The position numbers and the translations under genes are program-made. The notes below the pieces were generated by a model that made no database searches, was not told where the DNA came from, and saw nothing but the letters and a program-made list of their open reading frames with translations. From NCBI GenBank assembly GCA_902762495.1, contig CACWOL010000008.1:1-64000 (forward strand): a DNA stretch of 64,000 nucleotides, read 5' to 3'. This document shows, piece by piece, positions 1 to 64,000 of this stretch (within the stretch, counting starts at the first letter, position 1; each line of letters opens with the position of its first letter). This DNA comes from an uncultured bacterium (GTDB taxonomy: Bacteria; Verrucomicrobiota; Lentisphaeria; Victivallales; UBA1829).

Positions 1-1916
1 GTGGCGAGGACGTCCTTCTTGTCGTAGGGGAAGAGCTCGTTGAGCGCCTTGACGCGTTCTTCGGGCGTGCTGCTGAGGATCATCTTGCGGAGCGCGAAGA
101 GCGGCTTCTCGTTGCCGCCGTAGAACATGTGTTCGGTGCGGAAGAGGCCGATGCCCTCGGCTCCGAACGCACGGGCCTTGGCGGCATCTTCGGCAGTGTC
201 GGCATTGGCGCGGACGCCGAGTTTTTTGAACTTGTCGACGAGTTTCATGAACTTCCTGAGCTGTTCGTTCTCGCTGGAGTCGACGGTCTTCAGCGCGCCG
301 GCGTACACATAGCCGCGGGTGCCGTTCAGGCTGAGCTTGTCGCCTTCCTTGAACGTCTGCTTGCCGATCTTGAGGGTCTTCTTGACCTCGTCGACCTGGA
401 TGTCGGCGGCGCCGACGATGCAGCACTTGCCCCAGCCGCGGCAGACGAGCGCCGCGTGGCTGGTCATGCCGCCGCGGGCGGTCAGGATGCCGGTGGCGGC
501 GCGCATGCCGTCGACGTCTTCCGGGTTGGTCTCTTCACGGACCATGATGCAGGCGATTTTCTTCTTGTGGCAGGCCATGGCGTCTTCGGAGTTGAAGACG
601 ATCTGGCCGACCGCGCCGCCGGGACCGGCGGGGAGGCCCTTCACGATGACCTTGGCGGCCTTTTCGGCCTTCTGGTCGAGGATCGGGTGGAGGAGTTCGT
701 CGAGCTGGGACGGAGCGACGCGCATGACGGCGGTCTTCTCGTCGATGAGCTTTTCCTTGAGCATGTCCATCGCCATATTGAGGGCGGCGGTGCCGGTGCG
801 TTTGCCGACGCGGCACTGGAGCATGAAGAGCTGCTTGTCCTGGATGGTGAACTCGATGTCGAGCATGTCGTGGTAGTGGCGTTCGAGCTTGTTGCGGATG
901 CCGACGAGTTCCTTGTAGGTCTTCGGGAGCATCTCTTCCATGGAGGCCAGGTGCTTGTTCTGCTCGTTCTTGGTCTCCTTATTCAGCGGGAACGGGGTGC
1001 GGGTGCCGGCGACGACGTCTTCGCCCTGGGCGTTGATAAGCCATTCGCCGTAGAACTTGTTGTCGCCGGTGGCGGGGTCGCGGGTGAACGCTACGCCGGT
1101 GGCGGAGGTGTCGCCCATGTTGCCGAAGACCATGCTCTGGACGTTGACGGCGGTGCCCCAGTCGTCCGGAATGCCCTCGATGCGGCGGTAGGAGACGGCC
1201 TTCTTGCCGTTCCAGCTCTTGAAGACGGCGCCGATCGCGCCCTGGAGCTGAAGCATGGGATCGTCGGGGAATTCGCGCTTGAGGACTTTCTTGATGCGGA
1301 CCTTGAAGTCCTTGCAGAGTTTCTTCAGGTCGGCGACGGTGAGGTCGGTATCGGTCTTGTAGCCTTTGGCCTTCTTCAGATCGTCGAGCATGGCGTCGAG
1401 CTGCTTGCGGATGGCGCAGCCTTCGGCGGGTTCGATGCCTTCGGCCTTTTCCATGACGACGTCGGAGTACATCATGATGAGGCGGCGGTAGGCGTCGTAG
1501 ACGAAGCGTTCATTGCCGCCCGTGCGCTTCACGAGGCCGGGGATCGTGCTGGTGGCGAGACCGACGTTCAGGACGGTCTCCATCATGCCGGGCATGGACT
1601 TGCGTGCGCCGGAACGGCAGGAGACGAGCAGGGGGTTGTTCTTGTCGCCGTAGGTCATCTTCATGACCTTTTCGACTTTTGCGAGAGCGGTCTTGATCTG
1701 GGCGTCGAGGCCGGCGGGGTTCTTCTGGCCGTTCGCGAAATAATCGACGCAGCATTCGGTGGTGATGGTGAATCCGGCAGGGACCGGGAGGCCGAGCTTG
1801 GCCATTTCGGCGAGATTGGCGCCTTTGCCGCCGAGCAGTTCATTCATGGAAGCGTCGCCGTCGCTCATGCCTTTTCCGAACAGGTAGACGTACTTTTTCG
1901 CGGAAGATTTCTTCAT
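1..1916 (-). CDS. ppdK: Pyruvate, phosphate dikinase (5' part, runs off the window)
   Basis: Interconverts pyruvate + ATP + Pi and PEP + AMP + PPi in the cytoplasm. The frame is open from ATG at 1916 to the window edge, giving about 638 of the roughly 900 residues usual for the family. The N-terminal ATP-grasp region is seen in 'GGKGANLAEMAKLGLPVPAG' and 'SCRSGARKSMPGMMETVLN'. The phosphohistidine domain has the catalytic motif 'GGMTSHAALVCRGWGK', with His near residue 487. The PEP/pyruvate-binding barrel begins ('GIGLFRTEHMF') and is cut by the edge. An AGAAAGGA ribosome site lies just upstream and a good promoter is at 1991-2018, so it is probably transcribed alone or first. Identity is very secure; only the C-terminus is missing, because of the window. 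Confidence 0.97.
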   Translation of the reverse strand, partial: MKKSSAKKYVYLFGKGMSDGDASMNELLGGKGANLAEMAKLGLPVPAGFTITTECCVDYFANGQKNPAGLDAQIKTALAKVEKVMKMTYGDKNNPLLVSCRSGARKSMPGMMETVLNVGLATSTIPGLVKRTGGNERFVYDAYRRLIMMYSDVVMEKAEGIEPAEGCAIRKQLDAMLDDLKKAKGYKTDTDLTVADLKKLCKDFKVRIKKVLKREFPDDPMLQLQGAIGAVFKSWNGKKAVSYRRIEGIPDDWGTAVNVQSMVFGNMGDTSATGVAFTRDPATGDNKFYGEWLINAQGEDVVAGTRTPFPLNKETKNEQNKHLASMEEMLPKTYKELVGIRNKLERHYHDMLDIEFTIQDKQLFMLQCRVGKRTGTAALNMAMDMLKEKLIDEKTAVMRVAPSQLDELLHPILDQKAEKAAKVIVKGLPAGPGGAVGQIVFNSEDAMACHKKKIACIMVREETNPEDVDGMRAATGILTARGGMTSHAALVCRGWGKCCIVGAADIQVDEVKKTLKIGKQTFKEGDKLSLNGTRGYVYAGALKTVDSSENEQLRKFMKLVDKFKKLGVRANADTAEDAAKARAFGAEGIGLFRTEHMFYGGNEKPLFALRKMILSSTPEERVKALNELFPYDKKDVLA

Positions 1917-1990
1917 GCGAAATCCTTTCTGACAGTTGTTTTGCGTTTTTCTAGCGTGTTTTTTATGTCGATTGTGGAGATTAACAATTT

Positions 1991-2018
1991 AATATACAGG
2001 TTTTTCCTAAAAAATCAA
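1991..2018 (-). promoter_or_regulatory. Promoter for ppdK
   Basis: On the minus strand, TTGATT, 16 bp, TATATT, preceded by TG. It lies about 75 bp upstream of the ppdK start in an AT-rich gap. Confidence 0.7.
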
Positions 2019-2105
2019 GCAATTTCTTTATAGAAAGTATAAGAAAGCATCGGAAAAACAGCTTTTTTGCTTTTCCTGAACATTTCTATTACGAATGCGT
2101 TCCGG

Positions 2106-3281
2106 TCACAGGAAGCAGATGCGCGTGATGCACTGGTCGAAGTTTTCCTGTCCGCTGAGGATGTCGATCTCAATGCGGAGGAAGAGGAAGGGGAGGTCGC
2201 GGCGGTCGAGGCGCGGCATGCGGACGGCGTCCTTTTCCGTGGTGAGGATGTACTCGGCTCCGGCGGCTTTGGCGCTGTTCACGAAGTCGATCATCTCCTG
2301 CTGGCTGTAGCGGTGATGGTCGGCGAAATGGCGTTCGAGCACGATCTCGCCGCCGTGCTGCGTCAGGAATGCGTTGAAGCTGGCCGGGTTTGCAATGGCG
2401 GAGAGCGAGGCGATCTTCAGCCCGTTGAGCGTTTCGAGCGGGAATCGTACGCCGCGGTCGAACACGTCCTCCAGGTATTTCGGGCGGTGGCAGCACTCGA
2501 TGATTTCGGCGTGGCGGTTGTGGCGGCGCATGAAGTCCTTCAGGTGGCGCAGGCGCGGCGAGGCGTCGGATTTCGTGAGGAAGATGTAGTCGGCGCGACG
2601 GATGTTCTTGATGGGCTCGCGGAGGAGTCCGCGCGGCAGGACATGATGGTTTCCGAATGGGCAGGTGGAGTCGACGAGCAGGATGTTCAGGTGCGGACGC
2701 AGTCCGAGGTACTGGAACCCGTCGTCGAGGATGAGCGTGTCGGTCTGATATTCCTCGATGGCGTAGAGGCCGGATTTCACGCGGTCCTTATCGACCAGCA
2801 CGACTACGTCCTTCAGGTTGGTCGCGAGCATGTACGGTTCGTCGCCCGCGGAAAGCGAGTTCAGGAGCAGGTCCTTGCCGTTGGAGACGACGCGCGGCGG
2901 GATGACTCTGCGGCGCGAGGAAAACCTGCCGCGGAGTTTTTCCAGGAACGAGCGGTTGTCGCGGCTGCGGTATCCGCGGCTCAGGACGGCCACGCGGCGG
3001 CCTTTCCGGCTCAGCGTCTTGGCGAAGATCTCGACGACCGGGGTCTTGCCCGTGCCGCCGCATGTGAGGTTGCCTATGCTGACGACCAGACAGCCGATGG
3101 AGTGGTTGCGGATCACACGGTTTTCGTAGAGCCACAGGCGGAACTGAACAGCGCGGCGGTAGAACCGTGATGCCATGAACAGGAAACCGTAGGTGATCCG
3201 GTCGAACGAGCTGCGGCGTTTCTCCTGGATGATCTCGATGAAATACTGCTCCAGGTTTTCTCCGATTTCGTGGAACGTCAT
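2106..3281 (-). CDS. lpxK: Tetraacyldisaccharide 4'-kinase LpxK
   Basis: Phosphorylates the 4' position of the lipid A disaccharide precursor at the inner membrane. The 391-residue protein has an N-terminal membrane-associated segment (about residues 25-60), then a P-loop 'SIGNLTCGGTGKTP' (about 67-80), 'VAVLSRGYRSRD' and the family motif 'LILDDGFQYLGL'. The length is slightly above the usual 330-360. Its ATG overlaps the stop of the upstream WecA-CapD fusion by 4 bp (ATGA), so the two are translationally coupled. This links lipid A synthesis to surface polysaccharide initiation. Identity is secure. Confidence 0.95.
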   Translation of the reverse strand: MTFHEIGENLEQYFIEIIQEKRRSSFDRITYGFLFMASRFYRRAVQFRLWLYENRVIRNHSIGCLVVSIGNLTCGGTGKTPVVEIFAKTLSRKGRRVAVLSRGYRSRDNRSFLEKLRGRFSSRRRVIPPRVVSNGKDLLLNSLSAGDEPYMLATNLKDVVVLVDKDRVKSGLYAIEEYQTDTLILDDGFQYLGLRPHLNILLVDSTCPFGNHHVLPRGLLREPIKNIRRADYIFLTKSDASPRLRHLKDFMRRHNRHAEIIECCHRPKYLEDVFDRGVRFPLETLNGLKIASLSAIANPASFNAFLTQHGGEIVLERHFADHHRYSQQEMIDFVNSAKAAGAEYILTTEKDAVRMPRLDRRDLPFLFLRIEIDILSGQENFDQCITRICFL

Positions 3282-5356
3282 AATCCGAGCCCGGGATCGT
3301 CCTGTTCGTCAGGATCTTCCTCGACAATGGGATTGATCGCCTTGCTCTGGAGCATCTTGAAGAAATCCATGTCGGCGCGGTATTCCTGCGACAGGAACAT
3401 CGTCACCCGGATATTGTGAGTTCGGGCGAACATACTGATCTTGTCGATGGATTCATCGGAAATGTTGACCGTGGTGAGCACGATGGTGTCGAATGGTTTC
3501 TTCTTGTACAGCGCCTCCAGATCGTTGCTTGTGCCGAGCACGCGGAATCCGTAGACGTTCAGCTTTTGAAGAGACATGTCTTCATCGATGATGCCCAGAA
3601 TGTGGAACGGGCAACTGAGGTGACGGCTGCTGTACAGGTTGGAGATGTACATCCGGCAGCCCAGGCCGCCGCCGTGGATGATTGTGTTGTGCTGGTTGGC
3701 CTCCGGGGAATTCTTCAGATAGTAGGAGCGGATGGCGAAGGATTCGAAGAAGTGAAGCAGGAAGCGTTCGGCGATGATTGAGCCGCAGGTGAAGAACGTA
3801 TAAAGCAGGAAGATGATCGTGTCCATGCGCTTCGAGACGCCGACGAGGATCCAGTCCCTCCAGACGAAAATGTTCAGGAGGATGAAGGAGATGCATGCCG
3901 CCAGGAACAGGAGCTTCAGCAGATAGTAGTAGCGTTCGATGCCGGCGCGGAGCCAGTAGGTGCGGTAGACGCCTGAAAAGACCAGGACCAGGAAGTATGG
4001 AATAATCAGGATCAGGAAAAGATTGATGTTGTATGCGGCGCGGATCGGACTCTGCAAAAGCGCATAGACAAGGAAGAACGATGTCGCCGCTATGAGGAAG
4101 TCGATCAGCGGATGGGCCGCGGTGAGGATGAAGGATTTCCGGGGGATGCGGACGCCCTGCGCCACGACGCTCATGGAGGCCAGGAGTTCGATGTTCGCGA
4201 GGCGGAGCGTGAAGAACACGCCGATGATGACCAGCAGGAACGCGAGCGCCGGCATGCTCTGCCCGATGAACGTCAGCGCGATGGCTCCGAGCGAGAAGAC
4301 GACGGAGATCGCGTACATCAGCAGGACGGCCCGGCTGGTCTTGTTGTGGGATTCGCGCAGGAGCCTGTGGTGCAAATGGTCCTGGTCGGCGTCCATCACG
4401 CCGCTTTCGTTGTTGATTACGGATTTGAGCTCGATCCGGCCGGTGGCGTCGATGCCGTGTTCCAGCTCGGTCACGGCTTCGGCGTCGTCGAGGTTTTCCT
4501 TCAGCATGTGAACGCCGAACCGTCTCACGCTGCGGCGCCAGATCGCCAGGATCACGTCGAAGATCGGCACGCCGATGGCGACCAGCGGCACCAGCAGGGC
4601 TGCGACCGTGACGGCGGGCCGCGAGCACTGGTCCATGCTCGTCATGGCGAAGAAGAGGCCGAGGAACATGCTGCCCGTATCGCCCATGAAGATGCGCGCC
4701 GGGGAGAAGTTGAAAATCAGGAATCCGAGGCAGGCTCCGCAGAACGTGAAGAGCAGGATCACCATCGGCAGGTTCCCGCCGCTGATCAGGATCCATGCGG
4801 CGATGCAGAGGGAGGAAATGGACGCCAGTCCGGCGGCGAGTCCGTCCAGACCGTCGATCAGGTTGAACGCGTTCACGATGCCGATCGTCCAGCAGACCGT
4901 TACGGTCAGCGCGAGATATCCGGGGAGCGTGTAGTCGAAGATCGTGCGGATGCCGCCGCCGAGGAAATACAGCGTGACGCCCGCCGCGATATGGAGCAGG
5001 AGCTTGATTATGCTCGGCATGTCGAATCGGTCGTCGTACAGTCCGGTGAAGAAAAGGATGACGGATGCGCCGCCCAGGGCGATCAGGAACTGGCCGACAT
5101 TCTGTTCCGCAAGTTTCGTGAAGTCTCCGCCGCAGAGCTTTGCGGCATACAGTATGATAGAGAACCAGAACGCGAGTATGAATCCGATGCCTCCTGCGCG
5201 CGGAACAGGTTTCTTATGAATATGTCTGCCTTTCGGCATGTCCATGTAGCCCAGATGAGGCAGGACCGTGATGCAGACGCGTGTCAGGATCAGGGAGACG
5301 GCGAACGCCGCCAGCGGATAAATGATATTGGCTAACAAATGTTTCAGTGTTTCCAT
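3278..5356 (-). CDS. WecA/MraY-type phosphoglycosyltransferase fused to a CapD-like N-terminal half
   Basis: Residues 1 to about 375 are a polytopic polyprenyl-phosphate HexNAc-1-P transferase. They carry 'GLYDDRFD', 'FNLIDGLDGLAAG', 'FSPARIFMGDTGSMFLG' and the WecA-type 'DADQDHLHHRLL'. After 'ASMSVVAQGVRIPRKS' there is a second membrane block of about four helices (about 395-545). It is followed by a Rossmann-like segment ('HNTIIHGGGLGCRMYISNLY', 'FHILGIIDED', 'VLGTSNDLEAL') and the protein ends with 'EEDPDEQDDPGLGL'. This second part resembles the membrane and CoA/NAD-binding half of CapD/PglF/FlaA1 sugar-nucleotide dehydratases, but the catalytic SDR domain is absent. Likely role: start of O-antigen or another surface glycan. 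It is first in an operon with lpxK. The transferase identity is secure; the function of the C-terminal half is unknown. Confidence 0.88.
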   Translation of the reverse strand: METLKHLLANIIYPLAAFAVSLILTRVCITVLPHLGYMDMPKGRHIHKKPVPRAGGIGFILAFWFSIILYAAKLCGGDFTKLAEQNVGQFLIALGGASVILFFTGLYDDRFDMPSIIKLLLHIAAGVTLYFLGGGIRTIFDYTLPGYLALTVTVCWTIGIVNAFNLIDGLDGLAAGLASISSLCIAAWILISGGNLPMVILLFTFCGACLGFLIFNFSPARIFMGDTGSMFLGLFFAMTSMDQCSRPAVTVAALLVPLVAIGVPIFDVILAIWRRSVRRFGVHMLKENLDDAEAVTELEHGIDATGRIELKSVINNESGVMDADQDHLHHRLLRESHNKTSRAVLLMYAISVVFSLGAIALTFIGQSMPALAFLLVIIGVFFTLRLANIELLASMSVVAQGVRIPRKSFILTAAHPLIDFLIAATSFFLVYALLQSPIRAAYNINLFLILIIPYFLVLVFSGVYRTYWLRAGIERYYYLLKLLFLAACISFILLNIFVWRDWILVGVSKRMDTIIFLLYTFFTCGSIIAERFLLHFFESFAIRSYYLKNSPEANQHNTIIHGGGLGCRMYISNLYSSRHLSCPFHILGIIDEDMSLQKLNVYGFRVLGTSNDLEALYKKKPFDTIVLTTVNISDESIDKISMFARTHNIRVTMFLSQEYRADMDFFKMLQSKAINPIVEEDPDEQDDPGLGL

Positions 5357-5513
5357 AACACGGACATTTCCTTTGCTGCATGTTTTGAGACCGTCGCGAT
5401 GTTCACGAACGCCCGTTTGTACCGTGTTTCATTCGTGACCGGCGGACGAAAGCATTCCTCCGATTCCGTACAGGATATGAACTGTGCCGGGCGGAAGGAC
5501 CATAATCAAAAAT

Positions 5514-5542
5514 AATATAATACTTCTTTCTTGCTTTTTCAA
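5514..5542 (-). promoter_or_regulatory. Promoter for the WecA-fusion/lpxK operon
   Basis: Minus strand TTGAAA, 17 bp, TATATT, about 155 bp upstream of the fusion gene. It lies back to back with the plus-strand promoter at 5551-5579. Confidence 0.6.
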
Positions 5543-5550
5543 GGCAATAC

Positions 5551-5579
5551 TTGATTTTTGACATAAAGAGTGGTATATT
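5551..5579 (+). promoter_or_regulatory. Promoter for the Na/Pi cotransporter operon
   Basis: TTGATT, 17 bp, TATATT, with the -10 box 32 bp before the start codon. A TTGACA also occurs inside the spacer, but at only 10 bp from the -10 box. Confidence 0.65.
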
Positions 5580-5611
5580 ATTGTGAATTTTAATCCAGCT
5601 GAAGGTCCTTT

Positions 5612-8197
5612 ATGAGATTTGTTTCCAACCTCGCCGCTTGTCTGCTGTCGTTCCTTCTGATTGCGGTTTTCGCCGCATGCGACGGTTCCTCCGAACGTTC
5701 TCAAAAAATCGGCCGTCTCGACGTCGTGTTCGGCGCCGAACAGTGCACGGTTCCCGGAGCGGAATTCGAACGCGACGTGCGCGTGGAAGTGCGCGGCGTG
5801 GCGGACGACGATTCCTCCGGTTCCGGCAAACAGCGCCTTCTCGCCGGGGAGCCGGTGAAATTCGAGGCCGCCGAGGGGTCGGATCTGGAGATCACGCAGC
5901 TGTCGGAAGAGACCGACGTCGTCGGCGTAGTCCGCGCGAAAGTCAAGGCTGGTCACAAGGTCGGCGACAACTACATTAAAATCATTCCGCTGAACGATCC
6001 CGATAAGTTCGTCCTCGTCCGCATGACCGTGGGCGCGAAGATCGAAAACGCCGAACGGCAGGGCATGACGAACGCGGTCCTGGTCGATCCGCTGGTCATC
6101 AAGGTCGTCGACGCGGACGGCAATCCCGTCGAGAACGCCCCGGTCTATTTCAGCGTCAAATCCGCCCCGCGCAGCAAATCCCAGCCGAAGGTCCTCACGC
6201 CGGAAGTCCGGACCGACAAGAACGGTCTGGCGCAGTCTTTCGTCCGCCTCGGCGGGGAGACAGGCGAATACCATTTCTCGATCGAAGTCGCCGACCCGGC
6301 GCATAATATTTATATCCGGGCGCTGGACGCCCGTTTGCTCGGCATCGACATGTTCTCCGTCTGCATGAGCATGATCGGCGGCATCGCGTTCCTGATCTTC
6401 GGCATGCTGCGCCTGAGCCGCGGCCTCCAGAACATCGCGGGCGAGAAGATGCAGCAGGTGCTCCAGTTCTTCTCGAAAAACTCCATCCTGGGCGTGATCG
6501 CGGGCGCGTTCGTCACAGCAGTCATTCAGTCCAGCGCCGCCACGACCATCATGGTCCTCGGCTTCATCAACGCCGGTCTGCTGAACCTGGTGCAAGCCAT
6601 CGGCATCATCTTCGGCGCGAACATCGGTACGACCATGACGGCCCAGCTGATCTCGTTCAACCTCAGCGGCCTGGCGCTGCCTGCCGTGGCGCTCGGTTTC
6701 GTCCTGATGACATTCACCAAAAAACGCAACCTGCAGGGCTGGGGCAACGCCATCTTCGGGTTCGGCATGCTCTTCTTCGGCATGAGCATGATGAGCACGC
6801 AGATGAGCATCCTCGGCACGTTCCCGTCGTTCCTCGAACTCTTCTCCCTGATCGACTGCGCGCCGAAGACGCCCGACGGGTTCATGCCGCTCCTGCCGAT
6901 CCTCGGCGCGATCGGGATCGGCATGGTCGCGGTCTTCCTCGTCAGCGCCAGTGCGGCGGTCATCGGCATCATTCTGGCCTTGTCCGCAGCCGGCGGACTC
7001 GTCAATTTCTACACCGCCGTCCCGCTCCTGATCGGCACGAACATCGGCACCACGATCAACGCCTGCCTGGCTTCGATCACCGCCAACCGCGTGGCAAAAC
7101 AGGCCGCTCTCGCGCACTTCCTCTTCAACTTCTTCGGCGCGGTCCTGATGGTCGTGCTGCTCTATATCCCCGTCGGCGCGCAGAAAACGCCGTTCTTCCT
7201 CTACATCGTGAACGCCATCACGCCGGGCGACGCGTTCGCCGCCGTGCCGCAGAACCTGGAACGCCACATCGCCATGGCGCACACGATCTTCAACGTCCTC
7301 ACGGTCCTCGCCATCATGCCCATGCTGAAGCCGTTTGCGCACCTCTGCGAAACGATCATCCCCGGCGACAAGACCAAGCCGGTCAGCACGCGCACGCTGG
7401 AACCGTTGCTCCTCCGCACGCCCGCCATGGCTATCGAACAGTCCATCATCGAGATCCGCAGGATGGTCGAGCTCTCCTGGAGCATGATCGACCGCGCGGT
7501 CAACCATCATTTCCGCGCCGCGCACGTCGACGAAAAGGAATTCGAACAGCTGGAGGCCGACGAACAGCAGGTCGACAAGATGCAGTCCGACATCACGAGC
7601 TACCTCGTCCAGATCACGCGCCAGCACCTGTCCAATCCGCAGTCCAACCTGATCCCGCTGCTCATGCACTGCACCAACGACGCAGAACGCATCGCCGACC
7701 ATACTGCGAACATCATGCGCCTTACGAAACGCCTCTCCAAGGTCGACACCAAGCTCTCCGACGTCGCGCAGGACAACATCAACTCCCTGTGGGAACTCCT
7801 TTCCTCGCAGGCGGAGAACGTCAAGCTCGCGCTTTCGCACAAGAAAGAAGAAAACGAGGCGGGCATCCGGTCCGCACTGGAGGGCGAAAAGAAGCTGAAC
7901 AAGCTCGCGCACAAGTACGAAAAGAACATCAAGGCCATGATGGCCGAGCAGGCCCGCGAACAGCAGCAGGAAGCCGCGCACGTCGCCAGCGACGCCGAGG
8001 CCAACGAACGCGAGATCAACGAGCTCGCCAAGCAGTACGAGCAGGTCCACGTGGAACGCCGCAACAAAGGCCAGTGCGCCGTCGACGCCAGCGTGATCTT
8101 CATCGAAATGCTCTGGGAACTCGAGCGCATCGGCGACCACCTGGTGAACATCGCCCAGCGCGCCCCCGAAATGCAGAAATTCTATATCAATATCTGA
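5612..8197 (+). CDS. Na/Pi cotransporter family protein with N-terminal lipobox and Ig-like domain and C-terminal PhoU-like domain
   Basis: Predicted sodium-dependent phosphate uptake protein of 861 residues. Residues 1-25 form a lipoprotein-type signal ending 'VFAAC'. Residues about 30-235 look like a bacterial Ig-like (Big_1) domain ('DADGNPVENAPVYFSVKS', 'TDKNGLAQSFVRLGG'). The NptA/PNaS core (about 245-600) has the two signature repeats 'QSSAATTIMVLGFINAGL'/'GANIGTTMTAQL' and 'GTNIGTTINACLA'. The C-terminus (about 600-861) is a helical PhoU-like region ending 'WELERIGDHLVNIAQRA'. An exported Ig domain ahead of this transporter is unusual. The DUF2062 gene follows 22 bp later, probably in the same operon. 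Start chosen from the signal peptide and GAAGG upstream. Confidence 0.9.
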   Translation: MRFVSNLAACLLSFLLIAVFAACDGSSERSQKIGRLDVVFGAEQCTVPGAEFERDVRVEVRGVADDDSSGSGKQRLLAGEPVKFEAAEGSDLEITQLSEETDVVGVVRAKVKAGHKVGDNYIKIIPLNDPDKFVLVRMTVGAKIENAERQGMTNAVLVDPLVIKVVDADGNPVENAPVYFSVKSAPRSKSQPKVLTPEVRTDKNGLAQSFVRLGGETGEYHFSIEVADPAHNIYIRALDARLLGIDMFSVCMSMIGGIAFLIFGMLRLSRGLQNIAGEKMQQVLQFFSKNSILGVIAGAFVTAVIQSSAATTIMVLGFINAGLLNLVQAIGIIFGANIGTTMTAQLISFNLSGLALPAVALGFVLMTFTKKRNLQGWGNAIFGFGMLFFGMSMMSTQMSILGTFPSFLELFSLIDCAPKTPDGFMPLLPILGAIGIGMVAVFLVSASAAVIGIILALSAAGGLVNFYTAVPLLIGTNIGTTINACLASITANRVAKQAALAHFLFNFFGAVLMVVLLYIPVGAQKTPFFLYIVNAITPGDAFAAVPQNLERHIAMAHTIFNVLTVLAIMPMLKPFAHLCETIIPGDKTKPVSTRTLEPLLLRTPAMAIEQSIIEIRRMVELSWSMIDRAVNHHFRAAHVDEKEFEQLEADEQQVDKMQSDITSYLVQITRQHLSNPQSNLIPLLMHCTNDAERIADHTANIMRLTKRLSKVDTKLSDVAQDNINSLWELLSSQAENVKLALSHKKEENEAGIRSALEGEKKLNKLAHKYEKNIKAMMAEQAREQQQEAAHVASDAEANEREINELAKQYEQVHVERRNKGQCAVDASVIFIEMLWELERIGDHLVNIAQRAPEMQKFYINI

Positions 8198-8219
8198 TCA
8201 GGAGAAGGATGGTTTCGGG

Positions 8220-8795
8220 ATGAGCGCCGGTCAGTGGTTCAAAAAGAAGTGGAGGAAATTCTACCTGAAAATCGTCCGCGAAAAGGCTTCGCCCGAGTAT
8301 ATCGCGCGCGGTTGGAGCATCGGCATGTTCTTCGGATGCCTCATCCCCATCGGCGGCCAGCTCATCTGTTCCATTCCGGCGGCGTTCCTGCTGAAGGGCA
8401 GCAAGATCGGCGCGGTCCTCGGCACGTTCATCACGAACCAGATCACGGTGTTCTTCATCTACCCCGTGCAGTGCTATGCAGGCGCGAAGCTGATCGGCCT
8501 TGATCTCTCCTACGAGGACATCAAGGAAAAACTCAAGGAAATTATCGATGCGTCGGACTTTACCGAGTTTGTCGATGCCACGAAAAGCCTTGCCGGCGAC
8601 CTGACGGTCGCATTCTTCGTCGGCGGCGCGATCATGGCCATTGTTCTCACTCCGATCACCTACATCGCGGTCAAGAAAATGGTCATCGGCTATCGTATCC
8701 AGCTCGAAAAACGCCGCCGCAAACGCCTCGCCATGCTCCGGACGCGCGTTCAGGCGAAGCATCAACACGATGCGGAAACGAACAGTCCGGCGTGA
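8220..8795 (+). CDS. DUF2062 family membrane protein
   Basis: A 191-residue protein of unknown biochemical function. It has the DUF2062 pattern of a basic amphipathic N-terminus, then 'SPEYIARGWSIGMFFGCLIP' and the glycine-rich hydrophobic stretch 'GSKIGAVLGTFITNQITVFF', followed by two more membrane segments (about 125-160) and a very basic tail ('EKRRRKRLAMLRTR'). AGGAGAAGGA precedes the ATG. It lies 22 bp after the Na/Pi cotransporter gene and is likely co-transcribed with it. No catalytic residues are recognisable. Confidence 0.85.
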   Translation: MSAGQWFKKKWRKFYLKIVREKASPEYIARGWSIGMFFGCLIPIGGQLICSIPAAFLLKGSKIGAVLGTFITNQITVFFIYPVQCYAGAKLIGLDLSYEDIKEKLKEIIDASDFTEFVDATKSLAGDLTVAFFVGGAIMAIVLTPITYIAVKKMVIGYRIQLEKRRRKRLAMLRTRVQAKHQHDAETNSPA

Positions 8796-8831
8796 AAAAC
8801 CGGAAAAATCGGAAAAAAACGCGTTTCCCGC

Positions 8832-8859
8832 TTGAAAATAACGTTCGGCATGCTATTTT
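8832..8859 (+). promoter_or_regulatory. Promoter for tRNA-Glu
   Basis: TTGAAA, 16 bp, TATTTT with an extended TGC immediately before the -10 box. It lies about 28 bp upstream of the mature tRNA 5' end. Confidence 0.7.
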
Positions 8860-8886
8860 AAATACATACTTTTTTTCCAAGCGTGC

Positions 8887-8962
8887 GTCCCTATCGTCTA
8901 GAGGCCTAGGACACCAGGTTTTCATCCTGGTAACACGGGTTCGAATCCCGTTGGGGATGCCA
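8887..8962 (+). tRNA. tRNA-Glu(UUC)
   Basis: A 76-nt cloverleaf. The acceptor stem GTCCCTA pairs with TGGGGAT (two wobble pairs), the anticodon stem is CCAGG/CCTGG, and the anticodon TTC is at 8921-8923. The T arm is CGGG-TTCGAAT-CCCG and the CCA end is encoded. 'CGTCTAGAGGCCTAGGAC' is typical of the tRNA-Glu D arm. Confidence 0.96.
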
Positions 8963-8997
8963 TTTTTGTATCCGGATGATTTGTTCTGGAGAGTGCC

Positions 8998-9783
8998 GTG
9001 AAATACTTCGACGTCCATTGCCATGTGTTCCCCGACAGCGTCGCCCCGAAGGTCGTCGCTTCCCTCGAATCGTACTATCACGAACCTTGGCGCAGGACCG
9101 GTACGGTCGCCGACCTGCACGAGTCCCTTGAAGACGCCCATATCGACAAGGCGGTATTCCTCGCCTCCGCCACGCGTCCCGACCAGGTGCAGAACCTCAA
9201 CAACTACCTCGCGTCTCTGCTCGGGCCGAAGGTCATCTGCCTCGGTTCGCTCCACCCGGACTACGCGGACCTCAAGGGCGAGCTCGCGCGCATGAAACAG
9301 ATCGGGCTCACCGGCCTGAAATTCCACCCCGATTTCCAGAAACTCTACATCGACGAACCGCGCATGATGCGTCTGTACGAGCTGATCCCGCCCGACATGC
9401 CGATCCTGTTCCACGTCGGCGACGCCAAGAGCGATTATTCCTCGCCGAAACGCCTTGCGAACATGATGGACCATTTCCCGCACCTCAAGAATATCATCGC
9501 GGCGCACATGGGCGGCTACAGCGTGTGGGACGAATCCTGGAAATACCTCGTCGGGCGCGAGGTTTGGTTCGACACCTCCAGCACCTTCTTCAAGCTGCCG
9601 CCGCACGAGGTCACGCGCATGATCCTGGCGCACGGCGTCGACCGCGTCCTCTGGGCGACCGACTATCCCGCGCTGTCCCACCGCGACGGCATCGCCGAGG
9701 CGCGCACGCTGGACCTGACGGAAGACCAGTTCGAGAAGATATTCTACAAGAACGCGGAACGCCTGTTCGGCGTGAAGCTCTGA
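8998..9783 (+). CDS. Metal-dependent amidohydrolase (TIM-barrel, amidohydrolase_2 type)
   Basis: A 261-residue predicted cytoplasmic hydrolase. It starts at GTG 8998 (GGAGAG about 6 bp upstream) with the metal-binding 'FDVHCHVFPD' at the N-terminus. Further conserved elements are 'GLKFHPDFQKLYID', 'PILFHVGD', 'NIIAAHMGGY' and the C-terminal 'RVLWATDYPALSHRD', whose Asp is the usual metal ligand. Substrate unknown; this family includes decarboxylases and lactone hydrolases as well as amidases. It lies 36 bp after tRNA-Glu with no clear promoter of its own, so it may be read from the tRNA promoter. The transporter pair follows 20 bp downstream. Confidence 0.85.
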   Translation: MKYFDVHCHVFPDSVAPKVVASLESYYHEPWRRTGTVADLHESLEDAHIDKAVFLASATRPDQVQNLNNYLASLLGPKVICLGSLHPDYADLKGELARMKQIGLTGLKFHPDFQKLYIDEPRMMRLYELIPPDMPILFHVGDAKSDYSSPKRLANMMDHFPHLKNIIAAHMGGYSVWDESWKYLVGREVWFDTSSTFFKLPPHEVTRMILAHGVDRVLWATDYPALSHRDGIAEARTLDLTEDQFEKIFYKNAERLFGVKL

Positions 9784-9803
9784 GGTAGGGGAGGGGGCAC
9801 GGC

Positions 9804-10451
9804 ATGGAGATACAGACGCTTTCCAGGGCCAGACGACTCCTGCTGCTCTACTGTTCGTTTTTCCGCATCACCGCGCTCGTGGTCGGCGGCGGCCTCGCCA
9901 TGCTGCCCGTCATTGAGGAGATATTCGTCAATAAACACAAACTCCTGACGCGCGAGGAGCTGCTGGATATGACCGCGCTCACGCAGACGGTCCCCGGCAT
10001 CATCGCGATCAATTCCGCCGTGTACATCGGCATGAAGATCGCCAGCGTGCCGGGCGCGATCGCCGCCGCCGCGGGAGCCGTCACGCCGCCCTTCACAGTC
10101 ATCCTCATCATCGCGTCGTTTTTCCCGCGACTGGACCCGAAAAACCGTTATCTGCTCGGCGTCTTCGCCGGGATCCGCGCCGCCGTGACCGGCATGATCC
10201 TCGTCACCGGTTGCCGGATGTTCCGCCGGACCGTGAGGACCCCGCTGGAAATCGCAGTGGTGCTGATCTTCTTCGTGCTCGCTATTATGAAGGTGAGCCC
10301 CGCGCTGCTGATCCTCGCCGCCGTGCCGTTCGGCTGGTGCTACGTTTGGTGGCAGACGCGCCGACTGGCGCAGGCGGAAGCGAACGCGGACGCTTCGAAA
10401 AACACGGAAACGACCTCGAATAATTCTGAAAACGGGGAAGGCGGCAAATGA
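9804..10451 (+). CDS. Chromate transporter family protein, first half of a two-gene CHR pair
   Basis: A 215-residue membrane protein with a short-chain CHR domain: 'ITALVVGGGLAMLPVIEEIF' at the N-terminus, then 'ALTQTVPGIIAINSAVYIG' and four to five further hydrophobic segments. The C-terminus is polar and Asn/Glu-rich. Single-domain CHR proteins are normally encoded as adjacent pairs, as here. The stop overlaps the next start by 4 bp (ATGA). The substrate is often assumed to be chromate, but in anaerobes the natural anion is uncertain. GGTAGGGGAGG precedes the start. Confidence 0.88.
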   Translation: MEIQTLSRARRLLLLYCSFFRITALVVGGGLAMLPVIEEIFVNKHKLLTREELLDMTALTQTVPGIIAINSAVYIGMKIASVPGAIAAAAGAVTPPFTVILIIASFFPRLDPKNRYLLGVFAGIRAAVTGMILVTGCRMFRRTVRTPLEIAVVLIFFVLAIMKVSPALLILAAVPFGWCYVWWQTRRLAQAEANADASKNTETTSNNSENGEGGK

Positions 10452-11056
10452 ACCACTGCATCGTCCTCTTCTTCCAGTTCTGCAAGTTCTCCGTGCTGTG
10501 TTTCGGCGGTGGATACATGCTGATCCCGCTGCTCACGGCGGAATACGTTGACAAGGAACAGGTCCTCACGATGAGCGAATTCGGCAACCTGTGCTCCGTG
10601 GCGCAAGTCACGCCGGGGCCGGTCGGACTGAACACCGCGACGTACGTCGGGTACGTGAACGAAGGTTTCTTTGGGGCGCTGGCGGCGTCGCTGGGGCTGA
10701 TCGTGCCGACGATCCTGATCGGATGCTCCGCGGCGGCAGGCATCAACCGCTGGAAGGACACGTTCCTCGTGAATGGCATGCTGAAGGGGACGCGTCTGGC
10801 GGCCGTGGCGCTCATCATGTTCGCCGTGACCATCTTCCTCGGGATGTCGGTCTTCACGCAGACGATCCCGTGGGAGGCGTTCGGCGCGCTGTTCAAGTTC
10901 GAACGCCCTGTTCTGCCCGAAGGTTTCCGCGTTTCCCCGGCGGGCATCCTGATCTGCGGCGTCACGGTCGTGCTGATGCTGAAAACGAAGCTGCCGACCA
11001 CGGCGCTCCTGCTCGGCGCGGCCGCCGCGGGTGCGATTCTGTCTGCCTGGTTTTAA
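10448..11056 (+). CDS. Chromate transporter family protein, second half of the CHR pair
   Basis: A 202-residue membrane protein homologous to the preceding gene, with the motif order 'FSVLCFGGGYMLIPLLTAEY', 'SVAQVTPGPVGLNTATYVGY' and 'LIVPTILIG'. The PGP motif and the paired arrangement are typical of short-chain CHR transporters, which probably act as heterodimers. Translationally coupled to the upstream gene through a 4-bp overlap. The transported anion cannot be read from the sequence. Confidence 0.88.
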   Translation: MNHCIVLFFQFCKFSVLCFGGGYMLIPLLTAEYVDKEQVLTMSEFGNLCSVAQVTPGPVGLNTATYVGYVNEGFFGALAASLGLIVPTILIGCSAAAGINRWKDTFLVNGMLKGTRLAAVALIMFAVTIFLGMSVFTQTIPWEAFGALFKFERPVLPEGFRVSPAGILICGVTVVLMLKTKLPTTALLLGAAAAGAILSAWF

Positions 11057-11119
11057 CGGCACGCCGCTGTCGGAACGCGGAAAATCGCAAAAAAGGCTGA
11101 AAGAAATGGGGAAAATGAT

Positions 11120-11148
11120 TTGAAAAAAGCGGGAAGAGGCTGTATATT
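11120..11148 (+). promoter_or_regulatory. Promoter for the rpsP-rnhB operon
   Basis: TTGAAA, 17 bp, TATATT with TG directly before the -10 box. About 100 nt of leader follow, containing a small hairpin GCGTC-GAAC-GACGC, before rpsP. Confidence 0.7.
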
Positions 11149-11256
11149 AATTGACTTTTATATCGCATTGAGTCACGCGCAGTGCGGTAAGCGAACAAAG
11201 CGTGAGCGTCGAACGACGCAGTCGAACCCACTGGTAAAGACAAAGGAAAAACCGTT

Positions 11257-11562
11257 ATGGTAAAGATCAGACTGAAACGAACTGGCGGAAAGAACTGGAT
11301 CAGCTTCCGTATCGTTGTCTGCGACATCCGTGCGCAGCGCGACGGCCGCATGCTGGAAGAACTTGGCTACTACGATCCCCGCCGCAGCGATGAAAAACTC
11401 GACGTCGCCCGCCTCGAATACTGGGTCGGCAACGGCGCGATCATGAGCGAGACCGTGAAGGACATCTACGACCGCGCGAAAGCCGGCAAGTCCAAGCAGT
11501 ACGGTCAGCCCGATCCCTACACGAAGAAGAAGACTTTCAAGAAGGGCGAGGAAAAGGCGTAA
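11257..11562 (+). CDS. rpsP: 30S ribosomal protein bS16
   Basis: A 101-residue small-subunit protein. 'MVKIRLKRTGGKNWISFRIV' followed by 'RDGRMLEELGYYDP' is diagnostic of bS16. The C-terminal tail is Lys-rich. It is first in the rpsP-khpA-trmD-rplS-rnhB operon and has the promoter at 11120-11148. Confidence 0.97.
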   Translation: MVKIRLKRTGGKNWISFRIVVCDIRAQRDGRMLEELGYYDPRRSDEKLDVARLEYWVGNGAIMSETVKDIYDRAKAGKSKQYGQPDPYTKKKTFKKGEEKA

Positions 11563-11598
11563 GTCCGACCTCCGCCCGTGCAACACGGGAGAACTGCC

Positions 11599-11967
11599 GT
11601 GTCTATTTTTGATATTTTCGGCAAACTGTTCGGCGGGAAGGAAGAGGTGGAAAACGCCCAGAGCTCCGCGCCGGCAGCCAGAACAACCGCTGATCCGTCT
11701 TCGCAGCAGAACCTCGAAGATTTCGTGCTGTACATCTCGAAGAAGCTCGTGGACTACCCCGACGAAGTGAAGGTCCGCACGGCTTCCGCAGAGAACGGCA
11801 GCGTGATCCAGATCACGTGCCGGCCGGGCGACCGGGGCAAGATCATCGGCAAAAGCGGTAAAACGATCATGGCGCTTCGCGCTCTCGTCTCCGGCGCAGC
11901 CGGACGCACGAAAGGCCGCGTGAGCGTCGAGGTCCTGGACGATGAGGTCGAGGCGGCAGGAGCCTGA
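11599..11967 (+). CDS. khpA: KH-domain RNA-binding protein (KhpA/YlqC type) with N-terminal extension
   Basis: A 122-residue protein. The last 75 residues form the KhpA core ('NLEDFVLYISKKLVDYPDEV', then the GxxG loop in 'RGKIIGKSGKTIMALRALV'). The first 40 or so residues are a polar, Ser/Ala-rich extension absent from typical 75-80 residue KhpA proteins. GTG 11599 was chosen because GGGAG sits 7 bp upstream; an in-frame GTG at 11578 would add seven residues but lacks a ribosome site. KhpA proteins bind RNA, usually with KhpB. It occupies its usual place after rpsP, but rimM, which normally follows, is missing. Confidence 0.9.
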   Translation: MSIFDIFGKLFGGKEEVENAQSSAPAARTTADPSSQQNLEDFVLYISKKLVDYPDEVKVRTASAENGSVIQITCRPGDRGKIIGKSGKTIMALRALVSGAAGRTKGRVSVEVLDDEVEAAGA

Positions 11968-11968
11968 C

Positions 11969-12652
11969 GTGGCGCTGCGAATCGACATCATCACACTGTT
12001 TCCCGAGATATTCTTCGGCCCGCTGGCGAGCAGCATCACCGGCCGGGCCATGCGGGAAAACAAGGTCGAGATCCGTGCGATCGACCTTCGCGATTTTACG
12101 CACGACCGGAGAAAGACCGTCGACGACAAACCGTTCGGCGGCGGCCCCGGGATGCTGATGAAAGTTGAACCGCTTTTCGAAGCGGTGAGTTCTTTGAAAC
12201 AGGACGGGACGAAGGTCATCCTGACCGGACCCGCGGGCGGCCGCTTCACGCAGAAGACGGCCCACGCGCTTTCCGGCGAACAGCACTTGATCTTCATCTG
12301 CGGACACTACGAAGGCGTCGATCAGCGCGTCCGCGACCTGCTGGTCGACATGGAGCTGTCCATCGGGGACTACATCCTCACGAACGGCAACCTGGCGGCC
12401 ATGGTCATGGTCGACGCGATCGTCCGGCTGCTGCCGGGCGTGCTCGGCGACGACGAATCCGCCGTGCAGGAGTCGTTCGAGAACGGCCTGCTCGAGTATC
12501 CGCAGTATACCCAGCCCGTCGAATTTCACGGCATGAGAGTCCCGGACGTGCTTCTGTCCGGGGATCATGCCAGAATCGGACAGTGGCGCCGTGCCGAATC
12601 CACGAACACGACGCTGCTTGTCCGTCCGGACCTGATCAACGACAAAAATTAA
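11969..12652 (+). CDS. trmD: tRNA (guanine-N1)-methyltransferase TrmD
   Basis: Methylates G37 of tRNAs that have G36, protecting the reading frame. The 227-residue protein has 'RIDIITLFPEIF', 'DDKPFGGGPGMLM', 'ICGHYEGVDQRV' and the trefoil-knot SAM site 'SIGDYILTNGNLAAMVMVDA', where many bacteria have TGGE or SGGE. GTG 11969 is preferred because GGCAGGAG lies 7 bp upstream; an ATG at 11942 would overlap khpA by 26 bp. Part of the rpsP operon. Confidence 0.96.
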   Translation: MALRIDIITLFPEIFFGPLASSITGRAMRENKVEIRAIDLRDFTHDRRKTVDDKPFGGGPGMLMKVEPLFEAVSSLKQDGTKVILTGPAGGRFTQKTAHALSGEQHLIFICGHYEGVDQRVRDLLVDMELSIGDYILTNGNLAAMVMVDAIVRLLPGVLGDDESAVQESFENGLLEYPQYTQPVEFHGMRVPDVLLSGDHARIGQWRRAESTNTTLLVRPDLINDKN

Positions 12653-12670
12653 CATATGGAGGTAACAACC

Positions 12671-13048
12671 ATGAGCATCATTGACAAGATCGAAAAGGCG
12701 CAGTGCAAGGCTTCTGTGCCCGACTTCAATATCGGGGACACCGTCAAGGTTTCCACCAAGATTATTGAAGGCACCACCGAACGCATCCAGAATTTCACCG
12801 GCGTCGTCATCGCCCGCAAGAATTCCGGCATCCGCGAAACGTTCACCGTCCGTCGCTTCCAGAACGGCTACGGCGTGGAACGCGTGTTCCCGATCCACAG
12901 CCCGCGCATCGACGCGATCACCGTGGAACGTCACGGCCATGTCCGCCGCGCGAAACTCTACTATCTGCGCGACAAGATCGGCAAAGCCGCCCGCGTCAAA
13001 GAGAAAAAGTACTTCGGACCCGCGGCGTCCGCCGAAGCCGCGAAATAA
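12671..13048 (+). CDS. rplS: 50S ribosomal protein bL19
   Basis: A 125-residue large-subunit protein. '[20 protein letters not shown]', '[20 protein letters not shown]' and '[13 protein letters not shown]' are classic bL19 motifs. ATG 12671 was chosen over ATG 12656 because GGAGGT is placed 7 bp before it. It lies between trmD and rnhB. Confidence 0.97.
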
Positions 13049-13061
13049 TCCTGCTTTCCGC

Positions 13062-13724
13062 ATGGATTATCTTCCCGGTAATTCCGAACTCCTCGTCCAC
13101 GAACTCAAGTGGGACGGGGAGTTTTCTTTTATCGCCGGGGTCGACGAGGCCGGACGCGGCTGCTGCGCCGGACCGGTCTGCGCCGCCGCGGTCGTCTTTA
13201 CTGACAGGAGCCACATCCCCGCCGGAGTCAACGACTCCAAACAGCTCACGCACAAACAACGCATGGAGCTGCGCGAGGCGATCCTCGCCGAACCCTCCGC
13301 GCTCACGTCCGTCGCCATGGTCGACCAGGAAGAGATCGACCGCACGGACATCCTCCGCGCCACCTGGCTCGCGATGCGCCGCGCCGTCCTGGGGCTGCCG
13401 CGTCCCGCCGATTTCGTGCTCGTCGACGGCAATCCGGTGCAAGGATTGCCCGTCCCCTCGGAAAACGTCGTGAAGGGCGACGCGAAGTCCGCCAGCATCG
13501 CCGCCGCGAGCATCCTCGCCAAGACCTCCCGCGACCTGTTCATGATGGAGGCGGCGAAACAGTATCCCCAGTACAAATTCGAAGTCCACAAGGGCTACTG
13601 CACCAGACTCCACACGGACCTCATCCGCAAATACGGCCCGTGCCCGCTCCACCGCAAGACGTTCGAGCCTGTCCGCTCCATCCTGAATCCGCCCGACACC
13701 GTCCAGGGCGAATTCCAGTTCTGA
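13062..13724 (+). CDS. rnhB: Ribonuclease HII
   Basis: Cleaves the RNA strand of RNA-DNA hybrids and at single ribonucleotides in DNA. The 220-residue protein has the active-site start 'FIAGVDEAGRGCCAGPVCAA' (DEAGRG, Asp-Glu), 'VNDSKQLTHKQR', 'VDGNPV' and 'KGDAKSASIAAASILAK', with the last Asp in 'EVHKGYCTRLHTDLIRKYGP'. The C-terminus is 'QGEFQF', matching the C-terminus of the FEN exonuclease at 34898-35911, so it may be a sliding-clamp-binding tail. Last gene of the rpsP operon. Confidence 0.95.
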   Translation: MDYLPGNSELLVHELKWDGEFSFIAGVDEAGRGCCAGPVCAAAVVFTDRSHIPAGVNDSKQLTHKQRMELREAILAEPSALTSVAMVDQEEIDRTDILRATWLAMRRAVLGLPRPADFVLVDGNPVQGLPVPSENVVKGDAKSASIAAASILAKTSRDLFMMEAAKQYPQYKFEVHKGYCTRLHTDLIRKYGPCPLHRKTFEPVRSILNPPDTVQGEFQF

Positions 13725-13757
13725 GCCGATGGATCGCGCGGCAGGGCGGCGTGCCGC

Positions 13758-15416
13758 TCATTCCCGCATGCGCCGAGTGCCCGGAGGCGGCTTCGGGGTC
13801 AGTTGATCGATCCGTTCCTTGGTTTCCTGATCCAGGGAATTGAGAAAGTTCGGATAAGGGAAAGCGCCCGGGGAGATGGTTTCCAGGCTGTCCGGGAATG
13901 CAACGTGTTTCAAAGCGGCGCAATGTCCAAACGCTAAATCATCGATCTTCGTGATGCCCTCCGGGATCACGACCTCCACCATGCTTCGGCAGTGGGAGAA
14001 CATTTCCTTCGGGATCCTGTCCATTTTCGGCGAAAGCGAGGCGCGTTTCAGTTTTCTGCACTCGATGAACGCGCCATCCCCTACTTCCGTCACGTTCGGC
14101 GGGATCGCGATCTCCTCCAGCTCGAAGCAGGCGTAAAACGCCCTGTAGCCGATTTTTTTCAGGGAGTCCGGCAGTTTGATGCGCTTCAGCCCGGTGCAGA
14201 AGCAGAACGCGTTTTCGGAAATGATCTCCAGCCCCTCCGGCAGACGGATTTCCGTCAGGCCCTTGCAGCCGTAAAAAGCGCCGCGCCCGATGATCAACGT
14301 CCCCGGAGGAGCAATGCACGGCCCATCCGGCACGGAAACGCAGGAAATGAGCTCGGAACGGTCCTTCGAGTAAAGGATGCCGTCCTCAAGGAGGACCGTC
14401 GGGTGGTCGTCCGGCACCGTGAGGCGGCATCCGGTCCCGGAGAAAGCTCCGCCGCCGATGTACATGACCTGTTTGCCGAGCGTAACGGGCGGCAGGCTGC
14501 TGCAGCCCTGAAACGCGAGCGGACCGAAAGTGGTCAGGCTGTCCGGGAGATTGATCTCGGACAGGGCGGGGCAATCCTGAAATGCCGATTCCCCGATCGC
14601 ACGGATGCCCTCCGGGAGCGTGACTTTCTGCAGGGCGGTGCATCTTGTGAACACCCTATTGCCCAAGCCCGGTCCCGTTCCGGCGATCCCGGCGGGGAGC
14701 CGTATTTCCTTCAGGGCGGTGCAGTCGCTGAACGCTCCATCTTCGATCTTTTGCACCTTGTCGGAAATGTCCACATGACGCAGGGCTCTGTCATCCTGGA
14801 ACGCCGTTTTCCCGATCTCCCGAACGCTGTCCGGGATGCGGACGGAGGTCAGGTTCACGCAGATCGAGAATGCGCCGGGACCGATCGTCTCCACGCCGTC
14901 CCGGATGACGATCGCCCTCAGGCCGGGATTACTTGAGAACGCTCTGTTGCCGATCGTCTTCACGCTGCCCGGGATGACGATCTCCTCCAGTTTGTAGCAC
15001 GATGAGAATGCCATGACGCCGATCATCTTCACGCTGCCGGGGATACGGATGCTGCGAAGATTCTCGCAATGATAAAACGCCCGGTCTCTGATCTCCTCCA
15101 CGCCGTCCGGGATGACATAATGCCTGTAATCGAGATACGGTTTGATCCATTCGCAGTTCCATTTTTTGATGAATCCCGAACTGTAAAGGTATTCCCCCAG
15201 ACGCGAACGCTGACGGACCATGGACTTGTCGACGACCTTGGTCCCCGCCGGGATCCGGCAGACGTACATGTACTCCTTGAACGCGTGAAACAGCGCGATG
15301 GGCAGGATCACCAGCAGAAAGACCAGAATGAACGGCCTGATCCTGTCGATGAGCGAATCGCGCGGCGCGTCGTCCTCCGTCGGAGATTTTACCTGATTGT
15401 CCGCTTTGTTTTTCAT
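13758..15416 (-). CDS. BspA-type leucine-rich-repeat (LRR_5) membrane-anchored protein
   Basis: A 552-residue protein with a charged N-terminus, one membrane segment at about residues 28-46 ('FILVFLLVILPIALF'), and about 14 LRR_5 repeats of around 23 residues from about 98 to 525. The repeat pattern is I-P-x-[SG]-V-x-x-I-G-x-x-A-F-x-x-C-x-x-L, for example 'IPGSVKTIGNRAFSSNPGL'. Two repeats near residue 330 are interrupted by 'DDHPTVLLEDGILYSKDRS', the usual spacer motif of BspA-like proteins. Expected topology is N-in with the repeats outside. BspA-like repeats often mediate binding to host or microbial surfaces; the ligand is unknown. Convergent with rnhB and with its own promoter. Confidence 0.88.
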   Translation of the reverse strand: MKNKADNQVKSPTEDDAPRDSLIDRIRPFILVFLLVILPIALFHAFKEYMYVCRIPAGTKVVDKSMVRQRSRLGEYLYSSGFIKKWNCEWIKPYLDYRHYVIPDGVEEIRDRAFYHCENLRSIRIPGSVKMIGVMAFSSCYKLEEIVIPGSVKTIGNRAFSSNPGLRAIVIRDGVETIGPGAFSICVNLTSVRIPDSVREIGKTAFQDDRALRHVDISDKVQKIEDGAFSDCTALKEIRLPAGIAGTGPGLGNRVFTRCTALQKVTLPEGIRAIGESAFQDCPALSEINLPDSLTTFGPLAFQGCSSLPPVTLGKQVMYIGGGAFSGTGCRLTVPDDHPTVLLEDGILYSKDRSELISCVSVPDGPCIAPPGTLIIGRGAFYGCKGLTEIRLPEGLEIISENAFCFCTGLKRIKLPDSLKKIGYRAFYACFELEEIAIPPNVTEVGDGAFIECRKLKRASLSPKMDRIPKEMFSHCRSMVEVVIPEGITKIDDLAFGHCAALKHVAFPDSLETISPGAFPYPNFLNSLDQETKERIDQLTPKPPPGTRRMRE

Positions 15417-15459
15417 GATCGTGAAGCCTTTCCGATCTCTGGTTTCTGTTTGTAGTCAG

Positions 15460-15488
15460 AATATACTACACTTTTCCTAATTTTACAA
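15460..15488 (-). promoter_or_regulatory. Promoter for the LRR protein
   Basis: Minus strand TTGTAA, 17 bp, TATATT, about 45 bp upstream of the start codon. Confidence 0.6.
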
Positions 15489-15605
15489 GTCGGAAGCTGT
15501 ACATTTCCGGGATTTAAAAACAGTCGCGGCACGCATCACACATTGGCGATACGTGCCGTTTCTTTCGCGTCGACGGCGGGGAAAGCCCGCCGGACGTTCG
15601 ATTAA

Positions 15606-16406
15606 TTATGCGCGGCGGGTGCTGCCCCCGCTCAGGACGCCGCGTTTCGCGGAGCGCACGAATTCAACGAATTCCTTGACTTCCGGAATTTGCGGCAGGG
15701 TTGTTTCGATCTCTTCCAGCGCGTTCTTCATATTGAGGCCGCGGCGGAACGCGATGTCGTACATCTTGTGGATCGTGCGGATGTCCTCGCGGGAGAATCC
15801 GTTGCGCTCAAGCGCGACCTTGTTGAAGCTGCGGATGCCGCCGTTGCGGCCGTCGCCGATCATGAAGGGCGGGACGTCCATGGAGATGGCGGAACCGCCG
15901 GAGATCATGGCGAAGCGGCCCACGCGGACGAACTGGTGGATGCAGACGTTGCCGGAGATGAACGCGCGGTCGCCGATCTGGACATAGCCCGCGGCGAGGG
16001 CGCCGAGCGCCATGATGACGTGGTCGCCGATCACGGTGTTGTGCGCCATGTGGGCGTTGCCCATGAAGAAGCCGTGGCTTCCGACGACCGTTTCCGTGCC
16101 GGGATGCGCGCCGCGGTGAATGGACACGCCCTCGCGGATGATGTTGTCGTCGCCGATCCGGGTGAAGGAATCGCCCTGGGACGGGTCGTAGCTGATGTCG
16201 TTGGGCGCGCCGCCGAGCGAGGCGAACGGGAAAATGGTGTTGCCCGCGCCGATGGTGGTGTTTGAGTAGATGTGGCACTGCGCGATCAGGCGGGTATTCT
16301 CGCCGATCTTCACGTGGTCTTCGATGATGCAGTACGGGCCGACGAAAACGGAGTCGGCAAGCTCGACGTCGTTTCCGATGATGGCGGTCTGGTGAATCTG
16401 CGCCAT
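15606..16406 (-). CDS. lpxA: Acyl-ACP:UDP-N-acetylglucosamine O-acyltransferase LpxA
   Basis: First committed step of lipid A synthesis in the cytoplasm. The 266-residue protein is a left-handed beta helix of hexapeptide repeats ('VFVGPYCIIEDHVKIGENTR'). It has the LpxA-specific 'SLGGAPNDISYD' and the catalytic His in 'MGNAHMAHNTVIGDHVIM'. A helical C-terminus follows ('RSFNKVALERNGFSREDIR'). The length is normal. It lies 32 bp downstream of the small basic-protein gene and probably shares its promoter at 16600-16627. Confidence 0.97.
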   Translation of the reverse strand: MAQIHQTAIIGNDVELADSVFVGPYCIIEDHVKIGENTRLIAQCHIYSNTTIGAGNTIFPFASLGGAPNDISYDPSQGDSFTRIGDDNIIREGVSIHRGAHPGTETVVGSHGFFMGNAHMAHNTVIGDHVIMALGALAAGYVQIGDRAFISGNVCIHQFVRVGRFAMISGGSAISMDVPPFMIGDGRNGGIRSFNKVALERNGFSREDIRTIHKMYDIAFRRGLNMKNALEEIETTLPQIPEVKEFVEFVRSAKRGVLSGGSTRRA

Positions 16407-16438
16407 ATCAGGTCATCCGGTTGGAAATTGAACTCGGA

Positions 16439-16546
16439 TTATTTCTTCTTGGCGGCCTTGATCGCCTCTTTCACGCGGAGTTTGACGCGCTTGAGGTACT
16501 GTTTGCGGCGGGCCTGTTTCTCGTGCTTGTTATACTGTCTTCCCAT
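16439..16546 (-). CDS. Very small basic protein (35 residues), unknown, upstream of lpxA
   Basis: This short open frame begins 'MGRQYNKHEKQARRKQYLKR' and ends in 'AIKAAKKK', so nearly half of its residues are Lys or Arg and it should be helical. GGAGAACCACA precedes the ATG, and a well-formed promoter (16600-16627) points at it, so expression is likely. Short basic proteins with a similar 'GRQ.NK...' start occur, as far as I recall, in other Verrucomicrobia-type genomes. By composition it could be ribosome- or RNA-associated. No function can be assigned. Probably co-transcribed with lpxA. Confidence 0.7.
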   Translation of the reverse strand: MGRQYNKHEKQARRKQYLKRVKLRVKEAIKAAKKK

Positions 16547-16599
16547 TGTGGTTCTCCATAATTGTTGGATTTGGTTCGTGTACAAAAATATATCCATAA

Positions 16600-16627
16600 A
16601 AGATAGCACATTTCACGGTTTTTTCAA
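16600..16627 (-). promoter_or_regulatory. Promoter for the small basic protein and lpxA
   Basis: Minus strand TTGAAA, 16 bp, TATCTT with extended TGC before the -10 box. It ends about 55 bp upstream of the 35-residue ORF. Confidence 0.65.
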
Positions 16628-16677
16628 ATGCGATTCCGAAAAAACACGCCAAAAACACGGTTTTTTCGCTTCCGCTC

Positions 16678-16706
16678 TTGAATTCCGCGCCGTCATGCTC
16701 TATCTT
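16678..16706 (+). promoter_or_regulatory. Promoter for the methyltransferase
   Basis: TTGAAT, 17 bp, TATCTT, with the -10 box about 30 bp before the first possible ATG. The leader is therefore very short. Confidence 0.6.
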
Positions 16707-16736
16707 ATTTGTTCTCCGAACTCATTTTCAACCGAC

Positions 16737-17375
16737 ATGGAACAGCATACGATGACCGAACCCGATTTCTCGAACGTCGAAACAGCAGGATGCCCCGCGG
16801 GCGACGCGGGACGCGACATGATCCTCCGCATGAACCGCGAACACGGCCCGCTCCGGGCGTGGGGATTCGCGCACATCCCCGTCGGCCAGTCCGTGCTGGA
16901 CGTGGGGTGCGGCGCGGGCGCGGCGCTGCGCGAACTGTCGGAACAATACCCCGAAGCCATGCTGACCGGGTGCGACATCTCTCCGCTCGCGGTCGAGACG
17001 GCGACGGCGCTGAATGAAGGCCTCGTGAAGACGGGGCGGATGCGTTTTTTACGGTGCGGCGTGCCGGATCTGCCGTTTGGGGATGGTGAATTTGACACGG
17101 TGTTTTCGGTCGAGAGCCTGTATTTCTGGCCGGACCAGGTCGCCGGATTGCGCGAGATACGGCGCGTGCTTGCTCCGGGCGGATGGTTCATGACCGCGCT
17201 GGAGATGGTCGGCGGCATGATGAACGAACGCCAGCTCGCGATCGTGGAGCATCTGAAGATGGTCTGCCCGACGCGGGACGAACTGCGCGGACTGATGACC
17301 GGGGCGGGATTTACCGACGTGACGGTCGAGCTCGAACCGGAACACCGCTGGCTGTGCGCCGCCGGGCGCAAATAG
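16737..17375 (+). CDS. Class I SAM-dependent methyltransferase (methyltransf_11 type)
   Basis: A predicted cytoplasmic SAM methyltransferase of 212 residues. Motif I is 'VLDVGCGAGAALRELSEQYP', followed by 'LTGCDISPLAVETA', 'PDLPFGDGEFDTVFSVESLY' and 'EIRRVLAPGGWFM'. The substrate is not recognisable; the layout resembles enzymes acting on small molecules. ATG 16737 is the first start after the promoter but lacks a clear ribosome site, while ATG 16752 in the same frame has GGAA about 9 bp upstream and is a good alternative. The next gene is convergent 10 bp away. Confidence 0.85.
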   Translation: MEQHTMTEPDFSNVETAGCPAGDAGRDMILRMNREHGPLRAWGFAHIPVGQSVLDVGCGAGAALRELSEQYPEAMLTGCDISPLAVETATALNEGLVKTGRMRFLRCGVPDLPFGDGEFDTVFSVESLYFWPDQVAGLREIRRVLAPGGWFMTALEMVGGMMNERQLAIVEHLKMVCPTRDELRGLMTGAGFTDVTVELEPEHRWLCAAGRK

Positions 17376-17397
17376 AAAAAGCTCCTCAGTCGAGGAG
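17376..17397 (-). terminator. Terminator overlapping the stop codon of the membrane protein gene
   Basis: On the minus strand, stem CTCCTC / loop GACT / GAGGAG followed by CTTTTTC. The TGA stop starts in the loop, so the hairpin uses the last codons of the gene. Confidence 0.55.
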
Positions 17398-18954
17398 GAT
17401 GAGGCGGTACGCGCAGACGACCGCCGCGAACACGACCGGGCCGAGCGGGAAGCACAGGCTCACGGCGAACATCCCGAGCGAGACGATCACGCCCAAAAGG
17501 AACGCGAGCGGGATCGCCGGTCCCGGCTGAATCCATTCCTTCATGCGGGCGCGAATCGACCAGGCGGCGAAAAGCACGCCGCTGTATAATCTCAGTGAGG
17601 AAAGAACCGGATCGGATATCCGCCACCAGAAGAACGCCCATCCGAACAACAGCGCCACCAGCAGATACAGGATGAAGCGCCCAACGGGATTTTCCGCGAT
17701 TCTTTTTGTCAGTTTCCACCCCCAGTTCCCGTTGCACTCATACAGAAGCAGTACCAGGATGATGACGAACAGCGCCAGAGGCGCTCCCCAATCCGGCATC
17801 TGCTCCAGCGAGAACATCATAAACAGCGCGAGCACGCCCGTGAGGTAGAACATGTCCTCGAATGCGCGGAACGCCTGTTTGTGGACGGGTTTCCATGAGA
17901 TGAAGTAGCGCAGGAACGGGTAGGCGGCGAGGAGAATGCCGAGAATCCAGGCGCAGACCGTCCGGACCGGGAATCCATTTGGAAAAAAGCGCCTCAGTTT
18001 CGGCATGCTCCGCGCGCGTGCGAAGACGGCGCGGAACGGCGTGAATGCTCTTTGGGGAATTGCGATATTGTGGGCGGCTTCAAGCAGTCCGGCGGGGATC
18101 GAATCGGAGTAAGCTTCGTCCAGCACAAGTCCGATGGCGTTGTCGGGGATGCCTTCGCCGTCGTAGTATCCGGCGAGTTCCGCCGTGGCGCTCAGTTTGT
18201 CCAGCTCGAAGACCGGCTCGGAGTCGAGTCCCGAGGCGAGGATCACGCGGTCGCCGAAACAGAACGCGCCCGCGTTGCCGAACGAACGGCGCAGGAACGC
18301 GAGGATGCAGGCTGAAACTTCCGGGCTGTGGTCCGGCGGCAGGACGACCGCGAAGACGCCGCCGGAGTTCATAGCCTCGTCTTTCATCAGATCGAAGAAC
18401 GCGGAAGACCAGAGCAGGGTCTTCCGGGAGAAAAGATGGCCGGGGTACGCGCAGTCCAGCAGAATCACGTCGAATGTGTGTGCATTTGCGCCGGATTGAC
18501 CGATGGTCCGTTTCAGGGATCCGGCTTCACGGTCCGGTCTGTCCCAAAGAGGATTCTTGAGCGGATGATAGTCCCGGCGAAAATGGTTCCAAAACTGAGA
18601 AAAAGCATTCCATGGTCCGCCGAGACCGAAATCCGGGACTGACGCCGGATCGATCACGACGAGGCTGTCCTCGAATTTACGTAACTCAGGAAATGCGACG
18701 TCTTTTTTCCAGTAGGATTCCGGATAATCGGTCAGGATCAGCACGCGCGGTGCGAGCTTGCCGGAGGAGAATGCGACGGCGGCGGTTTGCAGGCGGAGCC
18801 GGGCGGCCATGGCGTTGTCCGTGCTGTCACGCGGCGGGACAATGTCCTTTCTAGAAGACAGCGGACCGCCGCACAGAAACGCGAGGATGAGCGCCGCGGC
18901 GAAGACGATCCGCCAGCGGGCGGGGACGGGCGTTTGTGCTCGGAAATCAGCCAT
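17386..18954 (-). CDS. Membrane protein with spermidine-synthase-like soluble region, unknown function
   Basis: A 522-residue protein. It has an N-terminal membrane segment (about 15-30) and then a soluble region of about 270 residues. The stretch 'FDVILLDCAYPGHLFSRKTLLWSSAFFDLMK' followed by 'GGVFAVVLPP' resembles the 'DvIlvDlpdP' and 'GG' motifs of spermidine-synthase-like proteins. At least seven hydrophobic helices then fill about 320-520. No aminopropyl-transfer or intact SAM-binding residues are visible, so it may be a degenerate member of the membrane spermidine-synthase-like families common in Verrucomicrobia and Planctomycetes. It lies downstream of the LysM gene in the same orientation. 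Confidence 0.6.
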   Translation of the reverse strand: MADFRAQTPVPARWRIVFAAALILAFLCGGPLSSRKDIVPPRDSTDNAMAARLRLQTAAVAFSSGKLAPRVLILTDYPESYWKKDVAFPELRKFEDSLVVIDPASVPDFGLGGPWNAFSQFWNHFRRDYHPLKNPLWDRPDREAGSLKRTIGQSGANAHTFDVILLDCAYPGHLFSRKTLLWSSAFFDLMKDEAMNSGGVFAVVLPPDHSPEVSACILAFLRRSFGNAGAFCFGDRVILASGLDSEPVFELDKLSATAELAGYYDGEGIPDNAIGLVLDEAYSDSIPAGLLEAAHNIAIPQRAFTPFRAVFARARSMPKLRRFFPNGFPVRTVCAWILGILLAAYPFLRYFISWKPVHKQAFRAFEDMFYLTGVLALFMMFSLEQMPDWGAPLALFVIILVLLLYECNGNWGWKLTKRIAENPVGRFILYLLVALLFGWAFFWWRISDPVLSSLRLYSGVLFAAWSIRARMKEWIQPGPAIPLAFLLGVIVSLGMFAVSLCFPLGPVVFAAVVCAYRLILLD

Positions 18955-18974
18955 GAGACGTTCTGAACGGTCTT

Positions 18975-19009
18975 AAAAAAAGCGACCCGCAAAAGGATTT
19001 GCGGATCGC
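18975..19009 (-). terminator. Intrinsic terminator after the LysM lipoprotein gene
   Basis: Minus strand GCGATCCGCAA / TTGCGGGTCGC stem (one mismatch), followed directly by seven T. It separates the LysM gene from the membrane protein gene. Confidence 0.8.
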
Positions 19010-19028
19010 GGATTCGTGAGGTCTTCGC

Positions 19029-20324
19029 TCAGAAAAGCGGCATTTTGACGGCCGTTCCGGCGGGGATCTTCTGTCCGGACTTGAACTCGGGGTTCAGGCG
19101 GATCAGGTCTTCGAGGTTGCGGTCGTGGATGTTTGCGACTTCTTCGAGCGTGGATTCGGAGTCGATCTGGACGGAGATGACGTCGGCGTCGTCAAGCGCG
19201 GAGACGGACGCAAGGCCGGAGGAAGCGGTGCTGCTCGTCGCGGGCTTCGCGGTCGTAGTGGTCGGCGCGGGAGTCGAAGTCGAGGCGGACGCGGAACCGG
19301 AATTGCCGCCCATGGAGGAACCGCCGATGGGTTCGACGACGCCGCCCGAGCCTTCGCCGCCCTTCGTCTGCGAGGTCGTCGCGGGCTTCGTAGTGGCGGG
19401 TTCGGTCTTCGTCGTGGTGGACGTGGCCGTCGCGGGCTTCGTCGTGGAAGCGGGCTCGGTCTTCGTGGTGGTCGCGGGTTTCGTGGTGGTGGTTGTCGCA
19501 GCCTTTGCGCCGGCGGCCGGGATGACGAGCGTCTGGCCGACGCGGAGCGTGGCCTTAGGATCGACCTTGTTCGCCGCGACGAGGTCGGCGAGCTTCACGT
19601 GGTGACGGTATGCGATCATGCTGAGGTTGTCACCGCTCTTCACGACGTAGAGGGTCTCGCCGTCTTTCGTAACGGGCTGCGCCTTCGTTGCGGTCGAGGT
19701 CGTCGCGGGCTTCGTCGTGGTCGCGGAGGTGGTCGCAGGTTTCGTTTCCTGCTTCTTCTCCTGCTTCTTCTCGACGGGCTTGCCGACGGCGTTCTTGGCA
19801 TCCGGCGGAATCATGAGGACCTGGCCGACCTTGAGCGGGGCCTTTTCGTCGATGCCGTTGATCTCGGCGAGGCGCGCCACGGAAACGCCGTAGACCATGC
19901 CGATGCCCCACAGCGTGTCGCCCTTCACGACCTTATATTCCACGGAGCCTTCCGGCGCGTTGCTCTTCGCGGTCTGATCCTGATCGACGGGCTGGAGCGT
20001 AGTCGTACCCTGCTGCGCGGAGGCGTCGCCGCTCTGAGCGGAAGAACCGCCCTGCGCCGCGGATGCGCCGTCCTGCTTGCCAGCCTGCGTTTTGTCTTCG
20101 ACCGGGCCGACCGGGACTTCATCGTCGATGAAGATGACTTCGGTGTCGGTGATTTCTTCGCCGTTGGAGATGACGGTGTGGGTTTTCGTGGTGGTTTCAC
20201 CCGTGTAGGGCTCTTCGACGAACGTGCCGCCGGGGACGCGGATGGGCTTGTCGGCGCAGGCGGTGAGGAGAATTGCGGCGACCGCGGCGGACGCGGGGAT
20301 GACGATGCGGAACTTGGCATTCAT
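19029..20324 (-). CDS. LysM-domain lipoprotein, predicted peptidoglycan-binding
   Basis: A 431-residue cell-envelope lipoprotein with signal and lipobox 'AAILLTAC' (Cys about residue 23). Two clear LysM domains are at about 130-175 ('YKVVKGDTLWGIGMVYGV') and 220-265 ('YVVKSGDNLSMIAYRHHV'). A third, degenerate LysM-like segment ends the protein ('ESTLEEVANIHDRNLEDL', 'GQKIPAGTAVKMP'). They are joined by long Thr/Lys/Pro/Ala repeats. No catalytic domain is present, so it is likely a structural or anchoring protein. It has its own promoter (20409-20436), GGAGGT ribosome site and terminator. Confidence 0.88.
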   Translation of the reverse strand: MNAKFRIVIPASAAVAAILLTACADKPIRVPGGTFVEEPYTGETTTKTHTVISNGEEITDTEVIFIDDEVPVGPVEDKTQAGKQDGASAAQGGSSAQSGDASAQQGTTTLQPVDQDQTAKSNAPEGSVEYKVVKGDTLWGIGMVYGVSVARLAEINGIDEKAPLKVGQVLMIPPDAKNAVGKPVEKKQEKKQETKPATTSATTTKPATTSTATKAQPVTKDGETLYVVKSGDNLSMIAYRHHVKLADLVAANKVDPKATLRVGQTLVIPAAGAKAATTTTTKPATTTKTEPASTTKPATATSTTTKTEPATTKPATTSQTKGGEGSGGVVEPIGGSSMGGNSGSASASTSTPAPTTTTAKPATSSTASSGLASVSALDDADVISVQIDSESTLEEVANIHDRNLEDLIRLNPEFKSGQKIPAGTAVKMPLF

Positions 20325-20408
20325 GACGGGTGAAACCTCCGAAAAAGTTATTTGAATTTCAAAATACGTAGTAGCGGTTGATGTCCCGGAAAAAGAACAT
20401 CACCATAT

Positions 20409-20436
20409 ATTGTAAGGCAAAAAGCCGATATTTCAA
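20409..20436 (-). promoter_or_regulatory. Promoter for the LysM lipoprotein
   Basis: Minus strand TTGAAA, 16 bp, TACAAT. The leader to the ATG is about 75 nt and ends in GGAGGT. Confidence 0.6.
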
Positions 20437-20514
20437 ATGAAGTCCGGCCTTTTTTTTGACTTTTTTTGCGTTTTTTTCCGCAAAGGGGGCGCGGACGGGG
20501 AAAAAGAGGCGGAT

Positions 20515-23082
20515 TTACGCCTTTTTCGCGGCTTTTTTGCCTGCCGGAATCCTGTTTGCATACGCGATCAGCGTGGACGGTTTCACGCCCTTCAGATCAC
20601 GTTTGATGCGGCGGTTCACTTCCGCCCGCGTGAGCTTGTCGAGCTGTTCGCGGCGCGTCCACGGCTGAAGCGCGTCCCCGGTCAGGAACTGTTCGAGCGC
20701 GGACTGTTTCGCGAGAGACCCGGACGGCGAAGCGTCGAACGCGTATTTCTGAGCGGCGAGCGCGCTGTCGAACTCGTCCTTGTCGAGCCCGGACGAGGCG
20801 AGGCGGCGGAATTCGTCGAGAAGCAGGCCGCGCACTTCCCGCGCGTTTTCGTCCGCGGTGGAGGCGGCGAACGCCGAGATGCCTGTGCCGAACCCGTACA
20901 TGCGCACGAATCCGGTCCAGTACGCGAGCCCCTTCTCGCCGCGCACCTTCTTGAAGAGTTTCGCCGACATGCCGTTCTCGGCGTTCAGCACCAGGTCCCA
21001 CGCCGAATCGGCGGTCTCCACGCCGCATGAACGGAATCCGCAGGTCACGACCGCTTGGTTGCGCTGTTCCAGCGCGAATTCGAGGTCGAACGGCTTATTC
21101 AATTTAGGCGGCGCGGGGCGTTTCGGCGCGGGCGCGTTCCAATGTCCGGCGGAGAATATCTCCTGCGCGGCTTCGAGGGCCTGTTTCCGCGTGATCGCGC
21201 CGGAGAATGCCATGCATGCGGACGGCGCGGAAAGCACGCGTTTGAGGTAGAAATCCTTCAGTTTTGAAGCCGAGGCTTTTTTGAGCGCGGCGAGCGAGGC
21301 TTCCGGGCCGCGTCCGTACGGATGCGACGCTCCGAACAGGTGTTCCTTCAGGCGCGCGAACGCGACCGTGTCGGGCTGGAGCAGCGAGCTTTCGATCTCG
21401 CGGATCAGGTTCACTTTTTCGCGTTCGACGGCGTCGGCGGGGAACCTCGGATTCCCCGCGAGAAGCGAGGCGATCCTGACGGCGTGGCGGAAGCTTTTGA
21501 GCGGGAACTGAAGCGAGAGGAACATGGAGTTGTTGCCCGCGGTGCAGTCGGCTTCGATGGCGTAGTCCGCAAGATATTCGTTCAGCTTCACCTCGTCGTA
21601 GCTGCCCGCGCCGCAGAACAGAGTCTCGGAAACGAGGCGCGAGAACAGGCTTTCCGAGGCGAACTCGAAAGCCGCCGCGCAGGGCAGCACGAGCGTGATC
21701 TCCGCCATCGTCCGCGAACGGTCCTCCAGGAGCAGTACGGTTTGGCCGGATTTTGCGGTTTCGACGACCGGACGGGGCAAGGCGGGCGCGGCTTTCTTGC
21801 GAGAAGTCTTTTTCGAGCTGTCCGCAGGAGACATCCGCACGCAGGTGAGGTCGTCGGGCGAGAGCATGGTATCGAGGATGCTCATCACGTCGCCGGGCGT
21901 GACGGCGTCGAGGTCGCGCAGCATGGCCTGGAGGTCGCAGCTGCCGTTGATGCGGACCGCGCCGGAGAGGAGCGCTGCAAACCCGGACGGGGTTTCGAAG
22001 CGGCTGAGGATTTCGCATTCGACGGCAGCGCGGGCGCGTTCGATCTCGCGCTTCGTGACGGGATGTTTCCTGAAATCGTCGAGCACGGCGAGGAATCCCG
22101 CCTGCATGGCATCGAGCTTCGCGGGGTCGCCCTCGAACGCCGTGAAGAAGAAGCCCTGTCCGTCCTGGAACATCAGGTAATCCGCCCATGAGCTCGAGAT
22201 CAGCTCGTTTTCGATGTGCATGGCGCGGTAGACTCGGCCGGAATCGTCGTCGAGCAGGAACGCCAGCACGCGGAGCGCGGCGTTCGCGCGCGCATTGAGG
22301 TCGTGCAGCTGCCAGCCGAACGCCAGATACGCCAGCGAATCCTTCCAGGTCAGCTCGGCCGAGTGGCGGCCGGACCGCCTGAAAGGGCGCGCGGGAACGG
22401 TATCGTCGAAGGAATCGGTCTGCCAGTCTTCGAGCTTTGCGCGGAGTTCCGCGAGCACAGCGTCCGCGTCGAACCGCCCGGCGATAAAGAACGTCATGCG
22501 TTCGGGCGTGTAGCGTCTGCTGTGGTACGCCGCCATCTGTTCGCGCGTGACGGATTCGAGCATGTGGTCGTAGCCGATGATCGGCACGCGGTACGGACTG
22601 CCGCGGAAGAGTTCGCCGAGCATGTTCTCATAGACGGCGAGGCGGGGATTGTCCAGGCGCATGCGGCTCTCGTTCAGGATTACGTCCTTCTCACGGGCGA
22701 ATTCGTCCTCGGGGAAGAGCGGTTCGCGCATCATGGAGGCGAGCATGCGGACGCCCTCGACGGCGTTCGCGGCGGGGAGGTTGATGTAGTAGAACGTCTG
22801 GTCCTGGCTGGTGAACGCGTTCAGGTTGCCGCCGCAGGCGTTCACACGGTCAGCGATCTCCGAGCCGCCGGGATAGCTCTTCGTGCCGTTGAACATCATG
22901 TGCTCGAGGAAATGCGACAGGCCACTGCCGAGGTCGGCTCCCTCGAACGCGCTGCCGGTGTTCACGCAGACGTTGCAACTGACCGTGCGGACGCCTGGCA
23001 TGGGGCAGAGAAAGACGCGGATGCCGTTAGCGAGGCGGTGTTCGCGGACGAGGTCGAGCAGGGGCAGGGCGGTATCAGGCAT
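20515..23082 (-). CDS. M16 family zinc metallopeptidase, two-lobed
   Basis: An 855-residue insulinase-family protease. The N-terminal lobe has the inverted zinc motif HxxEH in 'LSHFLEHMMFNGTKSYPG' (about residue 57) and the distal Glu in 'EKDVILNESRMRL'. The second half ('GQTVLLLEDRSRTMAEITLV', 'EKGLAYWTGFVRMYGFGTG') is the catalytically inactive lobe, as in pitrilysin-type clamshell enzymes. No signal peptide is evident, so it is probably cytoplasmic, degrading peptides. It is third in an operon after the TPR-like membrane protein and the Minf_1886 protein, 39 bp downstream of the latter. Confidence 0.92.
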   Translation of the reverse strand: MPDTALPLLDLVREHRLANGIRVFLCPMPGVRTVSCNVCVNTGSAFEGADLGSGLSHFLEHMMFNGTKSYPGGSEIADRVNACGGNLNAFTSQDQTFYYINLPAANAVEGVRMLASMMREPLFPEDEFAREKDVILNESRMRLDNPRLAVYENMLGELFRGSPYRVPIIGYDHMLESVTREQMAAYHSRRYTPERMTFFIAGRFDADAVLAELRAKLEDWQTDSFDDTVPARPFRRSGRHSAELTWKDSLAYLAFGWQLHDLNARANAALRVLAFLLDDDSGRVYRAMHIENELISSSWADYLMFQDGQGFFFTAFEGDPAKLDAMQAGFLAVLDDFRKHPVTKREIERARAAVECEILSRFETPSGFAALLSGAVRINGSCDLQAMLRDLDAVTPGDVMSILDTMLSPDDLTCVRMSPADSSKKTSRKKAAPALPRPVVETAKSGQTVLLLEDRSRTMAEITLVLPCAAAFEFASESLFSRLVSETLFCGAGSYDEVKLNEYLADYAIEADCTAGNNSMFLSLQFPLKSFRHAVRIASLLAGNPRFPADAVEREKVNLIREIESSLLQPDTVAFARLKEHLFGASHPYGRGPEASLAALKKASASKLKDFYLKRVLSAPSACMAFSGAITRKQALEAAQEIFSAGHWNAPAPKRPAPPKLNKPFDLEFALEQRNQAVVTCGFRSCGVETADSAWDLVLNAENGMSAKLFKKVRGEKGLAYWTGFVRMYGFGTGISAFAASTADENAREVRGLLLDEFRRLASSGLDKDEFDSALAAQKYAFDASPSGSLAKQSALEQFLTGDALQPWTRREQLDKLTRAEVNRRIKRDLKGVKPSTLIAYANRIPAGKKAAKKA

Positions 23083-23121
23083 GGAAAGGTCTCCCGTTTG
23101 CGGGGAGGGCGGCCGCGCGGA

Positions 23122-23565
23122 TCAGACGTCGATGACCGGAAGCGGGCCGGGATCGGACGCGGGCGCTGGGCGGTTCCCGAAGCTGCGGCGTACGATCTCC
23201 TGCGTGACGTAGATCAGGTCGGGCACGCAGTCGAAATCCTCGATGCGGTCGTTCGGGCCGGCGGAGAGCACGCCTTCCTCGATGAGGTTGTAAACGATGT
23301 TGCCGGCGTCGCGTCCGCTGAGGAGGTTCCAGTAGCGGAGCATGTCCGGCGCAAGAAACATGTAGGTGCTGACCGCGTATTCGAGCATGCCCTGGATGAG
23401 CTGGGCGCCGCTTACATGGCGCGTGCCGAGCGGGCGTCCCTGCTTGGAGAGCTTGTTCACGGTGTAGGAGACGGCGTTGTTCATGAAGATGTAGGCGTGC
23501 GCGTCGTACCGGGAATCCTTTTCCAGGATCCGGAGGAGCGAGTCTTTCCATTCGAGTTCTTCCAT
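23122..23565 (-). CDS. Minf_1886 family protein (PVC-type conserved hypothetical)
   Basis: A 147-residue protein of unknown function. The pattern 'ILEKDSRYDAHAYIFMNNAV', 'RHVSGAQLIQGMLEYA', 'WNLLSGRDAGNIVYNLIEEG' matches what I know as the Minf_1886 family, largely restricted to Planctomycetes/Verrucomicrobia-type genomes. It is a useful lineage marker. No catalytic motif or membrane segment is apparent. It lies between the TPR-like membrane protein and the M16 peptidase on one strand. Confidence 0.82.
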   Translation of the reverse strand: MEELEWKDSLLRILEKDSRYDAHAYIFMNNAVSYTVNKLSKQGRPLGTRHVSGAQLIQGMLEYAVSTYMFLAPDMLRYWNLLSGRDAGNIVYNLIEEGVLSAGPNDRIEDFDCVPDLIYVTQEIVRRSFGNRPAPASDPGPLPVIDV

Positions 23566-23628
23566 GTCGGCCTCCCGCGGTCGGAATACTGTGCGAGTTC
23601 GGGCTTAAATCCGGGTCGCGCCGGACGG

Positions 23629-24426
23629 TCAGCGGTAGCGGACGTTCTGCTGGATGCGGGGCATCTTCGGCTCCTCCAGCATGAGGGCGTACCAGGCTTC
23701 GGCGAGCGGGGCGTTGGAGAACTGTTTGACCTTGCCGTTCAGCAGGAGTTCGCGGTTCTTCTCCAGCACCTCGTTCGAGGTCTGCTTGCGGGCGTCGGTG
23801 AGCGCGGCGATGGCGTCCTCGACGCGGTTCTGCTTCACGAGCATCCAGGAGTACGCGGCATACGGGATCACGGCGTTGTCGCCCTTGAAACGGCGCACGC
23901 GGGTCTTGAAGAACTTGTCGAGCTTCGGATCGTTGTTCTTGTACATGCGGACGAGCTTAATCGTGACGCTCTGCGGGTCAAAGAACAGGCATTTCGGGAG
24001 CAGCGCGTCGACCTCGTCGAACTTCTTCTGCTGGAACAGAAACGCCATCTTCATGGTGTTGACCTGGCGCTTCATGAGGAAACTCCACTTGAACAGCGGC
24101 TTGTACAGGTCGAGCGCCTCGATCATGCGGTCGAGCCCGGCCTGCTGTTCGCGCTCCAGGATCTGCATCATTTGTTTCGGGCTGCCGGTGGGACGGTGCA
24201 TCATGCGGTTCTGCATGCCCTGGATCTTCTGCTGGATCTCCAGCATCAGCGCCTGGAGTTTCTCGTTGATCTTCTTCGACTGCACGCGCAGGAGCAGCGA
24301 GATCACGAGGTGGACGACGAGGAAGACCGCGATCATCATGACGACGACGGCGGAAGTCGGCAGGCCGCGGTAGGACACGGCGCCGACGAGCAGAGAAGTG
24401 ATCAGGGAGATCAGAAGTGTCAGCAT
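23629..24426 (-). CDS. Membrane-anchored TPR-like helical protein, unknown function
   Basis: A 265-residue protein. Two N-terminal membrane segments (about 3-20 and 25-46) are followed by a coiled-coil stretch ('SKKINEKLQALMLEIQQKIQ'). An all-helical region after that has spaced repeats suggestive of TPRs ('MKMAFLFQQKKFDEVDALLP', 'YSWMLVKQNRVEDAIAALTD'). The C-terminus is basic. First gene of the operon with the Minf_1886 and M16 genes, with a promoter at 24468-24496. A scaffold or assembly role is only a guess. Confidence 0.7.
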   Translation of the reverse strand: MLTLLISLITSLLVGAVSYRGLPTSAVVVMMIAVFLVVHLVISLLLRVQSKKINEKLQALMLEIQQKIQGMQNRMMHRPTGSPKQMMQILEREQQAGLDRMIEALDLYKPLFKWSFLMKRQVNTMKMAFLFQQKKFDEVDALLPKCLFFDPQSVTIKLVRMYKNNDPKLDKFFKTRVRRFKGDNAVIPYAAYSWMLVKQNRVEDAIAALTDARKQTSNEVLEKNRELLLNGKVKQFSNAPLAEAWYALMLEEPKMPRIQQNVRYR

Positions 24427-24467
24427 AGTGAATACCTTTCAGGTGGAAAAATTCATATCAAACAAAT

Positions 24468-24496
24468 AAAATACACCGTATTCGGGAAAAAGGCAA
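24468..24496 (-). promoter_or_regulatory. Promoter for the TPR-like/Minf_1886/M16 operon
   Basis: Minus strand TTGCCT, 17 bp, TATTTT with TG directly before the -10 box. Confidence 0.6.
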
Positions 24497-24589
24497 CCCC
24501 GGAACCGGAAAAAGAGGGCTTGTATACCCTATTTTTTCAAAAGACAGAGCGCACGGACGCGAAGACGCGGAGCTTTCTTTTCGCCGGGA

Positions 24590-24617
24590 TTGCAATTTGA
24601 CGTTTTTGCTGTATATT
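24590..24617 (+). promoter_or_regulatory. Promoter for the YgiQ-family gene
   Basis: TTGCAA, 16 bp, TATATT with TG directly before the -10 box, 64 bp upstream of ATG 24681. Confidence 0.6.
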
Positions 24618-24680
24618 TGTTATGAAATAACCAATCATCCTTTTCTAAATCAGAACCATCCGCTTTCCGCACTGGAGACC

Positions 24681-26495
24681 ATGACCCGCGAAGAACTTAC
24701 AGCATTCGTACCTATGACCCGCGCGGAAATGGAGGCGCGCGGCTGGGACGCCATCGACGTCCTGATCGTGACCGGCGACGCGTATGTGGACCATCCGACG
24801 TTCGGGCCGCCGCTCATCGCGCGCGTGCTGCTGGACACCGGATACCGCGTCGGGATCGCGGCGCAACCGGACTGGAAGAATCCCGACAGCGTGAAGACGT
24901 TCGGGCGACCTCTGCTCGGGTGCGGCGTGGCGAGCGGCAACATGGACTCCATGGTGAAACTCTACACGGCGGGCCGACGCCTCCGGCACGAGGACATGTA
25001 TTCGCCGGGCGGCAAGACAGGGCTGTGTCCGCCGCACGCGTCCGTGGTCTACAGCCAGCTCGTGCGACAGGCGTTCCCGGGGCTGCCCGTGATCCTGGGC
25101 GGCGTCGAGGCGAGCCTGCGCCGCGTGGCGCATTACGACTACTGGCAGGACAAGATACGCCCGTCCGTGCTTGTGGACGCGAAAGCCGACCTGCTGTGCT
25201 ACGGCATGGGCGAACTCACCATGCTGGAGGTGTTCGATCGCATCAAAAAGAATTTGCCGCTCGACGGCATCCGCGGCACGTGCCGATACCTCGGCGGCCG
25301 CGAGAGCGAAGCCTTCACGCCGGACGATTCGTGCGTCGTGCTACCGTCCTGCGAAGAGGTCGCCTCGGAAAAGGACGCGATCATGCGCCAGACGAAGACT
25401 GTCGAGGCGGAGATGAACCCGTGGAACGGACGCCGCCTGGTCCAGTGGACGCGCGGCCGCATCCTGCTCGTCGAGCCGCCGCGCCCGCCGATGACCTCCG
25501 CCGAGTTCGACCAAGTCTGCGAACTGCCGTTCACCGGCCTGCCGCACTGGAGCTACAAGGAGCGCATCCCGGCGTGGGACGTAATCCGCGACTCCGTGCC
25601 CGTGGTGCGCGGCTGCCCCGGCGGATGCGCGTTCTGCGGGCTCGTGTCGCATCAGAACCACCACCTCGTTTCGAGGTCGCCGGAAAGCATCGTGCGCGGC
25701 ATCGAAAAGCTCGCGAAACAGCCGTATTTCCATGGCACGATCAGCGATATCGGCGGTGCGGCGGGCAACATCTACGGGCACGGCCCGTTCGACCCCGAAA
25801 AATGCAAAAAGTGCCGCCGCATTTCGTGCCTTTTCCCCTCGATCTGCCCGAACTATCACGCGGACGAGAAGCCGCTCATGGACCTGCTCGACCGCATCAA
25901 GCGCATCCCCGGCGTGAAACACGTTTTCATCAACTCCGGCATCCGCCTCGACCTCGCGCTGATCCAGCCGCGCCTGACCGAAAAGATCATCCGCGACCAC
26001 GTCGGCGGCCAGCTCAGCGTCGCCCCGGAACACCTCGACGGCGAGGTCCTGCGCCTGATGCGGAAGGGGCAGGCGGGCGTGTTCGACAAGTTCAAGGACA
26101 TCTTCGACCGCGTGAACGCCGCGACCGGGAAAAAGCAGTTCATGATTCCGTACTTCATCTCGAACTTCCCCGGCTGCACGGAGCGCCACATGCGCGTGGT
26201 GGACGGCTACCTTGCGAAATACCACTGGAGCCCGAAGCAGGTGCAGGATTTCATCCCGCTCGCCATGACCATGGGCTGCGCCATGTACTGCGCCGAGACC
26301 ACGCCCGACGGACAGCCGATCCAGGTCAACAAGGGCCTCGCCGAACGCCGCGGCCAGCGAGACATGCTCCGTCGCGACCGCGACGCCGGACCCGCGCACG
26401 GCAATCAAAACGAGAGAAAACGCCCGCAGAACGACCGGAAAAACGGGTGGGATAAACACGTCGGACAGCACCGCAACAAGCCCCGCCGGAAGTGA
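24681..26495 (+). CDS. YgiQ family radical SAM protein
   Basis: A 604-residue predicted radical SAM enzyme. The N-terminal UPF0313-type domain has 'VLIVTGDAYVDHPTFG' and 'GVEASLRRVAHYDYW'. The iron-sulfur motif CxxxCxxC is in 'VVRGCPGGCAFCGLVSHQ' (about residue 315). An additional Cys cluster, 'EKCKKCRRISCLFPSICPN', follows. The C-terminus is a basic, Arg/Lys/Asn-rich tail and lacks most of the DUF3362 region. The reaction of the family is not established. ATG 24681 (GGAG just upstream) was chosen; ATG 24714 is an alternative. Confidence 0.9.
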   Translation: MTREELTAFVPMTRAEMEARGWDAIDVLIVTGDAYVDHPTFGPPLIARVLLDTGYRVGIAAQPDWKNPDSVKTFGRPLLGCGVASGNMDSMVKLYTAGRRLRHEDMYSPGGKTGLCPPHASVVYSQLVRQAFPGLPVILGGVEASLRRVAHYDYWQDKIRPSVLVDAKADLLCYGMGELTMLEVFDRIKKNLPLDGIRGTCRYLGGRESEAFTPDDSCVVLPSCEEVASEKDAIMRQTKTVEAEMNPWNGRRLVQWTRGRILLVEPPRPPMTSAEFDQVCELPFTGLPHWSYKERIPAWDVIRDSVPVVRGCPGGCAFCGLVSHQNHHLVSRSPESIVRGIEKLAKQPYFHGTISDIGGAAGNIYGHGPFDPEKCKKCRRISCLFPSICPNYHADEKPLMDLLDRIKRIPGVKHVFINSGIRLDLALIQPRLTEKIIRDHVGGQLSVAPEHLDGEVLRLMRKGQAGVFDKFKDIFDRVNAATGKKQFMIPYFISNFPGCTERHMRVVDGYLAKYHWSPKQVQDFIPLAMTMGCAMYCAETTPDGQPIQVNKGLAERRGQRDMLRRDRDAGPAHGNQNERKRPQNDRKNGWDKHVGQHRNKPRRK

Positions 26496-26512
26496 GTTCA
26501 GTTTTCGTTTGA

Positions 26513-26563
26513 ACACGAAAAAACCGGAAGCATCCCGAACGGGACGCTCCCGGCGTGTCTTTT
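26513..26563. terminator. Bidirectional terminator between ygiQ-like gene and lacZ
   Basis: Nested inverted repeat: ACACG/CGTGT, CCGG/CCGG and an imperfect GGAAGCATCCC/GGGACGCTCC. TTTT follows on the plus strand and a run of A lies on the other side. It sits between two convergent genes. Confidence 0.55.
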
Positions 26564-26576
26564 GATGGAGGGATGC

Positions 26577-29975
<3,399 letters not shown>

Positions 29976-30290
29976 TCAGTCCATGTGGAACACGAGGCGG
30001 AGCGGACGCGAGCACGGCTCGTTGTCCGGTTTGCACTCCATGAGGTCGGCGTTGTAGTCCCACCACTTGCGGATGCATGCTTCCTCCTTCAGCGTCTCCG
30101 TGGTCTCGCCGGCGGTGAGGCGGCGCACGGCGAAGAGCATCAGCGTCTCCGGATCGTAGAAAATGGAGTAGTCTCGGATTCCGGCGAGCGTGTGCGCCTT
30201 CAGGACCTCGGGCCAGATCTCGTCGTGGCGGCGTTTGTATTCTTCGATCACGCCGGGTTTCAGCTTCATGACAAAGGCGGATTGCTCCAT
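29976..30290 (-). CDS. rhaM: L-rhamnose mutarotase
   Basis: Interconverts the anomers of L-rhamnose. The 104-residue length equals the family standard when ATG 30290 (AAGGAG 7 bp upstream) is used; an upstream in-frame ATG would add 18 residues. Motifs: 'AFVMKLKPGVIEEYKRRHDE' with the catalytic His, 'IRDYSIFYDPETLMLFA' and 'WWDYNADLM'. No other rhamnose genes are nearby; it is co-oriented with lacZ and shares the promoter at 30345-30373. Confidence 0.93.
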   Translation of the reverse strand: MEQSAFVMKLKPGVIEEYKRRHDEIWPEVLKAHTLAGIRDYSIFYDPETLMLFAVRRLTAGETTETLKEEACIRKWWDYNADLMECKPDNEPCSRPLRLVFHMD

Positions 30291-30344
30291 AGGGGGGCTC
30301 CTTGTTTCGTACATCGTTTTGTTCTTATTAAAGAATACTTGCAT

Positions 30345-30373
30345 AAAATACCCCTTTATGCGAAAAAAGTCAA
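30345..30373 (-). promoter_or_regulatory. Promoter for the rhaM-lacZ operon
   Basis: Minus strand TTGACT, 17 bp, TATTTT, 54 bp upstream of the rhaM start. Confidence 0.65.
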
Positions 30374-30533
30374 GTCGAAAGCGGACGAAATCGCGGAAAA
30401 GACGGCGGCACGGACGGATGAAAGCCCGATACGGAGCGTACAGATGCCGGTCGTTCGAACAGGGGAAAGCGTTTGCGGATGCCCCGAAACGAGCTTTTTT
30501 TCGGCGAAAAACCGTTTTTTTCGGCGTTCGGGC

Positions 30534-30562
30534 TTGCTTTTTTCGCGTTTTTGCTGTATAAT
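30534..30562 (+). promoter_or_regulatory. Promoter for the ankyrin-repeat protein
   Basis: TTGCTT, 17 bp, TATAAT with TG directly before the -10 box. Of the 377-bp gap between rhaM and the ankyrin gene, the rest (30374-30533 and the leader 30563-30667) shows no further gene. Confidence 0.7.
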
Positions 30563-30667
30563 ACCAGTTAGGACACGCGCGTTTTGTCGTGGCGCGCCCC
30601 CTGCGGCCGCCCGTGCATGTCTCTCCCGAAAAAACGTTTAACTTTCAGCCAAAGAAAGACCGATACC

Positions 30668-32938
30668 ATGAACATCAAGCATGCTTTGAAATCGGCAGCC
30701 GTCTCCCTGGCTCTCGCGATCGCTTCGATACCCGCGTTCTGCGCGGAATCCGTTACCTCCTACGTGCCGTCTGACGCCGCAGGCGCGCTGTACCTGAACA
30801 CAGAAGCTTTGTTCGCCTCTCCGGCGTTCGGCTCCATCCTGAAGTCTTTCGACCTCGATCTGGACGAACTGCTCAAGTCCGCCGGGATCGAGGAGGATGA
30901 CAGGAACGTCCAGCTTGTGGTCTTTGTTACGCCGGACCACCGCGGCGGACTGATCGCCAACACGAACGGCAAGTCCGACGAGTTCAAGAAGATCGTGACG
31001 GAGAACGAAAATTATACCGCCACGAAGGTCGAATTCGACGATGCGGAGGCCTACGAGATCAAGGACGAGGAGACTTCCACCCACCTCATCATGATGATCG
31101 TTTCCAAGGATCAGGTCCAGGCTCTTCTTTCCGACGACATGGATGCGAAGCCGGCGCTCTTCCCCGAAGTCGAGGCTCCGTCCGCGCTGGTGCGTTCTCT
31201 GAAGGCGGAGGACTCCATTTTTGCGCTCGCGCTTGACCGCGAGGGCTTCATGAAATTTCTCGACGGCGAGCTCAAGTCCAGCACGGAAGAAACCGCCGCC
31301 CAGTATGAGCAGTTCAAAGCGCTCGCGGAACAGGGGAAGGACCTGAAGAGTTTCATCTTCCGCATCGCGTCCGGCGCGGACAACTCCATCGACCTCTTCC
31401 TGACCTCCCGGTTCAACAACGCCGAGGCGCGCGGCGAGTTCGTGGAACAGATCGACACGCTGAAGAAGATGCTGACCCCGGCGGAAGGCGAAGAGGAGAA
31501 CGCGAACGAGGCCGCCAAGCTCTTCGAAAAACTGAAGGTCGAGACGAAGGGCAACGACGCCGTGATCACCTTCAACATCTCCGAAGACTCCATCCTCGAA
31601 GCCATCCAGGCCGGAATGGCCGCCGCGGAGGGCGCGATGGAAGGCGGCGAAGCCGGAGAAAAGGCGCTTGATGGAGACGATGACACGCCGCCCGATTTCG
31701 AGGCCATGGTCCCGCTCGAGGAGACGCCGGACCCGGACGAGGATGGCATCGACGAGGAGGAGCGCGAGAAGCGCGTCCAGATGCGCGAGGCGGCCGTCCA
31801 GGCCCGCGAGGCGAAGATCGCCCAGCTCAAACTTGAGTACGAACAGAACGCCGCCGCCCGCGAGGAGGCGAAACGCGTCGCCAAGCTCAACAAGGAGATG
31901 TTCGGATACCTGAAGGAAAAGGACTGGGAAAACGCGTTCCGGATGATCGAAGAGGGCGCCGATGTGAACGGCAAGGATGAAAAGGGCCGCACGCCCGCGT
32001 TCTACTGCGTCGAAAACGGCAACCTCACCATCCTGAACAACCTCGACAGCGCCGGAAAGAGCAAGGTCGACCCGAACGCCGTGGACAATTCCGGCATGTC
32101 GCTGCTCCACTGCGCCGTGCTGAAGAAGCAGGAGGGGATCATCACCTACCTGCTGAAAGTCCGCGCCTGCACCCCGCGCACCCAGATCGAAAAGTCCGGC
32201 GCTTCTCCGCTGTACGACGCCGCCCGCATGGGCACGTATGACATGGTGAAGAGTCTCGTGAACTACGGCGCGGATCCGAACGTCGCCACGAAGGCCGGCC
32301 TCACCCCGCTGCATCAGGCCGCCGCGCGCGGCAACCTCGACATGGTCAAGGACCTGGTCCAGGCCGGCGCGGAAGTGAACGCCGTCGCGGAGAACGGCCG
32401 CACGCCGATCTTCTATGCCGCCGAACGCGGCAAGGCGTCCACCGTGAATTTCCTGCTCGAAAAGAAGGCCGAGGTCAACCTTGCCGACAAGAACGGCATC
32501 ACCCCGCTCCATTGCGCCGCCTCCAGCGGAAACGTTGCGCTCGTGAAGTTCCTCGTGAGCAAGAAAGCCAACTTCGCCGCCACCGCGAACGACGGCACCA
32601 CCGTCCTCATTGCCGGCGCGAAATATCCCGAGATCGTGAAGTTCCTCGCCGACAAGATGCCGAACGTGAACGGCGTCGACAAGGACGGCAACAGCGTGCT
32701 GCATCTCTGCGCCGCGACCGCCGACGAGGAGACCATCCGCAAGCTCCTGTACTACAGCGCCAAGGAGGACCTGCCGAACAAGAAGGGCGAGACCCCGATC
32801 CTGTTCGCCGCGCGCGCCGGAAACGTCGAGATGGTCAAGCGCCTGCTCGCAATGAACGTGAAGGTCACCCAGAAGATCGTGGACGAGGCCGCGAACGACG
32901 AGATCAAGGCGCTCCTCTCCGCCAAGCTGAAAAAATAA
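30668..32938 (+). CDS. Exported ankyrin-repeat protein with a Planctomycete-style N-terminal domain
   Basis: A 756-residue protein. The Sec signal peptide ends near 'IPAFCAES' (about residue 27). Residues about 30-330 form an uncharacterised alpha/beta domain ('YVPSDAAGALYLNTEALFAS', 'FIFRIASGADNSIDLFLTSR') resembling DUF3352-like domains of other PVC proteins. Acidic linkers and a charged coiled coil (about 335-410) follow. About nine ankyrin repeats run from about 415 to 750 (for example 'GLTPLHQAAARGNLDMVKDL'). The domain combination suggests periplasmic protein binding. Start chosen by signal peptide; the frame is open farther upstream without a ribosome site. A strong terminator follows at 32969. 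Confidence 0.8.
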   Translation: MNIKHALKSAAVSLALAIASIPAFCAESVTSYVPSDAAGALYLNTEALFASPAFGSILKSFDLDLDELLKSAGIEEDDRNVQLVVFVTPDHRGGLIANTNGKSDEFKKIVTENENYTATKVEFDDAEAYEIKDEETSTHLIMMIVSKDQVQALLSDDMDAKPALFPEVEAPSALVRSLKAEDSIFALALDREGFMKFLDGELKSSTEETAAQYEQFKALAEQGKDLKSFIFRIASGADNSIDLFLTSRFNNAEARGEFVEQIDTLKKMLTPAEGEEENANEAAKLFEKLKVETKGNDAVITFNISEDSILEAIQAGMAAAEGAMEGGEAGEKALDGDDDTPPDFEAMVPLEETPDPDEDGIDEEEREKRVQMREAAVQAREAKIAQLKLEYEQNAAAREEAKRVAKLNKEMFGYLKEKDWENAFRMIEEGADVNGKDEKGRTPAFYCVENGNLTILNNLDSAGKSKVDPNAVDNSGMSLLHCAVLKKQEGIITYLLKVRACTPRTQIEKSGASPLYDAARMGTYDMVKSLVNYGADPNVATKAGLTPLHQAAARGNLDMVKDLVQAGAEVNAVAENGRTPIFYAAERGKASTVNFLLEKKAEVNLADKNGITPLHCAASSGNVALVKFLVSKKANFAATANDGTTVLIAGAKYPEIVKFLADKMPNVNGVDKDGNSVLHLCAATADEETIRKLLYYSAKEDLPNKKGETPILFAARAGNVEMVKRLLAMNVKVTQKIVDEAANDEIKALLSAKLKK

Positions 32939-32968
32939 ACGGTAACACCCCAAATCAGGTAAAACAAT

Positions 32969-33001
32969 CGGGCTGTCCGGTCATGCCGGGCAGCCCGTTT
33001 T
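32969..33001 (+). terminator. Intrinsic terminator after the ankyrin gene
   Basis: CGGGCTGTCCGG / GCCGGGCAGCCCG stem with a short loop, followed by TTTT. It lies between convergent genes. Confidence 0.8.
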
Positions 33002-33037
33002 GCATTAAGGGGAGATTCTGTTTTCTTCTGTTTCCCG

Positions 33038-34006
33038 TCAGCGTTCGGGAGTGTCCTTTTTGACGCTATAGTTGAAAAACGGAAACACTGGAAGAAAGCC
33101 GTTTTTGTTGTAGTTCAGCAGGCCGATCTGGAACGGGCTTCCCTTTGAAGTGGTGTTGAACAGCCCGATCTGAACCGGATTTCCGTCCGAGGTATGATTG
33201 ACCGCTCCGACCTGGAACCCCTCCTTCAATTTGAGGTTCAGAACGCCTAAATTCAGACATTCCCAAATGAGATCCCAATGATTCCCCGTGGATGATATTC
33301 CCGGATTGTACAAATTGTACGTGATCGCCCCGATCTGCGCGCCATGAACGGCGGCACTCAGGAGTCCCCCGATCTGGCAACCGGTTATTTCGGTTTCCCC
33401 GCCTTTGAACGCCAGATCCAGTCCGACCAGCTGCAGGCCGGCTCCCTCCTCTGTCCCGCCAAGTCTGCAAGCGCAAATGTCAACGCCGGTAAAATATTTT
33501 TGTCCGCCGATTGCTTCGAGGGAGATCCCGTTTGTGTCGCTCATGAAATCGATCGCATGGGTGGAAATGCCGTTCTGAGTACCAAAACCCTTGCGACCAT
33601 AGAAATCCGGCTGATTGATTGCGCCGATTGAAATCCCGTAAAAATCTGTTCGATCCCCGCGGTAGGATCGCGGCCAGTCGGCAGGTAGCTTCGGCTCTGT
33701 AAAACCGTTTACCAGACCGCATGTCAAGCCGAAGTTTTTCCCAATAAACTCGTTTCCCAACTGAGCGAAAATCCCATACGAGTCTATGTTTCTTGACTCA
33801 AGCCCGATTGCAAGGCCATAAGTCGTAATCTCTTCTTCTCCAAATGGCAGCAAAGCTGGTTCAATGCTGAGCGGGGAGATCGGCACGCTGACCATTTCGC
33901 CATCGGCATTGACCACGTCGTGCCTGCACCCGGTGAACGCCGCGACTGTCAGGAAGACCGCGATGACCGTAAGAAAGATGTTTTGGTCCTTTTTTGTGTT
34001 CGACAT
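33038..34006 (-). CDS. Surface-repeat lipoprotein (LA_2272-like)
   Basis: A 322-residue lipoprotein with lipobox 'VAAFTGC' (Cys about residue 27). The body consists of short repeats of the type [GFV]-[QG]-[IVL]-G-[ALV]-x-N, such as 'FQVGAVNHTSDGNPVQIGLF' and 'SPFQIGLLNYNKNG'. These resemble the repeats of LA_2272-type surface proteins and suggest a beta-rich fold. The final 'FPFFNYSVKKD' is also typical. Function unknown. It has its own promoter (34066-34094) and is convergent with the ankyrin gene. Confidence 0.72.
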   Translation of the reverse strand: MSNTKKDQNIFLTVIAVFLTVAAFTGCRHDVVNADGEMVSVPISPLSIEPALLPFGEEEITTYGLAIGLESRNIDSYGIFAQLGNEFIGKNFGLTCGLVNGFTEPKLPADWPRSYRGDRTDFYGISIGAINQPDFYGRKGFGTQNGISTHAIDFMSDTNGISLEAIGGQKYFTGVDICACRLGGTEEGAGLQLVGLDLAFKGGETEITGCQIGGLLSAAVHGAQIGAITYNLYNPGISSTGNHWDLIWECLNLGVLNLKLKEGFQVGAVNHTSDGNPVQIGLFNTTSKGSPFQIGLLNYNKNGFLPVFPFFNYSVKKDTPER

Positions 34007-34065
34007 GGTTTCAGGCCCTTTCCGGAGTTGCAGATAAAAAGGTTCGAACGATGTTCCTTCCCCTT

Positions 34066-34094
34066 ATTATATCACGTATGACGCGAAAATACAA
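34066..34094 (-). promoter_or_regulatory. Promoter for the surface-repeat lipoprotein
   Basis: Minus strand TTGTAT, 17 bp, TATAAT, 60 bp upstream of the start. Confidence 0.65.
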
Positions 34095-34200
34095 GTTGGA
34101 AACTATGAAAATTAGCAAAAAAAAGACGTATAAAGAAACTGAAAATCCAAGACATACCTTGCATAAAGGGAGAGTAAAACGGGCAGGCTTGATTATGCAC

Positions 34201-34896
34201 TCAGTGCGCGGGGTAGGTGCGGCCACCAAAGATGGCGGTGCCGATGCGGACGATAGTCGCGCCCTCGGCGATGGCTTCGCGGAAGTCGCCGCTCATGCCC
34301 ATGGAGAGTTCGGGCAACTTGATGGAGAATTCCTGTTCGAGCGCGTCACGCTGCGTGCGGAGCGCGGCGAACACGCGGTGCAGTGCGGCCTCGTCGGACC
34401 CGAGCGGGGCCATGGTCATCAGCCCGCGCACCTGAATGCCGGGGAGCGCGAGCGCGGCCTCCAGCGAGGTGCGGAGGTCGTCGGCGGAACGGAATCCGGT
34501 CTTGTTCTCCTCGCCGGAATTGACCTCGAACAGGATGTTGACCGTTTTGCCGAGCGAATCCACGGCGGCGGAGATCTTCCGCACGAGTTTTTCGGAATCG
34601 ATAGAATGTATCCAGCTCGCGAGCGCGGCGGCCTTCGCGGCCTTGTTCGACTGGAGCGAGCCGATCAGATGCCATTCGATCGTGCCGGGCAGGGCAGGGA
34701 CCTTCGAAGCGAGCTCCTGCACGCGGTTCTCGCCGAAACACGTCTGGCCGCACGCAAACGCCTCGGCGACGTCTTCGGCGGGGAAGGTCTTCGAGACGGC
34801 GAGGAGACGGACGGAGCCCGCGGGGCGTCCGGCCGCGATTTCGGCGGCGGCGATCTGCTCCCGTACGGATTCGAGGTGGTCGCGGATGGTATTCAT
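34201..34896 (-). CDS. yggS: YggS family pyridoxal-phosphate homeostasis protein
   Basis: A 231-residue PLP-binding protein of the YggS/PROSC family. It has 'VRLLAVSKTFPAEDVAEAFA' (PLP Lys), 'CFGENRVQELASK', 'WHLIGSLQSNKA', 'VRGLMTMAP' and 'LSMGMSGDFREAIAEGATIV'. It buffers the cellular PLP pool. The start at 34896 lies 1 bp after the stop of the FEN exonuclease gene, so the two are probably translationally coupled. Start chosen from 'MNTIRDHLESV'; upstream codons would overlap the exonuclease gene. Confidence 0.95.
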   Translation of the reverse strand: MNTIRDHLESVREQIAAAEIAAGRPAGSVRLLAVSKTFPAEDVAEAFACGQTCFGENRVQELASKVPALPGTIEWHLIGSLQSNKAAKAAALASWIHSIDSEKLVRKISAAVDSLGKTVNILFEVNSGEENKTGFRSADDLRTSLEAALALPGIQVRGLMTMAPLGSDEAALHRVFAALRTQRDALEQEFSIKLPELSMGMSGDFREAIAEGATIVRIGTAIFGGRTYPAH

Positions 34897-34897
34897 G

Positions 34898-35911
34898 TCA
34901 GAAATCGAACTCCATTTGATCGGAAGCGGGCTTTTCCTCCGGGGCTTTCTCTGCGGCGGGAGTCGGTTCCGGTTTCGCGGGCTTGGCGGCGGCGAAGAGA
35001 TCATCGGGATCGTCGCAGGCGTCCTCGAACGCGCTTTCCGGCGCGATCTTGTCGAGGTCGCGGATGACGCTGCTCAAATCGAGCTTCGCGGCAAGCTCGC
35101 GGATGCGGCGGAAATCCGGCGCGGTGCGTTCGAGCATGGCGTCGGACCAGCATGCCCCCGCCGGAGGTTCGCGCAGCAGGCGGACCAGCGCCTGGTTTTT
35201 GCGGAGGTGTTCCGTGCCGTCGACAAGCTTGCGCCGGAGGTTTTCGTTGGCGACGGTGGCGGGATTCGCGAGGATGGCGTCGATGGAGCCGCATTCGGAA
35301 ATGAGCTTGGCGGCGGTCTTCGGGCCGACGCCTTCGATGCCGGGGATGTTGTCCGCCGTGTCGCCGACGAGCGCGAGGTAGTCGATGATGCCGGACGGCG
35401 GCACGCCGAATTTTTCGAGCACAGCAGCTTCGTCGCGCAGTTCGAATCCGGTCCCGGCTCGGGACGGCACGAGCATCGCGACGCGGCCGTTGATGAGCTG
35501 GGCGAGGTCCTTGTCCGCCGAAATGATGCGGATTTCACGTTCGGAAAACGCGTTCGCGAGCGCGGAAATGAGGTCGTCCGCTTCCCACGCCTGCTGTTCG
35601 AAGAGCGGCCAGCCGAACGCACGGATCAGGTCGCGGATGATCGGGACCTGCGCGTTCAGGTCGGGCGGCGCGGGCGGACGGTTCGCCTTGTAGTCCGGGG
35701 CGAGCTCGAGCCTGTGCGCGGGTTTCCCGAGGTCGAAGACGAACGCGCCGTCGAATGCGTCGACGGGGTAGTCGGCGTGGAGCTTGAGCAGGAACTTCGC
35801 CATCGCGAAGACCGCGTTGGTGGGCGTACCGTCGTGCGACGTGAGCACGCGGACCGCGAAGTAGCCGCGGAAGATCTGCGCGTAGGAGTCGACCAGGATA
35901 AGGGAGCGCAT
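34898..35911 (-). CDS. Stand-alone 5'-3' exonuclease (FEN family, Pol I N-domain type)
   Basis: A 337-residue flap/5'-nuclease. 'LILVDSYAQIFRGYFAV' carries the first catalytic Asp, 'VFDLGKPAHRLELAPDYKAN' the region that binds DNA ends, and 'WEADDLISALANAF', 'IISADKDLAQLI' and 'LVGDTADNIPGIEGVGPKTA' (helix-hairpin-helix) complete the active site. A low-complexity Ala/Pro/Glu tail ends in 'DQMEFDF', close to the RNase HII tail 'QGEFQF'. Expected role: removal of RNA primers and flaps in replication. No polymerase domain is attached. Co-transcribed with yggS. Confidence 0.92.
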   Translation of the reverse strand: MRSLILVDSYAQIFRGYFAVRVLTSHDGTPTNAVFAMAKFLLKLHADYPVDAFDGAFVFDLGKPAHRLELAPDYKANRPPAPPDLNAQVPIIRDLIRAFGWPLFEQQAWEADDLISALANAFSEREIRIISADKDLAQLINGRVAMLVPSRAGTGFELRDEAAVLEKFGVPPSGIIDYLALVGDTADNIPGIEGVGPKTAAKLISECGSIDAILANPATVANENLRRKLVDGTEHLRKNQALVRLLREPPAGACWSDAMLERTAPDFRRIRELAAKLDLSSVIRDLDKIAPESAFEDACDDPDDLFAAAKPAKPEPTPAAEKAPEEKPASDQMEFDF

Positions 35912-35955
35912 GGGGGAATCGCCGGATGGGACGGAGGAAACGCTTTGTTTGAGGT

Positions 35956-35991
35956 TAAAACACCGGAGCGGGTGGCAGTCATCCGCTCCGG
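35956..35991 (-). terminator. Hairpin terminator after gpmI
   Basis: Minus strand CCGGAGCGGATG / CACCCGCTCCGG stem (one mismatch), followed by TGTTTTAACC. It lies between gpmI and the FEN gene. Confidence 0.65.
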
Positions 35992-36004
35992 CAATAGCAC
36001 AGAT

Positions 36005-37657
<1,653 letters not shown>

Positions 37658-37741
37658 GGGAAAACTCCTGAAGGTTGGTGCGCCGCCGTTCGGTTTCGCG
37701 GCGGACGCGTTGTGTTTCGGTTGAAAATGTCATAACCTATT

Positions 37742-37770
37742 AATATACCACGCGAGGCGGGCCGATGCAA
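37742..37770 (-). promoter_or_regulatory. Promoter for gpmI
   Basis: Minus strand TTGCAT, 17 bp, TATATT, about 85 bp upstream of the start. Confidence 0.65.
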
Positions 37771-37819
37771 GCGGGAAGCCCGGAAGGAACGAAAAATGAC
37801 AAAAAAAAGCGAATCGCGC

Positions 37820-37847
37820 TTGCATTTTCCGAAAAGGGATGTATCTT
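37820..37847 (+). promoter_or_regulatory. Promoter for rpsO
   Basis: TTGCAT, 16 bp, TATCTT with TG directly before the -10 box, about 46 bp upstream of the rpsO ATG. Confidence 0.65.
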
Positions 37848-37893
37848 AAAAGGATAAAATTCGTTTTAATCCCCGAAACAGGAATGGAATTCA

Positions 37894-38163
37894 ATGGAAA
37901 AAGAAACTAAAACCGCGATCATGCAGAAATACGCCCGCCACGAGGGTGATGTCGGATCCCCCGAGGTCCAGATTGCCGTGCTTAGCACCAAGATCGCCGA
38001 ACTCACCGATCACATGCGTTCTCACAAGAAGGACAACAGCTCCCGCTTCGGCCTCATGGCCATGGTCAACCGCCGCAAACGCCTGCTGAAGTACCTCTCC
38101 AAAGAGAACCACGAGCGCTATCTCTCCCTCGCCGCCGAACTCGGTATCCGCGGCCAGAAGTGA
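37894..38163 (+). CDS. rpsO: 30S ribosomal protein uS15
   Basis: An 89-residue small-subunit protein, the standard length. 'GSPEVQIAVLSTKIAELTDH' and 'HKKDNSSRFGLMAMVNRRKR' are diagnostic. rpsO upstream of pnp is a widely conserved arrangement, here with an unusually long gap. Confidence 0.97.
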   Translation: MEKETKTAIMQKYARHEGDVGSPEVQIAVLSTKIAELTDHMRSHKKDNSSRFGLMAMVNRRKRLLKYLSKENHERYLSLAAELGIRGQK

Positions 38164-38192
38164 CAGCACGCTGCTCTTTGAATCGACACGCG

Positions 38193-38237
38193 AAAATGGT
38201 TGCGTTCCCGGCATGAACCCGGGGATGCGGCCATTTT
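38193..38237 (+). terminator. Long hairpin between rpsO and pnp (terminator or processing site)
   Basis: AAAATGG/CCATTTT closes a stem that continues as GCGTTCCCGG/CCGGGGATGC (two wobble pairs) around a short loop. It is followed by GTGTATTATAA rather than a clean T run, so it may terminate partially or be a nuclease processing site. Confidence 0.55.
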
Positions 38238-38580
38238 GTGTATTATAACCCTTAACCGAAACGTTTTGCCGCGCACAAACCCGGCTGGTCTTTCAGCTGA
38301 AGCGGGGCAGACAACCAATCCAAACCGCCGACAGGAGCCACGCTCACTTGCTCCGTTCAACGCCATGCGTGAAACGAAGCGACCGCGAGCCCTGAAACTG
38401 AATGGATGCACCTTTCTCCGGCGGCCGGTGTGGAATTGACGTTATCAGCTCCCGACATGGACAGCAATCCAGGTCCGGGCGCGGAGGCTGATACCGCGGT
38501 TCCACGCGGGCAACCAGACCGATAATCCATTCGGGGACATGCAGGCTCCTGAGGCAACAACCACCTCAAGGAGGTACCAC
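38238..38580 (+). promoter_or_regulatory. Long structured 5' leader of pnp
   Basis: A 340-nt gap with no plausible gene and many complementary segments. Examples are GCTG/CAGC within CCCG/CGGG near 38283-38310, GGAGC/GCTCC near 38334-38355, and a long-range TATCAGC/GCTGATA pairing near 38440-38500. A TATTAT-type -10 box starts at 38240 but lacks a clear -35. It ends in a hairpin covering the pnp ribosome site, so control of PNPase synthesis through RNA structure is likely. Confidence 0.55.
38546..38575 (+). promoter_or_regulatory. Hairpin sequestering the pnp Shine-Dalgarno sequence
   Basis: CTCCTGAGG (38546-38554) pairs with CCTCAAGGAG (38564-38573) as nine base pairs with one bulged A and a 9-nt loop. 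The strand on the 3' side contains the core of the AAGGAGGT ribosome site of pnp. An alternative ACCTC/GAGGT hairpin (38563-38575) would also hide it. Confidence 0.6.
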
Positions 38581-40701
38581 ATGCTGGAAGAGATTTCAGT
38601 CAAAATCAACATCGGACCGGGCCGCGACCTCACGCTGGCAGCCGGTAAGCTCGCTCACCTCGCCAACGGCTCCTGCACGGTCCGTCAGGGCGACACCATC
38701 GTCTTCTCCGCCGCCTGTTCCGGCGAAGCCAAGAAAGGTCAGGACTTCTTCCCGCTGCAGGTCGACTACCGCGAGAAGTATTCCGCGGCCGGCAAGTTCC
38801 CCGGCGGCTACATCAAACGCGAAGGCCGTCCCAGCGACAAGGAGATCCTGATCTGCCGCATGGCCGACCGCCCGATCCGTCCGCTCTTCCCCGAAGGCTT
38901 CTTCGATGAAGTCCAGGTCTGCGGCCTGTTGCTCTCCGCAGACGGCGTGAACGAGGGCGACGTCCTCTCCATGCTCGGCGCGTCCACCGCGCTCGTGCTT
39001 TCCGACCTGCCGTTCCAGGGCCCGATCGGCGCCGTCCGCGTCGGCTGCATCGACGGCGAGTTCGTCGCGAACCCGACGATCCAGGAAATGGAAAAGAGCA
39101 CGCTCGAGCTCGTGTACGCCGGTCTGCCGGACAAGGTCATCATGATCGAAGGCGAAGCGAAGGAATGCTCCGAGGAAACGCTCGAAAAGGCGATGATCTT
39201 CGCCAACGAGATCGTGAAGAAGCAGTGCGAAGCCCAGCTCGAACTCGCCGCCAAGGTCGGCCGCCCGAAGAAGGAGCCCACGCTCCACCTCGTCCCGGAA
39301 GACTTCAACGCCGCCATGATCGCGCTCATCTCCGACAAGATCGAGGCCGCGTGCCTCGTCCCCGGCAAGGAAGACCGTGAAAAAGGCCTCTCCGCCCTGA
39401 AGGAACTCTGTGCCGAACAGCTCAAGGAACAGTTCCTCGAAGCCTACGGCGAAGAGGATTTCAACTTCTACCTCGGCATGGCGTTCGACAAGTACGTTCG
39501 CGCCACCATCCGCAAGGCGATCCTCGAGAAGGGCTACCGCCCCGACGGACGCGGTGTGACCCAGATCCGCCCGCTCTCCGCCGAAGTCGGCGTGCTCCCC
39601 GTCGTCCACGGCAGCGCGCTCTTCCAGCGCGGCGAGACCCAGGCGCTCGTGATCGCCACCCTCGGCGGCCCGAAGGACGCCCAGGAATCCGACAAGATCT
39701 ACGGCGGCACCAACGTCAAGAAATTCTACCTGCACTACAACTTCCCGAACTACAGCACGGGCGAAACCGGCCGCATCGCCGGCCCCGGCCGCCGCGAGAT
39801 CGGACACGGCAACCTCGCCGAACGCTCCGTCGCGCAGGTCGTGCCGAAGGACTTCCCGTACACCGTCCGCTGCGTCTCCGAGATCATGGCGTCGAACGGC
39901 TCCACCTCCATGGCGTCCGTCTGCGGCGCCACGCTCGCCCTGATGGACGCCGGCGTGCCGATCAAGTCCCCAGTCGTGGGCATCTCCTGCGGCCTCGTGA
40001 CCGACGACACCGGCAAGGAACTTCTCCTCACCGACATCATCGGCGCGGAAGACCACTTCGGCGACATGGACTTCAAGGTCTGCGGCACCGAGGAAGGCAT
40101 CACCGGATTCCAGCTCGACCTGAAGCTCCCCGGCATCCCGATCGCCACGCTCGCACGCGCCATGCAGCAGAACAAGGCCGCGCGCGCCGAGATCCACAAG
40201 GTCGTCCGCGACTGCATCGCCGCGCCGCGTCCCGAGGTCAGCCCGCGCGCTCCGCAGATGGAAGTCATCCACATCAATCCGGACAAGATCGGCGCCCTCA
40301 TCGGCACCGGCGGCAAGAACATCAAGGAGATCACCGAATCCACGCAGTCGCAGGTCGACATCGCGGACGACGGCTCCGTCAGCATCCTCGCCGGCAACAA
40401 GGAGATCCTCGAAGAGGTCAAGCGCAAGATCCAGTTCTACACCGCCGAGGCCGAGATCGGCAAGATCTACCGCGGCGTCGTCAAGACCGTCAAGGACTTC
40501 GGCGCGTTCGTCGAGATCCTGCCCGGTCAGGACGGCCTGCTGCACATCTCCGAGATGGCGAACTACCGCGTCGCGAACGTCACCGACATCTGCAAGGAAG
40601 GCGACATCGTGAGCGTGAAGGTCGTCGACATCGACCGCAGCGGCAAGATCCGTCTCAGCCGCAAGGCCGCCCTCGAAGAGCTCGACGGCAAGAAGCAGTA
40701 A
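38581..40701 (+). CDS. pnp: Polyribonucleotide nucleotidyltransferase (PNPase)
   Basis: A phosphorolytic 3'-5' exoribonuclease and RNA-tailing enzyme. The 706-residue protein has two RNase PH domains (first with 'GGYIKREGRPSDKEILICRM', second with 'RPDGRGVTQIRPLSAEVGVL' and 'GHGNLAERSV'). A KH domain ('IGALIGTGGKNIKEITEST') and an S1 domain ('GKIYRGVVKTVKDFGAFVEI') follow. ATG 38581 follows AAGGAGGT by 5 bp; an in-frame start at 38539 would encode the SD region. A terminator follows at 40732. Confidence 0.97.
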   Translation: MLEEISVKINIGPGRDLTLAAGKLAHLANGSCTVRQGDTIVFSAACSGEAKKGQDFFPLQVDYREKYSAAGKFPGGYIKREGRPSDKEILICRMADRPIRPLFPEGFFDEVQVCGLLLSADGVNEGDVLSMLGASTALVLSDLPFQGPIGAVRVGCIDGEFVANPTIQEMEKSTLELVYAGLPDKVIMIEGEAKECSEETLEKAMIFANEIVKKQCEAQLELAAKVGRPKKEPTLHLVPEDFNAAMIALISDKIEAACLVPGKEDREKGLSALKELCAEQLKEQFLEAYGEEDFNFYLGMAFDKYVRATIRKAILEKGYRPDGRGVTQIRPLSAEVGVLPVVHGSALFQRGETQALVIATLGGPKDAQESDKIYGGTNVKKFYLHYNFPNYSTGETGRIAGPGRREIGHGNLAERSVAQVVPKDFPYTVRCVSEIMASNGSTSMASVCGATLALMDAGVPIKSPVVGISCGLVTDDTGKELLLTDIIGAEDHFGDMDFKVCGTEEGITGFQLDLKLPGIPIATLARAMQQNKAARAEIHKVVRDCIAAPRPEVSPRAPQMEVIHINPDKIGALIGTGGKNIKEITESTQSQVDIADDGSVSILAGNKEILEEVKRKIQFYTAEAEIGKIYRGVVKTVKDFGAFVEILPGQDGLLHISEMANYRVANVTDICKEGDIVSVKVVDIDRSGKIRLSRKAALEELDGKKQ

Positions 40702-40731
40702 AACAGATTCGCAAAGCTCTTGCGATTTCAC

Positions 40732-40772
40732 GGGACCGGAACTCTGTTGAGGATTCCGGCCCCTTCATTTTT
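40732..40772 (+). terminator. Intrinsic terminator of pnp
   Basis: Stem GGG-A-CCGGAA / TTCCGG-C-CCC, followed by TTCATTTTTG. Confidence 0.75.
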
Positions 40773-40786
40773 GTTCGGAAACCGAT

Positions 40787-40815
40787 TTGACTTTTTCCTG
40801 TTCCGGTCGTAAATT
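40787..40815 (+). promoter_or_regulatory. Promoter for the mntA-hepT pair
   Basis: TTGACT, 17 bp, TAAATT, 45 bp upstream of the nucleotidyltransferase start. Confidence 0.65.
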
Positions 40816-40860
40816 ATAGATATTGAATCGAAAAGATTCTTTTTAATCAGGAGGCAGACA

Positions 40861-41154
40861 ATGTGCCAGCTCGACAGGATCCGGAGTTTGAGGAGCGAGA
40901 TTTATGAGATCGCCAGGAAGCACAAGGCCGGCAAGGTCTATGTGTTCGGTTCCTGCGCCCGGATGGAGGAAACGCCCGACAGTGACGTCGATTTCATTGC
41001 CGAGTTTCAGCCGCACTCTTCCCTGTTCGATCTCGGCGGTTTGCAGTACGACCTGCAAAAACTGCTCGGATGCAAAGTCGACCTGATTCCGGAAGATTCT
41101 CTGACCGAAGACGCCTTCGCGGCCAATGTCAGAAAGGACATGGTCCTGTTATGA
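40861..41154 (+). CDS. mntA: MNT-domain nucleotidyltransferase antitoxin (MntA family)
   Basis: A 97-residue minimal nucleotidyltransferase. The catalytic signature is 'VFGSCARMEETPDSDVDF', matching GSxxx(9)DxD. In characterised MntA-HepT pairs the enzyme AMPylates the HEPN toxin and so neutralises it. The stop overlaps the start of the HEPN gene by 4 bp, and a clear promoter lies upstream. AGGAG precedes the ATG. Confidence 0.88.
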   Translation: MCQLDRIRSLRSEIYEIARKHKAGKVYVFGSCARMEETPDSDVDFIAEFQPHSSLFDLGGLQYDLQKLLGCKVDLIPEDSLTEDAFAANVRKDMVLL

Positions 41155-41486
41155 CAAGTGACCGCGACAGAATCGAACACATGATTCAGGGTATTGCCCG
41201 CATTGAGGATGCGATGAAGAATGTTTCGAAAGAGGAATTCTTTCGATCAAGGCTTCTGCTGGATGCCATGTCCTTCAATTTCGCGATCCTCGGGGAAGCC
41301 GCCAATAAGGTTTCCGATGCGCTTCAGGCAAAACACCCGGAAATCCCCTGGGGCGACATCATCGGGATGAGAAACATCCTGATTCATGATTATGTAAGGC
41401 CCCGTCCGGAGTATATGTGGGATGCCTACCGGAACGATTTGGCTCCGTTGAAACAGCATCTTTTGGAAATTCTGAAAGAGCTTTGA
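41151..41486 (+). CDS. hepT: HEPN-domain toxin (HepT, DUF86)
   Basis: A 111-residue helical HEPN/DUF86 protein. The RNase motif RxxxxHxY is seen in 'GMRNILIHDYVRP'; its Tyr is the residue modified by MntA in known pairs. 'SFNFAILGEAANKVSD' is typical of DUF86. Predicted RNase toxin acting on cellular RNA, neutralised by the preceding MntA. Start set by the 4-bp overlap with mntA. Confidence 0.88.
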   Translation: MTSDRDRIEHMIQGIARIEDAMKNVSKEEFFRSRLLLDAMSFNFAILGEAANKVSDALQAKHPEIPWGDIIGMRNILIHDYVRPRPEYMWDAYRNDLAPLKQHLLEILKEL

Positions 41487-41560
41487 GTATATTTGCAGAG
41501 GGGGTATGCGTAAACGAGATATCCCGCCCTCGCAGAACGGCAAAAGAAGGATGCAATACG

Positions 41561-42895
41561 ATGAAATTCAAATCCCGTCTGCCCATGTTTCTGCTGACCG
41601 GCATGTTTCTGCTGCTGTCGTTATTCGCGTCGTCGTGTTATTATTCCTGGTCCATGTCGGGCGAGGGCTACGAGGGCGGCCATGTTTATTTTGTGAGGGT
41701 GCCCGGGCGATGCGTGGATTACGATTATTTCGAATCGCAGGATCCGCTGGATTACCTGAAGAAAACGGATTTGCTGTATGCATATGATCCGGATTTTTCC
41801 GGATATGAGGTGTCAAGCGAGCGGTATCAGGCCAGTTTGGAAACGTATGAGGAGTTGAACTCGCAGGGGTATTCGATCGGCGGCAAAGGCGACGGCATGA
41901 TCTGGGACAGGGAGGAAAGAAAAGTGATCCGTTTCGCGCTTCCTCCGGGGTCCTTGTTCCGCGTGACGCATTTCCGGTGGAATATGGACACGGAGACGAA
42001 GATTTATGCCGATGTCTTAAACGGTCCTTTGGCCGGAAAAGAGATCGAGGTGCACGGATTCGGGCGGCATTATTTTTACAGCGGAGGGATAAAGGATTTG
42101 TTCGAGTATCCGGACGGGAGAACGCTGCCCTTCTGGCAGGAAGTCGACCAGTATGGACAGGCTTTCCTTGACCCGGATGTCGTGCAGGACCTGGGCAGGC
42201 TTTCGGACAAGGAACTGAAGGCGAAAGGGCTTTGGCTGGAACCGGGCACGGAGGCGGCGAAAGCCGTCGTAAAACAGCTCCCGGAGGGGATCGACCTTGA
42301 GCGGTTGCAGAAAGACGCGGAACGGAACGACGTTGCCGCGCTGATTCAGCTGGGCAAGCTCTATTACGAGGGCGCCGGAGTCAGGAGAGACCGTGCCATG
42401 GCTGAGTATTTGTTTCAGAAAGGCGCCGCACTGGGAAGCAGTGAGGCCGAAATCCGGCTGGCCATTGTCCGCGCGGGTGATTTTTGGGGAACGCATAGGG
42501 CGGAGGTTGAAGATGTCTTCCGGAAACACGCGGAACAGGGCGAAGTCGAAGCGCAGTTCTGCCTTGGGCTCCTGCTGGGTTACAAAGGAAACAGGAACAG
42601 ATGGAATCCCGATTCGGTCCTGTGGTATCAGAAAGCCGCCGATCAGGGGGATGTGCGGTCGATGCGGGCGCTCGGGATGATTTATGCGACGAGCGAACGA
42701 CCGGAAATGGCCGCGGAATGGTTCCGGAAAGCGGCGGAGCTCGGCGATTTCGCCGCCCAGCGCAATCTGGGGTATCTGTACCTTCACGGCGAAGGCGTGA
42801 AAAAGGATGCAGTCGAGGCGCGGAAGTGGCTGGAAAATGCCGCCGCCCAGGGCGACGCATACGCAGAGGATTTGCTGAAGGCTTTGAAGGAATAA
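41561..42895 (+). CDS. Sel1-repeat lipoprotein
   Basis: A 444-residue lipoprotein with the signal and lipobox 'LLSLFASSC' (Cys about residue 26). The N-terminal 240 residues are of unknown fold and Tyr-rich. At least four Sel1-like repeats then run to the C-terminus, for example 'ALIQLGKLYYEGAGVRRDRA' and 'RNLGYLYLHGEGVKKDAVEA'. Sel1 repeats are protein-interaction modules. It lies between two toxin-antitoxin pairs. The frame is open farther upstream into hepT, but ATG 41561 has the signal peptide and AGAAGGA upstream. Confidence 0.82.
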   Translation: MKFKSRLPMFLLTGMFLLLSLFASSCYYSWSMSGEGYEGGHVYFVRVPGRCVDYDYFESQDPLDYLKKTDLLYAYDPDFSGYEVSSERYQASLETYEELNSQGYSIGGKGDGMIWDREERKVIRFALPPGSLFRVTHFRWNMDTETKIYADVLNGPLAGKEIEVHGFGRHYFYSGGIKDLFEYPDGRTLPFWQEVDQYGQAFLDPDVVQDLGRLSDKELKAKGLWLEPGTEAAKAVVKQLPEGIDLERLQKDAERNDVAALIQLGKLYYEGAGVRRDRAMAEYLFQKGAALGSSEAEIRLAIVRAGDFWGTHRAEVEDVFRKHAEQGEVEAQFCLGLLLGYKGNRNRWNPDSVLWYQKAADQGDVRSMRALGMIYATSERPEMAAEWFRKAAELGDFAAQRNLGYLYLHGEGVKKDAVEARKWLENAAAQGDAYAEDLLKALKE

Positions 42896-42938
42896 AACGC
42901 GGAAACCATCTTTTTTCTTCTTTTTCGCGTTTTACGTC

Positions 42939-42966
42939 TTGAATTAAACGCGATGCGTTGTATATT
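42939..42966 (+). promoter_or_regulatory. Promoter for higBA
   Basis: TTGAAT, 16 bp, TATATT with TG directly before the -10 box; the start codon is 22 bp after the -10 box. Confidence 0.65.
42947..42959 (+). promoter_or_regulatory. Candidate HigA operator inside the higBA promoter
   Basis: Perfect inverted repeat AACGC-GAT-GCGTT placed exactly between the -35 and -10 boxes, where a bound antitoxin would block RNA polymerase. Confidence 0.45.
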
Positions 42967-42988
42967 ATGATCTGAAAAGGAGCAAATC

Positions 42989-43267
42989 ATGATTGCGAGC
43001 TACAAATGCAAGGAAACGCGGAAGCTGAAAGCGGAAGGTACAAGCAGGAAGTTCCGTTCAATCGAACGGGCAACCTTGCGCAAACTGGATATGCTTGATG
43101 CCATAGTGAATCTTGAAACGCTCAGAATTCCGCCCAGCAACCATTTTGAGGCGTTGCATGGCGAACGTGAAGGGCAATACAGCATTCGCATCAACTCGCA
43201 GTGGCGGATTTGCTTCACATGGCATGACGGAAATGTTCATGACGTTGAAATCGTCGACTATCATTAA
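42989..43267 (+). CDS. higB: HigB-type toxin (RelE superfamily)
   Basis: A 92-residue protein of the HigB killer family. The features are 'LDMLDAIVNLETLRIPPSNH', 'FEALHGEREGQYSIRINSQW' and 'RICFTWHDGNVHDVEIVDYH', the usual C-terminal block. Members cleave mRNA on the ribosome. AAGGAG lies 6 bp upstream. The toxin gene precedes the antitoxin gene, the normal order for higBA. Confidence 0.92.
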   Translation: MIASYKCKETRKLKAEGTSRKFRSIERATLRKLDMLDAIVNLETLRIPPSNHFEALHGEREGQYSIRINSQWRICFTWHDGNVHDVEIVDYH

Positions 43268-43279
43268 GGAGGTGCGATT

Positions 43280-43576
43280 ATGATCCGGACTAAAAATCTG
43301 ATTCATCCCGGCGAAATCCTCATGGAGGAATTCTTGAAGCCGATGAACATTACACAAAATAAGCTCGCGATGGACATTCATGTCCCTGCGCCGCGGATTT
43401 ACGCCATCGCAAGAGGCACACGGGCGATTACCGCCGATACGGCATTGCGTCTGGGAAAATACTTGGGGACGGGGCCGGAGTTCTGGCTCAACCTTCAGAA
43501 CAATTATGATTTGTGTGTTGCCGCTGCGAAAGCCCAAAAGGAAATTGAGGCTATTCCTGAATTTGCGTGCAACTGA
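43280..43576 (+). CDS. higA: HigA-type antitoxin (helix-turn-helix)
   Basis: A 98-residue XRE-family antitoxin. It starts with the family block 'IHPGEILMEEFLKPMNITQN'. The helix-turn-helix is in 'KLAMDIHVPAPRIYAIARG', and 'LRLGKYLGTGPEFWLNLQNN' is characteristic of HigA. It binds HigB and represses its own promoter. It follows higB by 12 bp with an AGGAGGTG ribosome site. Confidence 0.93.
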   Translation: MIRTKNLIHPGEILMEEFLKPMNITQNKLAMDIHVPAPRIYAIARGTRAITADTALRLGKYLGTGPEFWLNLQNNYDLCVAAAKAQKEIEAIPEFACN

Positions 43577-43586
43577 ACTTCATGGA

Positions 43587-43647
43587 GGCGGAATAAGCTC
43601 GCATTGATGCCATTCCGCCCCCCCCGTGCCCGAGCGTAGCCGGGCAC
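43587..43647. repeat. Two adjacent palindromes between higA and the DUF362 gene
   Basis: GGCGGAAT/ATTCCGCC (43587-43619) and GTGCCCG/CGGGCAC (43626-43647). The second loop, AGCGTAGC, recalls the GAGCGTAGCGAG core of the repeats at 45.1 kb. They could end both converging genes, although no T run is present. Confidence 0.5.
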
Positions 43648-43655
43648 AACTCAAG

Positions 43656-44783
43656 TCAAGGACTTGTCCTTGTGTCGAGGTCGATGAGCTCGTACTGGTC
43701 GGTGCCGAATCCGATCTTCACGGCGTGGTCCACGGTGACGCGCCAGCGGGTGTTGCCGTGGGCGTCGTCGAAGATGTCGTGTCCGTGCCCGCAATTGTCC
43801 ATCCAGGAACCCTGCATGCGTGGCATCTTGTTGCAGAGGTCGCAGCAGGCCACGTCGAGCGCGACGGGGTCGAATCCGGCGAGCATGCCGATGTCGGGGA
43901 TGATCGGGGCATCGTTTTCGGAATGGCAGTCGCAGTTCGGCGAGACGTCGCAGATGAGGCTGATGTGGAAACTCGGCTTGCCGTTCACGACGGCGGCGGC
44001 GTATTCGGCCATTTTCTCGTCGAGCGGCTCGGTGGACTTCGCCATGGAGGCGTGGATGGCATCGACGGGGCACACGCTCAGGCAGCGTCCGCATCCGGCG
44101 CAGGCTTCGCGGTCGAGGGACATCTTCTTGGCGGCGTCGTCGAAGTGCAGGGCGTTGTTCGCGCACTGTTTAAAACACATTTTGCAGCCGATGCAGAGGT
44201 CGCGGTCGAGTTCCGCCTTGCCGTCGCTGTGCATGGCCATTTTGCCCGCGCGCGAGGCGCAGCCCATGGCGAGGTTCTTGATCGCGCCGCCCATGCCGGT
44301 CAGCTCGTGGCCCTTGAAATGGTTCAGCGTGATGATCACGTCCGCGTCGGAGATGGCGCGGCCGATCTTCGCGGTCTTGAAGTGGACGCCGTTCGGGACG
44401 GGGAGTTCGACCTCGTCGTTGCCCTTCAGCCCGTCGCCGATGATCACGTGGCAGCCCGTGGTGAGCGGGCCGAATCCGTTGAGGTCGGCGGTCTCGAGGT
44501 GCTCCAGCGCGTTCTTGCGGTAGCCCGGGTAGAGCGTGTTGCAGTCGGTCAGGAACGGCTTTCCGCCGCGCTGCTTCACGAAATCGGCGACGACCTTCGC
44601 GTAGTTCGGGCGCAGGAACGCCAGGTTGCCGAGCTCGCCGAAGTGCATTTTGATCGCGACGAACTTGTCGCGCAGGTCGAGCGTCTCGAATCCGGCTTTC
44701 GCCATCAGGTTGTGGAGTTTGTCGGGCAGGGGCGCGCCATACATTTTCGTACGGAAGTTGCAGAAATAGATTTTTTCGGGCAT
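43656..44783 (-). CDS. DUF362 protein with two [4Fe-4S] clusters
   Basis: A 375-residue protein. The N-terminal DUF362 domain has 'FVAIKMHFGELGNLAFLRPN', 'ALEHLETADLNGFGP' and 'TLNHFKGHELTGMGGAIKNL'. A bacterial ferredoxin insert with two clusters follows at about residues 190-245: 'CIGCKMCFKQC' and 'CAGCGRCLSVCP'. The C-terminal part is 'GFDPVALDVACCDLCNKM'. A redox role is likely; the reaction is unknown. A promoter is at 44838-44865 and AAGGAG precedes the ATG. Confidence 0.88.
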   Translation of the reverse strand: MPEKIYFCNFRTKMYGAPLPDKLHNLMAKAGFETLDLRDKFVAIKMHFGELGNLAFLRPNYAKVVADFVKQRGGKPFLTDCNTLYPGYRKNALEHLETADLNGFGPLTTGCHVIIGDGLKGNDEVELPVPNGVHFKTAKIGRAISDADVIITLNHFKGHELTGMGGAIKNLAMGCASRAGKMAMHSDGKAELDRDLCIGCKMCFKQCANNALHFDDAAKKMSLDREACAGCGRCLSVCPVDAIHASMAKSTEPLDEKMAEYAAAVVNGKPSFHISLICDVSPNCDCHSENDAPIIPDIGMLAGFDPVALDVACCDLCNKMPRMQGSWMDNCGHGHDIFDDAHGNTRWRVTVDHAVKIGFGTDQYELIDLDTRTSP

Positions 44784-44837
44784 GCTGGACTCCTTAATCG
44801 TGCTGGGAGTGAAGAGAGATTGTGAAAAGATGAAGAT

Positions 44838-44865
44838 ACAATAGCACGCCGCGGGCGAAAATCAA
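44838..44865 (-). promoter_or_regulatory. Promoter for the DUF362 gene
   Basis: Minus strand TTGATT, 16 bp, TATTGT with extended TGC. Confidence 0.6.
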
Positions 44866-44982
44866 ATCCATAACCGGAAAAACGCGCCGCAAAATCAGGA
44901 AAAACACGAACCAATCCGCTCCGAAGAGGTCGAATGTTGGCGGGAAAAAAAGAAAGCGAACGTTAGGTTTCTCTTTTTGTCT

Positions 44983-45285
44983 GTGCGCCTCGCGGTAACC
45001 ACGCCGATGAGGTGATCTTCCCTGATACACTACATCTCTTACCGTTCGCGTCTCAGCGGTAATACAAAGAAATCTTCCCCTCAATATGAACTACCTGGTC
45101 TACGCGTCTCGCGGTAAAGTATAAAGGAAGTGTCGAGCGTAGCGAGCTTACCGAGGCGGCGAAGCCGCCCCCAGCGAAGCGTGAATGTACCGCATTACCT
45201 GAAAAATTTTTGCCGTGCGCGTCTCGTGGTAAAGAAAGGCTGATCCATAACTCTAATTCCTCTTCTGCTCGCGTCTCGCGGTAAA
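44983..45285 (+). repeat. Five degenerate copies of a short GC-rich repeat, spacing near multiples of 57 bp
   Basis: Copies of a GCGTCTCGCGGTAA-like unit lie at about 44984, 45045, 45102, 45217 and 45269 (steps about 61, 57, 115 and 52 bp). Most contain CGCG-TCT-CGCG-like palindromes, and the intervening sequences are unique. Two reverse-strand copies lie at 47867-47882 and 47925-47943, 58 bp apart. Nothing else is recognisable in 44866-44980. Confidence 0.6.
45102..45181 (+). repeat. Composite palindromic repeat, copy A
   Basis: The short unit GCGTCTCGCGGTAA is followed, after a variable stretch, by GAGCGTAGCGAGCTTACC and then GGCGGCGAAGCCGCC-CCCAGCGAAGCG. GGTAA...TTACC and GGCGGC/GCCGCC are internal inverted repeats. 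Copy B is nearly identical at 45270-45347, and copy C is inverted at 47804-47884. Confidence 0.7.
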
Positions 45286-45347
45286 ATGAACCTGATGCCG
45301 AGCGTGAGCGAGTTTACCACGGCGGCGAAGCCGCCCCCAGCGAAGCG
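45270..45347 (+). repeat. Composite palindromic repeat, copy B
   Basis: Same order of elements as copy A: GCGTCTCGCGGTAA, GAGCGTGAGCGAGTTTACC, GGCGGCGAAGCCGCC, AGCGAAGCG. Its GGTAAA and TTTACC ends are exact inverses. Confidence 0.7.
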
Positions 45348-45414
45348 TGGACGCAACGCGTCCTTTTATTTCCCCTCAAAACTGGTTTTTTACTAAAAAA
45401 AGCAGAAAAACCGT

Positions 45415-45442
45415 TTGATTTTTCTCCGTTCGCGTGTAAATT
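45415..45442 (+). promoter_or_regulatory. Promoter for the candidate structured RNA
   Basis: TTGATT, 16 bp, TAAATT with TG directly before the -10 box; predicted start near 45450. Confidence 0.6.
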
Positions 45443-45449
45443 GTGTTTT

Positions 45450-45680
45450 GGAATCGCTTTCCTGACCAACGGGAATCCGGTTTCAAGCTCATTTCAGCCG
45501 TATTTCAATCAAAAGTACACGAAAACCGACCAAGTTTGCTATTAATCTTTTGATCCAGAGCTCGAAATACCAGCAGGAGCATTGTGTCTCCGTTTCTGCT
45601 GGGCGTTTCTCTGTCGTCTCTGGATCGGGTTCTTGGTCGGACCCTCGTGTACTCGCATGGGGAAGCGTCCGGCTTTTTTT
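45450..45680 (+). ncRNA. Candidate 6S-like structured RNA
   Basis: No gene fits this stretch, but it folds as one long rod of nested perfect stems. CGCTTTCC (45455) pairs with GGGAAGCG (45660), AGTACACGA (45514) with TCGTGTACT (45645), CCGACCAAG (45526) with CTTGGTCGG (45632), GATCCAGAG (45552) with CTCTGGATC (45618), GAAA (45564) with TTTC (45606), CCAGCAG (45570) with CTGCTGG (45596), and GGAG (45576) with CTCC (45588). An asymmetric bubble interrupts the rod (17 nt, TTTGCTATTAATCTTTT, opposite GGGTT). A promoter stands in front and seven T follow. A rod of this size with an AT-rich central bubble is the architecture of 6S RNA, the RNA polymerase decoy. The fold is clear; the 6S identity is an inference. 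Confidence 0.55.
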
Positions 45681-45719
45681 GTGCTCAACCGTCAAGAATC
45701 TGAACTTGACCTCCGCCAT

Positions 45720-45747
45720 TTGAACCGGTCGTTTCCTCGCGCATAAG
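45720..45747 (+). promoter_or_regulatory. Weak candidate promoter for the two-gene module
   Basis: TTGAAC, 16 bp, CATAAG, about 38 bp upstream of ATG 45786. The -10 match is poor; read-through from the RNA promoter is the alternative. Confidence 0.3.
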
Positions 45748-45785
45748 ATCGCATCCCCCACACAAAAAATATAGCGAGGTAAAAG

Positions 45786-47111
45786 ATGAGTTCAAAAAAA
45801 GAATCTGATTTCGATGCCATGGACTTTTGGCAAAAACACAACCGTAATGTTCAGTTAAAGCGAAACGCAGATGCTGCAAAACGTAGTGCTGATGCTGCGG
45901 AAGAAGTTGCCCGTGCAAAAAAAGAACAGGCATTGCAGGCAAAACTTGATCGGGAGGCAAATGATCTGCATAGAGCAAAAATGGAGGAATTCGCAAGAGC
46001 GGAAAAAGAAGCAAATGATCTGCATAGAGCAAAAATGGAAGAATTAGCGAAGCAAGAACGAGAAGCCAAAGAATTTTCAAAACAACAGCAACTCAAACTG
46101 TATGATGTTTCATGTCAAATTGATGATTTGGAAAAACAGAATACCGCCATAGAACGAATTCGGCTTTTCTATGAAATAAATGCAGAATTTGAAAGGATCG
46201 TACATGCCGCGATAGAAGACCTGCAATATCGTAAATTATACACGCAAACAAAAGCGGCCTTGAAGAAAGAAGAAACGATTATATCCCGCGATTTTAGCAA
46301 AGAATTGTCCCTTTATCTTAAAATTGAGGAACTTGAACAATTGCGGATGGATTTGTTTGGTGCAAAACAAAACATACGATCATTTGATGAGTTGCATTTA
46401 TCTAAACGACTGCTTACGGAAAGGCAAAAAGCATCCAAGGAAATGCCAGATTGGTCATTGAATACGGATGAGATATTTTCCCTGCAAAAAAGTATTGATA
46501 GATTTTATATCTCCGTTGCAAATCTAAAATGGTTTTGGGAGTTTTTTTCCAATAGCGGTTTCCTGGAATCTATTTCCATGTTTCAAAGCATGTTGTTTTT
46601 GTTTTATAAATTGGATGAAACAATCATACAGAGTAAAGAATGGCAAGATATAAGCATTGTGGGGCCTACCGAGGATGAATTCGAAGCATTTTGCAGGTTT
46701 TGTGTTGAACTTATTCAAAAGAATTATGATTATGCAGATACAGTTCTTCAAATCATGGAAAATATTGATTCTCCGGAAGCGGAGGAGACCATTGAAAAGA
46801 TTAAAGACCTGCAAAGGAAAAAACTGCTTGAAGTGCTGAAACACAAACAGGAGGAGGAACAAGAGGAACAGAAGAAAGAAAAAGTGTTAAAAAATGAGAT
46901 ACAGAAAAAAATAAATGAAAAACATACAGAAAGTAATATCTGTGGTTGTTTGGGTGTTCTATTATTGATTACCGGTTTTTGTCTGCTCCCCGTAAATGTA
47001 ATAATTTCTGTTATTTGTATTTTCTTGGGAGTGGGGGGAGTCGCTGCGAGTCATGATGCCAGCAAACAATTGAAGCAGTTGAAAGACGATGCAAAAAAAC
47101 AGGAGAAATAA
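45786..47111 (+). CDS. Coiled-coil protein with C-terminal double membrane anchor, unknown (module gene 1)
   Basis: A 441-residue protein. Residues about 15-125 are a long Ala/Lys/Glu/Arg coiled coil containing an 18-residue tandem duplication ('EANDLHRAKMEEFARAEK' then 'EANDLHRAKMEELAKQER'). About 125-345 is a helical region without recognised motifs. A second coiled coil (about 345-385, 'LLEVLKHKQEEEQEEQKKEK') leads to two hydrophobic segments at about 393-425 ('CLGVLLLITGFCLLPV', 'VIISVICIFLGVGG'). The base composition is much more AT-rich than its neighbours, suggesting recent acquisition. GAGGT lies 5 bp upstream. The next gene starts 2 bp after the stop, with its ribosome site inside this gene, so the pair is one transcription unit. 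Function unknown. Confidence 0.85.
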   Translation: MSSKKESDFDAMDFWQKHNRNVQLKRNADAAKRSADAAEEVARAKKEQALQAKLDREANDLHRAKMEEFARAEKEANDLHRAKMEELAKQEREAKEFSKQQQLKLYDVSCQIDDLEKQNTAIERIRLFYEINAEFERIVHAAIEDLQYRKLYTQTKAALKKEETIISRDFSKELSLYLKIEELEQLRMDLFGAKQNIRSFDELHLSKRLLTERQKASKEMPDWSLNTDEIFSLQKSIDRFYISVANLKWFWEFFSNSGFLESISMFQSMLFLFYKLDETIIQSKEWQDISIVGPTEDEFEAFCRFCVELIQKNYDYADTVLQIMENIDSPEAEETIEKIKDLQRKKLLEVLKHKQEEEQEEQKKEKVLKNEIQKKINEKHTESNICGCLGVLLLITGFCLLPVNVIISVICIFLGVGGVAASHDASKQLKQLKDDAKKQEK

Positions 47112-47113
47112 GT

Positions 47114-47797
47114 ATGCCGAGAAAATACATACTTAATGATAGTCTGTTAATCAATCATGAATGGACACGGAAGAATCCTGAGGACAACGGATATCGGACC
47201 GCGACACCGAATCTAATTGATGAGGTTGAGGATTCTGTTCAACGTGACCCCAAATATAAAAAATATGGGAAGGAATTAGACCTTTATTTGGGGGCAGAAA
47301 AGCATCATGCAAATATAAATCGGGACATAGTGATTCATAAAATACTATTGATAGATTACACGAACTCCACGAATCTCAAAATGTACGGAAAAAAAGGAAC
47401 CTCTGTTTTTTCTCTGGCGGACAAAATCGTGGCACGTGGAGATGAGCTGGATCAAATGATTCGAGATGGTTGCCCGGATGCCGTGAAAATAATCGCCGGA
47501 TTCGAGACAGTAAATTTGTTTTCCTTTGCGACAAAGTATTGCTGTTACCATAACACAATCTGCTATGGAAGAGATGACTATTCAATCTATGACAATATTG
47601 TTGCGCGAATGATCCCATTTTATCTCAAAGTTAGGCCGAGTTTTATTTCCGATTGCAGAAACACTCAAAACTATCTTGAGTACAAAAAAATCATTGACAC
47701 ATTAATTGCAGTTTATGATTTACAGGGTATTCCCAATATTAGGCGGAAAATAGATCATTTCCTGTGGTATCAGGACAAACAGAAGGACAACGAATAA
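47114..47797 (+). CDS. Unknown protein, possibly OGG-like fold (module gene 2)
   Basis: A 227-residue soluble protein coupled to the preceding coiled-coil gene (AGGAG at 47101-47105, 8 bp before ATG). The most conserved-looking part is 'NLFSFATKYCCYHNTICYGR' followed by 'YSIYDNIVARMIP' and the C-terminal 'RRKIDHFLWYQDKQ'. I recall a similar FA(S/T)KYC.(F/Y)HN...YD pattern in bacterial proteins assigned an 8-oxoguanine-glycosylase-like (OGG) fold, but this is a weak memory-based link. No membrane segment or signal peptide. AT-rich like its partner. An inverted composite repeat begins 7 bp after its stop. Confidence 0.8.
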   Translation: MPRKYILNDSLLINHEWTRKNPEDNGYRTATPNLIDEVEDSVQRDPKYKKYGKELDLYLGAEKHHANINRDIVIHKILLIDYTNSTNLKMYGKKGTSVFSLADKIVARGDELDQMIRDGCPDAVKIIAGFETVNLFSFATKYCCYHNTICYGRDDYSIYDNIVARMIPFYLKVRPSFISDCRNTQNYLEYKKIIDTLIAVYDLQGIPNIRRKIDHFLWYQDKQKDNE

Positions 47798-47803
47798 TCT
47801 TGT

Positions 47804-47884
47804 CGCTTCGCCGGGGGCGCGCATCCGCGCGCCTCGGTAAGCTCGCCTGCGCTCGACATGTTATTATTACCGCGGAGGCGCGAA
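47804..47884 (-). repeat. Composite palindromic repeat, copy C (inverted)
   Basis: Read on the minus strand it gives CGCGCCTCCGCGGTAA, then TGTCGAGCGCAGGCGAGCTTACC, then a CGCGC/GCGCG palindrome and CCCCCGGCGAAGCG, the same order as copies A and B. It closes the AT-rich module on the right; a further short unit lies at 47925-47943. Confidence 0.65.
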
Positions 47885-48001
47885 TGGCTGTTTTTTTTTG
47901 ATTGGGGAAGGAGCTTGTTTCCCTGACCGCGAGGCGCGAACGACGGAAGATTTTAAATAGCGGAAAAACTATCCGTGTACTGGATCAGCACACGCTGTGT
48001 G

Positions 48002-50017
48002 TCAGTCTGCGTCGTTGTATTTCTTCATGAAGTCTTCGTGTTCGGAGGCGAGGCGTTCCCATTCGACGGTGGCCTCGGCGATGTCGTAGTCGAGCGCCTT
48101 GCGGCGTTTCTGGAGCGCGGCGAAATCGGTTTGCGGCGTGGCTTCCATGAGCTGCCTGTCGATCTCCGCCTTCTCGTTTTCGGCGTCCTCGATGATCTTC
48201 TCGCACTTCGCCAGGCCGCGTTCGATGCGGCGTTTTTCGGGGAGCAGGGCGTTGCGTTTCGCGGCCTTCTCGCGGCGGCGGTCCTTGCCCGCGGTCTGCG
48301 GCTGGGGCTGGGACGGCGTGCCGGAATTCGAGCTTGAATCTGAAGCCGAGGCGGACGAAGCGGACGAAGACGCCTTGTTCTGCTGATTGTTTCCGGCGGG
48401 CGCGTTCGCGGCCTCCTCCTCGGCGAGCTTTTCCTTGTAGTAGTCGAAGTTGCCGAAGAAACGTTTCACGCGGTCGTGGCGCATTTCGAGGATGGTGGTG
48501 GCGGTGCCGCGGATGAATTCGAGGTCGTGGCTGACGAAGCAGACCGTGCCCTTGTAGTTCATGATGGCGCCCTGGAGAGCCTCGCGCGCGGCGATGTCGA
48601 GGTGCGTGGTCGGTTCGTCGAGGATGAGCAGGTTCGGCGGGTTCACAAAGATGCGCGCGAAGCAGAGGCGGATCTTTTCGCCGCCGGACAGCACCTTGCA
48701 CTGCTTCATGGCGTCGTCGCCGGAGAACCCGAACGCGCCGAGGATCTCGCGGATGCGCGAGGGCGGGGTGTCGCCGGGCGCGGCGTGCTTCACGACGTCG
48801 TACGCGGCCTCCTCGGCGGGCAGGAGTTCGGCGAATTCCTGCGCCTGGTATCCGATCACGACGTTGTGCCCGAGGCGTGCGCGGCCGGAAGTCGGGGCGA
48901 GCGTGCCTGCGATGATGCGGAGGAGCGTGGTCTTGCCCATGCCGTTGTAGCCCACGATGCCGAGCTTGTCGCCGTTGTTGACCGTGAACGAGACGTCGCG
49001 GAAGACGAAGCGCGCGCCGTCGTAGGAGTGGGAGACGTTTTCGACGGCGCAGACCTCGGCGCCGCAGCGCGGGGGCTCGGGGATGCGGATGCGCCCCTGG
49101 AAATGAAGCTGTTCGGGCAGTTCCTCGGTCTCGATTTTGTCGAGCATCTTGATCCACATCTGGACCTGTGCGGCCTTGCTCGCCTTGTAGCGGAAACGTT
49201 CGATGTTCTCCTTCAGCTTGTCGCGGCGCTTTTCGGTGTTCTTGCGGGCGGCCTCGGCGAGCGCGGATCGCGTTTCGCGTTCGACCACGTACTTGCTGTA
49301 GCTTCCGGAATAACGCGTCGCCTTGCCGCCGTTGATCTCGAGCGTGACGTTCGTGAGGGAGTTGAGCAGGAAACGGTCGTGGGAGATGAGGAGGAGGGTG
49401 CCTGTGTAGACGCGCAGGCGGCGCTGAAGCCATTCCACTGCGGGGATGTCGAGGTAGTTGGAGGGTTCGTCGAGGAGCAGGATGTCCGGTTCGGAGAGCA
49501 GGACGCGCGCCATGGAGGCGCGCATCTGCCAGCCGCCGGAAAACGAGTTCAGCGGCTTGTGGAAGACGTCCTCGTCGAACCCGAGTCCGGCGAGCGCGGC
49601 TTCGGCGCGGTGCCCGGAATCGTAGCCGCCGAGGTGTTCGTAGGTGGTCTGCAGGTGGCCGAACTCGTCGAGCAGCTGGCGGTTGGCGGGATCGGTCTCG
49701 AGGGCGCGTTCGACCTCCGCGAGGCGCGCCTGAATGAGCGGGAGTTCGCCCGTGGCGGCGACGTAGGACAGCACGTCCTCCTGCTTGTCGGAAAGGTCGA
49801 TCTGCTGGCGGAGGATGCCGATGCGGAGGCGTTCCGGGATCAGGATCTCGCCCTTGTCGGGCGGGAGCTCGCCGAGGATCATGCTGAAGACGGTGGTCTT
49901 GCCCGCGCCGTTGGGGCCGACCATGCCGACGCGCTCGCCCTGATTGATGCGGAACGAGGCGTTGTCAAGGATCGCCTTGCCGCCCAGGAGCTTGGTGACG
50001 TTCTGGAAATCGATCAT
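48002..50017 (-). CDS. ABC-F family ATPase (Uup/YdiF type)
   Basis: A 671-residue soluble protein with two ABC cassettes. Walker A motifs are 'GPNGAGKTT' (about residue 38) and 'GYNGMGKTT' (about 355). Signatures are 'NSFSGGWQMR' and 'KVLSGGEKIR', and Walker B 'ILLLDEPSNYLD' and 'LILDEPTTHLD'. The inter-domain linker is Arg/Lys-rich. After the second cassette comes a 50-residue Ser/Ala/Gln/Asn low-complexity stretch, then a coiled-coil C-terminal domain. ABC-F proteins act on the ribosome rather than transporting. It lies 56 bp downstream of typA, probably in the same operon. Confidence 0.92.
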   Translation of the reverse strand: MIDFQNVTKLLGGKAILDNASFRINQGERVGMVGPNGAGKTTVFSMILGELPPDKGEILIPERLRIGILRQQIDLSDKQEDVLSYVAATGELPLIQARLAEVERALETDPANRQLLDEFGHLQTTYEHLGGYDSGHRAEAALAGLGFDEDVFHKPLNSFSGGWQMRASMARVLLSEPDILLLDEPSNYLDIPAVEWLQRRLRVYTGTLLLISHDRFLLNSLTNVTLEINGGKATRYSGSYSKYVVERETRSALAEAARKNTEKRRDKLKENIERFRYKASKAAQVQMWIKMLDKIETEELPEQLHFQGRIRIPEPPRCGAEVCAVENVSHSYDGARFVFRDVSFTVNNGDKLGIVGYNGMGKTTLLRIIAGTLAPTSGRARLGHNVVIGYQAQEFAELLPAEEAAYDVVKHAAPGDTPPSRIREILGAFGFSGDDAMKQCKVLSGGEKIRLCFARIFVNPPNLLILDEPTTHLDIAAREALQGAIMNYKGTVCFVSHDLEFIRGTATTILEMRHDRVKRFFGNFDYYKEKLAEEEAANAPAGNNQQNKASSSASSASASDSSSNSGTPSQPQPQTAGKDRRREKAAKRNALLPEKRRIERGLAKCEKIIEDAENEKAEIDRQLMEATPQTDFAALQKRRKALDYDIAEATVEWERLASEHEDFMKKYNDAD

Positions 50018-50073
50018 GGGGCCGTCTTCGTCGTTTCAGCGGGAAACATCGGAACCGTTTTGTTCTCCGCGCC

Positions 50074-51903
<1,830 letters not shown>

Positions 51904-51949
51904 AAGGATTCGTGGTTGTGAAAGTCTTTGGAAAACAAGTATAAACTAT

Positions 51950-51978
51950 AATATAGCACAGTTTCTATAAAATTGCAA
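51950..51978 (-). promoter_or_regulatory. Promoter for typA-ABC-F
   Basis: Minus strand TTGCAA, 17 bp, TATATT with extended TGC. Confidence 0.7.
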
Positions 51979-52022
51979 TACGCGTGCGAACGATTCCGGC
52001 AGGAATTCAAGGGAGAATTTGA

Positions 52023-52061
52023 GAAAAAAGAGACCCGGAACTCCGTGAAAGGAATTCCGGG
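52023..52061 (-). terminator. Intrinsic terminator of the Nif11-like gene
   Basis: Minus strand CCCGGAATTCC / GGAGTTCCGGG stem, then TCTCTTTTTTCTC. Confidence 0.8.
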
Positions 52062-52109
52062 CCGAAAGATGGTTTCTGCCGTGAAAAAAGCTGGAGCAGA
52101 CTTCTACGA

Positions 52110-52397
52110 TTACTGGAGGGAGGCGAGCCACTCGGCGACGGCGTCGGCGGAGCCGCCTTCGGTCTTGATCTCCTCCTCGTAGACCTCGCAGATCATGGCG
52201 GAGAGGTGTTCCATGTCGATCTTCTTGCCGGAGAGGTCGCTGACGACTTTCAGGAGGTCGTGCTTGTTGAAGGTGTAGTTATTGGCGGCGACGAGGTCGG
52301 CGATCTCCTTGGCGGAGGCGGCGCGGCCGATGGCGTCACGGAATTCGTCGTCGGACATGAGGCGGACACAGAATGCTTTTGCGAGTTCAACAGACAT
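52110..52397 (-). CDS. Nif11-domain small protein
   Basis: A 95-residue protein. The first 50 residues match the Nif11 pattern 'SVELAKAFCVRLMSDDEFRD', 'AASAKEIADLVAANNYTFNK'. The end is 'EEIKTEGGSADAVAEWLASLQ', with a Gly-Gly followed by 13 residues. Nif11-like domains serve as leader peptides of some RiPP precursors, but no modifying enzyme or transporter is adjacent and no Cys/Ser/Thr-rich core is present. It is a single-gene unit with clear promoter and terminator. Confidence 0.75.
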   Translation of the reverse strand: MSVELAKAFCVRLMSDDEFRDAIGRAASAKEIADLVAANNYTFNKHDLLKVVSDLSGKKIDMEHLSAMICEVYEEEIKTEGGSADAVAEWLASLQ

Positions 52398-52443
52398 GGT
52401 AAGATCCTTTCAATGGGGTGTTGATTGTTTAGCCGTATGAGAT

Positions 52444-52472
52444 ACAATAGCACGGAACATGCGAAAAATCAA
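52444..52472 (-). promoter_or_regulatory. Promoter for the Nif11-like gene
   Basis: Minus strand TTGATT, 17 bp, TATTGT with extended TGC; nearly identical to the DUF362 promoter at 44838. Confidence 0.65.
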
Positions 52473-52532
52473 CGCGGAAACGGAAAAACAGCCGAAAAAT
52501 GAGGGAAACAGCCGGAGTGTTTCCGGCACGGA

Positions 52533-54029
52533 TCACAGCGGGTCGACCGAGCCGTCGGACGCGTGCTTGTCCAGATAGTCGCGGATGGTGCGCGCGAACT
52601 CGACGCCGATGCCGCTGACGCGGGAGGCGATCTCCTCCGCCGTGGCGTTCCTAAGCGCGCGGACGGATCCGAATTCGCGCAGGAGCGCGGCTTTTCTCGC
52701 CTCGCCGATGCCCTCGATCTCGTCCAGCAGGGAATCTCGAATCGTTTTTAATCTGAGCTCGCGGTGGTAGGTGATGGCAAACCGGTGCGCCTCGTCGCGG
52801 ACCGCCTGCAGGAGCTTGACCGCGGCGCTGTCCAGCGGCAGGCGGATGGACTCGGATTCGCCGGGGATGAAGACTTCCTCGTGTTTTTTCGCGAGGCCGA
52901 TGATCGGGAACGGCGGACAATGAATGGCGACTAGGGCGTCGAGCGCGCTGGAGAGCTGGCCCTTGCCGCCGTCGACCATGAGCAGGTCGGGCAGGGGGCG
53001 GCTTTCCTCCATGAGGCGGGTGAAATGCCGCGTGACGGCCTCCTTCATCATGGCGAAGTCGTTCGGTCCCTCGACCGTGCGGATGCGGAACCGGCGGTAT
53101 TTCTTCTTGTCGGGGCGGCCGCCTGTGAAATGCACCATGCTCGCGACGGCGAGCGTGCCGGAGATGTTCGAGATGTCGAAGCACTCGATGTTTTCGGGGA
53201 GGACGGGGAGACAGAGCTCCTCGCCGAGCTCCTTCACCGCGCCTTCGCCCGCCACGAGCGAGGGAATCTGCACGTTCGCGAGGTTGCGGCGGCGTCCGGC
53301 GTAGAGACAGTCGAGGTTGTCGGCGACGTCGCGGAGATTGGCGGCCTTCTCGAACTGCTGTTTCGCGGCGGCCTCGGTCATGCGCTGTTTCAGGATCGCG
53401 GCGACCTCGCCGATGTGGCCGTTCAGCACGTCGATCAGCTTCTTCACGCGCTCGTCGTATTCCTCCTTCGTGACCTCGCCCACGCACGGACGACAGCAGT
53501 CGCGGACGGTCCCCGCCAGACAGTGCGCGCGGTCCTCCGGCCCCGGCTCGGCGCAGCGGCACACGCGGATGCCGAAATGCCGCACGAGAAAGTCGGCGGT
53601 GAGGTGGAGCGCGCCGCCCTTCGGAAACGGCCCGAAGTAGAGGCAGGAATCGTCCTTCTTGAGGCGCGCGAACTTGAGGCGCGGGAAGGTCTCGGCGGGG
53701 TCGATCTTCAGCATCAGGTAGCGCTTGTCGTCGCGCATGAGCACGTTGTAGTGCGGCGCGTACTCCTTGATGAGGCGGGATTCGAGGATCAGCGCCTCGT
53801 CCTCGGTGCGGACCGTGATGGTCTCCCAGGTGGCGATGGAGTGGATCAGCGAGCGCAGTTTCGGGTCGGCGGTGCGGATGCGCGAATCCTGGAAATACTG
53901 GCTCATGCGACGCCGCAGGTTCGCCGCCTTGCCCACGTAGATGACCGTGCCGAAGCGGTCGCGGTAGATGTAGCAGCCGGGCTTGTCCGGGATGTCCGAC
54001 GGCCTGAACTCGGGATGCAGTTTCGACAT
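52533..54029 (-). CDS. uvrC: UvrABC system protein C (short form)
   Basis: The dual-incision nuclease of nucleotide excision repair. The 498-residue protein has GIY-YIG 'CYIYRDRFGTVIYVGKAANL' (about 19-38), a Cys-rich region (about 157-183), a UVR motif 'AAAKQQFEKAANLRDVADNL' (about 222-241), the RNase H-like nuclease ('ENIECFDISNISGT', 'LLMVDGGKGQLSSA', 'RDEAHRFAITYHR') and a C-terminal HhH pair. The segment between UVR and 'ECFDIS' is about 45 residues, much shorter than in E. coli UvrC (610 residues). Last gene of the rhomboid-glgA-queA-uvrC set. Confidence 0.94.
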   Translation of the reverse strand: MSKLHPEFRPSDIPDKPGCYIYRDRFGTVIYVGKAANLRRRMSQYFQDSRIRTADPKLRSLIHSIATWETITVRTEDEALILESRLIKEYAPHYNVLMRDDKRYLMLKIDPAETFPRLKFARLKKDDSCLYFGPFPKGGALHLTADFLVRHFGIRVCRCAEPGPEDRAHCLAGTVRDCCRPCVGEVTKEEYDERVKKLIDVLNGHIGEVAAILKQRMTEAAAKQQFEKAANLRDVADNLDCLYAGRRRNLANVQIPSLVAGEGAVKELGEELCLPVLPENIECFDISNISGTLAVASMVHFTGGRPDKKKYRRFRIRTVEGPNDFAMMKEAVTRHFTRLMEESRPLPDLLMVDGGKGQLSSALDALVAIHCPPFPIIGLAKKHEEVFIPGESESIRLPLDSAAVKLLQAVRDEAHRFAITYHRELRLKTIRDSLLDEIEGIGEARKAALLREFGSVRALRNATAEEIASRVSGIGVEFARTIRDYLDKHASDGSVDPL

Positions 54030-54056
54030 GCGCGCCTCCGTTCCCCCTCCGTCCGC

Positions 54057-55109
54057 TCAGACGCGCCCGGTGATGAGCATGCAGTCGCCGTAGCTGAAGA
54101 ACTTCATGCGTTCCTGCACCGCGATGCGGTAGGCTTTGCGGATCGGTTCCATGCCGGCGAACGCCGAAACGAGCATGAGTAGGGTGCTTTTCGGCAGATG
54201 GAAGTTCGTGAGAAGCATGTCGGCGGACTTGATGCGGTACGGCGGATAGATGTAGATGGACGTCTCGCCGGTGCGAGGGGTGAAGATGCCTCGTTCGTCC
54301 ACGCAGGATTCGAGCGTGCGGAGCGAGGTGGTGCCGACTGCGAGGATGCGGCCCCCGGCGGTGCGGACGCGGTTGAGGCGGTCGGCGGCCTCCGGCGTGA
54401 AGACGAAATACTCCGCGTGCATCGGGTGGTCCTCGATGTTGTCCTCGGACACGGGCTTGAACGTGCCCGCGCCGACATGAAGCGTGAGCTCGACGCGCTC
54501 CACGCCTTTCTCCTTCAGCGCCGCGAACGTCTTTTCCGTGAAATGCAGTCCGGCGGTCGGGGCAGCGACCGCGCCCTTGCACTGCGCGTAGATCGTCTGG
54601 TAGCGGTCGCTGTCGAGCGGCTGGTCGGGACGTTTGATGTACGGCGGCAGGGGGAGGTGTCCGCAGGCGGCGAAAACCTCCTGCGGGTCGTTTCCGGTGA
54701 GGTCGATCACGCAGGAACCGTCCGGGAGCTTTCCGGCGACCGTCACGCGGTACGGGGAGAGCTCGCCGCCGGAGGTGCGCAGACGCAGCACTGTCTCTTC
54801 CTTGAGGCGTTTCGCGCCGCGCGCCAGGCAAATCCAGCGGCCCCCGGTGTCCGGGTTCAGGTAGAAAAGCTCGACTTCCGCGCCGGTGGATTCCTTGCGG
54901 GCGAACATGCGCGCCGGGATGACGCGGGTATTGTTCAGCACGATCGCGTCGCCGGGCCGCAGATGGTCCGGGAGCGATTCGAACATTTCAATGGAAACGT
55001 CCGAGGTCGCAGGATCAAGCACGAGCATGCGGTCCGCGCCGCGCACCAGCGAAGGTTCCTGCGCGATCAGTTCCTCGGGTAGTTCGTAGTCGAAATCACT
55101 GGTGCGCAT
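54057..55109 (-). CDS. queA: S-adenosylmethionine:tRNA ribosyltransferase-isomerase QueA
   Basis: Makes epoxyqueuosine in tRNA from preQ1 and SAM. The 350-residue protein has 'SDFDYELPEELIAQEPSLVR', 'DAIVLNNTRVIPARMF', 'AAPTAGLHFTEKTFAAL', 'MHAEYFVFTPEAADRLN' and 'LLTNFHLPKSTLLMLVSAFA'. Its start overlaps the end of glgA by 14 bp, and uvrC follows 27 bp later. Secure. Confidence 0.97.
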   Translation of the reverse strand: MRTSDFDYELPEELIAQEPSLVRGADRMLVLDPATSDVSIEMFESLPDHLRPGDAIVLNNTRVIPARMFARKESTGAEVELFYLNPDTGGRWICLARGAKRLKEETVLRLRTSGGELSPYRVTVAGKLPDGSCVIDLTGNDPQEVFAACGHLPLPPYIKRPDQPLDSDRYQTIYAQCKGAVAAPTAGLHFTEKTFAALKEKGVERVELTLHVGAGTFKPVSEDNIEDHPMHAEYFVFTPEAADRLNRVRTAGGRILAVGTTSLRTLESCVDERGIFTPRTGETSIYIYPPYRIKSADMLLTNFHLPKSTLLMLVSAFAGMEPIRKAYRIAVQERMKFFSYGDCMLITGRV

Positions 55110-56562
55110 CGGCGTACATCCGCTCGTAGTTTCCGGCGGTGCGGTTCCAGGAGAAATCCGTGGTCATGGCGCGGCGGATCATCTTCCTGAAGACGGCGGG
55201 CTTGCCCCTGCGGACGTCCGCCGCCCAGGTGATCGTGTTGTTCAGCGCCATGGAGTTCAGGTCCCAGAACACGAACCCGGTCGCGGGCGCCTTGTCGTCG
55301 GAGAGGTTGATGACGGTGTCGGCGAGGCCGCCGGTGCTGCGGACGATGGGGAGCGTGCCGTAGCGCATGCTGTACATCTGGTTGAGTCCGCACGGTTCGT
55401 AGCGGGACGGCATGACGAAGAAGTCCGCGCCGGCTTCCGCGAGGTGCGCGGTGGCCTGGCTGGCGTATCCGATGTAGACGCCGATCTTGCCGGGGAATTT
55501 CCCGGCGAGGTAGCGGAACCAGTTCTCCAGGTACATGTCGCCGCTGCCGATCACCACGAACTGCATGTCGAAGTTCTGCGCGAGGTATTCGAGGCCGCGC
55601 GCGAAAACGTCCAGCCCCTTCTGTTCGGCGAAGCGCGAGATCGTGGCGAAGAGCGGCACGTCCGGATCCTGCTTCAGGCCGAACTGCTCCTGCAGCGCCT
55701 TTTTGCAGACGGCTTTGCCGGAGAGGTCGTCGGGCGTGAACATGGCGGGGAGCGTCTTGTCCTTCGCGGGGTCCCATTCATCCACGTCGATGCCGTTCAG
55801 GATGCCGCGGAGCCTGCCGCGGGCGGCGACGTGCCGGAGCGAGGCGTCGAGCCCGAAGCCGTATTCGGGGGAGAGGATCTCGGACGCGTAGGTCGGGCTG
55901 ACGGCGTTCACCATGTCGGAGGTCATGATGCCGCCGTGGAGGTAGTTCACGCAGTCGTGGAACTCGAGGCAGGTGTAGTTGAAGTAGTCCCAGCCGAGCC
56001 CGGTCCAGTACAGTTTGTCCTTCGGGAAGATGCCCTGGTAGCCGATGTTGTGGATTGTGAGCGCGCTGCGGCATTTCTGGAACGTCGGGAGCGTGCGGTA
56101 GTAATCGCTCTTCAGGTACACGCTGCACAGCGCGGCGTGCCAGTCGTTCACGTGCAGGATGTCCGGGTTGAGCTTGCGGAGCACGGCGACCTCCATGGCG
56201 GCGCGGCAGAAGAACGCGAACCGCTCGGCGTTGTCGCCGTATTCCCTCCCGTCCCAGTCGTAGAGGCGCGGCCGGTCGAAGAAGCGGTCAAACTCCAGGA
56301 ACATGAACGTTAGGTTGTCATTGATTTTGAGAATGTTGACGCCCGCCCACTCCATGCCCGCGCCGAACGGCACGCCGATGAGGTCGAGGCGTTCGTCGAA
56401 CTTGAGGTTGAGCTTCCCCATCTGCTGGCGGTAAAACGGCATGAAGACCGTGACCTGGTGTCCGCGTTTGGCGAGGGCTTCCGGCAGAGCGCCGGAGACG
56501 TCGGCGAGGCCGCCGGTTTTCGCGTAGGGAGTGGCTTCGCTGGTGACCCATAGGATTTTCAT
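55096..56562 (-). CDS. glgA: Glycogen/starch synthase (GT5)
   Basis: Transfers glucose from an NDP-glucose to the growing alpha-1,4-glucan. The 488-residue protein starts with 'MKILWVTSEATPYAKTGGLA' (the KTGGLAD nucleotide-binding loop). It has 'DILHVNDWHAAL', 'LTIHNIGYQGIFPKD', 'SRFAEQKGLDVFARGLEYL' and 'FFVMPSRYEPCGLNQMYSMR'. No other glycogen genes are in the window. Co-transcribed with queA. Confidence 0.96.
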   Translation of the reverse strand: MKILWVTSEATPYAKTGGLADVSGALPEALAKRGHQVTVFMPFYRQQMGKLNLKFDERLDLIGVPFGAGMEWAGVNILKINDNLTFMFLEFDRFFDRPRLYDWDGREYGDNAERFAFFCRAAMEVAVLRKLNPDILHVNDWHAALCSVYLKSDYYRTLPTFQKCRSALTIHNIGYQGIFPKDKLYWTGLGWDYFNYTCLEFHDCVNYLHGGIMTSDMVNAVSPTYASEILSPEYGFGLDASLRHVAARGRLRGILNGIDVDEWDPAKDKTLPAMFTPDDLSGKAVCKKALQEQFGLKQDPDVPLFATISRFAEQKGLDVFARGLEYLAQNFDMQFVVIGSGDMYLENWFRYLAGKFPGKIGVYIGYASQATAHLAEAGADFFVMPSRYEPCGLNQMYSMRYGTLPIVRSTGGLADTVINLSDDKAPATGFVFWDLNSMALNNTITWAADVRRGKPAVFRKMIRRAMTTDFSWNRTAGNYERMYADAHQ

Positions 56563-56625
56563 GATGCGGTTCCTTTCGGTGTGAATCGGGGATGGGGGAG
56601 GGGAGTCGTTTTTTGGGGAAAGGGA

Positions 56626-57549
56626 TCAGTTCCGGCGCATTTCCTCGCGGGCCTGCCGGAGACGCTGGAGCTCCTGTTCGGTCAGGCTGTTGATGCCGGT
56701 ACGCGAGATCTTGTCGAGCAGGTAGTCCAGCTCGCGCTGGGAGACGCGCGTGCCGTTGAACCCGAAATTGGAGCCCGTGCTGAAGTTCGGGCCGTAGTCG
56801 GGTTCGCGGTCCGGGCGGCGGTGGTACGTCCAGCCGGAGGCGTCGCCCGCGCCGGAGTTTCTGTTCGGCGTGGGACGGTATCCGCGGCGTCCGCCGAGGG
56901 CGGCGAGCGGATCCCAGAGCATTTCGCGGCGGAAGAAGAACTTGATGAAGAGGTAGCCGCCGATGAAGCCGACGATGTGGACCAGGTTCGCCACGCCAGC
57001 CTGCCCGCCGGAGAGCTCCATCACGATCTCCAGCGCGAAGAACACGATCGCCATGGTCCTGAGCTTGATCGGAAACGGGATGAAGAGCAGAAGCATCGGG
57101 GTCTCCGGCGCCATGACCGCGGCCGCGGCCGTGACCGCCATGACCGCGCCGCTCGCGCCGCATAGCACGACGGGCATTTGGTTGTTCCATGCCGTTGCCA
57201 GCCACAGCAGGTTGCCGAGTAGCCCTGTGGACATGTAGAGGGCGAGGAACGCCTTGCCGCCGAGCCGGGGCGCGACGATGCCGCCGAAGATGTAAAGCCC
57301 CCACATGTTGAAGAAGATATGCCCGATGCCGTCGTGCATGAACATCGCGGTCAGCGGCTGCCAGAACATCCCGCTGCGGATGCCGTCCGCGCTCAGCCAG
57401 AGCTCCTGAATCGCGAAGGCGCGCTGCCCGATCGTAAACACGAACGCCATCACATTAATCGCGATCAGCGCGTAAACGCATTTCAGCCCGGTCTGTACCG
57501 TATTCTCCGGTTCGGGCCGCCGTCTCATATAGTCTCTGTCGTCCAGCAT
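56626..57549 (-). CDS. Rhomboid family intramembrane serine protease
   Basis: A 307-residue six-helix membrane protein. The catalytic Ser is in 'LCGASGAVMAVTAAA' (about residue 133) and the His in 'VANLVHIVGFIGGYLF' (about 191). The conserved 'MFMHDGIGHIFFNMWGLYIF' loop is present. A long cytoplasmic-type tail (about 210-307) rich in Arg, Asn and Gly follows and ends in a predicted helical region ('LTEQELQRLRQAREEMRRN'). ATG 57549 was chosen; upstream codons of the open frame overlap the promoter. First gene of the operon with glgA, queA and uvrC. Confidence 0.9.
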   Translation of the reverse strand: MLDDRDYMRRRPEPENTVQTGLKCVYALIAINVMAFVFTIGQRAFAIQELWLSADGIRSGMFWQPLTAMFMHDGIGHIFFNMWGLYIFGGIVAPRLGGKAFLALYMSTGLLGNLLWLATAWNNQMPVVLCGASGAVMAVTAAAAVMAPETPMLLLFIPFPIKLRTMAIVFFALEIVMELSGGQAGVANLVHIVGFIGGYLFIKFFFRREMLWDPLAALGGRRGYRPTPNRNSGAGDASGWTYHRRPDREPDYGPNFSTGSNFGFNGTRVSQRELDYLLDKISRTGINSLTEQELQRLRQAREEMRRN

Positions 57550-57586
57550 GATCCTGTATCTCCTGTCAAAAAGATTCGTAAACAAT

Positions 57587-57615
57587 AATATACTCCGCGG
57601 GCGGGCGTTTTTCAA
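57587..57615 (-). promoter_or_regulatory. Promoter for the rhomboid-glgA-queA-uvrC operon
   Basis: Minus strand TTGAAA, 17 bp, TATATT, 38 bp upstream of the rhomboid start. Confidence 0.65.
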
Positions 57616-57644
57616 GCAGAAAAGGAAAATGCCCACACGTGTAT

Positions 57645-57725
57645 TATTGCCCGTGTGAGCATAGTAGACTGAGTTGATAACGTGTGCGAGCATAGCCGCA
57701 CACTACTACAGCACCGCTTGCGGTG
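57645..57725. repeat. Small inverted repeats in the gap upstream of the rhomboid gene
   Basis: GTGTGCG...CGCACAC around GAGCATAGC, and CACCGC/GCGGTG next to the stop of the DUF4139 gene. They recall the GAGCGTAGC palindromes near 45.1 kb; function not evident. Confidence 0.4.
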
Positions 57726-59705
57726 TCAGCGGTCCTTGATGACCTTGTAGGTATAGGTGAGCGTCTTCCTGCCGTTCGCGGGGACCGTGACGTCCCAGAC
57801 GAGCTTGTTCTTGCTGTTCATGGTCCGGTCGGTCGACATGACGGTCTTTGACGGGTTTTCGTCCGCCTCGATCAGCTCGCCGAAGAAGACGGAATCGACG
57901 CTCATCTTGACATCCTTTCCCGTGCGGTTCACGAGGGTAAGCTCGGCCGTCACGTCCGGGTAACGGTAGCGCAGTTCGGGGAGCCCTTCCGTTCTCGGCA
58001 CACGGAAGACGCGTTCGCGGTTGCCGCTCTCGAAGTGGGACATGGAGCAGGAGACACCCAGCGCATGCGTGATCTTCACGGAGGCGAGTTCGCCAGCTCC
58101 GAACCAGGAGCCGGTGCTCTGGCCGAGGATTTCTCTGCGTGTTTGGATATTCGTAGCCGGACGGAACAATTCGATGGTTCCGTCCGACCGCCTCGTCAAT
58201 TCGCGGACGAAGTCCCCGGTCTCGATTTCGTAGGGGGCGGTGGTGAGGGCGAAATCGAACGGGTTGCGGAAACGGACCGTGCTCCAGACGTTCGTGTCGG
58301 GCGTCTGTTCCCCGAACGCGAATTCGCCCTGAAGCGGAGCCGACCAGGTCGTGACGTATTCGAAATCCGTCATTTGCGACGCGATCGGGAGGTACAGCAC
58401 GTCGCCCTTCTTCATCGTGAGTTTCCCGACGGACTTGTACTGGACGTCCTCCATGCCGGAGGATGACCACCTGGACGGCGGCGCGTCCGGCTCGTCGTCC
58501 TTGTCGATCTGGACGACCGGCCTGGCGATGTTGCTCATGACGCTCTGGCTCAGGATGCCGGAGGAGGCGCGCTGGATGTAGTCCGGGGTGCCCGCCGCCG
58601 GGTTGGCGAGCGAACGGAGGAACGTGCTCATGGGGAGCTTCTTTGCGACGGCGGCGACGACGGACGCGAAGTCCAGGCTCGGGAACCCGGAAATGAACTC
58701 GACTTCGGCGTTCTCGAAGTCGCAGTAGTTGTTCATGACCGTCGCCGCGGCGTGGACCGTGACGATGCCGTCGTATTTCTTCCCGGAGTCCGGAACTTTG
58801 TCCTCATCATAATCGATCGTGTCCGACAGACGGTGATTGAGTTCGAGCCGGTAGAACGGCGACCAGGTGATCCCCTCGGTCAGATAACGCATGCGGACGG
58901 GGACTCTTACGCTGTACGGGATGCTGACGATCTGGATTTCCTCGGTTTGTTTGATCTTCTTCGGTTCCGGCGGCGGCTGGACGTCGTCGCCTTCGTACAG
59001 ACTCTTCGCGTTGATCTCCACCACGTCGGCCTGCCGGACGGCGATGAAATTCCCGTCTTCGGTCTCGAGCGTGAGGAAGTTCGCGCCGAACGGGGAGCGC
59101 GCCTTCACGGAGGAGGAAGAACTGATGCGGACGGGCATGGAGGAGGACCGGTACGCCGAAAGCTCGTCCATGAGCTCGTAGGCGGGCGTCTCCTGCGCGT
59201 CTTCGCGCGGCAGGGGCTTCTGGTTGCCGACCACGCGGCCGGAAATCTTCGCGCCGTCCTTCGTGCGGACCGTGACCTGCTGCCACTCGAAGACGTCGGT
59301 CATGGTGCTCCATTCGGGACGGTACCCCGGCGCATCGTTCTTCTTCGTGGCGGGCGCGGGTTCCGGCGTGACGTATTTTTCAACCGTGGTGCGGCGGAGC
59401 CTCACCGTCGGCGGGTCGAACCACAGCGTGCCGTGGCGGGGGGCGATGTTTCGGGTCAGGGTGATTATGCGAGCATCATGCGGCTCGGACTCGCTGAGCG
59501 GGGCGATTTCGCGGGTGACGAAGCAGAAGCCGTTCTTGTAGAGCGACACCTTCACGATCGGGGCGTTGTCGGGCTCCTTTTTGTCGGCGTCCTTTTCGGT
59601 TTTTTCGGACGCGGACTGTCCATGGAGCGGGACGGGCGCGAAAACGCCTGTGAAAACGAGGCTGAGGACAGCGGCGCACGGCAGGACGAACAGGCTTTTC
59701 TTCAT
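57726..59705 (-). CDS. Exported DUF4139-domain protein
   Basis: A 659-residue protein with a Sec-type signal ('KSLFVLPCAAVLSLVFTGVF'). A DUF4139-type mucoidy-inhibitor-like region occupies much of the rest: 'VRMRYLTEGITWSPFYRLEL', 'VHAAATVMNNYCDFENAEVE' and, near the C-terminus, 'LTLVNRTGKDVKMSVDSVFF' with 'VTVPANGRKTLTYTYKV'. Probably periplasmic or surface-exposed and beta-rich; biochemical role unknown. ATG 59705 was chosen by the signal peptide; the frame is open 66 bp farther upstream, into the promoter. Confidence 0.8.
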   Translation of the reverse strand: MKKSLFVLPCAAVLSLVFTGVFAPVPLHGQSASEKTEKDADKKEPDNAPIVKVSLYKNGFCFVTREIAPLSESEPHDARIITLTRNIAPRHGTLWFDPPTVRLRRTTVEKYVTPEPAPATKKNDAPGYRPEWSTMTDVFEWQQVTVRTKDGAKISGRVVGNQKPLPREDAQETPAYELMDELSAYRSSSMPVRISSSSSVKARSPFGANFLTLETEDGNFIAVRQADVVEINAKSLYEGDDVQPPPEPKKIKQTEEIQIVSIPYSVRVPVRMRYLTEGITWSPFYRLELNHRLSDTIDYDEDKVPDSGKKYDGIVTVHAAATVMNNYCDFENAEVEFISGFPSLDFASVVAAVAKKLPMSTFLRSLANPAAGTPDYIQRASSGILSQSVMSNIARPVVQIDKDDEPDAPPSRWSSSGMEDVQYKSVGKLTMKKGDVLYLPIASQMTDFEYVTTWSAPLQGEFAFGEQTPDTNVWSTVRFRNPFDFALTTAPYEIETGDFVRELTRRSDGTIELFRPATNIQTRREILGQSTGSWFGAGELASVKITHALGVSCSMSHFESGNRERVFRVPRTEGLPELRYRYPDVTAELTLVNRTGKDVKMSVDSVFFGELIEADENPSKTVMSTDRTMNSKNKLVWDVTVPANGRKTLTYTYKVIKDR

Positions 59706-59762
59706 GGCAGGGGATCCTTCCTTGTGAGGTGAAAAACTGGATGCGAAGCGTAATAATGCATT

Positions 59763-59791
59763 AGTATACACTGGGTTCGCGGAAATGTCAA
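59763..59791 (-). promoter_or_regulatory. Promoter for the DUF4139 gene
   Basis: Minus strand TTGACA, 17 bp, TATACT with TG directly before the -10 box; the closest to consensus in the window. Confidence 0.75.
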
Positions 59792-59869
59792 GTCTTACCT
59801 AATAGTTTTACAAGATTTCGAAGCGGAGCCGGGTACGGCGCATTTGCCGCGGAAAACTTGGAAACGAAC

Positions 59870-59898
59870 TTGATAAAACGGGGTTCGCATGCTATATT
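59870..59898 (+). promoter_or_regulatory. Promoter for pgi
   Basis: TTGATA, 17 bp, TATATT with extended TGC, 69 bp upstream of the pgi start. Confidence 0.75.
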
Positions 59899-59967
59899 AT
59901 ATGGATACCTTTTATACTCGGACCAGCTCTTTTTATCTGAAACGGATCAACTTGAAAGGACGGACCT

Positions 59968-61572
59968 ATGTCGGAACAGAACGCCATGTGGATCGAACGC
60001 TGTCATAAATATACCATCATCGACGGGGAATCGTCGTTCCAGATCAATTTCGCCGGAATGAAATTCGAGGACGAGGACCTGCAGGCGATCGAGCCGCGGT
60101 TCACGTCCGTCCACGCCGAGATGCAGAAGATCGAATGCGGCGAGATCAAGAACCCGGACGAAAACCGCAAGGTCACGCATTTCACCGACCGTTCCGTGTA
60201 CTCCGGCAGCGCCGAGTTCGCCGACGTCGAGGAGTTCGCCGCCGACATCCGAAGCGGCAAGCTGACCGGATCGACCGGAAAGCGCTTCCAGGCTGCGATC
60301 ATCAACGGCATCGGCGGATCCGCGCTCGGTCCCCAGCTGCTCCAGATGGCGCTGAACGGCCCGTACTGGAACGAGCTCAGCGAGGAGCAGCGCGGCGGCA
60401 ACCTGAAGATCTATTTTCTGGATAACACCGACACGGCCGGCGCCGCCGACGCCATGCGCGTCTGCGACCTGGAGACTACGCTCGTCGTGAATATCTCGAA
60501 GTCCGGCGGCACGCAGGAGACCAAGAACAATATGATCTTCTGCGAGAACGCCTATGCGAAGGCCGGTCTGCCGTTCGCCAAGCACGCCTGCGCCATCACC
60601 ATGAAGAGCAGCGAACTCGACCTGCACGCCTCCCGCGAGGGCTGGCTGAAGACGTTCGAGATGGCGGAATCCATCGGCGGCCGCACCAGCGTGACCAGCA
60701 TCGTGGGGCATCTGCCCGCCGCGCTCGCCGGGATCGACTTCGGCGCGCTGCTGGAGGGCGCGTGCCACATGGACGCCCTCACGCGCAATCCGGCCCTCCT
60801 GCACAATCCCGCCTACATGCTGTCCGCCATGTGGTACATCGCCGGAAACGGCAAGGGCGACAAGAACATGGTCATCGTGCCGTATTCCGACCGCCTGATC
60901 CTGCTGTCGCGCTATCTGCAGCAGCTGGTGATGGAGAGCCTGGGCAAGGAGCTTGACCTGGACGGCAACGTGGTCCACCAGGGGCTGAACGTCTTCGGTA
61001 ACAAGGGCGGCACCGACGCCCACGCGTTCATCCAGCAGCTCAACGACGGACGCAACGACTTCTTCATCACGTTTATCGAGGTCCTGAAGGACAGCACGCC
61101 CGCGCCCGTTTCCGACGGCATCGACATGGGCGATTATCTGCACGGATTCCTGACCGGCCTCTCCAACGCCCTGCGCGGGCACGGCCGCAGTGTGATCGAA
61201 ATGCGGATCCCGGAAGTGAACGCGTTCTGCCTCGGCATGATCATCGCGCTGTACGAACGCGCCGTGGCGGCCTACGCCGAACTCATCCATATCAACGCGT
61301 TCCACCAGCCCGGCGTGCAGGCGTATAAGCTCGCGAGCAAGGGCGTCATCAAGCTCCTGACCGAACTCGAATCCTCGCTTCCATCTGTCGCGCCGTTCTC
61401 CGGTTCCGCCGCCGAACTCGCGCAGAAGCTCAACCTCGAAGACAACCTCTACGAGCTCGAAGGCATCCTCGCGAAACTCTCTGCGAACTCCGACACGCGT
61501 CAGATCCCGGTCCGCATCGACCGAGCCTGGAGCAAGGACGGCGGCTGGGTGTACACGGTCGAGACGAAATAA
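59968..61572 (+). CDS. pgi: Glucose-6-phosphate isomerase
   Basis: Interconverts glucose-6-phosphate and fructose-6-phosphate. The 534-residue protein has the sugar-phosphate site 'AIINGIGGSALGPQLLQ' and 'VVNISKSGGTQETKNNM', then 'NVFGNKGGTDAHAFIQQL', and near the C-terminus 'INAFHQPGVQAYKLASKGVI' (catalytic region). Monocistronic by promoter layout. Confidence 0.96.
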   Translation: MSEQNAMWIERCHKYTIIDGESSFQINFAGMKFEDEDLQAIEPRFTSVHAEMQKIECGEIKNPDENRKVTHFTDRSVYSGSAEFADVEEFAADIRSGKLTGSTGKRFQAAIINGIGGSALGPQLLQMALNGPYWNELSEEQRGGNLKIYFLDNTDTAGAADAMRVCDLETTLVVNISKSGGTQETKNNMIFCENAYAKAGLPFAKHACAITMKSSELDLHASREGWLKTFEMAESIGGRTSVTSIVGHLPAALAGIDFGALLEGACHMDALTRNPALLHNPAYMLSAMWYIAGNGKGDKNMVIVPYSDRLILLSRYLQQLVMESLGKELDLDGNVVHQGLNVFGNKGGTDAHAFIQQLNDGRNDFFITFIEVLKDSTPAPVSDGIDMGDYLHGFLTGLSNALRGHGRSVIEMRIPEVNAFCLGMIIALYERAVAAYAELIHINAFHQPGVQAYKLASKGVIKLLTELESSLPSVAPFSGSAAELAQKLNLEDNLYELEGILAKLSANSDTRQIPVRIDRAWSKDGGWVYTVETK

Positions 61573-61609
61573 CATCTTCAACAAGTTTCGGAGAATTTTT
61601 CCTTCGAGC

Positions 61610-61638
61610 TTGAAAAACACGCTTCAAGATGCTACATT
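61610..61638 (+). promoter_or_regulatory. Promoter for the MsbA-like exporter
   Basis: TTGAAA, 17 bp, TACATT with extended TGC, 44 bp upstream of the start. Confidence 0.65.
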
Positions 61639-61682
61639 AACCTGTTGAACATAACCAATCATCCCCCGGCCTCCGCACCTCA

Positions 61683-63731
61683 ATGAGCAGACGCACCGAA
61701 AACGAGAAGACGTTCAAGTCCGTGAGCTACTGGCGCATCCTGCGCTTCGTACGCCCGTACTGGCTCATGCTCTCGATCGGCATCCTGGCCGGCCTGCTGG
61801 TCGGCGGTTCGCTGTTCGGCGGCCTGATGCTGCTGCCGGACATGGCGATGATTGTGGACCAGGATACCGGGCAGTCCGTGAAAAACCGGAAGACTGCGGA
61901 GGAAGTGATCGAGGCGCTCGAAGAGGCCCCGGACGACATGTCCGACGAGGAAAAGACGCGGCTGGTCGCGGAGATCATGCACCCCGTCGACACCGACCCG
62001 AAACTGACCAAGTCGCTGAACAAGCTCCGCGACTATCAGGAGACGTTCCATCTGCCCATCGAAGTCGGCAAACGCTCGGTCATGGTGCAGTGGCCCGTGG
62101 ATTTCGAGTTCCCGATCGTGGACGACTACGGGCGCATGACGTGGCAGTTCTTCATGGTCTACGCCGTGCTGTTCATCCTCGCCTGGATCCTGAAAAACGT
62201 CGCGACCTACATCAACCATTACAATATGCGCTGGGTGAGCACACGCGTGATCGCCGATATGCGCAATCTGCTGTATGAACGCCTGCTGTCCCAGTCGATG
62301 AAGTTCTTCGGGCATCAGGACGTGGGGCATCTCATCAGCCGATGCACCAACGATACCGCCATGATCGAGACCTCGATCTCCGACGTGATCGCGGACATCA
62401 CGCGCTGCCCGCTGGAGATCATCGCCTGCCTCTGCGCCATGATCATGGTGAGCGTCCAGCAGCACATGTCCACCATGCTGATCGTCATCGTGCTCGGCAT
62501 GCCGATCTGTGTGGTGCCGGTGATGGTGCTTGCCCGCAAGATCCGCCGCATCTACCGCAATGCGTTCGCGCAGGTGGCGGAACTGGTCTCCCGGATGCAC
62601 GAGACGTTCTCCGGCATCCTGCTCATCAAGTCGAACCACACGGAAACGCGCGAGACGCGGAAATTCATGCTGGTGAACGGCAAGTATTTCCGCATGGTCG
62701 TGAAGGCCCTGCGTCTGAAGCTCTTCATGGCACCGCTCATGGAGACCGTCACGGCCACGATCTCGCTCGTATTCCTGGTGTATGCGTACGCCCGCGGCGT
62801 CTCAATCTCCCAGATGTTCATGCTGCTGGCTCCGGCCTTCCTGATGTACCAGCCGATCAAGGAGATCACCAAGATCGTGAACAATTTACAGCGAAGCATG
62901 GCCGCCGCGGACCGTTATTTCGACCTGGTGGACACGGATACGGCGCTCCCGGAAAAGAAGGATGCCGTTGATCTCTTCTCGTTCCGCGACTCGATCGTCT
63001 TCGACCATGTGTCGTTCGCCTACGAGCCCGGCCGCGACGTCATCCGTGACATCTCGTTCTCCATCCCGCGCGGCAAGATGGTCGCCGTGGTCGGCGAGAC
63101 CGGCAGCGGCAAGACCACCATCGCGTCCCTGCTGTCCCGCCTGTACGACGTGACGGGCGGCGAGGTGCGGATCGACGGCCGGAATGTGAGAGACTACACG
63201 ATCGCTTCCCTGCGCCGCCAGATCGGCATCGTGACGCAGGAGCCGATCATCTTCAACGACACCATCGCGAACAACATCGCGTACAGCCGTCCCGGCGCCA
63301 ACAGGGAGGAGATCCGGGAGGCGGCGGAACGCGCCAACGCGCATCACTTTATCGTTTCCGGTACGCATCCGCTCGGATACGAGGAGGAGGCCGGCGAAAA
63401 GGGCTGCAAGCTCTCCGGCGGCGAAAAACAGCGCATCGCGCTCGCCCGCATCATCCTGAAGAACCCGCCGATCCTCGTGCTCGACGAGGCGACCAGCGCG
63501 CTCGACACCGTGACGGAAAAGCTCATTCAGGACGCCCTGAACCGCGTCATGGAGAACCGCACCGTGTTCGCCATTGCGCACCGTCTGAGCACCATCCGCA
63601 ACGCCGACCTGATCCTCGTGATGGACAAGGGCGAGATCGTGGAGCGCGGCACGCATGAGGAGCTGCTGGCCATGAACGGACGTTACCGCAAGCTCCACGA
63701 CACGCAGTTCTCCATGGACCGCGACGACTGA
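61683..63731 (+). CDS. ABC exporter, MsbA-like (lipid A flippase family)
   Basis: A 682-residue half-transporter with one membrane domain (about 20-415) and one nucleotide-binding domain. Walker A is 'AVVGETGSGKTTIASLL', Q-loop 'GIVTQEPIIFNDTIANN', signature 'GCKLSGGEKQRIALARI', Walker B 'PILVLDEATSALDTVTEKL', and H-loop 'FAIAHRLSTIRNADL'. About 100 polar residues (about 57-155, 'EEVIEALEEAPDDMSDEEKT') are inserted after the first membrane helix, presumably in the periplasm. With lpxA and lpxK in the window, lipid A export is plausible but unproven. The CPA2 gene follows 29 bp later. Confidence 0.88.
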   Translation: MSRRTENEKTFKSVSYWRILRFVRPYWLMLSIGILAGLLVGGSLFGGLMLLPDMAMIVDQDTGQSVKNRKTAEEVIEALEEAPDDMSDEEKTRLVAEIMHPVDTDPKLTKSLNKLRDYQETFHLPIEVGKRSVMVQWPVDFEFPIVDDYGRMTWQFFMVYAVLFILAWILKNVATYINHYNMRWVSTRVIADMRNLLYERLLSQSMKFFGHQDVGHLISRCTNDTAMIETSISDVIADITRCPLEIIACLCAMIMVSVQQHMSTMLIVIVLGMPICVVPVMVLARKIRRIYRNAFAQVAELVSRMHETFSGILLIKSNHTETRETRKFMLVNGKYFRMVVKALRLKLFMAPLMETVTATISLVFLVYAYARGVSISQMFMLLAPAFLMYQPIKEITKIVNNLQRSMAAADRYFDLVDTDTALPEKKDAVDLFSFRDSIVFDHVSFAYEPGRDVIRDISFSIPRGKMVAVVGETGSGKTTIASLLSRLYDVTGGEVRIDGRNVRDYTIASLRRQIGIVTQEPIIFNDTIANNIAYSRPGANREEIREAAERANAHHFIVSGTHPLGYEEEAGEKGCKLSGGEKQRIALARIILKNPPILVLDEATSALDTVTEKLIQDALNRVMENRTVFAIAHRLSTIRNADLILVMDKGEIVERGTHEELLAMNGRYRKLHDTQFSMDRDD

Positions 63732-63760
63732 CCGCCCGGAACGGAAGAAGGGGGTAGACG

Positions 63761-64000
63761 ATGGCCGATTATCTGACGCGCGTCCGGTCCTGGTTTCTGG
63801 AAGTGACAAGCAACATGAATGCCACGGACGAGGAGGCGATCCTGACCGCGCTGCTCCTGATCGTGGTCACCGGCCTGATCGGCGGCGCCGTGGCGAAGAA
63901 ACTCAAACAGCCGCTGATCCTGGGATATATCCTCGCGGGCGTGGCGGTCGGTTATCTGTTCAAGGCCGGACTCGGCGAAGTCGCGAACACCGCCGTGAAC
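63761..64000 (+). CDS. CPA2-type monovalent cation:proton antiporter (5' part, runs off the window)
   Basis: ATG 63761 opens a frame that reaches the window end (80 codons). After an amphipathic N-terminus, the first helices '[20 protein letters not shown]' and '[20 protein letters not shown]' match the opening of CPA2/Kef-type antiporters, which exchange K+ or Na+ for protons. AGAAGGGGG precedes the start. Same orientation as the ABC exporter, probably co-transcribed. Confidence 0.85.

Follow-up and report, generated by a model that had tools for sequence, protein, structure and literature searches.

An AT-rich gene pair as one of many interchangeable loads behind a structured leader RNA in Lentisphaeria

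The window, a 64,000-nucleotide stretch of DNA from an uncultured bacterium of the Victivallales (Lentisphaeria; assembly GCA_902762495.1, contig CACWOL010000008.1), contains two genes whose ATG start codons lie at 45786 and 47114 and whose reading frames are separated by 2 nt, confirming the coupling that an earlier note on this DNA had read from the letters (Table 1). The GC content of the pair is 37–38% (0.34–0.41 in 500-base windows), compared with 0.60–0.68 to the right and 0.60–0.65 to the far left, in agreement with the marked compositional difference from the surrounding chromosome described there. We also found all the composite repeats that it had listed, with copies A and B to the left in direct orientation (84% alike over ~80 nt) and copy C to the right and inverted, as well as the toxin–antitoxin pairs said to be close by, a HigB-like/HTH pair at 42989–43576 and a nucleotidyltransferase/HepT pair at 40861–41486. 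The span previously given for the module, from 45786, was however incomplete: the module really starts with the repeats and the leader, at about 45100, and this overlooked 5′ leader is the most interesting part of the locus.

Table 1. Positions in the window of the genes, repeats and leader RNA elements of the module
Feature	Position	Strand	Remarks
Composite repeat, copy A	45103–45183	+	direct
Composite repeat, copy B	45270–45349	+	direct; end ~40–50 nt before the conserved leader block, as elsewhere
Conserved promoter	45415–45442	+	−35 TTGATT 45415–45420, 16-nt spacer, −10 TAAATT 45437–45442; alignment of 47 copies
Structured leader RNA, new family	45450–45680	+	core 45515–45673 scores 173 bits with model R1
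Helix P6, 5′ strand	45500–45506	+	partner 45564–45570; complementary in nearly all of 78 copies
Helix P3, 5′ strand	45508–45515	+	partner 45547–45554; 3 pairs doubly changed, 97.4% paired
Outer helix 5′ strand (45515–45522) and P2 5′ strand (45526–45534)	45515–45534	+	predicted antiterminator fold
Helix P4, 5′ strand	45552–45560	+	partner 45618–45626; 8/9 pairs doubly changed, 9/9 in the wider set
P4b apical hairpin (predicted antiterminator)	45570–45602	+	in competition with the terminator stem
Terminator stem, 5′ strand	45598–45611	+	sequence GCUGGGCGUUUCUC
P2 3′ strand (45632–45640) and outer helix 3′ strand (45645–45652)	45632–45652	+	
Terminator stem, 3′ strand, and U-run	45660–45680	+	strand ends GCGUCCGGC at 45673; U-run 45674–45680
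Possible ribosome-site hairpin	45735–45779	+	CCTCGC 45735–45740 / GCGAGG 45774–45779; from sequence
Gene 1, coiled-coil protein with C-terminal membrane helices	45786–47111	+	441 aa
Gene 2, FATKYC...IYDN family	47114–47797	+	227 aa; possible glycosylase-like fold
Composite repeat, copy C	47804–47888	−	inverted, directly 3′ of gene 2

The AlphaFold2 model of the gene 1 product is weak (mean pLDDT 70) and all-helical, with one helix spanning residues 7–113 and further helices up to the C-terminus, which, together with two hydrophobic stretches at about 385–420, matches the coiled-coil protein with two C-terminal membrane helices proposed before. Relatives of gene 1 are found in this genus only, plus one contig binned as a proteobacterium. 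The gene 2 product contains the FATKYCxYHN...YD pattern as FATKYCCYHN...YSIYD, and belongs to a widespread, unnamed family, of which a search through 84,980 species genomes gave at least 94 relatives, mainly from gut Firmicutes and Lentisphaeria; residues invariant among 62 homologues include S137, F138, K141, C143 and D160.

Structure prediction, suggested in the earlier note for both proteins, was confident for gene 2 (pLDDT 94). The best structural matches of this model were 8-oxoguanine glycosylases of three subfamilies (AGOG, OGG2 and OGG1-type), none with a significant score, and the top Foldseek matches in the PDB (7ou3, 3n0u and 3f10) had E-values of 0.28–1.2, which are not significant, with TM-scores up to 0.43. 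The invariant K141 and D160 are 19 residues apart, like K249 and D268 of human OGG1, which have the roles of catalytic Lys and Asp (PMC3397491); gene 2 differs from OGG and other HhH-GPD DNA glycosylases in that it lacks the GxG hairpin signature and any significant sequence or fold score. The suggested check of gene 2 against these families by profile search gave no OGG/HhH-GPD match in Pfam or NCBIfam, a PDB sequence search returned chance matches only, and searches of a viral fold library and of viral contigs for relatives of gene 2 found none.

Genes adjoining gene 2 relatives encode macro domains (3), LEM-3-like GIY-YIG proteins (5) and RNase T-type exonucleases (2); HNH, GmrSD and WYL/FtsK types were each seen once. 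Taken with the weak glycosylase fold match, these neighbours make it plausible that gene 2 encodes a nucleic-acid-directed enzyme acting in genetic conflicts. The nucleic-acid-related partner envisaged for gene 1 is backed in part, by the neighbourhoods of the family and, at the E-values given above, weakly by the OGG matches. The macro-domain neighbours were seen at L109, L121 and L125, and the LEM-3-like GIY-YIG neighbours at L112, L115, L116, L126 and L136.

The gene pair was found at five loci only, four in this genus and one on the contig binned as a proteobacterium, and the other gene 2 homologues examined are without gene 1, which argues against a fixed two-gene system. The idea of an accessory cassette fared better, since the same site in sister genomes holds differing loads. 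This site, a hotspot flanked by a 4Fe-4S/DUF362-like gene on one side and an ABC-F ATPase gene on the other, varies within the genus: in G000, G001 and G003 it holds the gene pair (proteins 95–96% and 88–89% identical), in G004 a relative of gene 1 (49% identical) and, after it, a protein of 148 aa that matches no Pfam family, in G007 a zinc-ribbon/Sel1 protein with a protein kinase, and in G011 (L090:2403–7342) a complete-looking set of type I restriction genes (HsdM/HsdS/HsdR) without leader or repeats. In G012, whose contig covers only the ABC-F side, the same leader is followed by a TM2 protein. By eye, the partner of gene 1 in G004 (L027) shows a restriction-endonuclease-like D...QVK motif. 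A second gene 1 and gene 2 pair is present in G004 on the minus strand (L025:1371–2700), with gene 1 interrupted by a stop and gene 2 intact.

Several of these observations touch on the possibility that genes 1 and 2 form a dedicated anti-phage pair, in which a membrane effector would act with a base-excising or DNA-sensing partner. The presence of type I restriction genes in the same hotspot, the endonuclease-like motif in the other partner of gene 1, the macro, GIY-YIG, exonuclease, HNH and GmrSD genes beside gene 2 relatives and the OGG-type folds of its best matches are all consistent with such a function. Neither protein, however, has a PADLOC, Pfam or NCBIfam match (PADLOC gave weak hits only), the fold E-values are not significant, the pair is confined to its five loci, and other loads of the leader, such as AIDA-type adhesins, Sel1 and zinc-ribbon proteins, are not defence genes. 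We consider this specific assignment possible but somewhat doubtful; a defence role of the two-gene load in general is plausible.

The region upstream of gene 1 matches about 60 places in 12 of the 13 genomes of the genus. Leader copies share a promoter, an RNA of ~230 nt and a U-run, and are divergent beyond that; a promoter-like motif precedes 69 of 78 copies (7.75 expected in shuffles), and a U-run follows 71 of 78. Using a covariance model, R1, built from the leader RNA for a wider genome search, we detected the RNA in 63 of 120 related genomes, including all 13 of the genus, at 1–8 copies per genome, with 8 copies in the genome of the window; that 57 of the 120 gave no match is partly due to strict filters. 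A phylum sample of 388 genomes contained the RNA in 50, all of the same class and 49 of the same order, and in none of the sampled genomes outside the class. No family matched the window copy or four others in a covariance-model scan of Rfam 15, a search of viral contigs for the leader core found none, and a literature search found no published description of this leader RNA. The window copy has a folding z-score of −5.7. It is very probable that the leader RNA forms a genuine family that Rfam does not yet contain. A structured RNA has been reported from Lentisphaerae, Acido-Lenti-1 (RF01687; PMC2864571); it is a separate family, to which the Rfam scan of the leader gave no match. At loci L309–L347, which belong to other families, a second conserved block, GCTGGATTTCGCAGC, is often seen 3′ of the U-run.

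In 61 copies the first open reading frame of at least 100 aa downstream of the leader shares its strand, and in 4 it lies on the opposite one, while the upstream neighbour, used as a control, shows no bias (26 versus 27); some copies have no reading frame of 100 aa within 700 nt. A cis-acting role as a leader is likely, judging from sequence. An unlikely alternative reading is that the element, present in several copies, encodes a free-standing small RNA, with promoter and terminator of its own, that acts in trans (it might bind a protein, like 6S RNA) and for which the downstream genes are mere neighbours. It would account for the promoter and U-run, for the several copies per genome and for a compact, possibly pseudoknotted fold with conserved unpaired blocks, and 6S RNA and other free-standing structured RNAs also share with the leader a rod-like fold, a similar size and an own promoter and terminator. 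It sits poorly with a strand bias that is present downstream and absent upstream, with 1–8 copies that each precede a different load, and with a terminator arrangement that appears bistable; moreover, the leader differs from those RNAs in being multicopy within a genome, in being nearly always tied to a downstream gene and in having no Rfam match.

In an alignment of 43 copies made by sequence alone, 20 of 33 pairs showed double (compensatory) changes, and 97.7% of cells were paired, versus 30–46% with the partners slid. The 78 copies from across the order gave double changes in 24 of 33 pairs and 98.1% of cells paired, versus 28.5–45.3% slid. Covariation support for the secondary structure of the leader is therefore overwhelming. 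Double changes occur in 12 of 17 pairs of the outer helix and P2, and helix P6 has a mean duplex energy of −10.7, compared with −5.0 when shuffled (78 copies). The terminator stem is paired in 94.7% of cells (38–54% slid), with mostly one-sided changes and little covariation. A shorter terminator, GUCGGAC/GUCCGGC, was ruled out, one of its pairs being broken in 21 of 43 copies.

These helices do not all fit into one nested structure. In a rod fold made of the outer helix, P2, P4 and P4b, the 3′ strand of the terminator is left unpaired; in the alternative, P6 and P3 are followed by a long stem around P5 that ends at the U-run, and when the terminator stem was enforced, P3 formed in 64 of 77 copies, P6 in 64 of 77 and P5 in 77 of 77. 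The predictions suggest two mutually exclusive folds, one of them ending in a terminator, that is, a transcription attenuator, and from them we infer a two-state switch as a reasoned model. The mean energies are −56.0 kcal/mol for the terminator fold and −69.3 kcal/mol for the rod; the read-through fold is thus favoured by ~13 kcal/mol, so that a factor or kinetic trapping would be required for termination. As P6 and P3 cross other helices, a single pseudoknotted structure containing them is an alternative to a second state.

According to the two-state model, transcription would start at the conserved promoter, near 45450, and proceed through a bistable RNA of ~230 nt. Formation of the outer helix, P2, P4 and P4b would break the terminator stem, allowing polymerase to read on into both genes, whereas formation of P6 and P3, with the long stem that encloses P5 and has U7 at its end, would stop transcription at ~45680; some signal would set the balance between the two. 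With attenuating leader RNAs and riboswitches the leader shares its 5′ position, the same-strand gene, a covarying aptamer-like body and a U-run, as well as mutually exclusive terminator and antiterminator helices, which are here predicted and for which the pseudoknot is the alternative reading; it differs from them in having no Rfam match and in preceding unrelated accessory genes in place of one pathway. A leader peptide or other coding role was ruled out, as the lengths of the copies, taken modulo 3, represent all three classes and none of the frames is open in every copy; the copies contain more open frames than shuffles (47 versus 17). Two small hairpins lie 3′ of the U-run in the window, at 45691–45710 and 45735–45779, the second of which would cover the ribosome site of gene 1, and other leader copies have analogous but different small hairpins in this position.

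Leaders and cargos reassort. The leader core of G012 shares 98% identity with that of the window, yet their cargos are unrelated. G001 has a cargo 97% identical to that of the window behind a leader core only 66% identical; this G001 core instead resembles the one in G007 (90–93% identity), which has an unrelated cargo. Between G000:C55 and G009:C58, the leader is 100% and the upstream region 96% identical, again with unrelated cargo. Cargo similarity was undetectable in 14 of the 20 leader pairs with a likeness of 88% or more, and the break between leader and cargo is located near the U-run. The commonest Pfam families among 87 downstream proteins are the AIDA-type adhesin stalk (9), Sel1, TM2 and zinc ribbons, and caspase, dynamin, WYL, PD-(D/E)XK and GmrSD types also occur. 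The gene pair is one of many interchangeable loads behind a common leader in rumen and gut Lentisphaeria. At L259:4342–4878, a leader copy stands ahead of a gene that by eye resembles NusG/RfaH.

Such variety of loads also separates the leader from type III toxin–antitoxin systems of the ToxIN kind, which have the same order of promoter, structured RNA, terminator and gene; the leader is without tandem RNA repeats, and its diverse loads have no common toxin protein (ToxN-type RNase). Integron gene cassettes resemble the present loci in placing one expression platform ahead of interchangeable genes, with folded repeats around them, and differ in that here no integrase lies at the locus, there are several platforms per genome and the leader is a complex RNA.

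The composite repeats recur at related leader loci and are thus not due to chance: of 47 loci, 27 have plus-orientation copies up to 600 nt upstream, which mostly end ~40 nt short of the leader block, and 21 have an inverted copy downstream. They form arrays of one to several units, the longest with a ~148-nt period, and inverted copies follow the load. At L234:3800–5100 and other leader loci, arrays of up to ~7 composite repeats with the ~148-nt period are all directed toward the leader, and each repeat in such arrays can form several nested hairpins. Shorter units, consisting of CGCGTCTCGCGGTAAAG and ~35–40 nt, are spaced at 55–60 nt between composite repeats in the window (45003–45300) and also upstream of the leader at L027, with a superficial likeness to a spacer array.

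The fixed spacing of the leader to these arrays, the inverted repeats around the load and the leader–cargo reassortment with its break at the U-run could be taken to mean that the conserved structure acts at the level of DNA or recombination, as a mobile-element end or cassette attachment site, with any RNA role secondary. We regard this as highly improbable: promoter and U-run are conserved, the orientation to genes is strict, the helices tolerate GU pairs, and the repeats are absent from many leader loci. A search of the window contig for a phage-integrase match found none, and integrase-like ORFs occur at only a few leader loci, which argues against this DNA-level role and gives no support to a cassette driven by a dedicated integrase. 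Without an integrase on the contig, homologous exchange would be the likelier route, and since the same leader, with repeats before and behind, accompanies many loads, these could be swapped between loci or strains by homologous recombination.

The explanation that we favour, and think reasonably probable, is that the 2-kb module is exchangeable cargo behind a bistable, cis-acting leader RNA absent from Rfam, with loads that homologous recombination could swap, and that the present load is in all probability of a conflict or defence type, comprising a membrane coiled-coil protein and a partner that would act on nucleic acids. More tentatively, Lentisphaeria may possess an RNA-headed cassette system, in which the bistable leader with its own promoter, surrounded by folded repeats, serves as a standard expression platform for recombination-shuffled adhesins, defence genes and other loads; if so, all the variable loads in a genome could come under the joint control of one signal. 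Since the genes attached to it are unrelated accessory ones (surface adhesins, caspase-like, dynamin-like and restriction-type), a single leader would be co-ordinating variable genes that are shuffled horizontally, an unusual arrangement. Being large, conserved across the order and absent from Rfam, the leader RNA may represent a class of riboswitch or attenuator, the signal of which can be searched for directly, and model R1 provides a search handle for accessory, possibly defence, genes in poorly studied gut bacteria.
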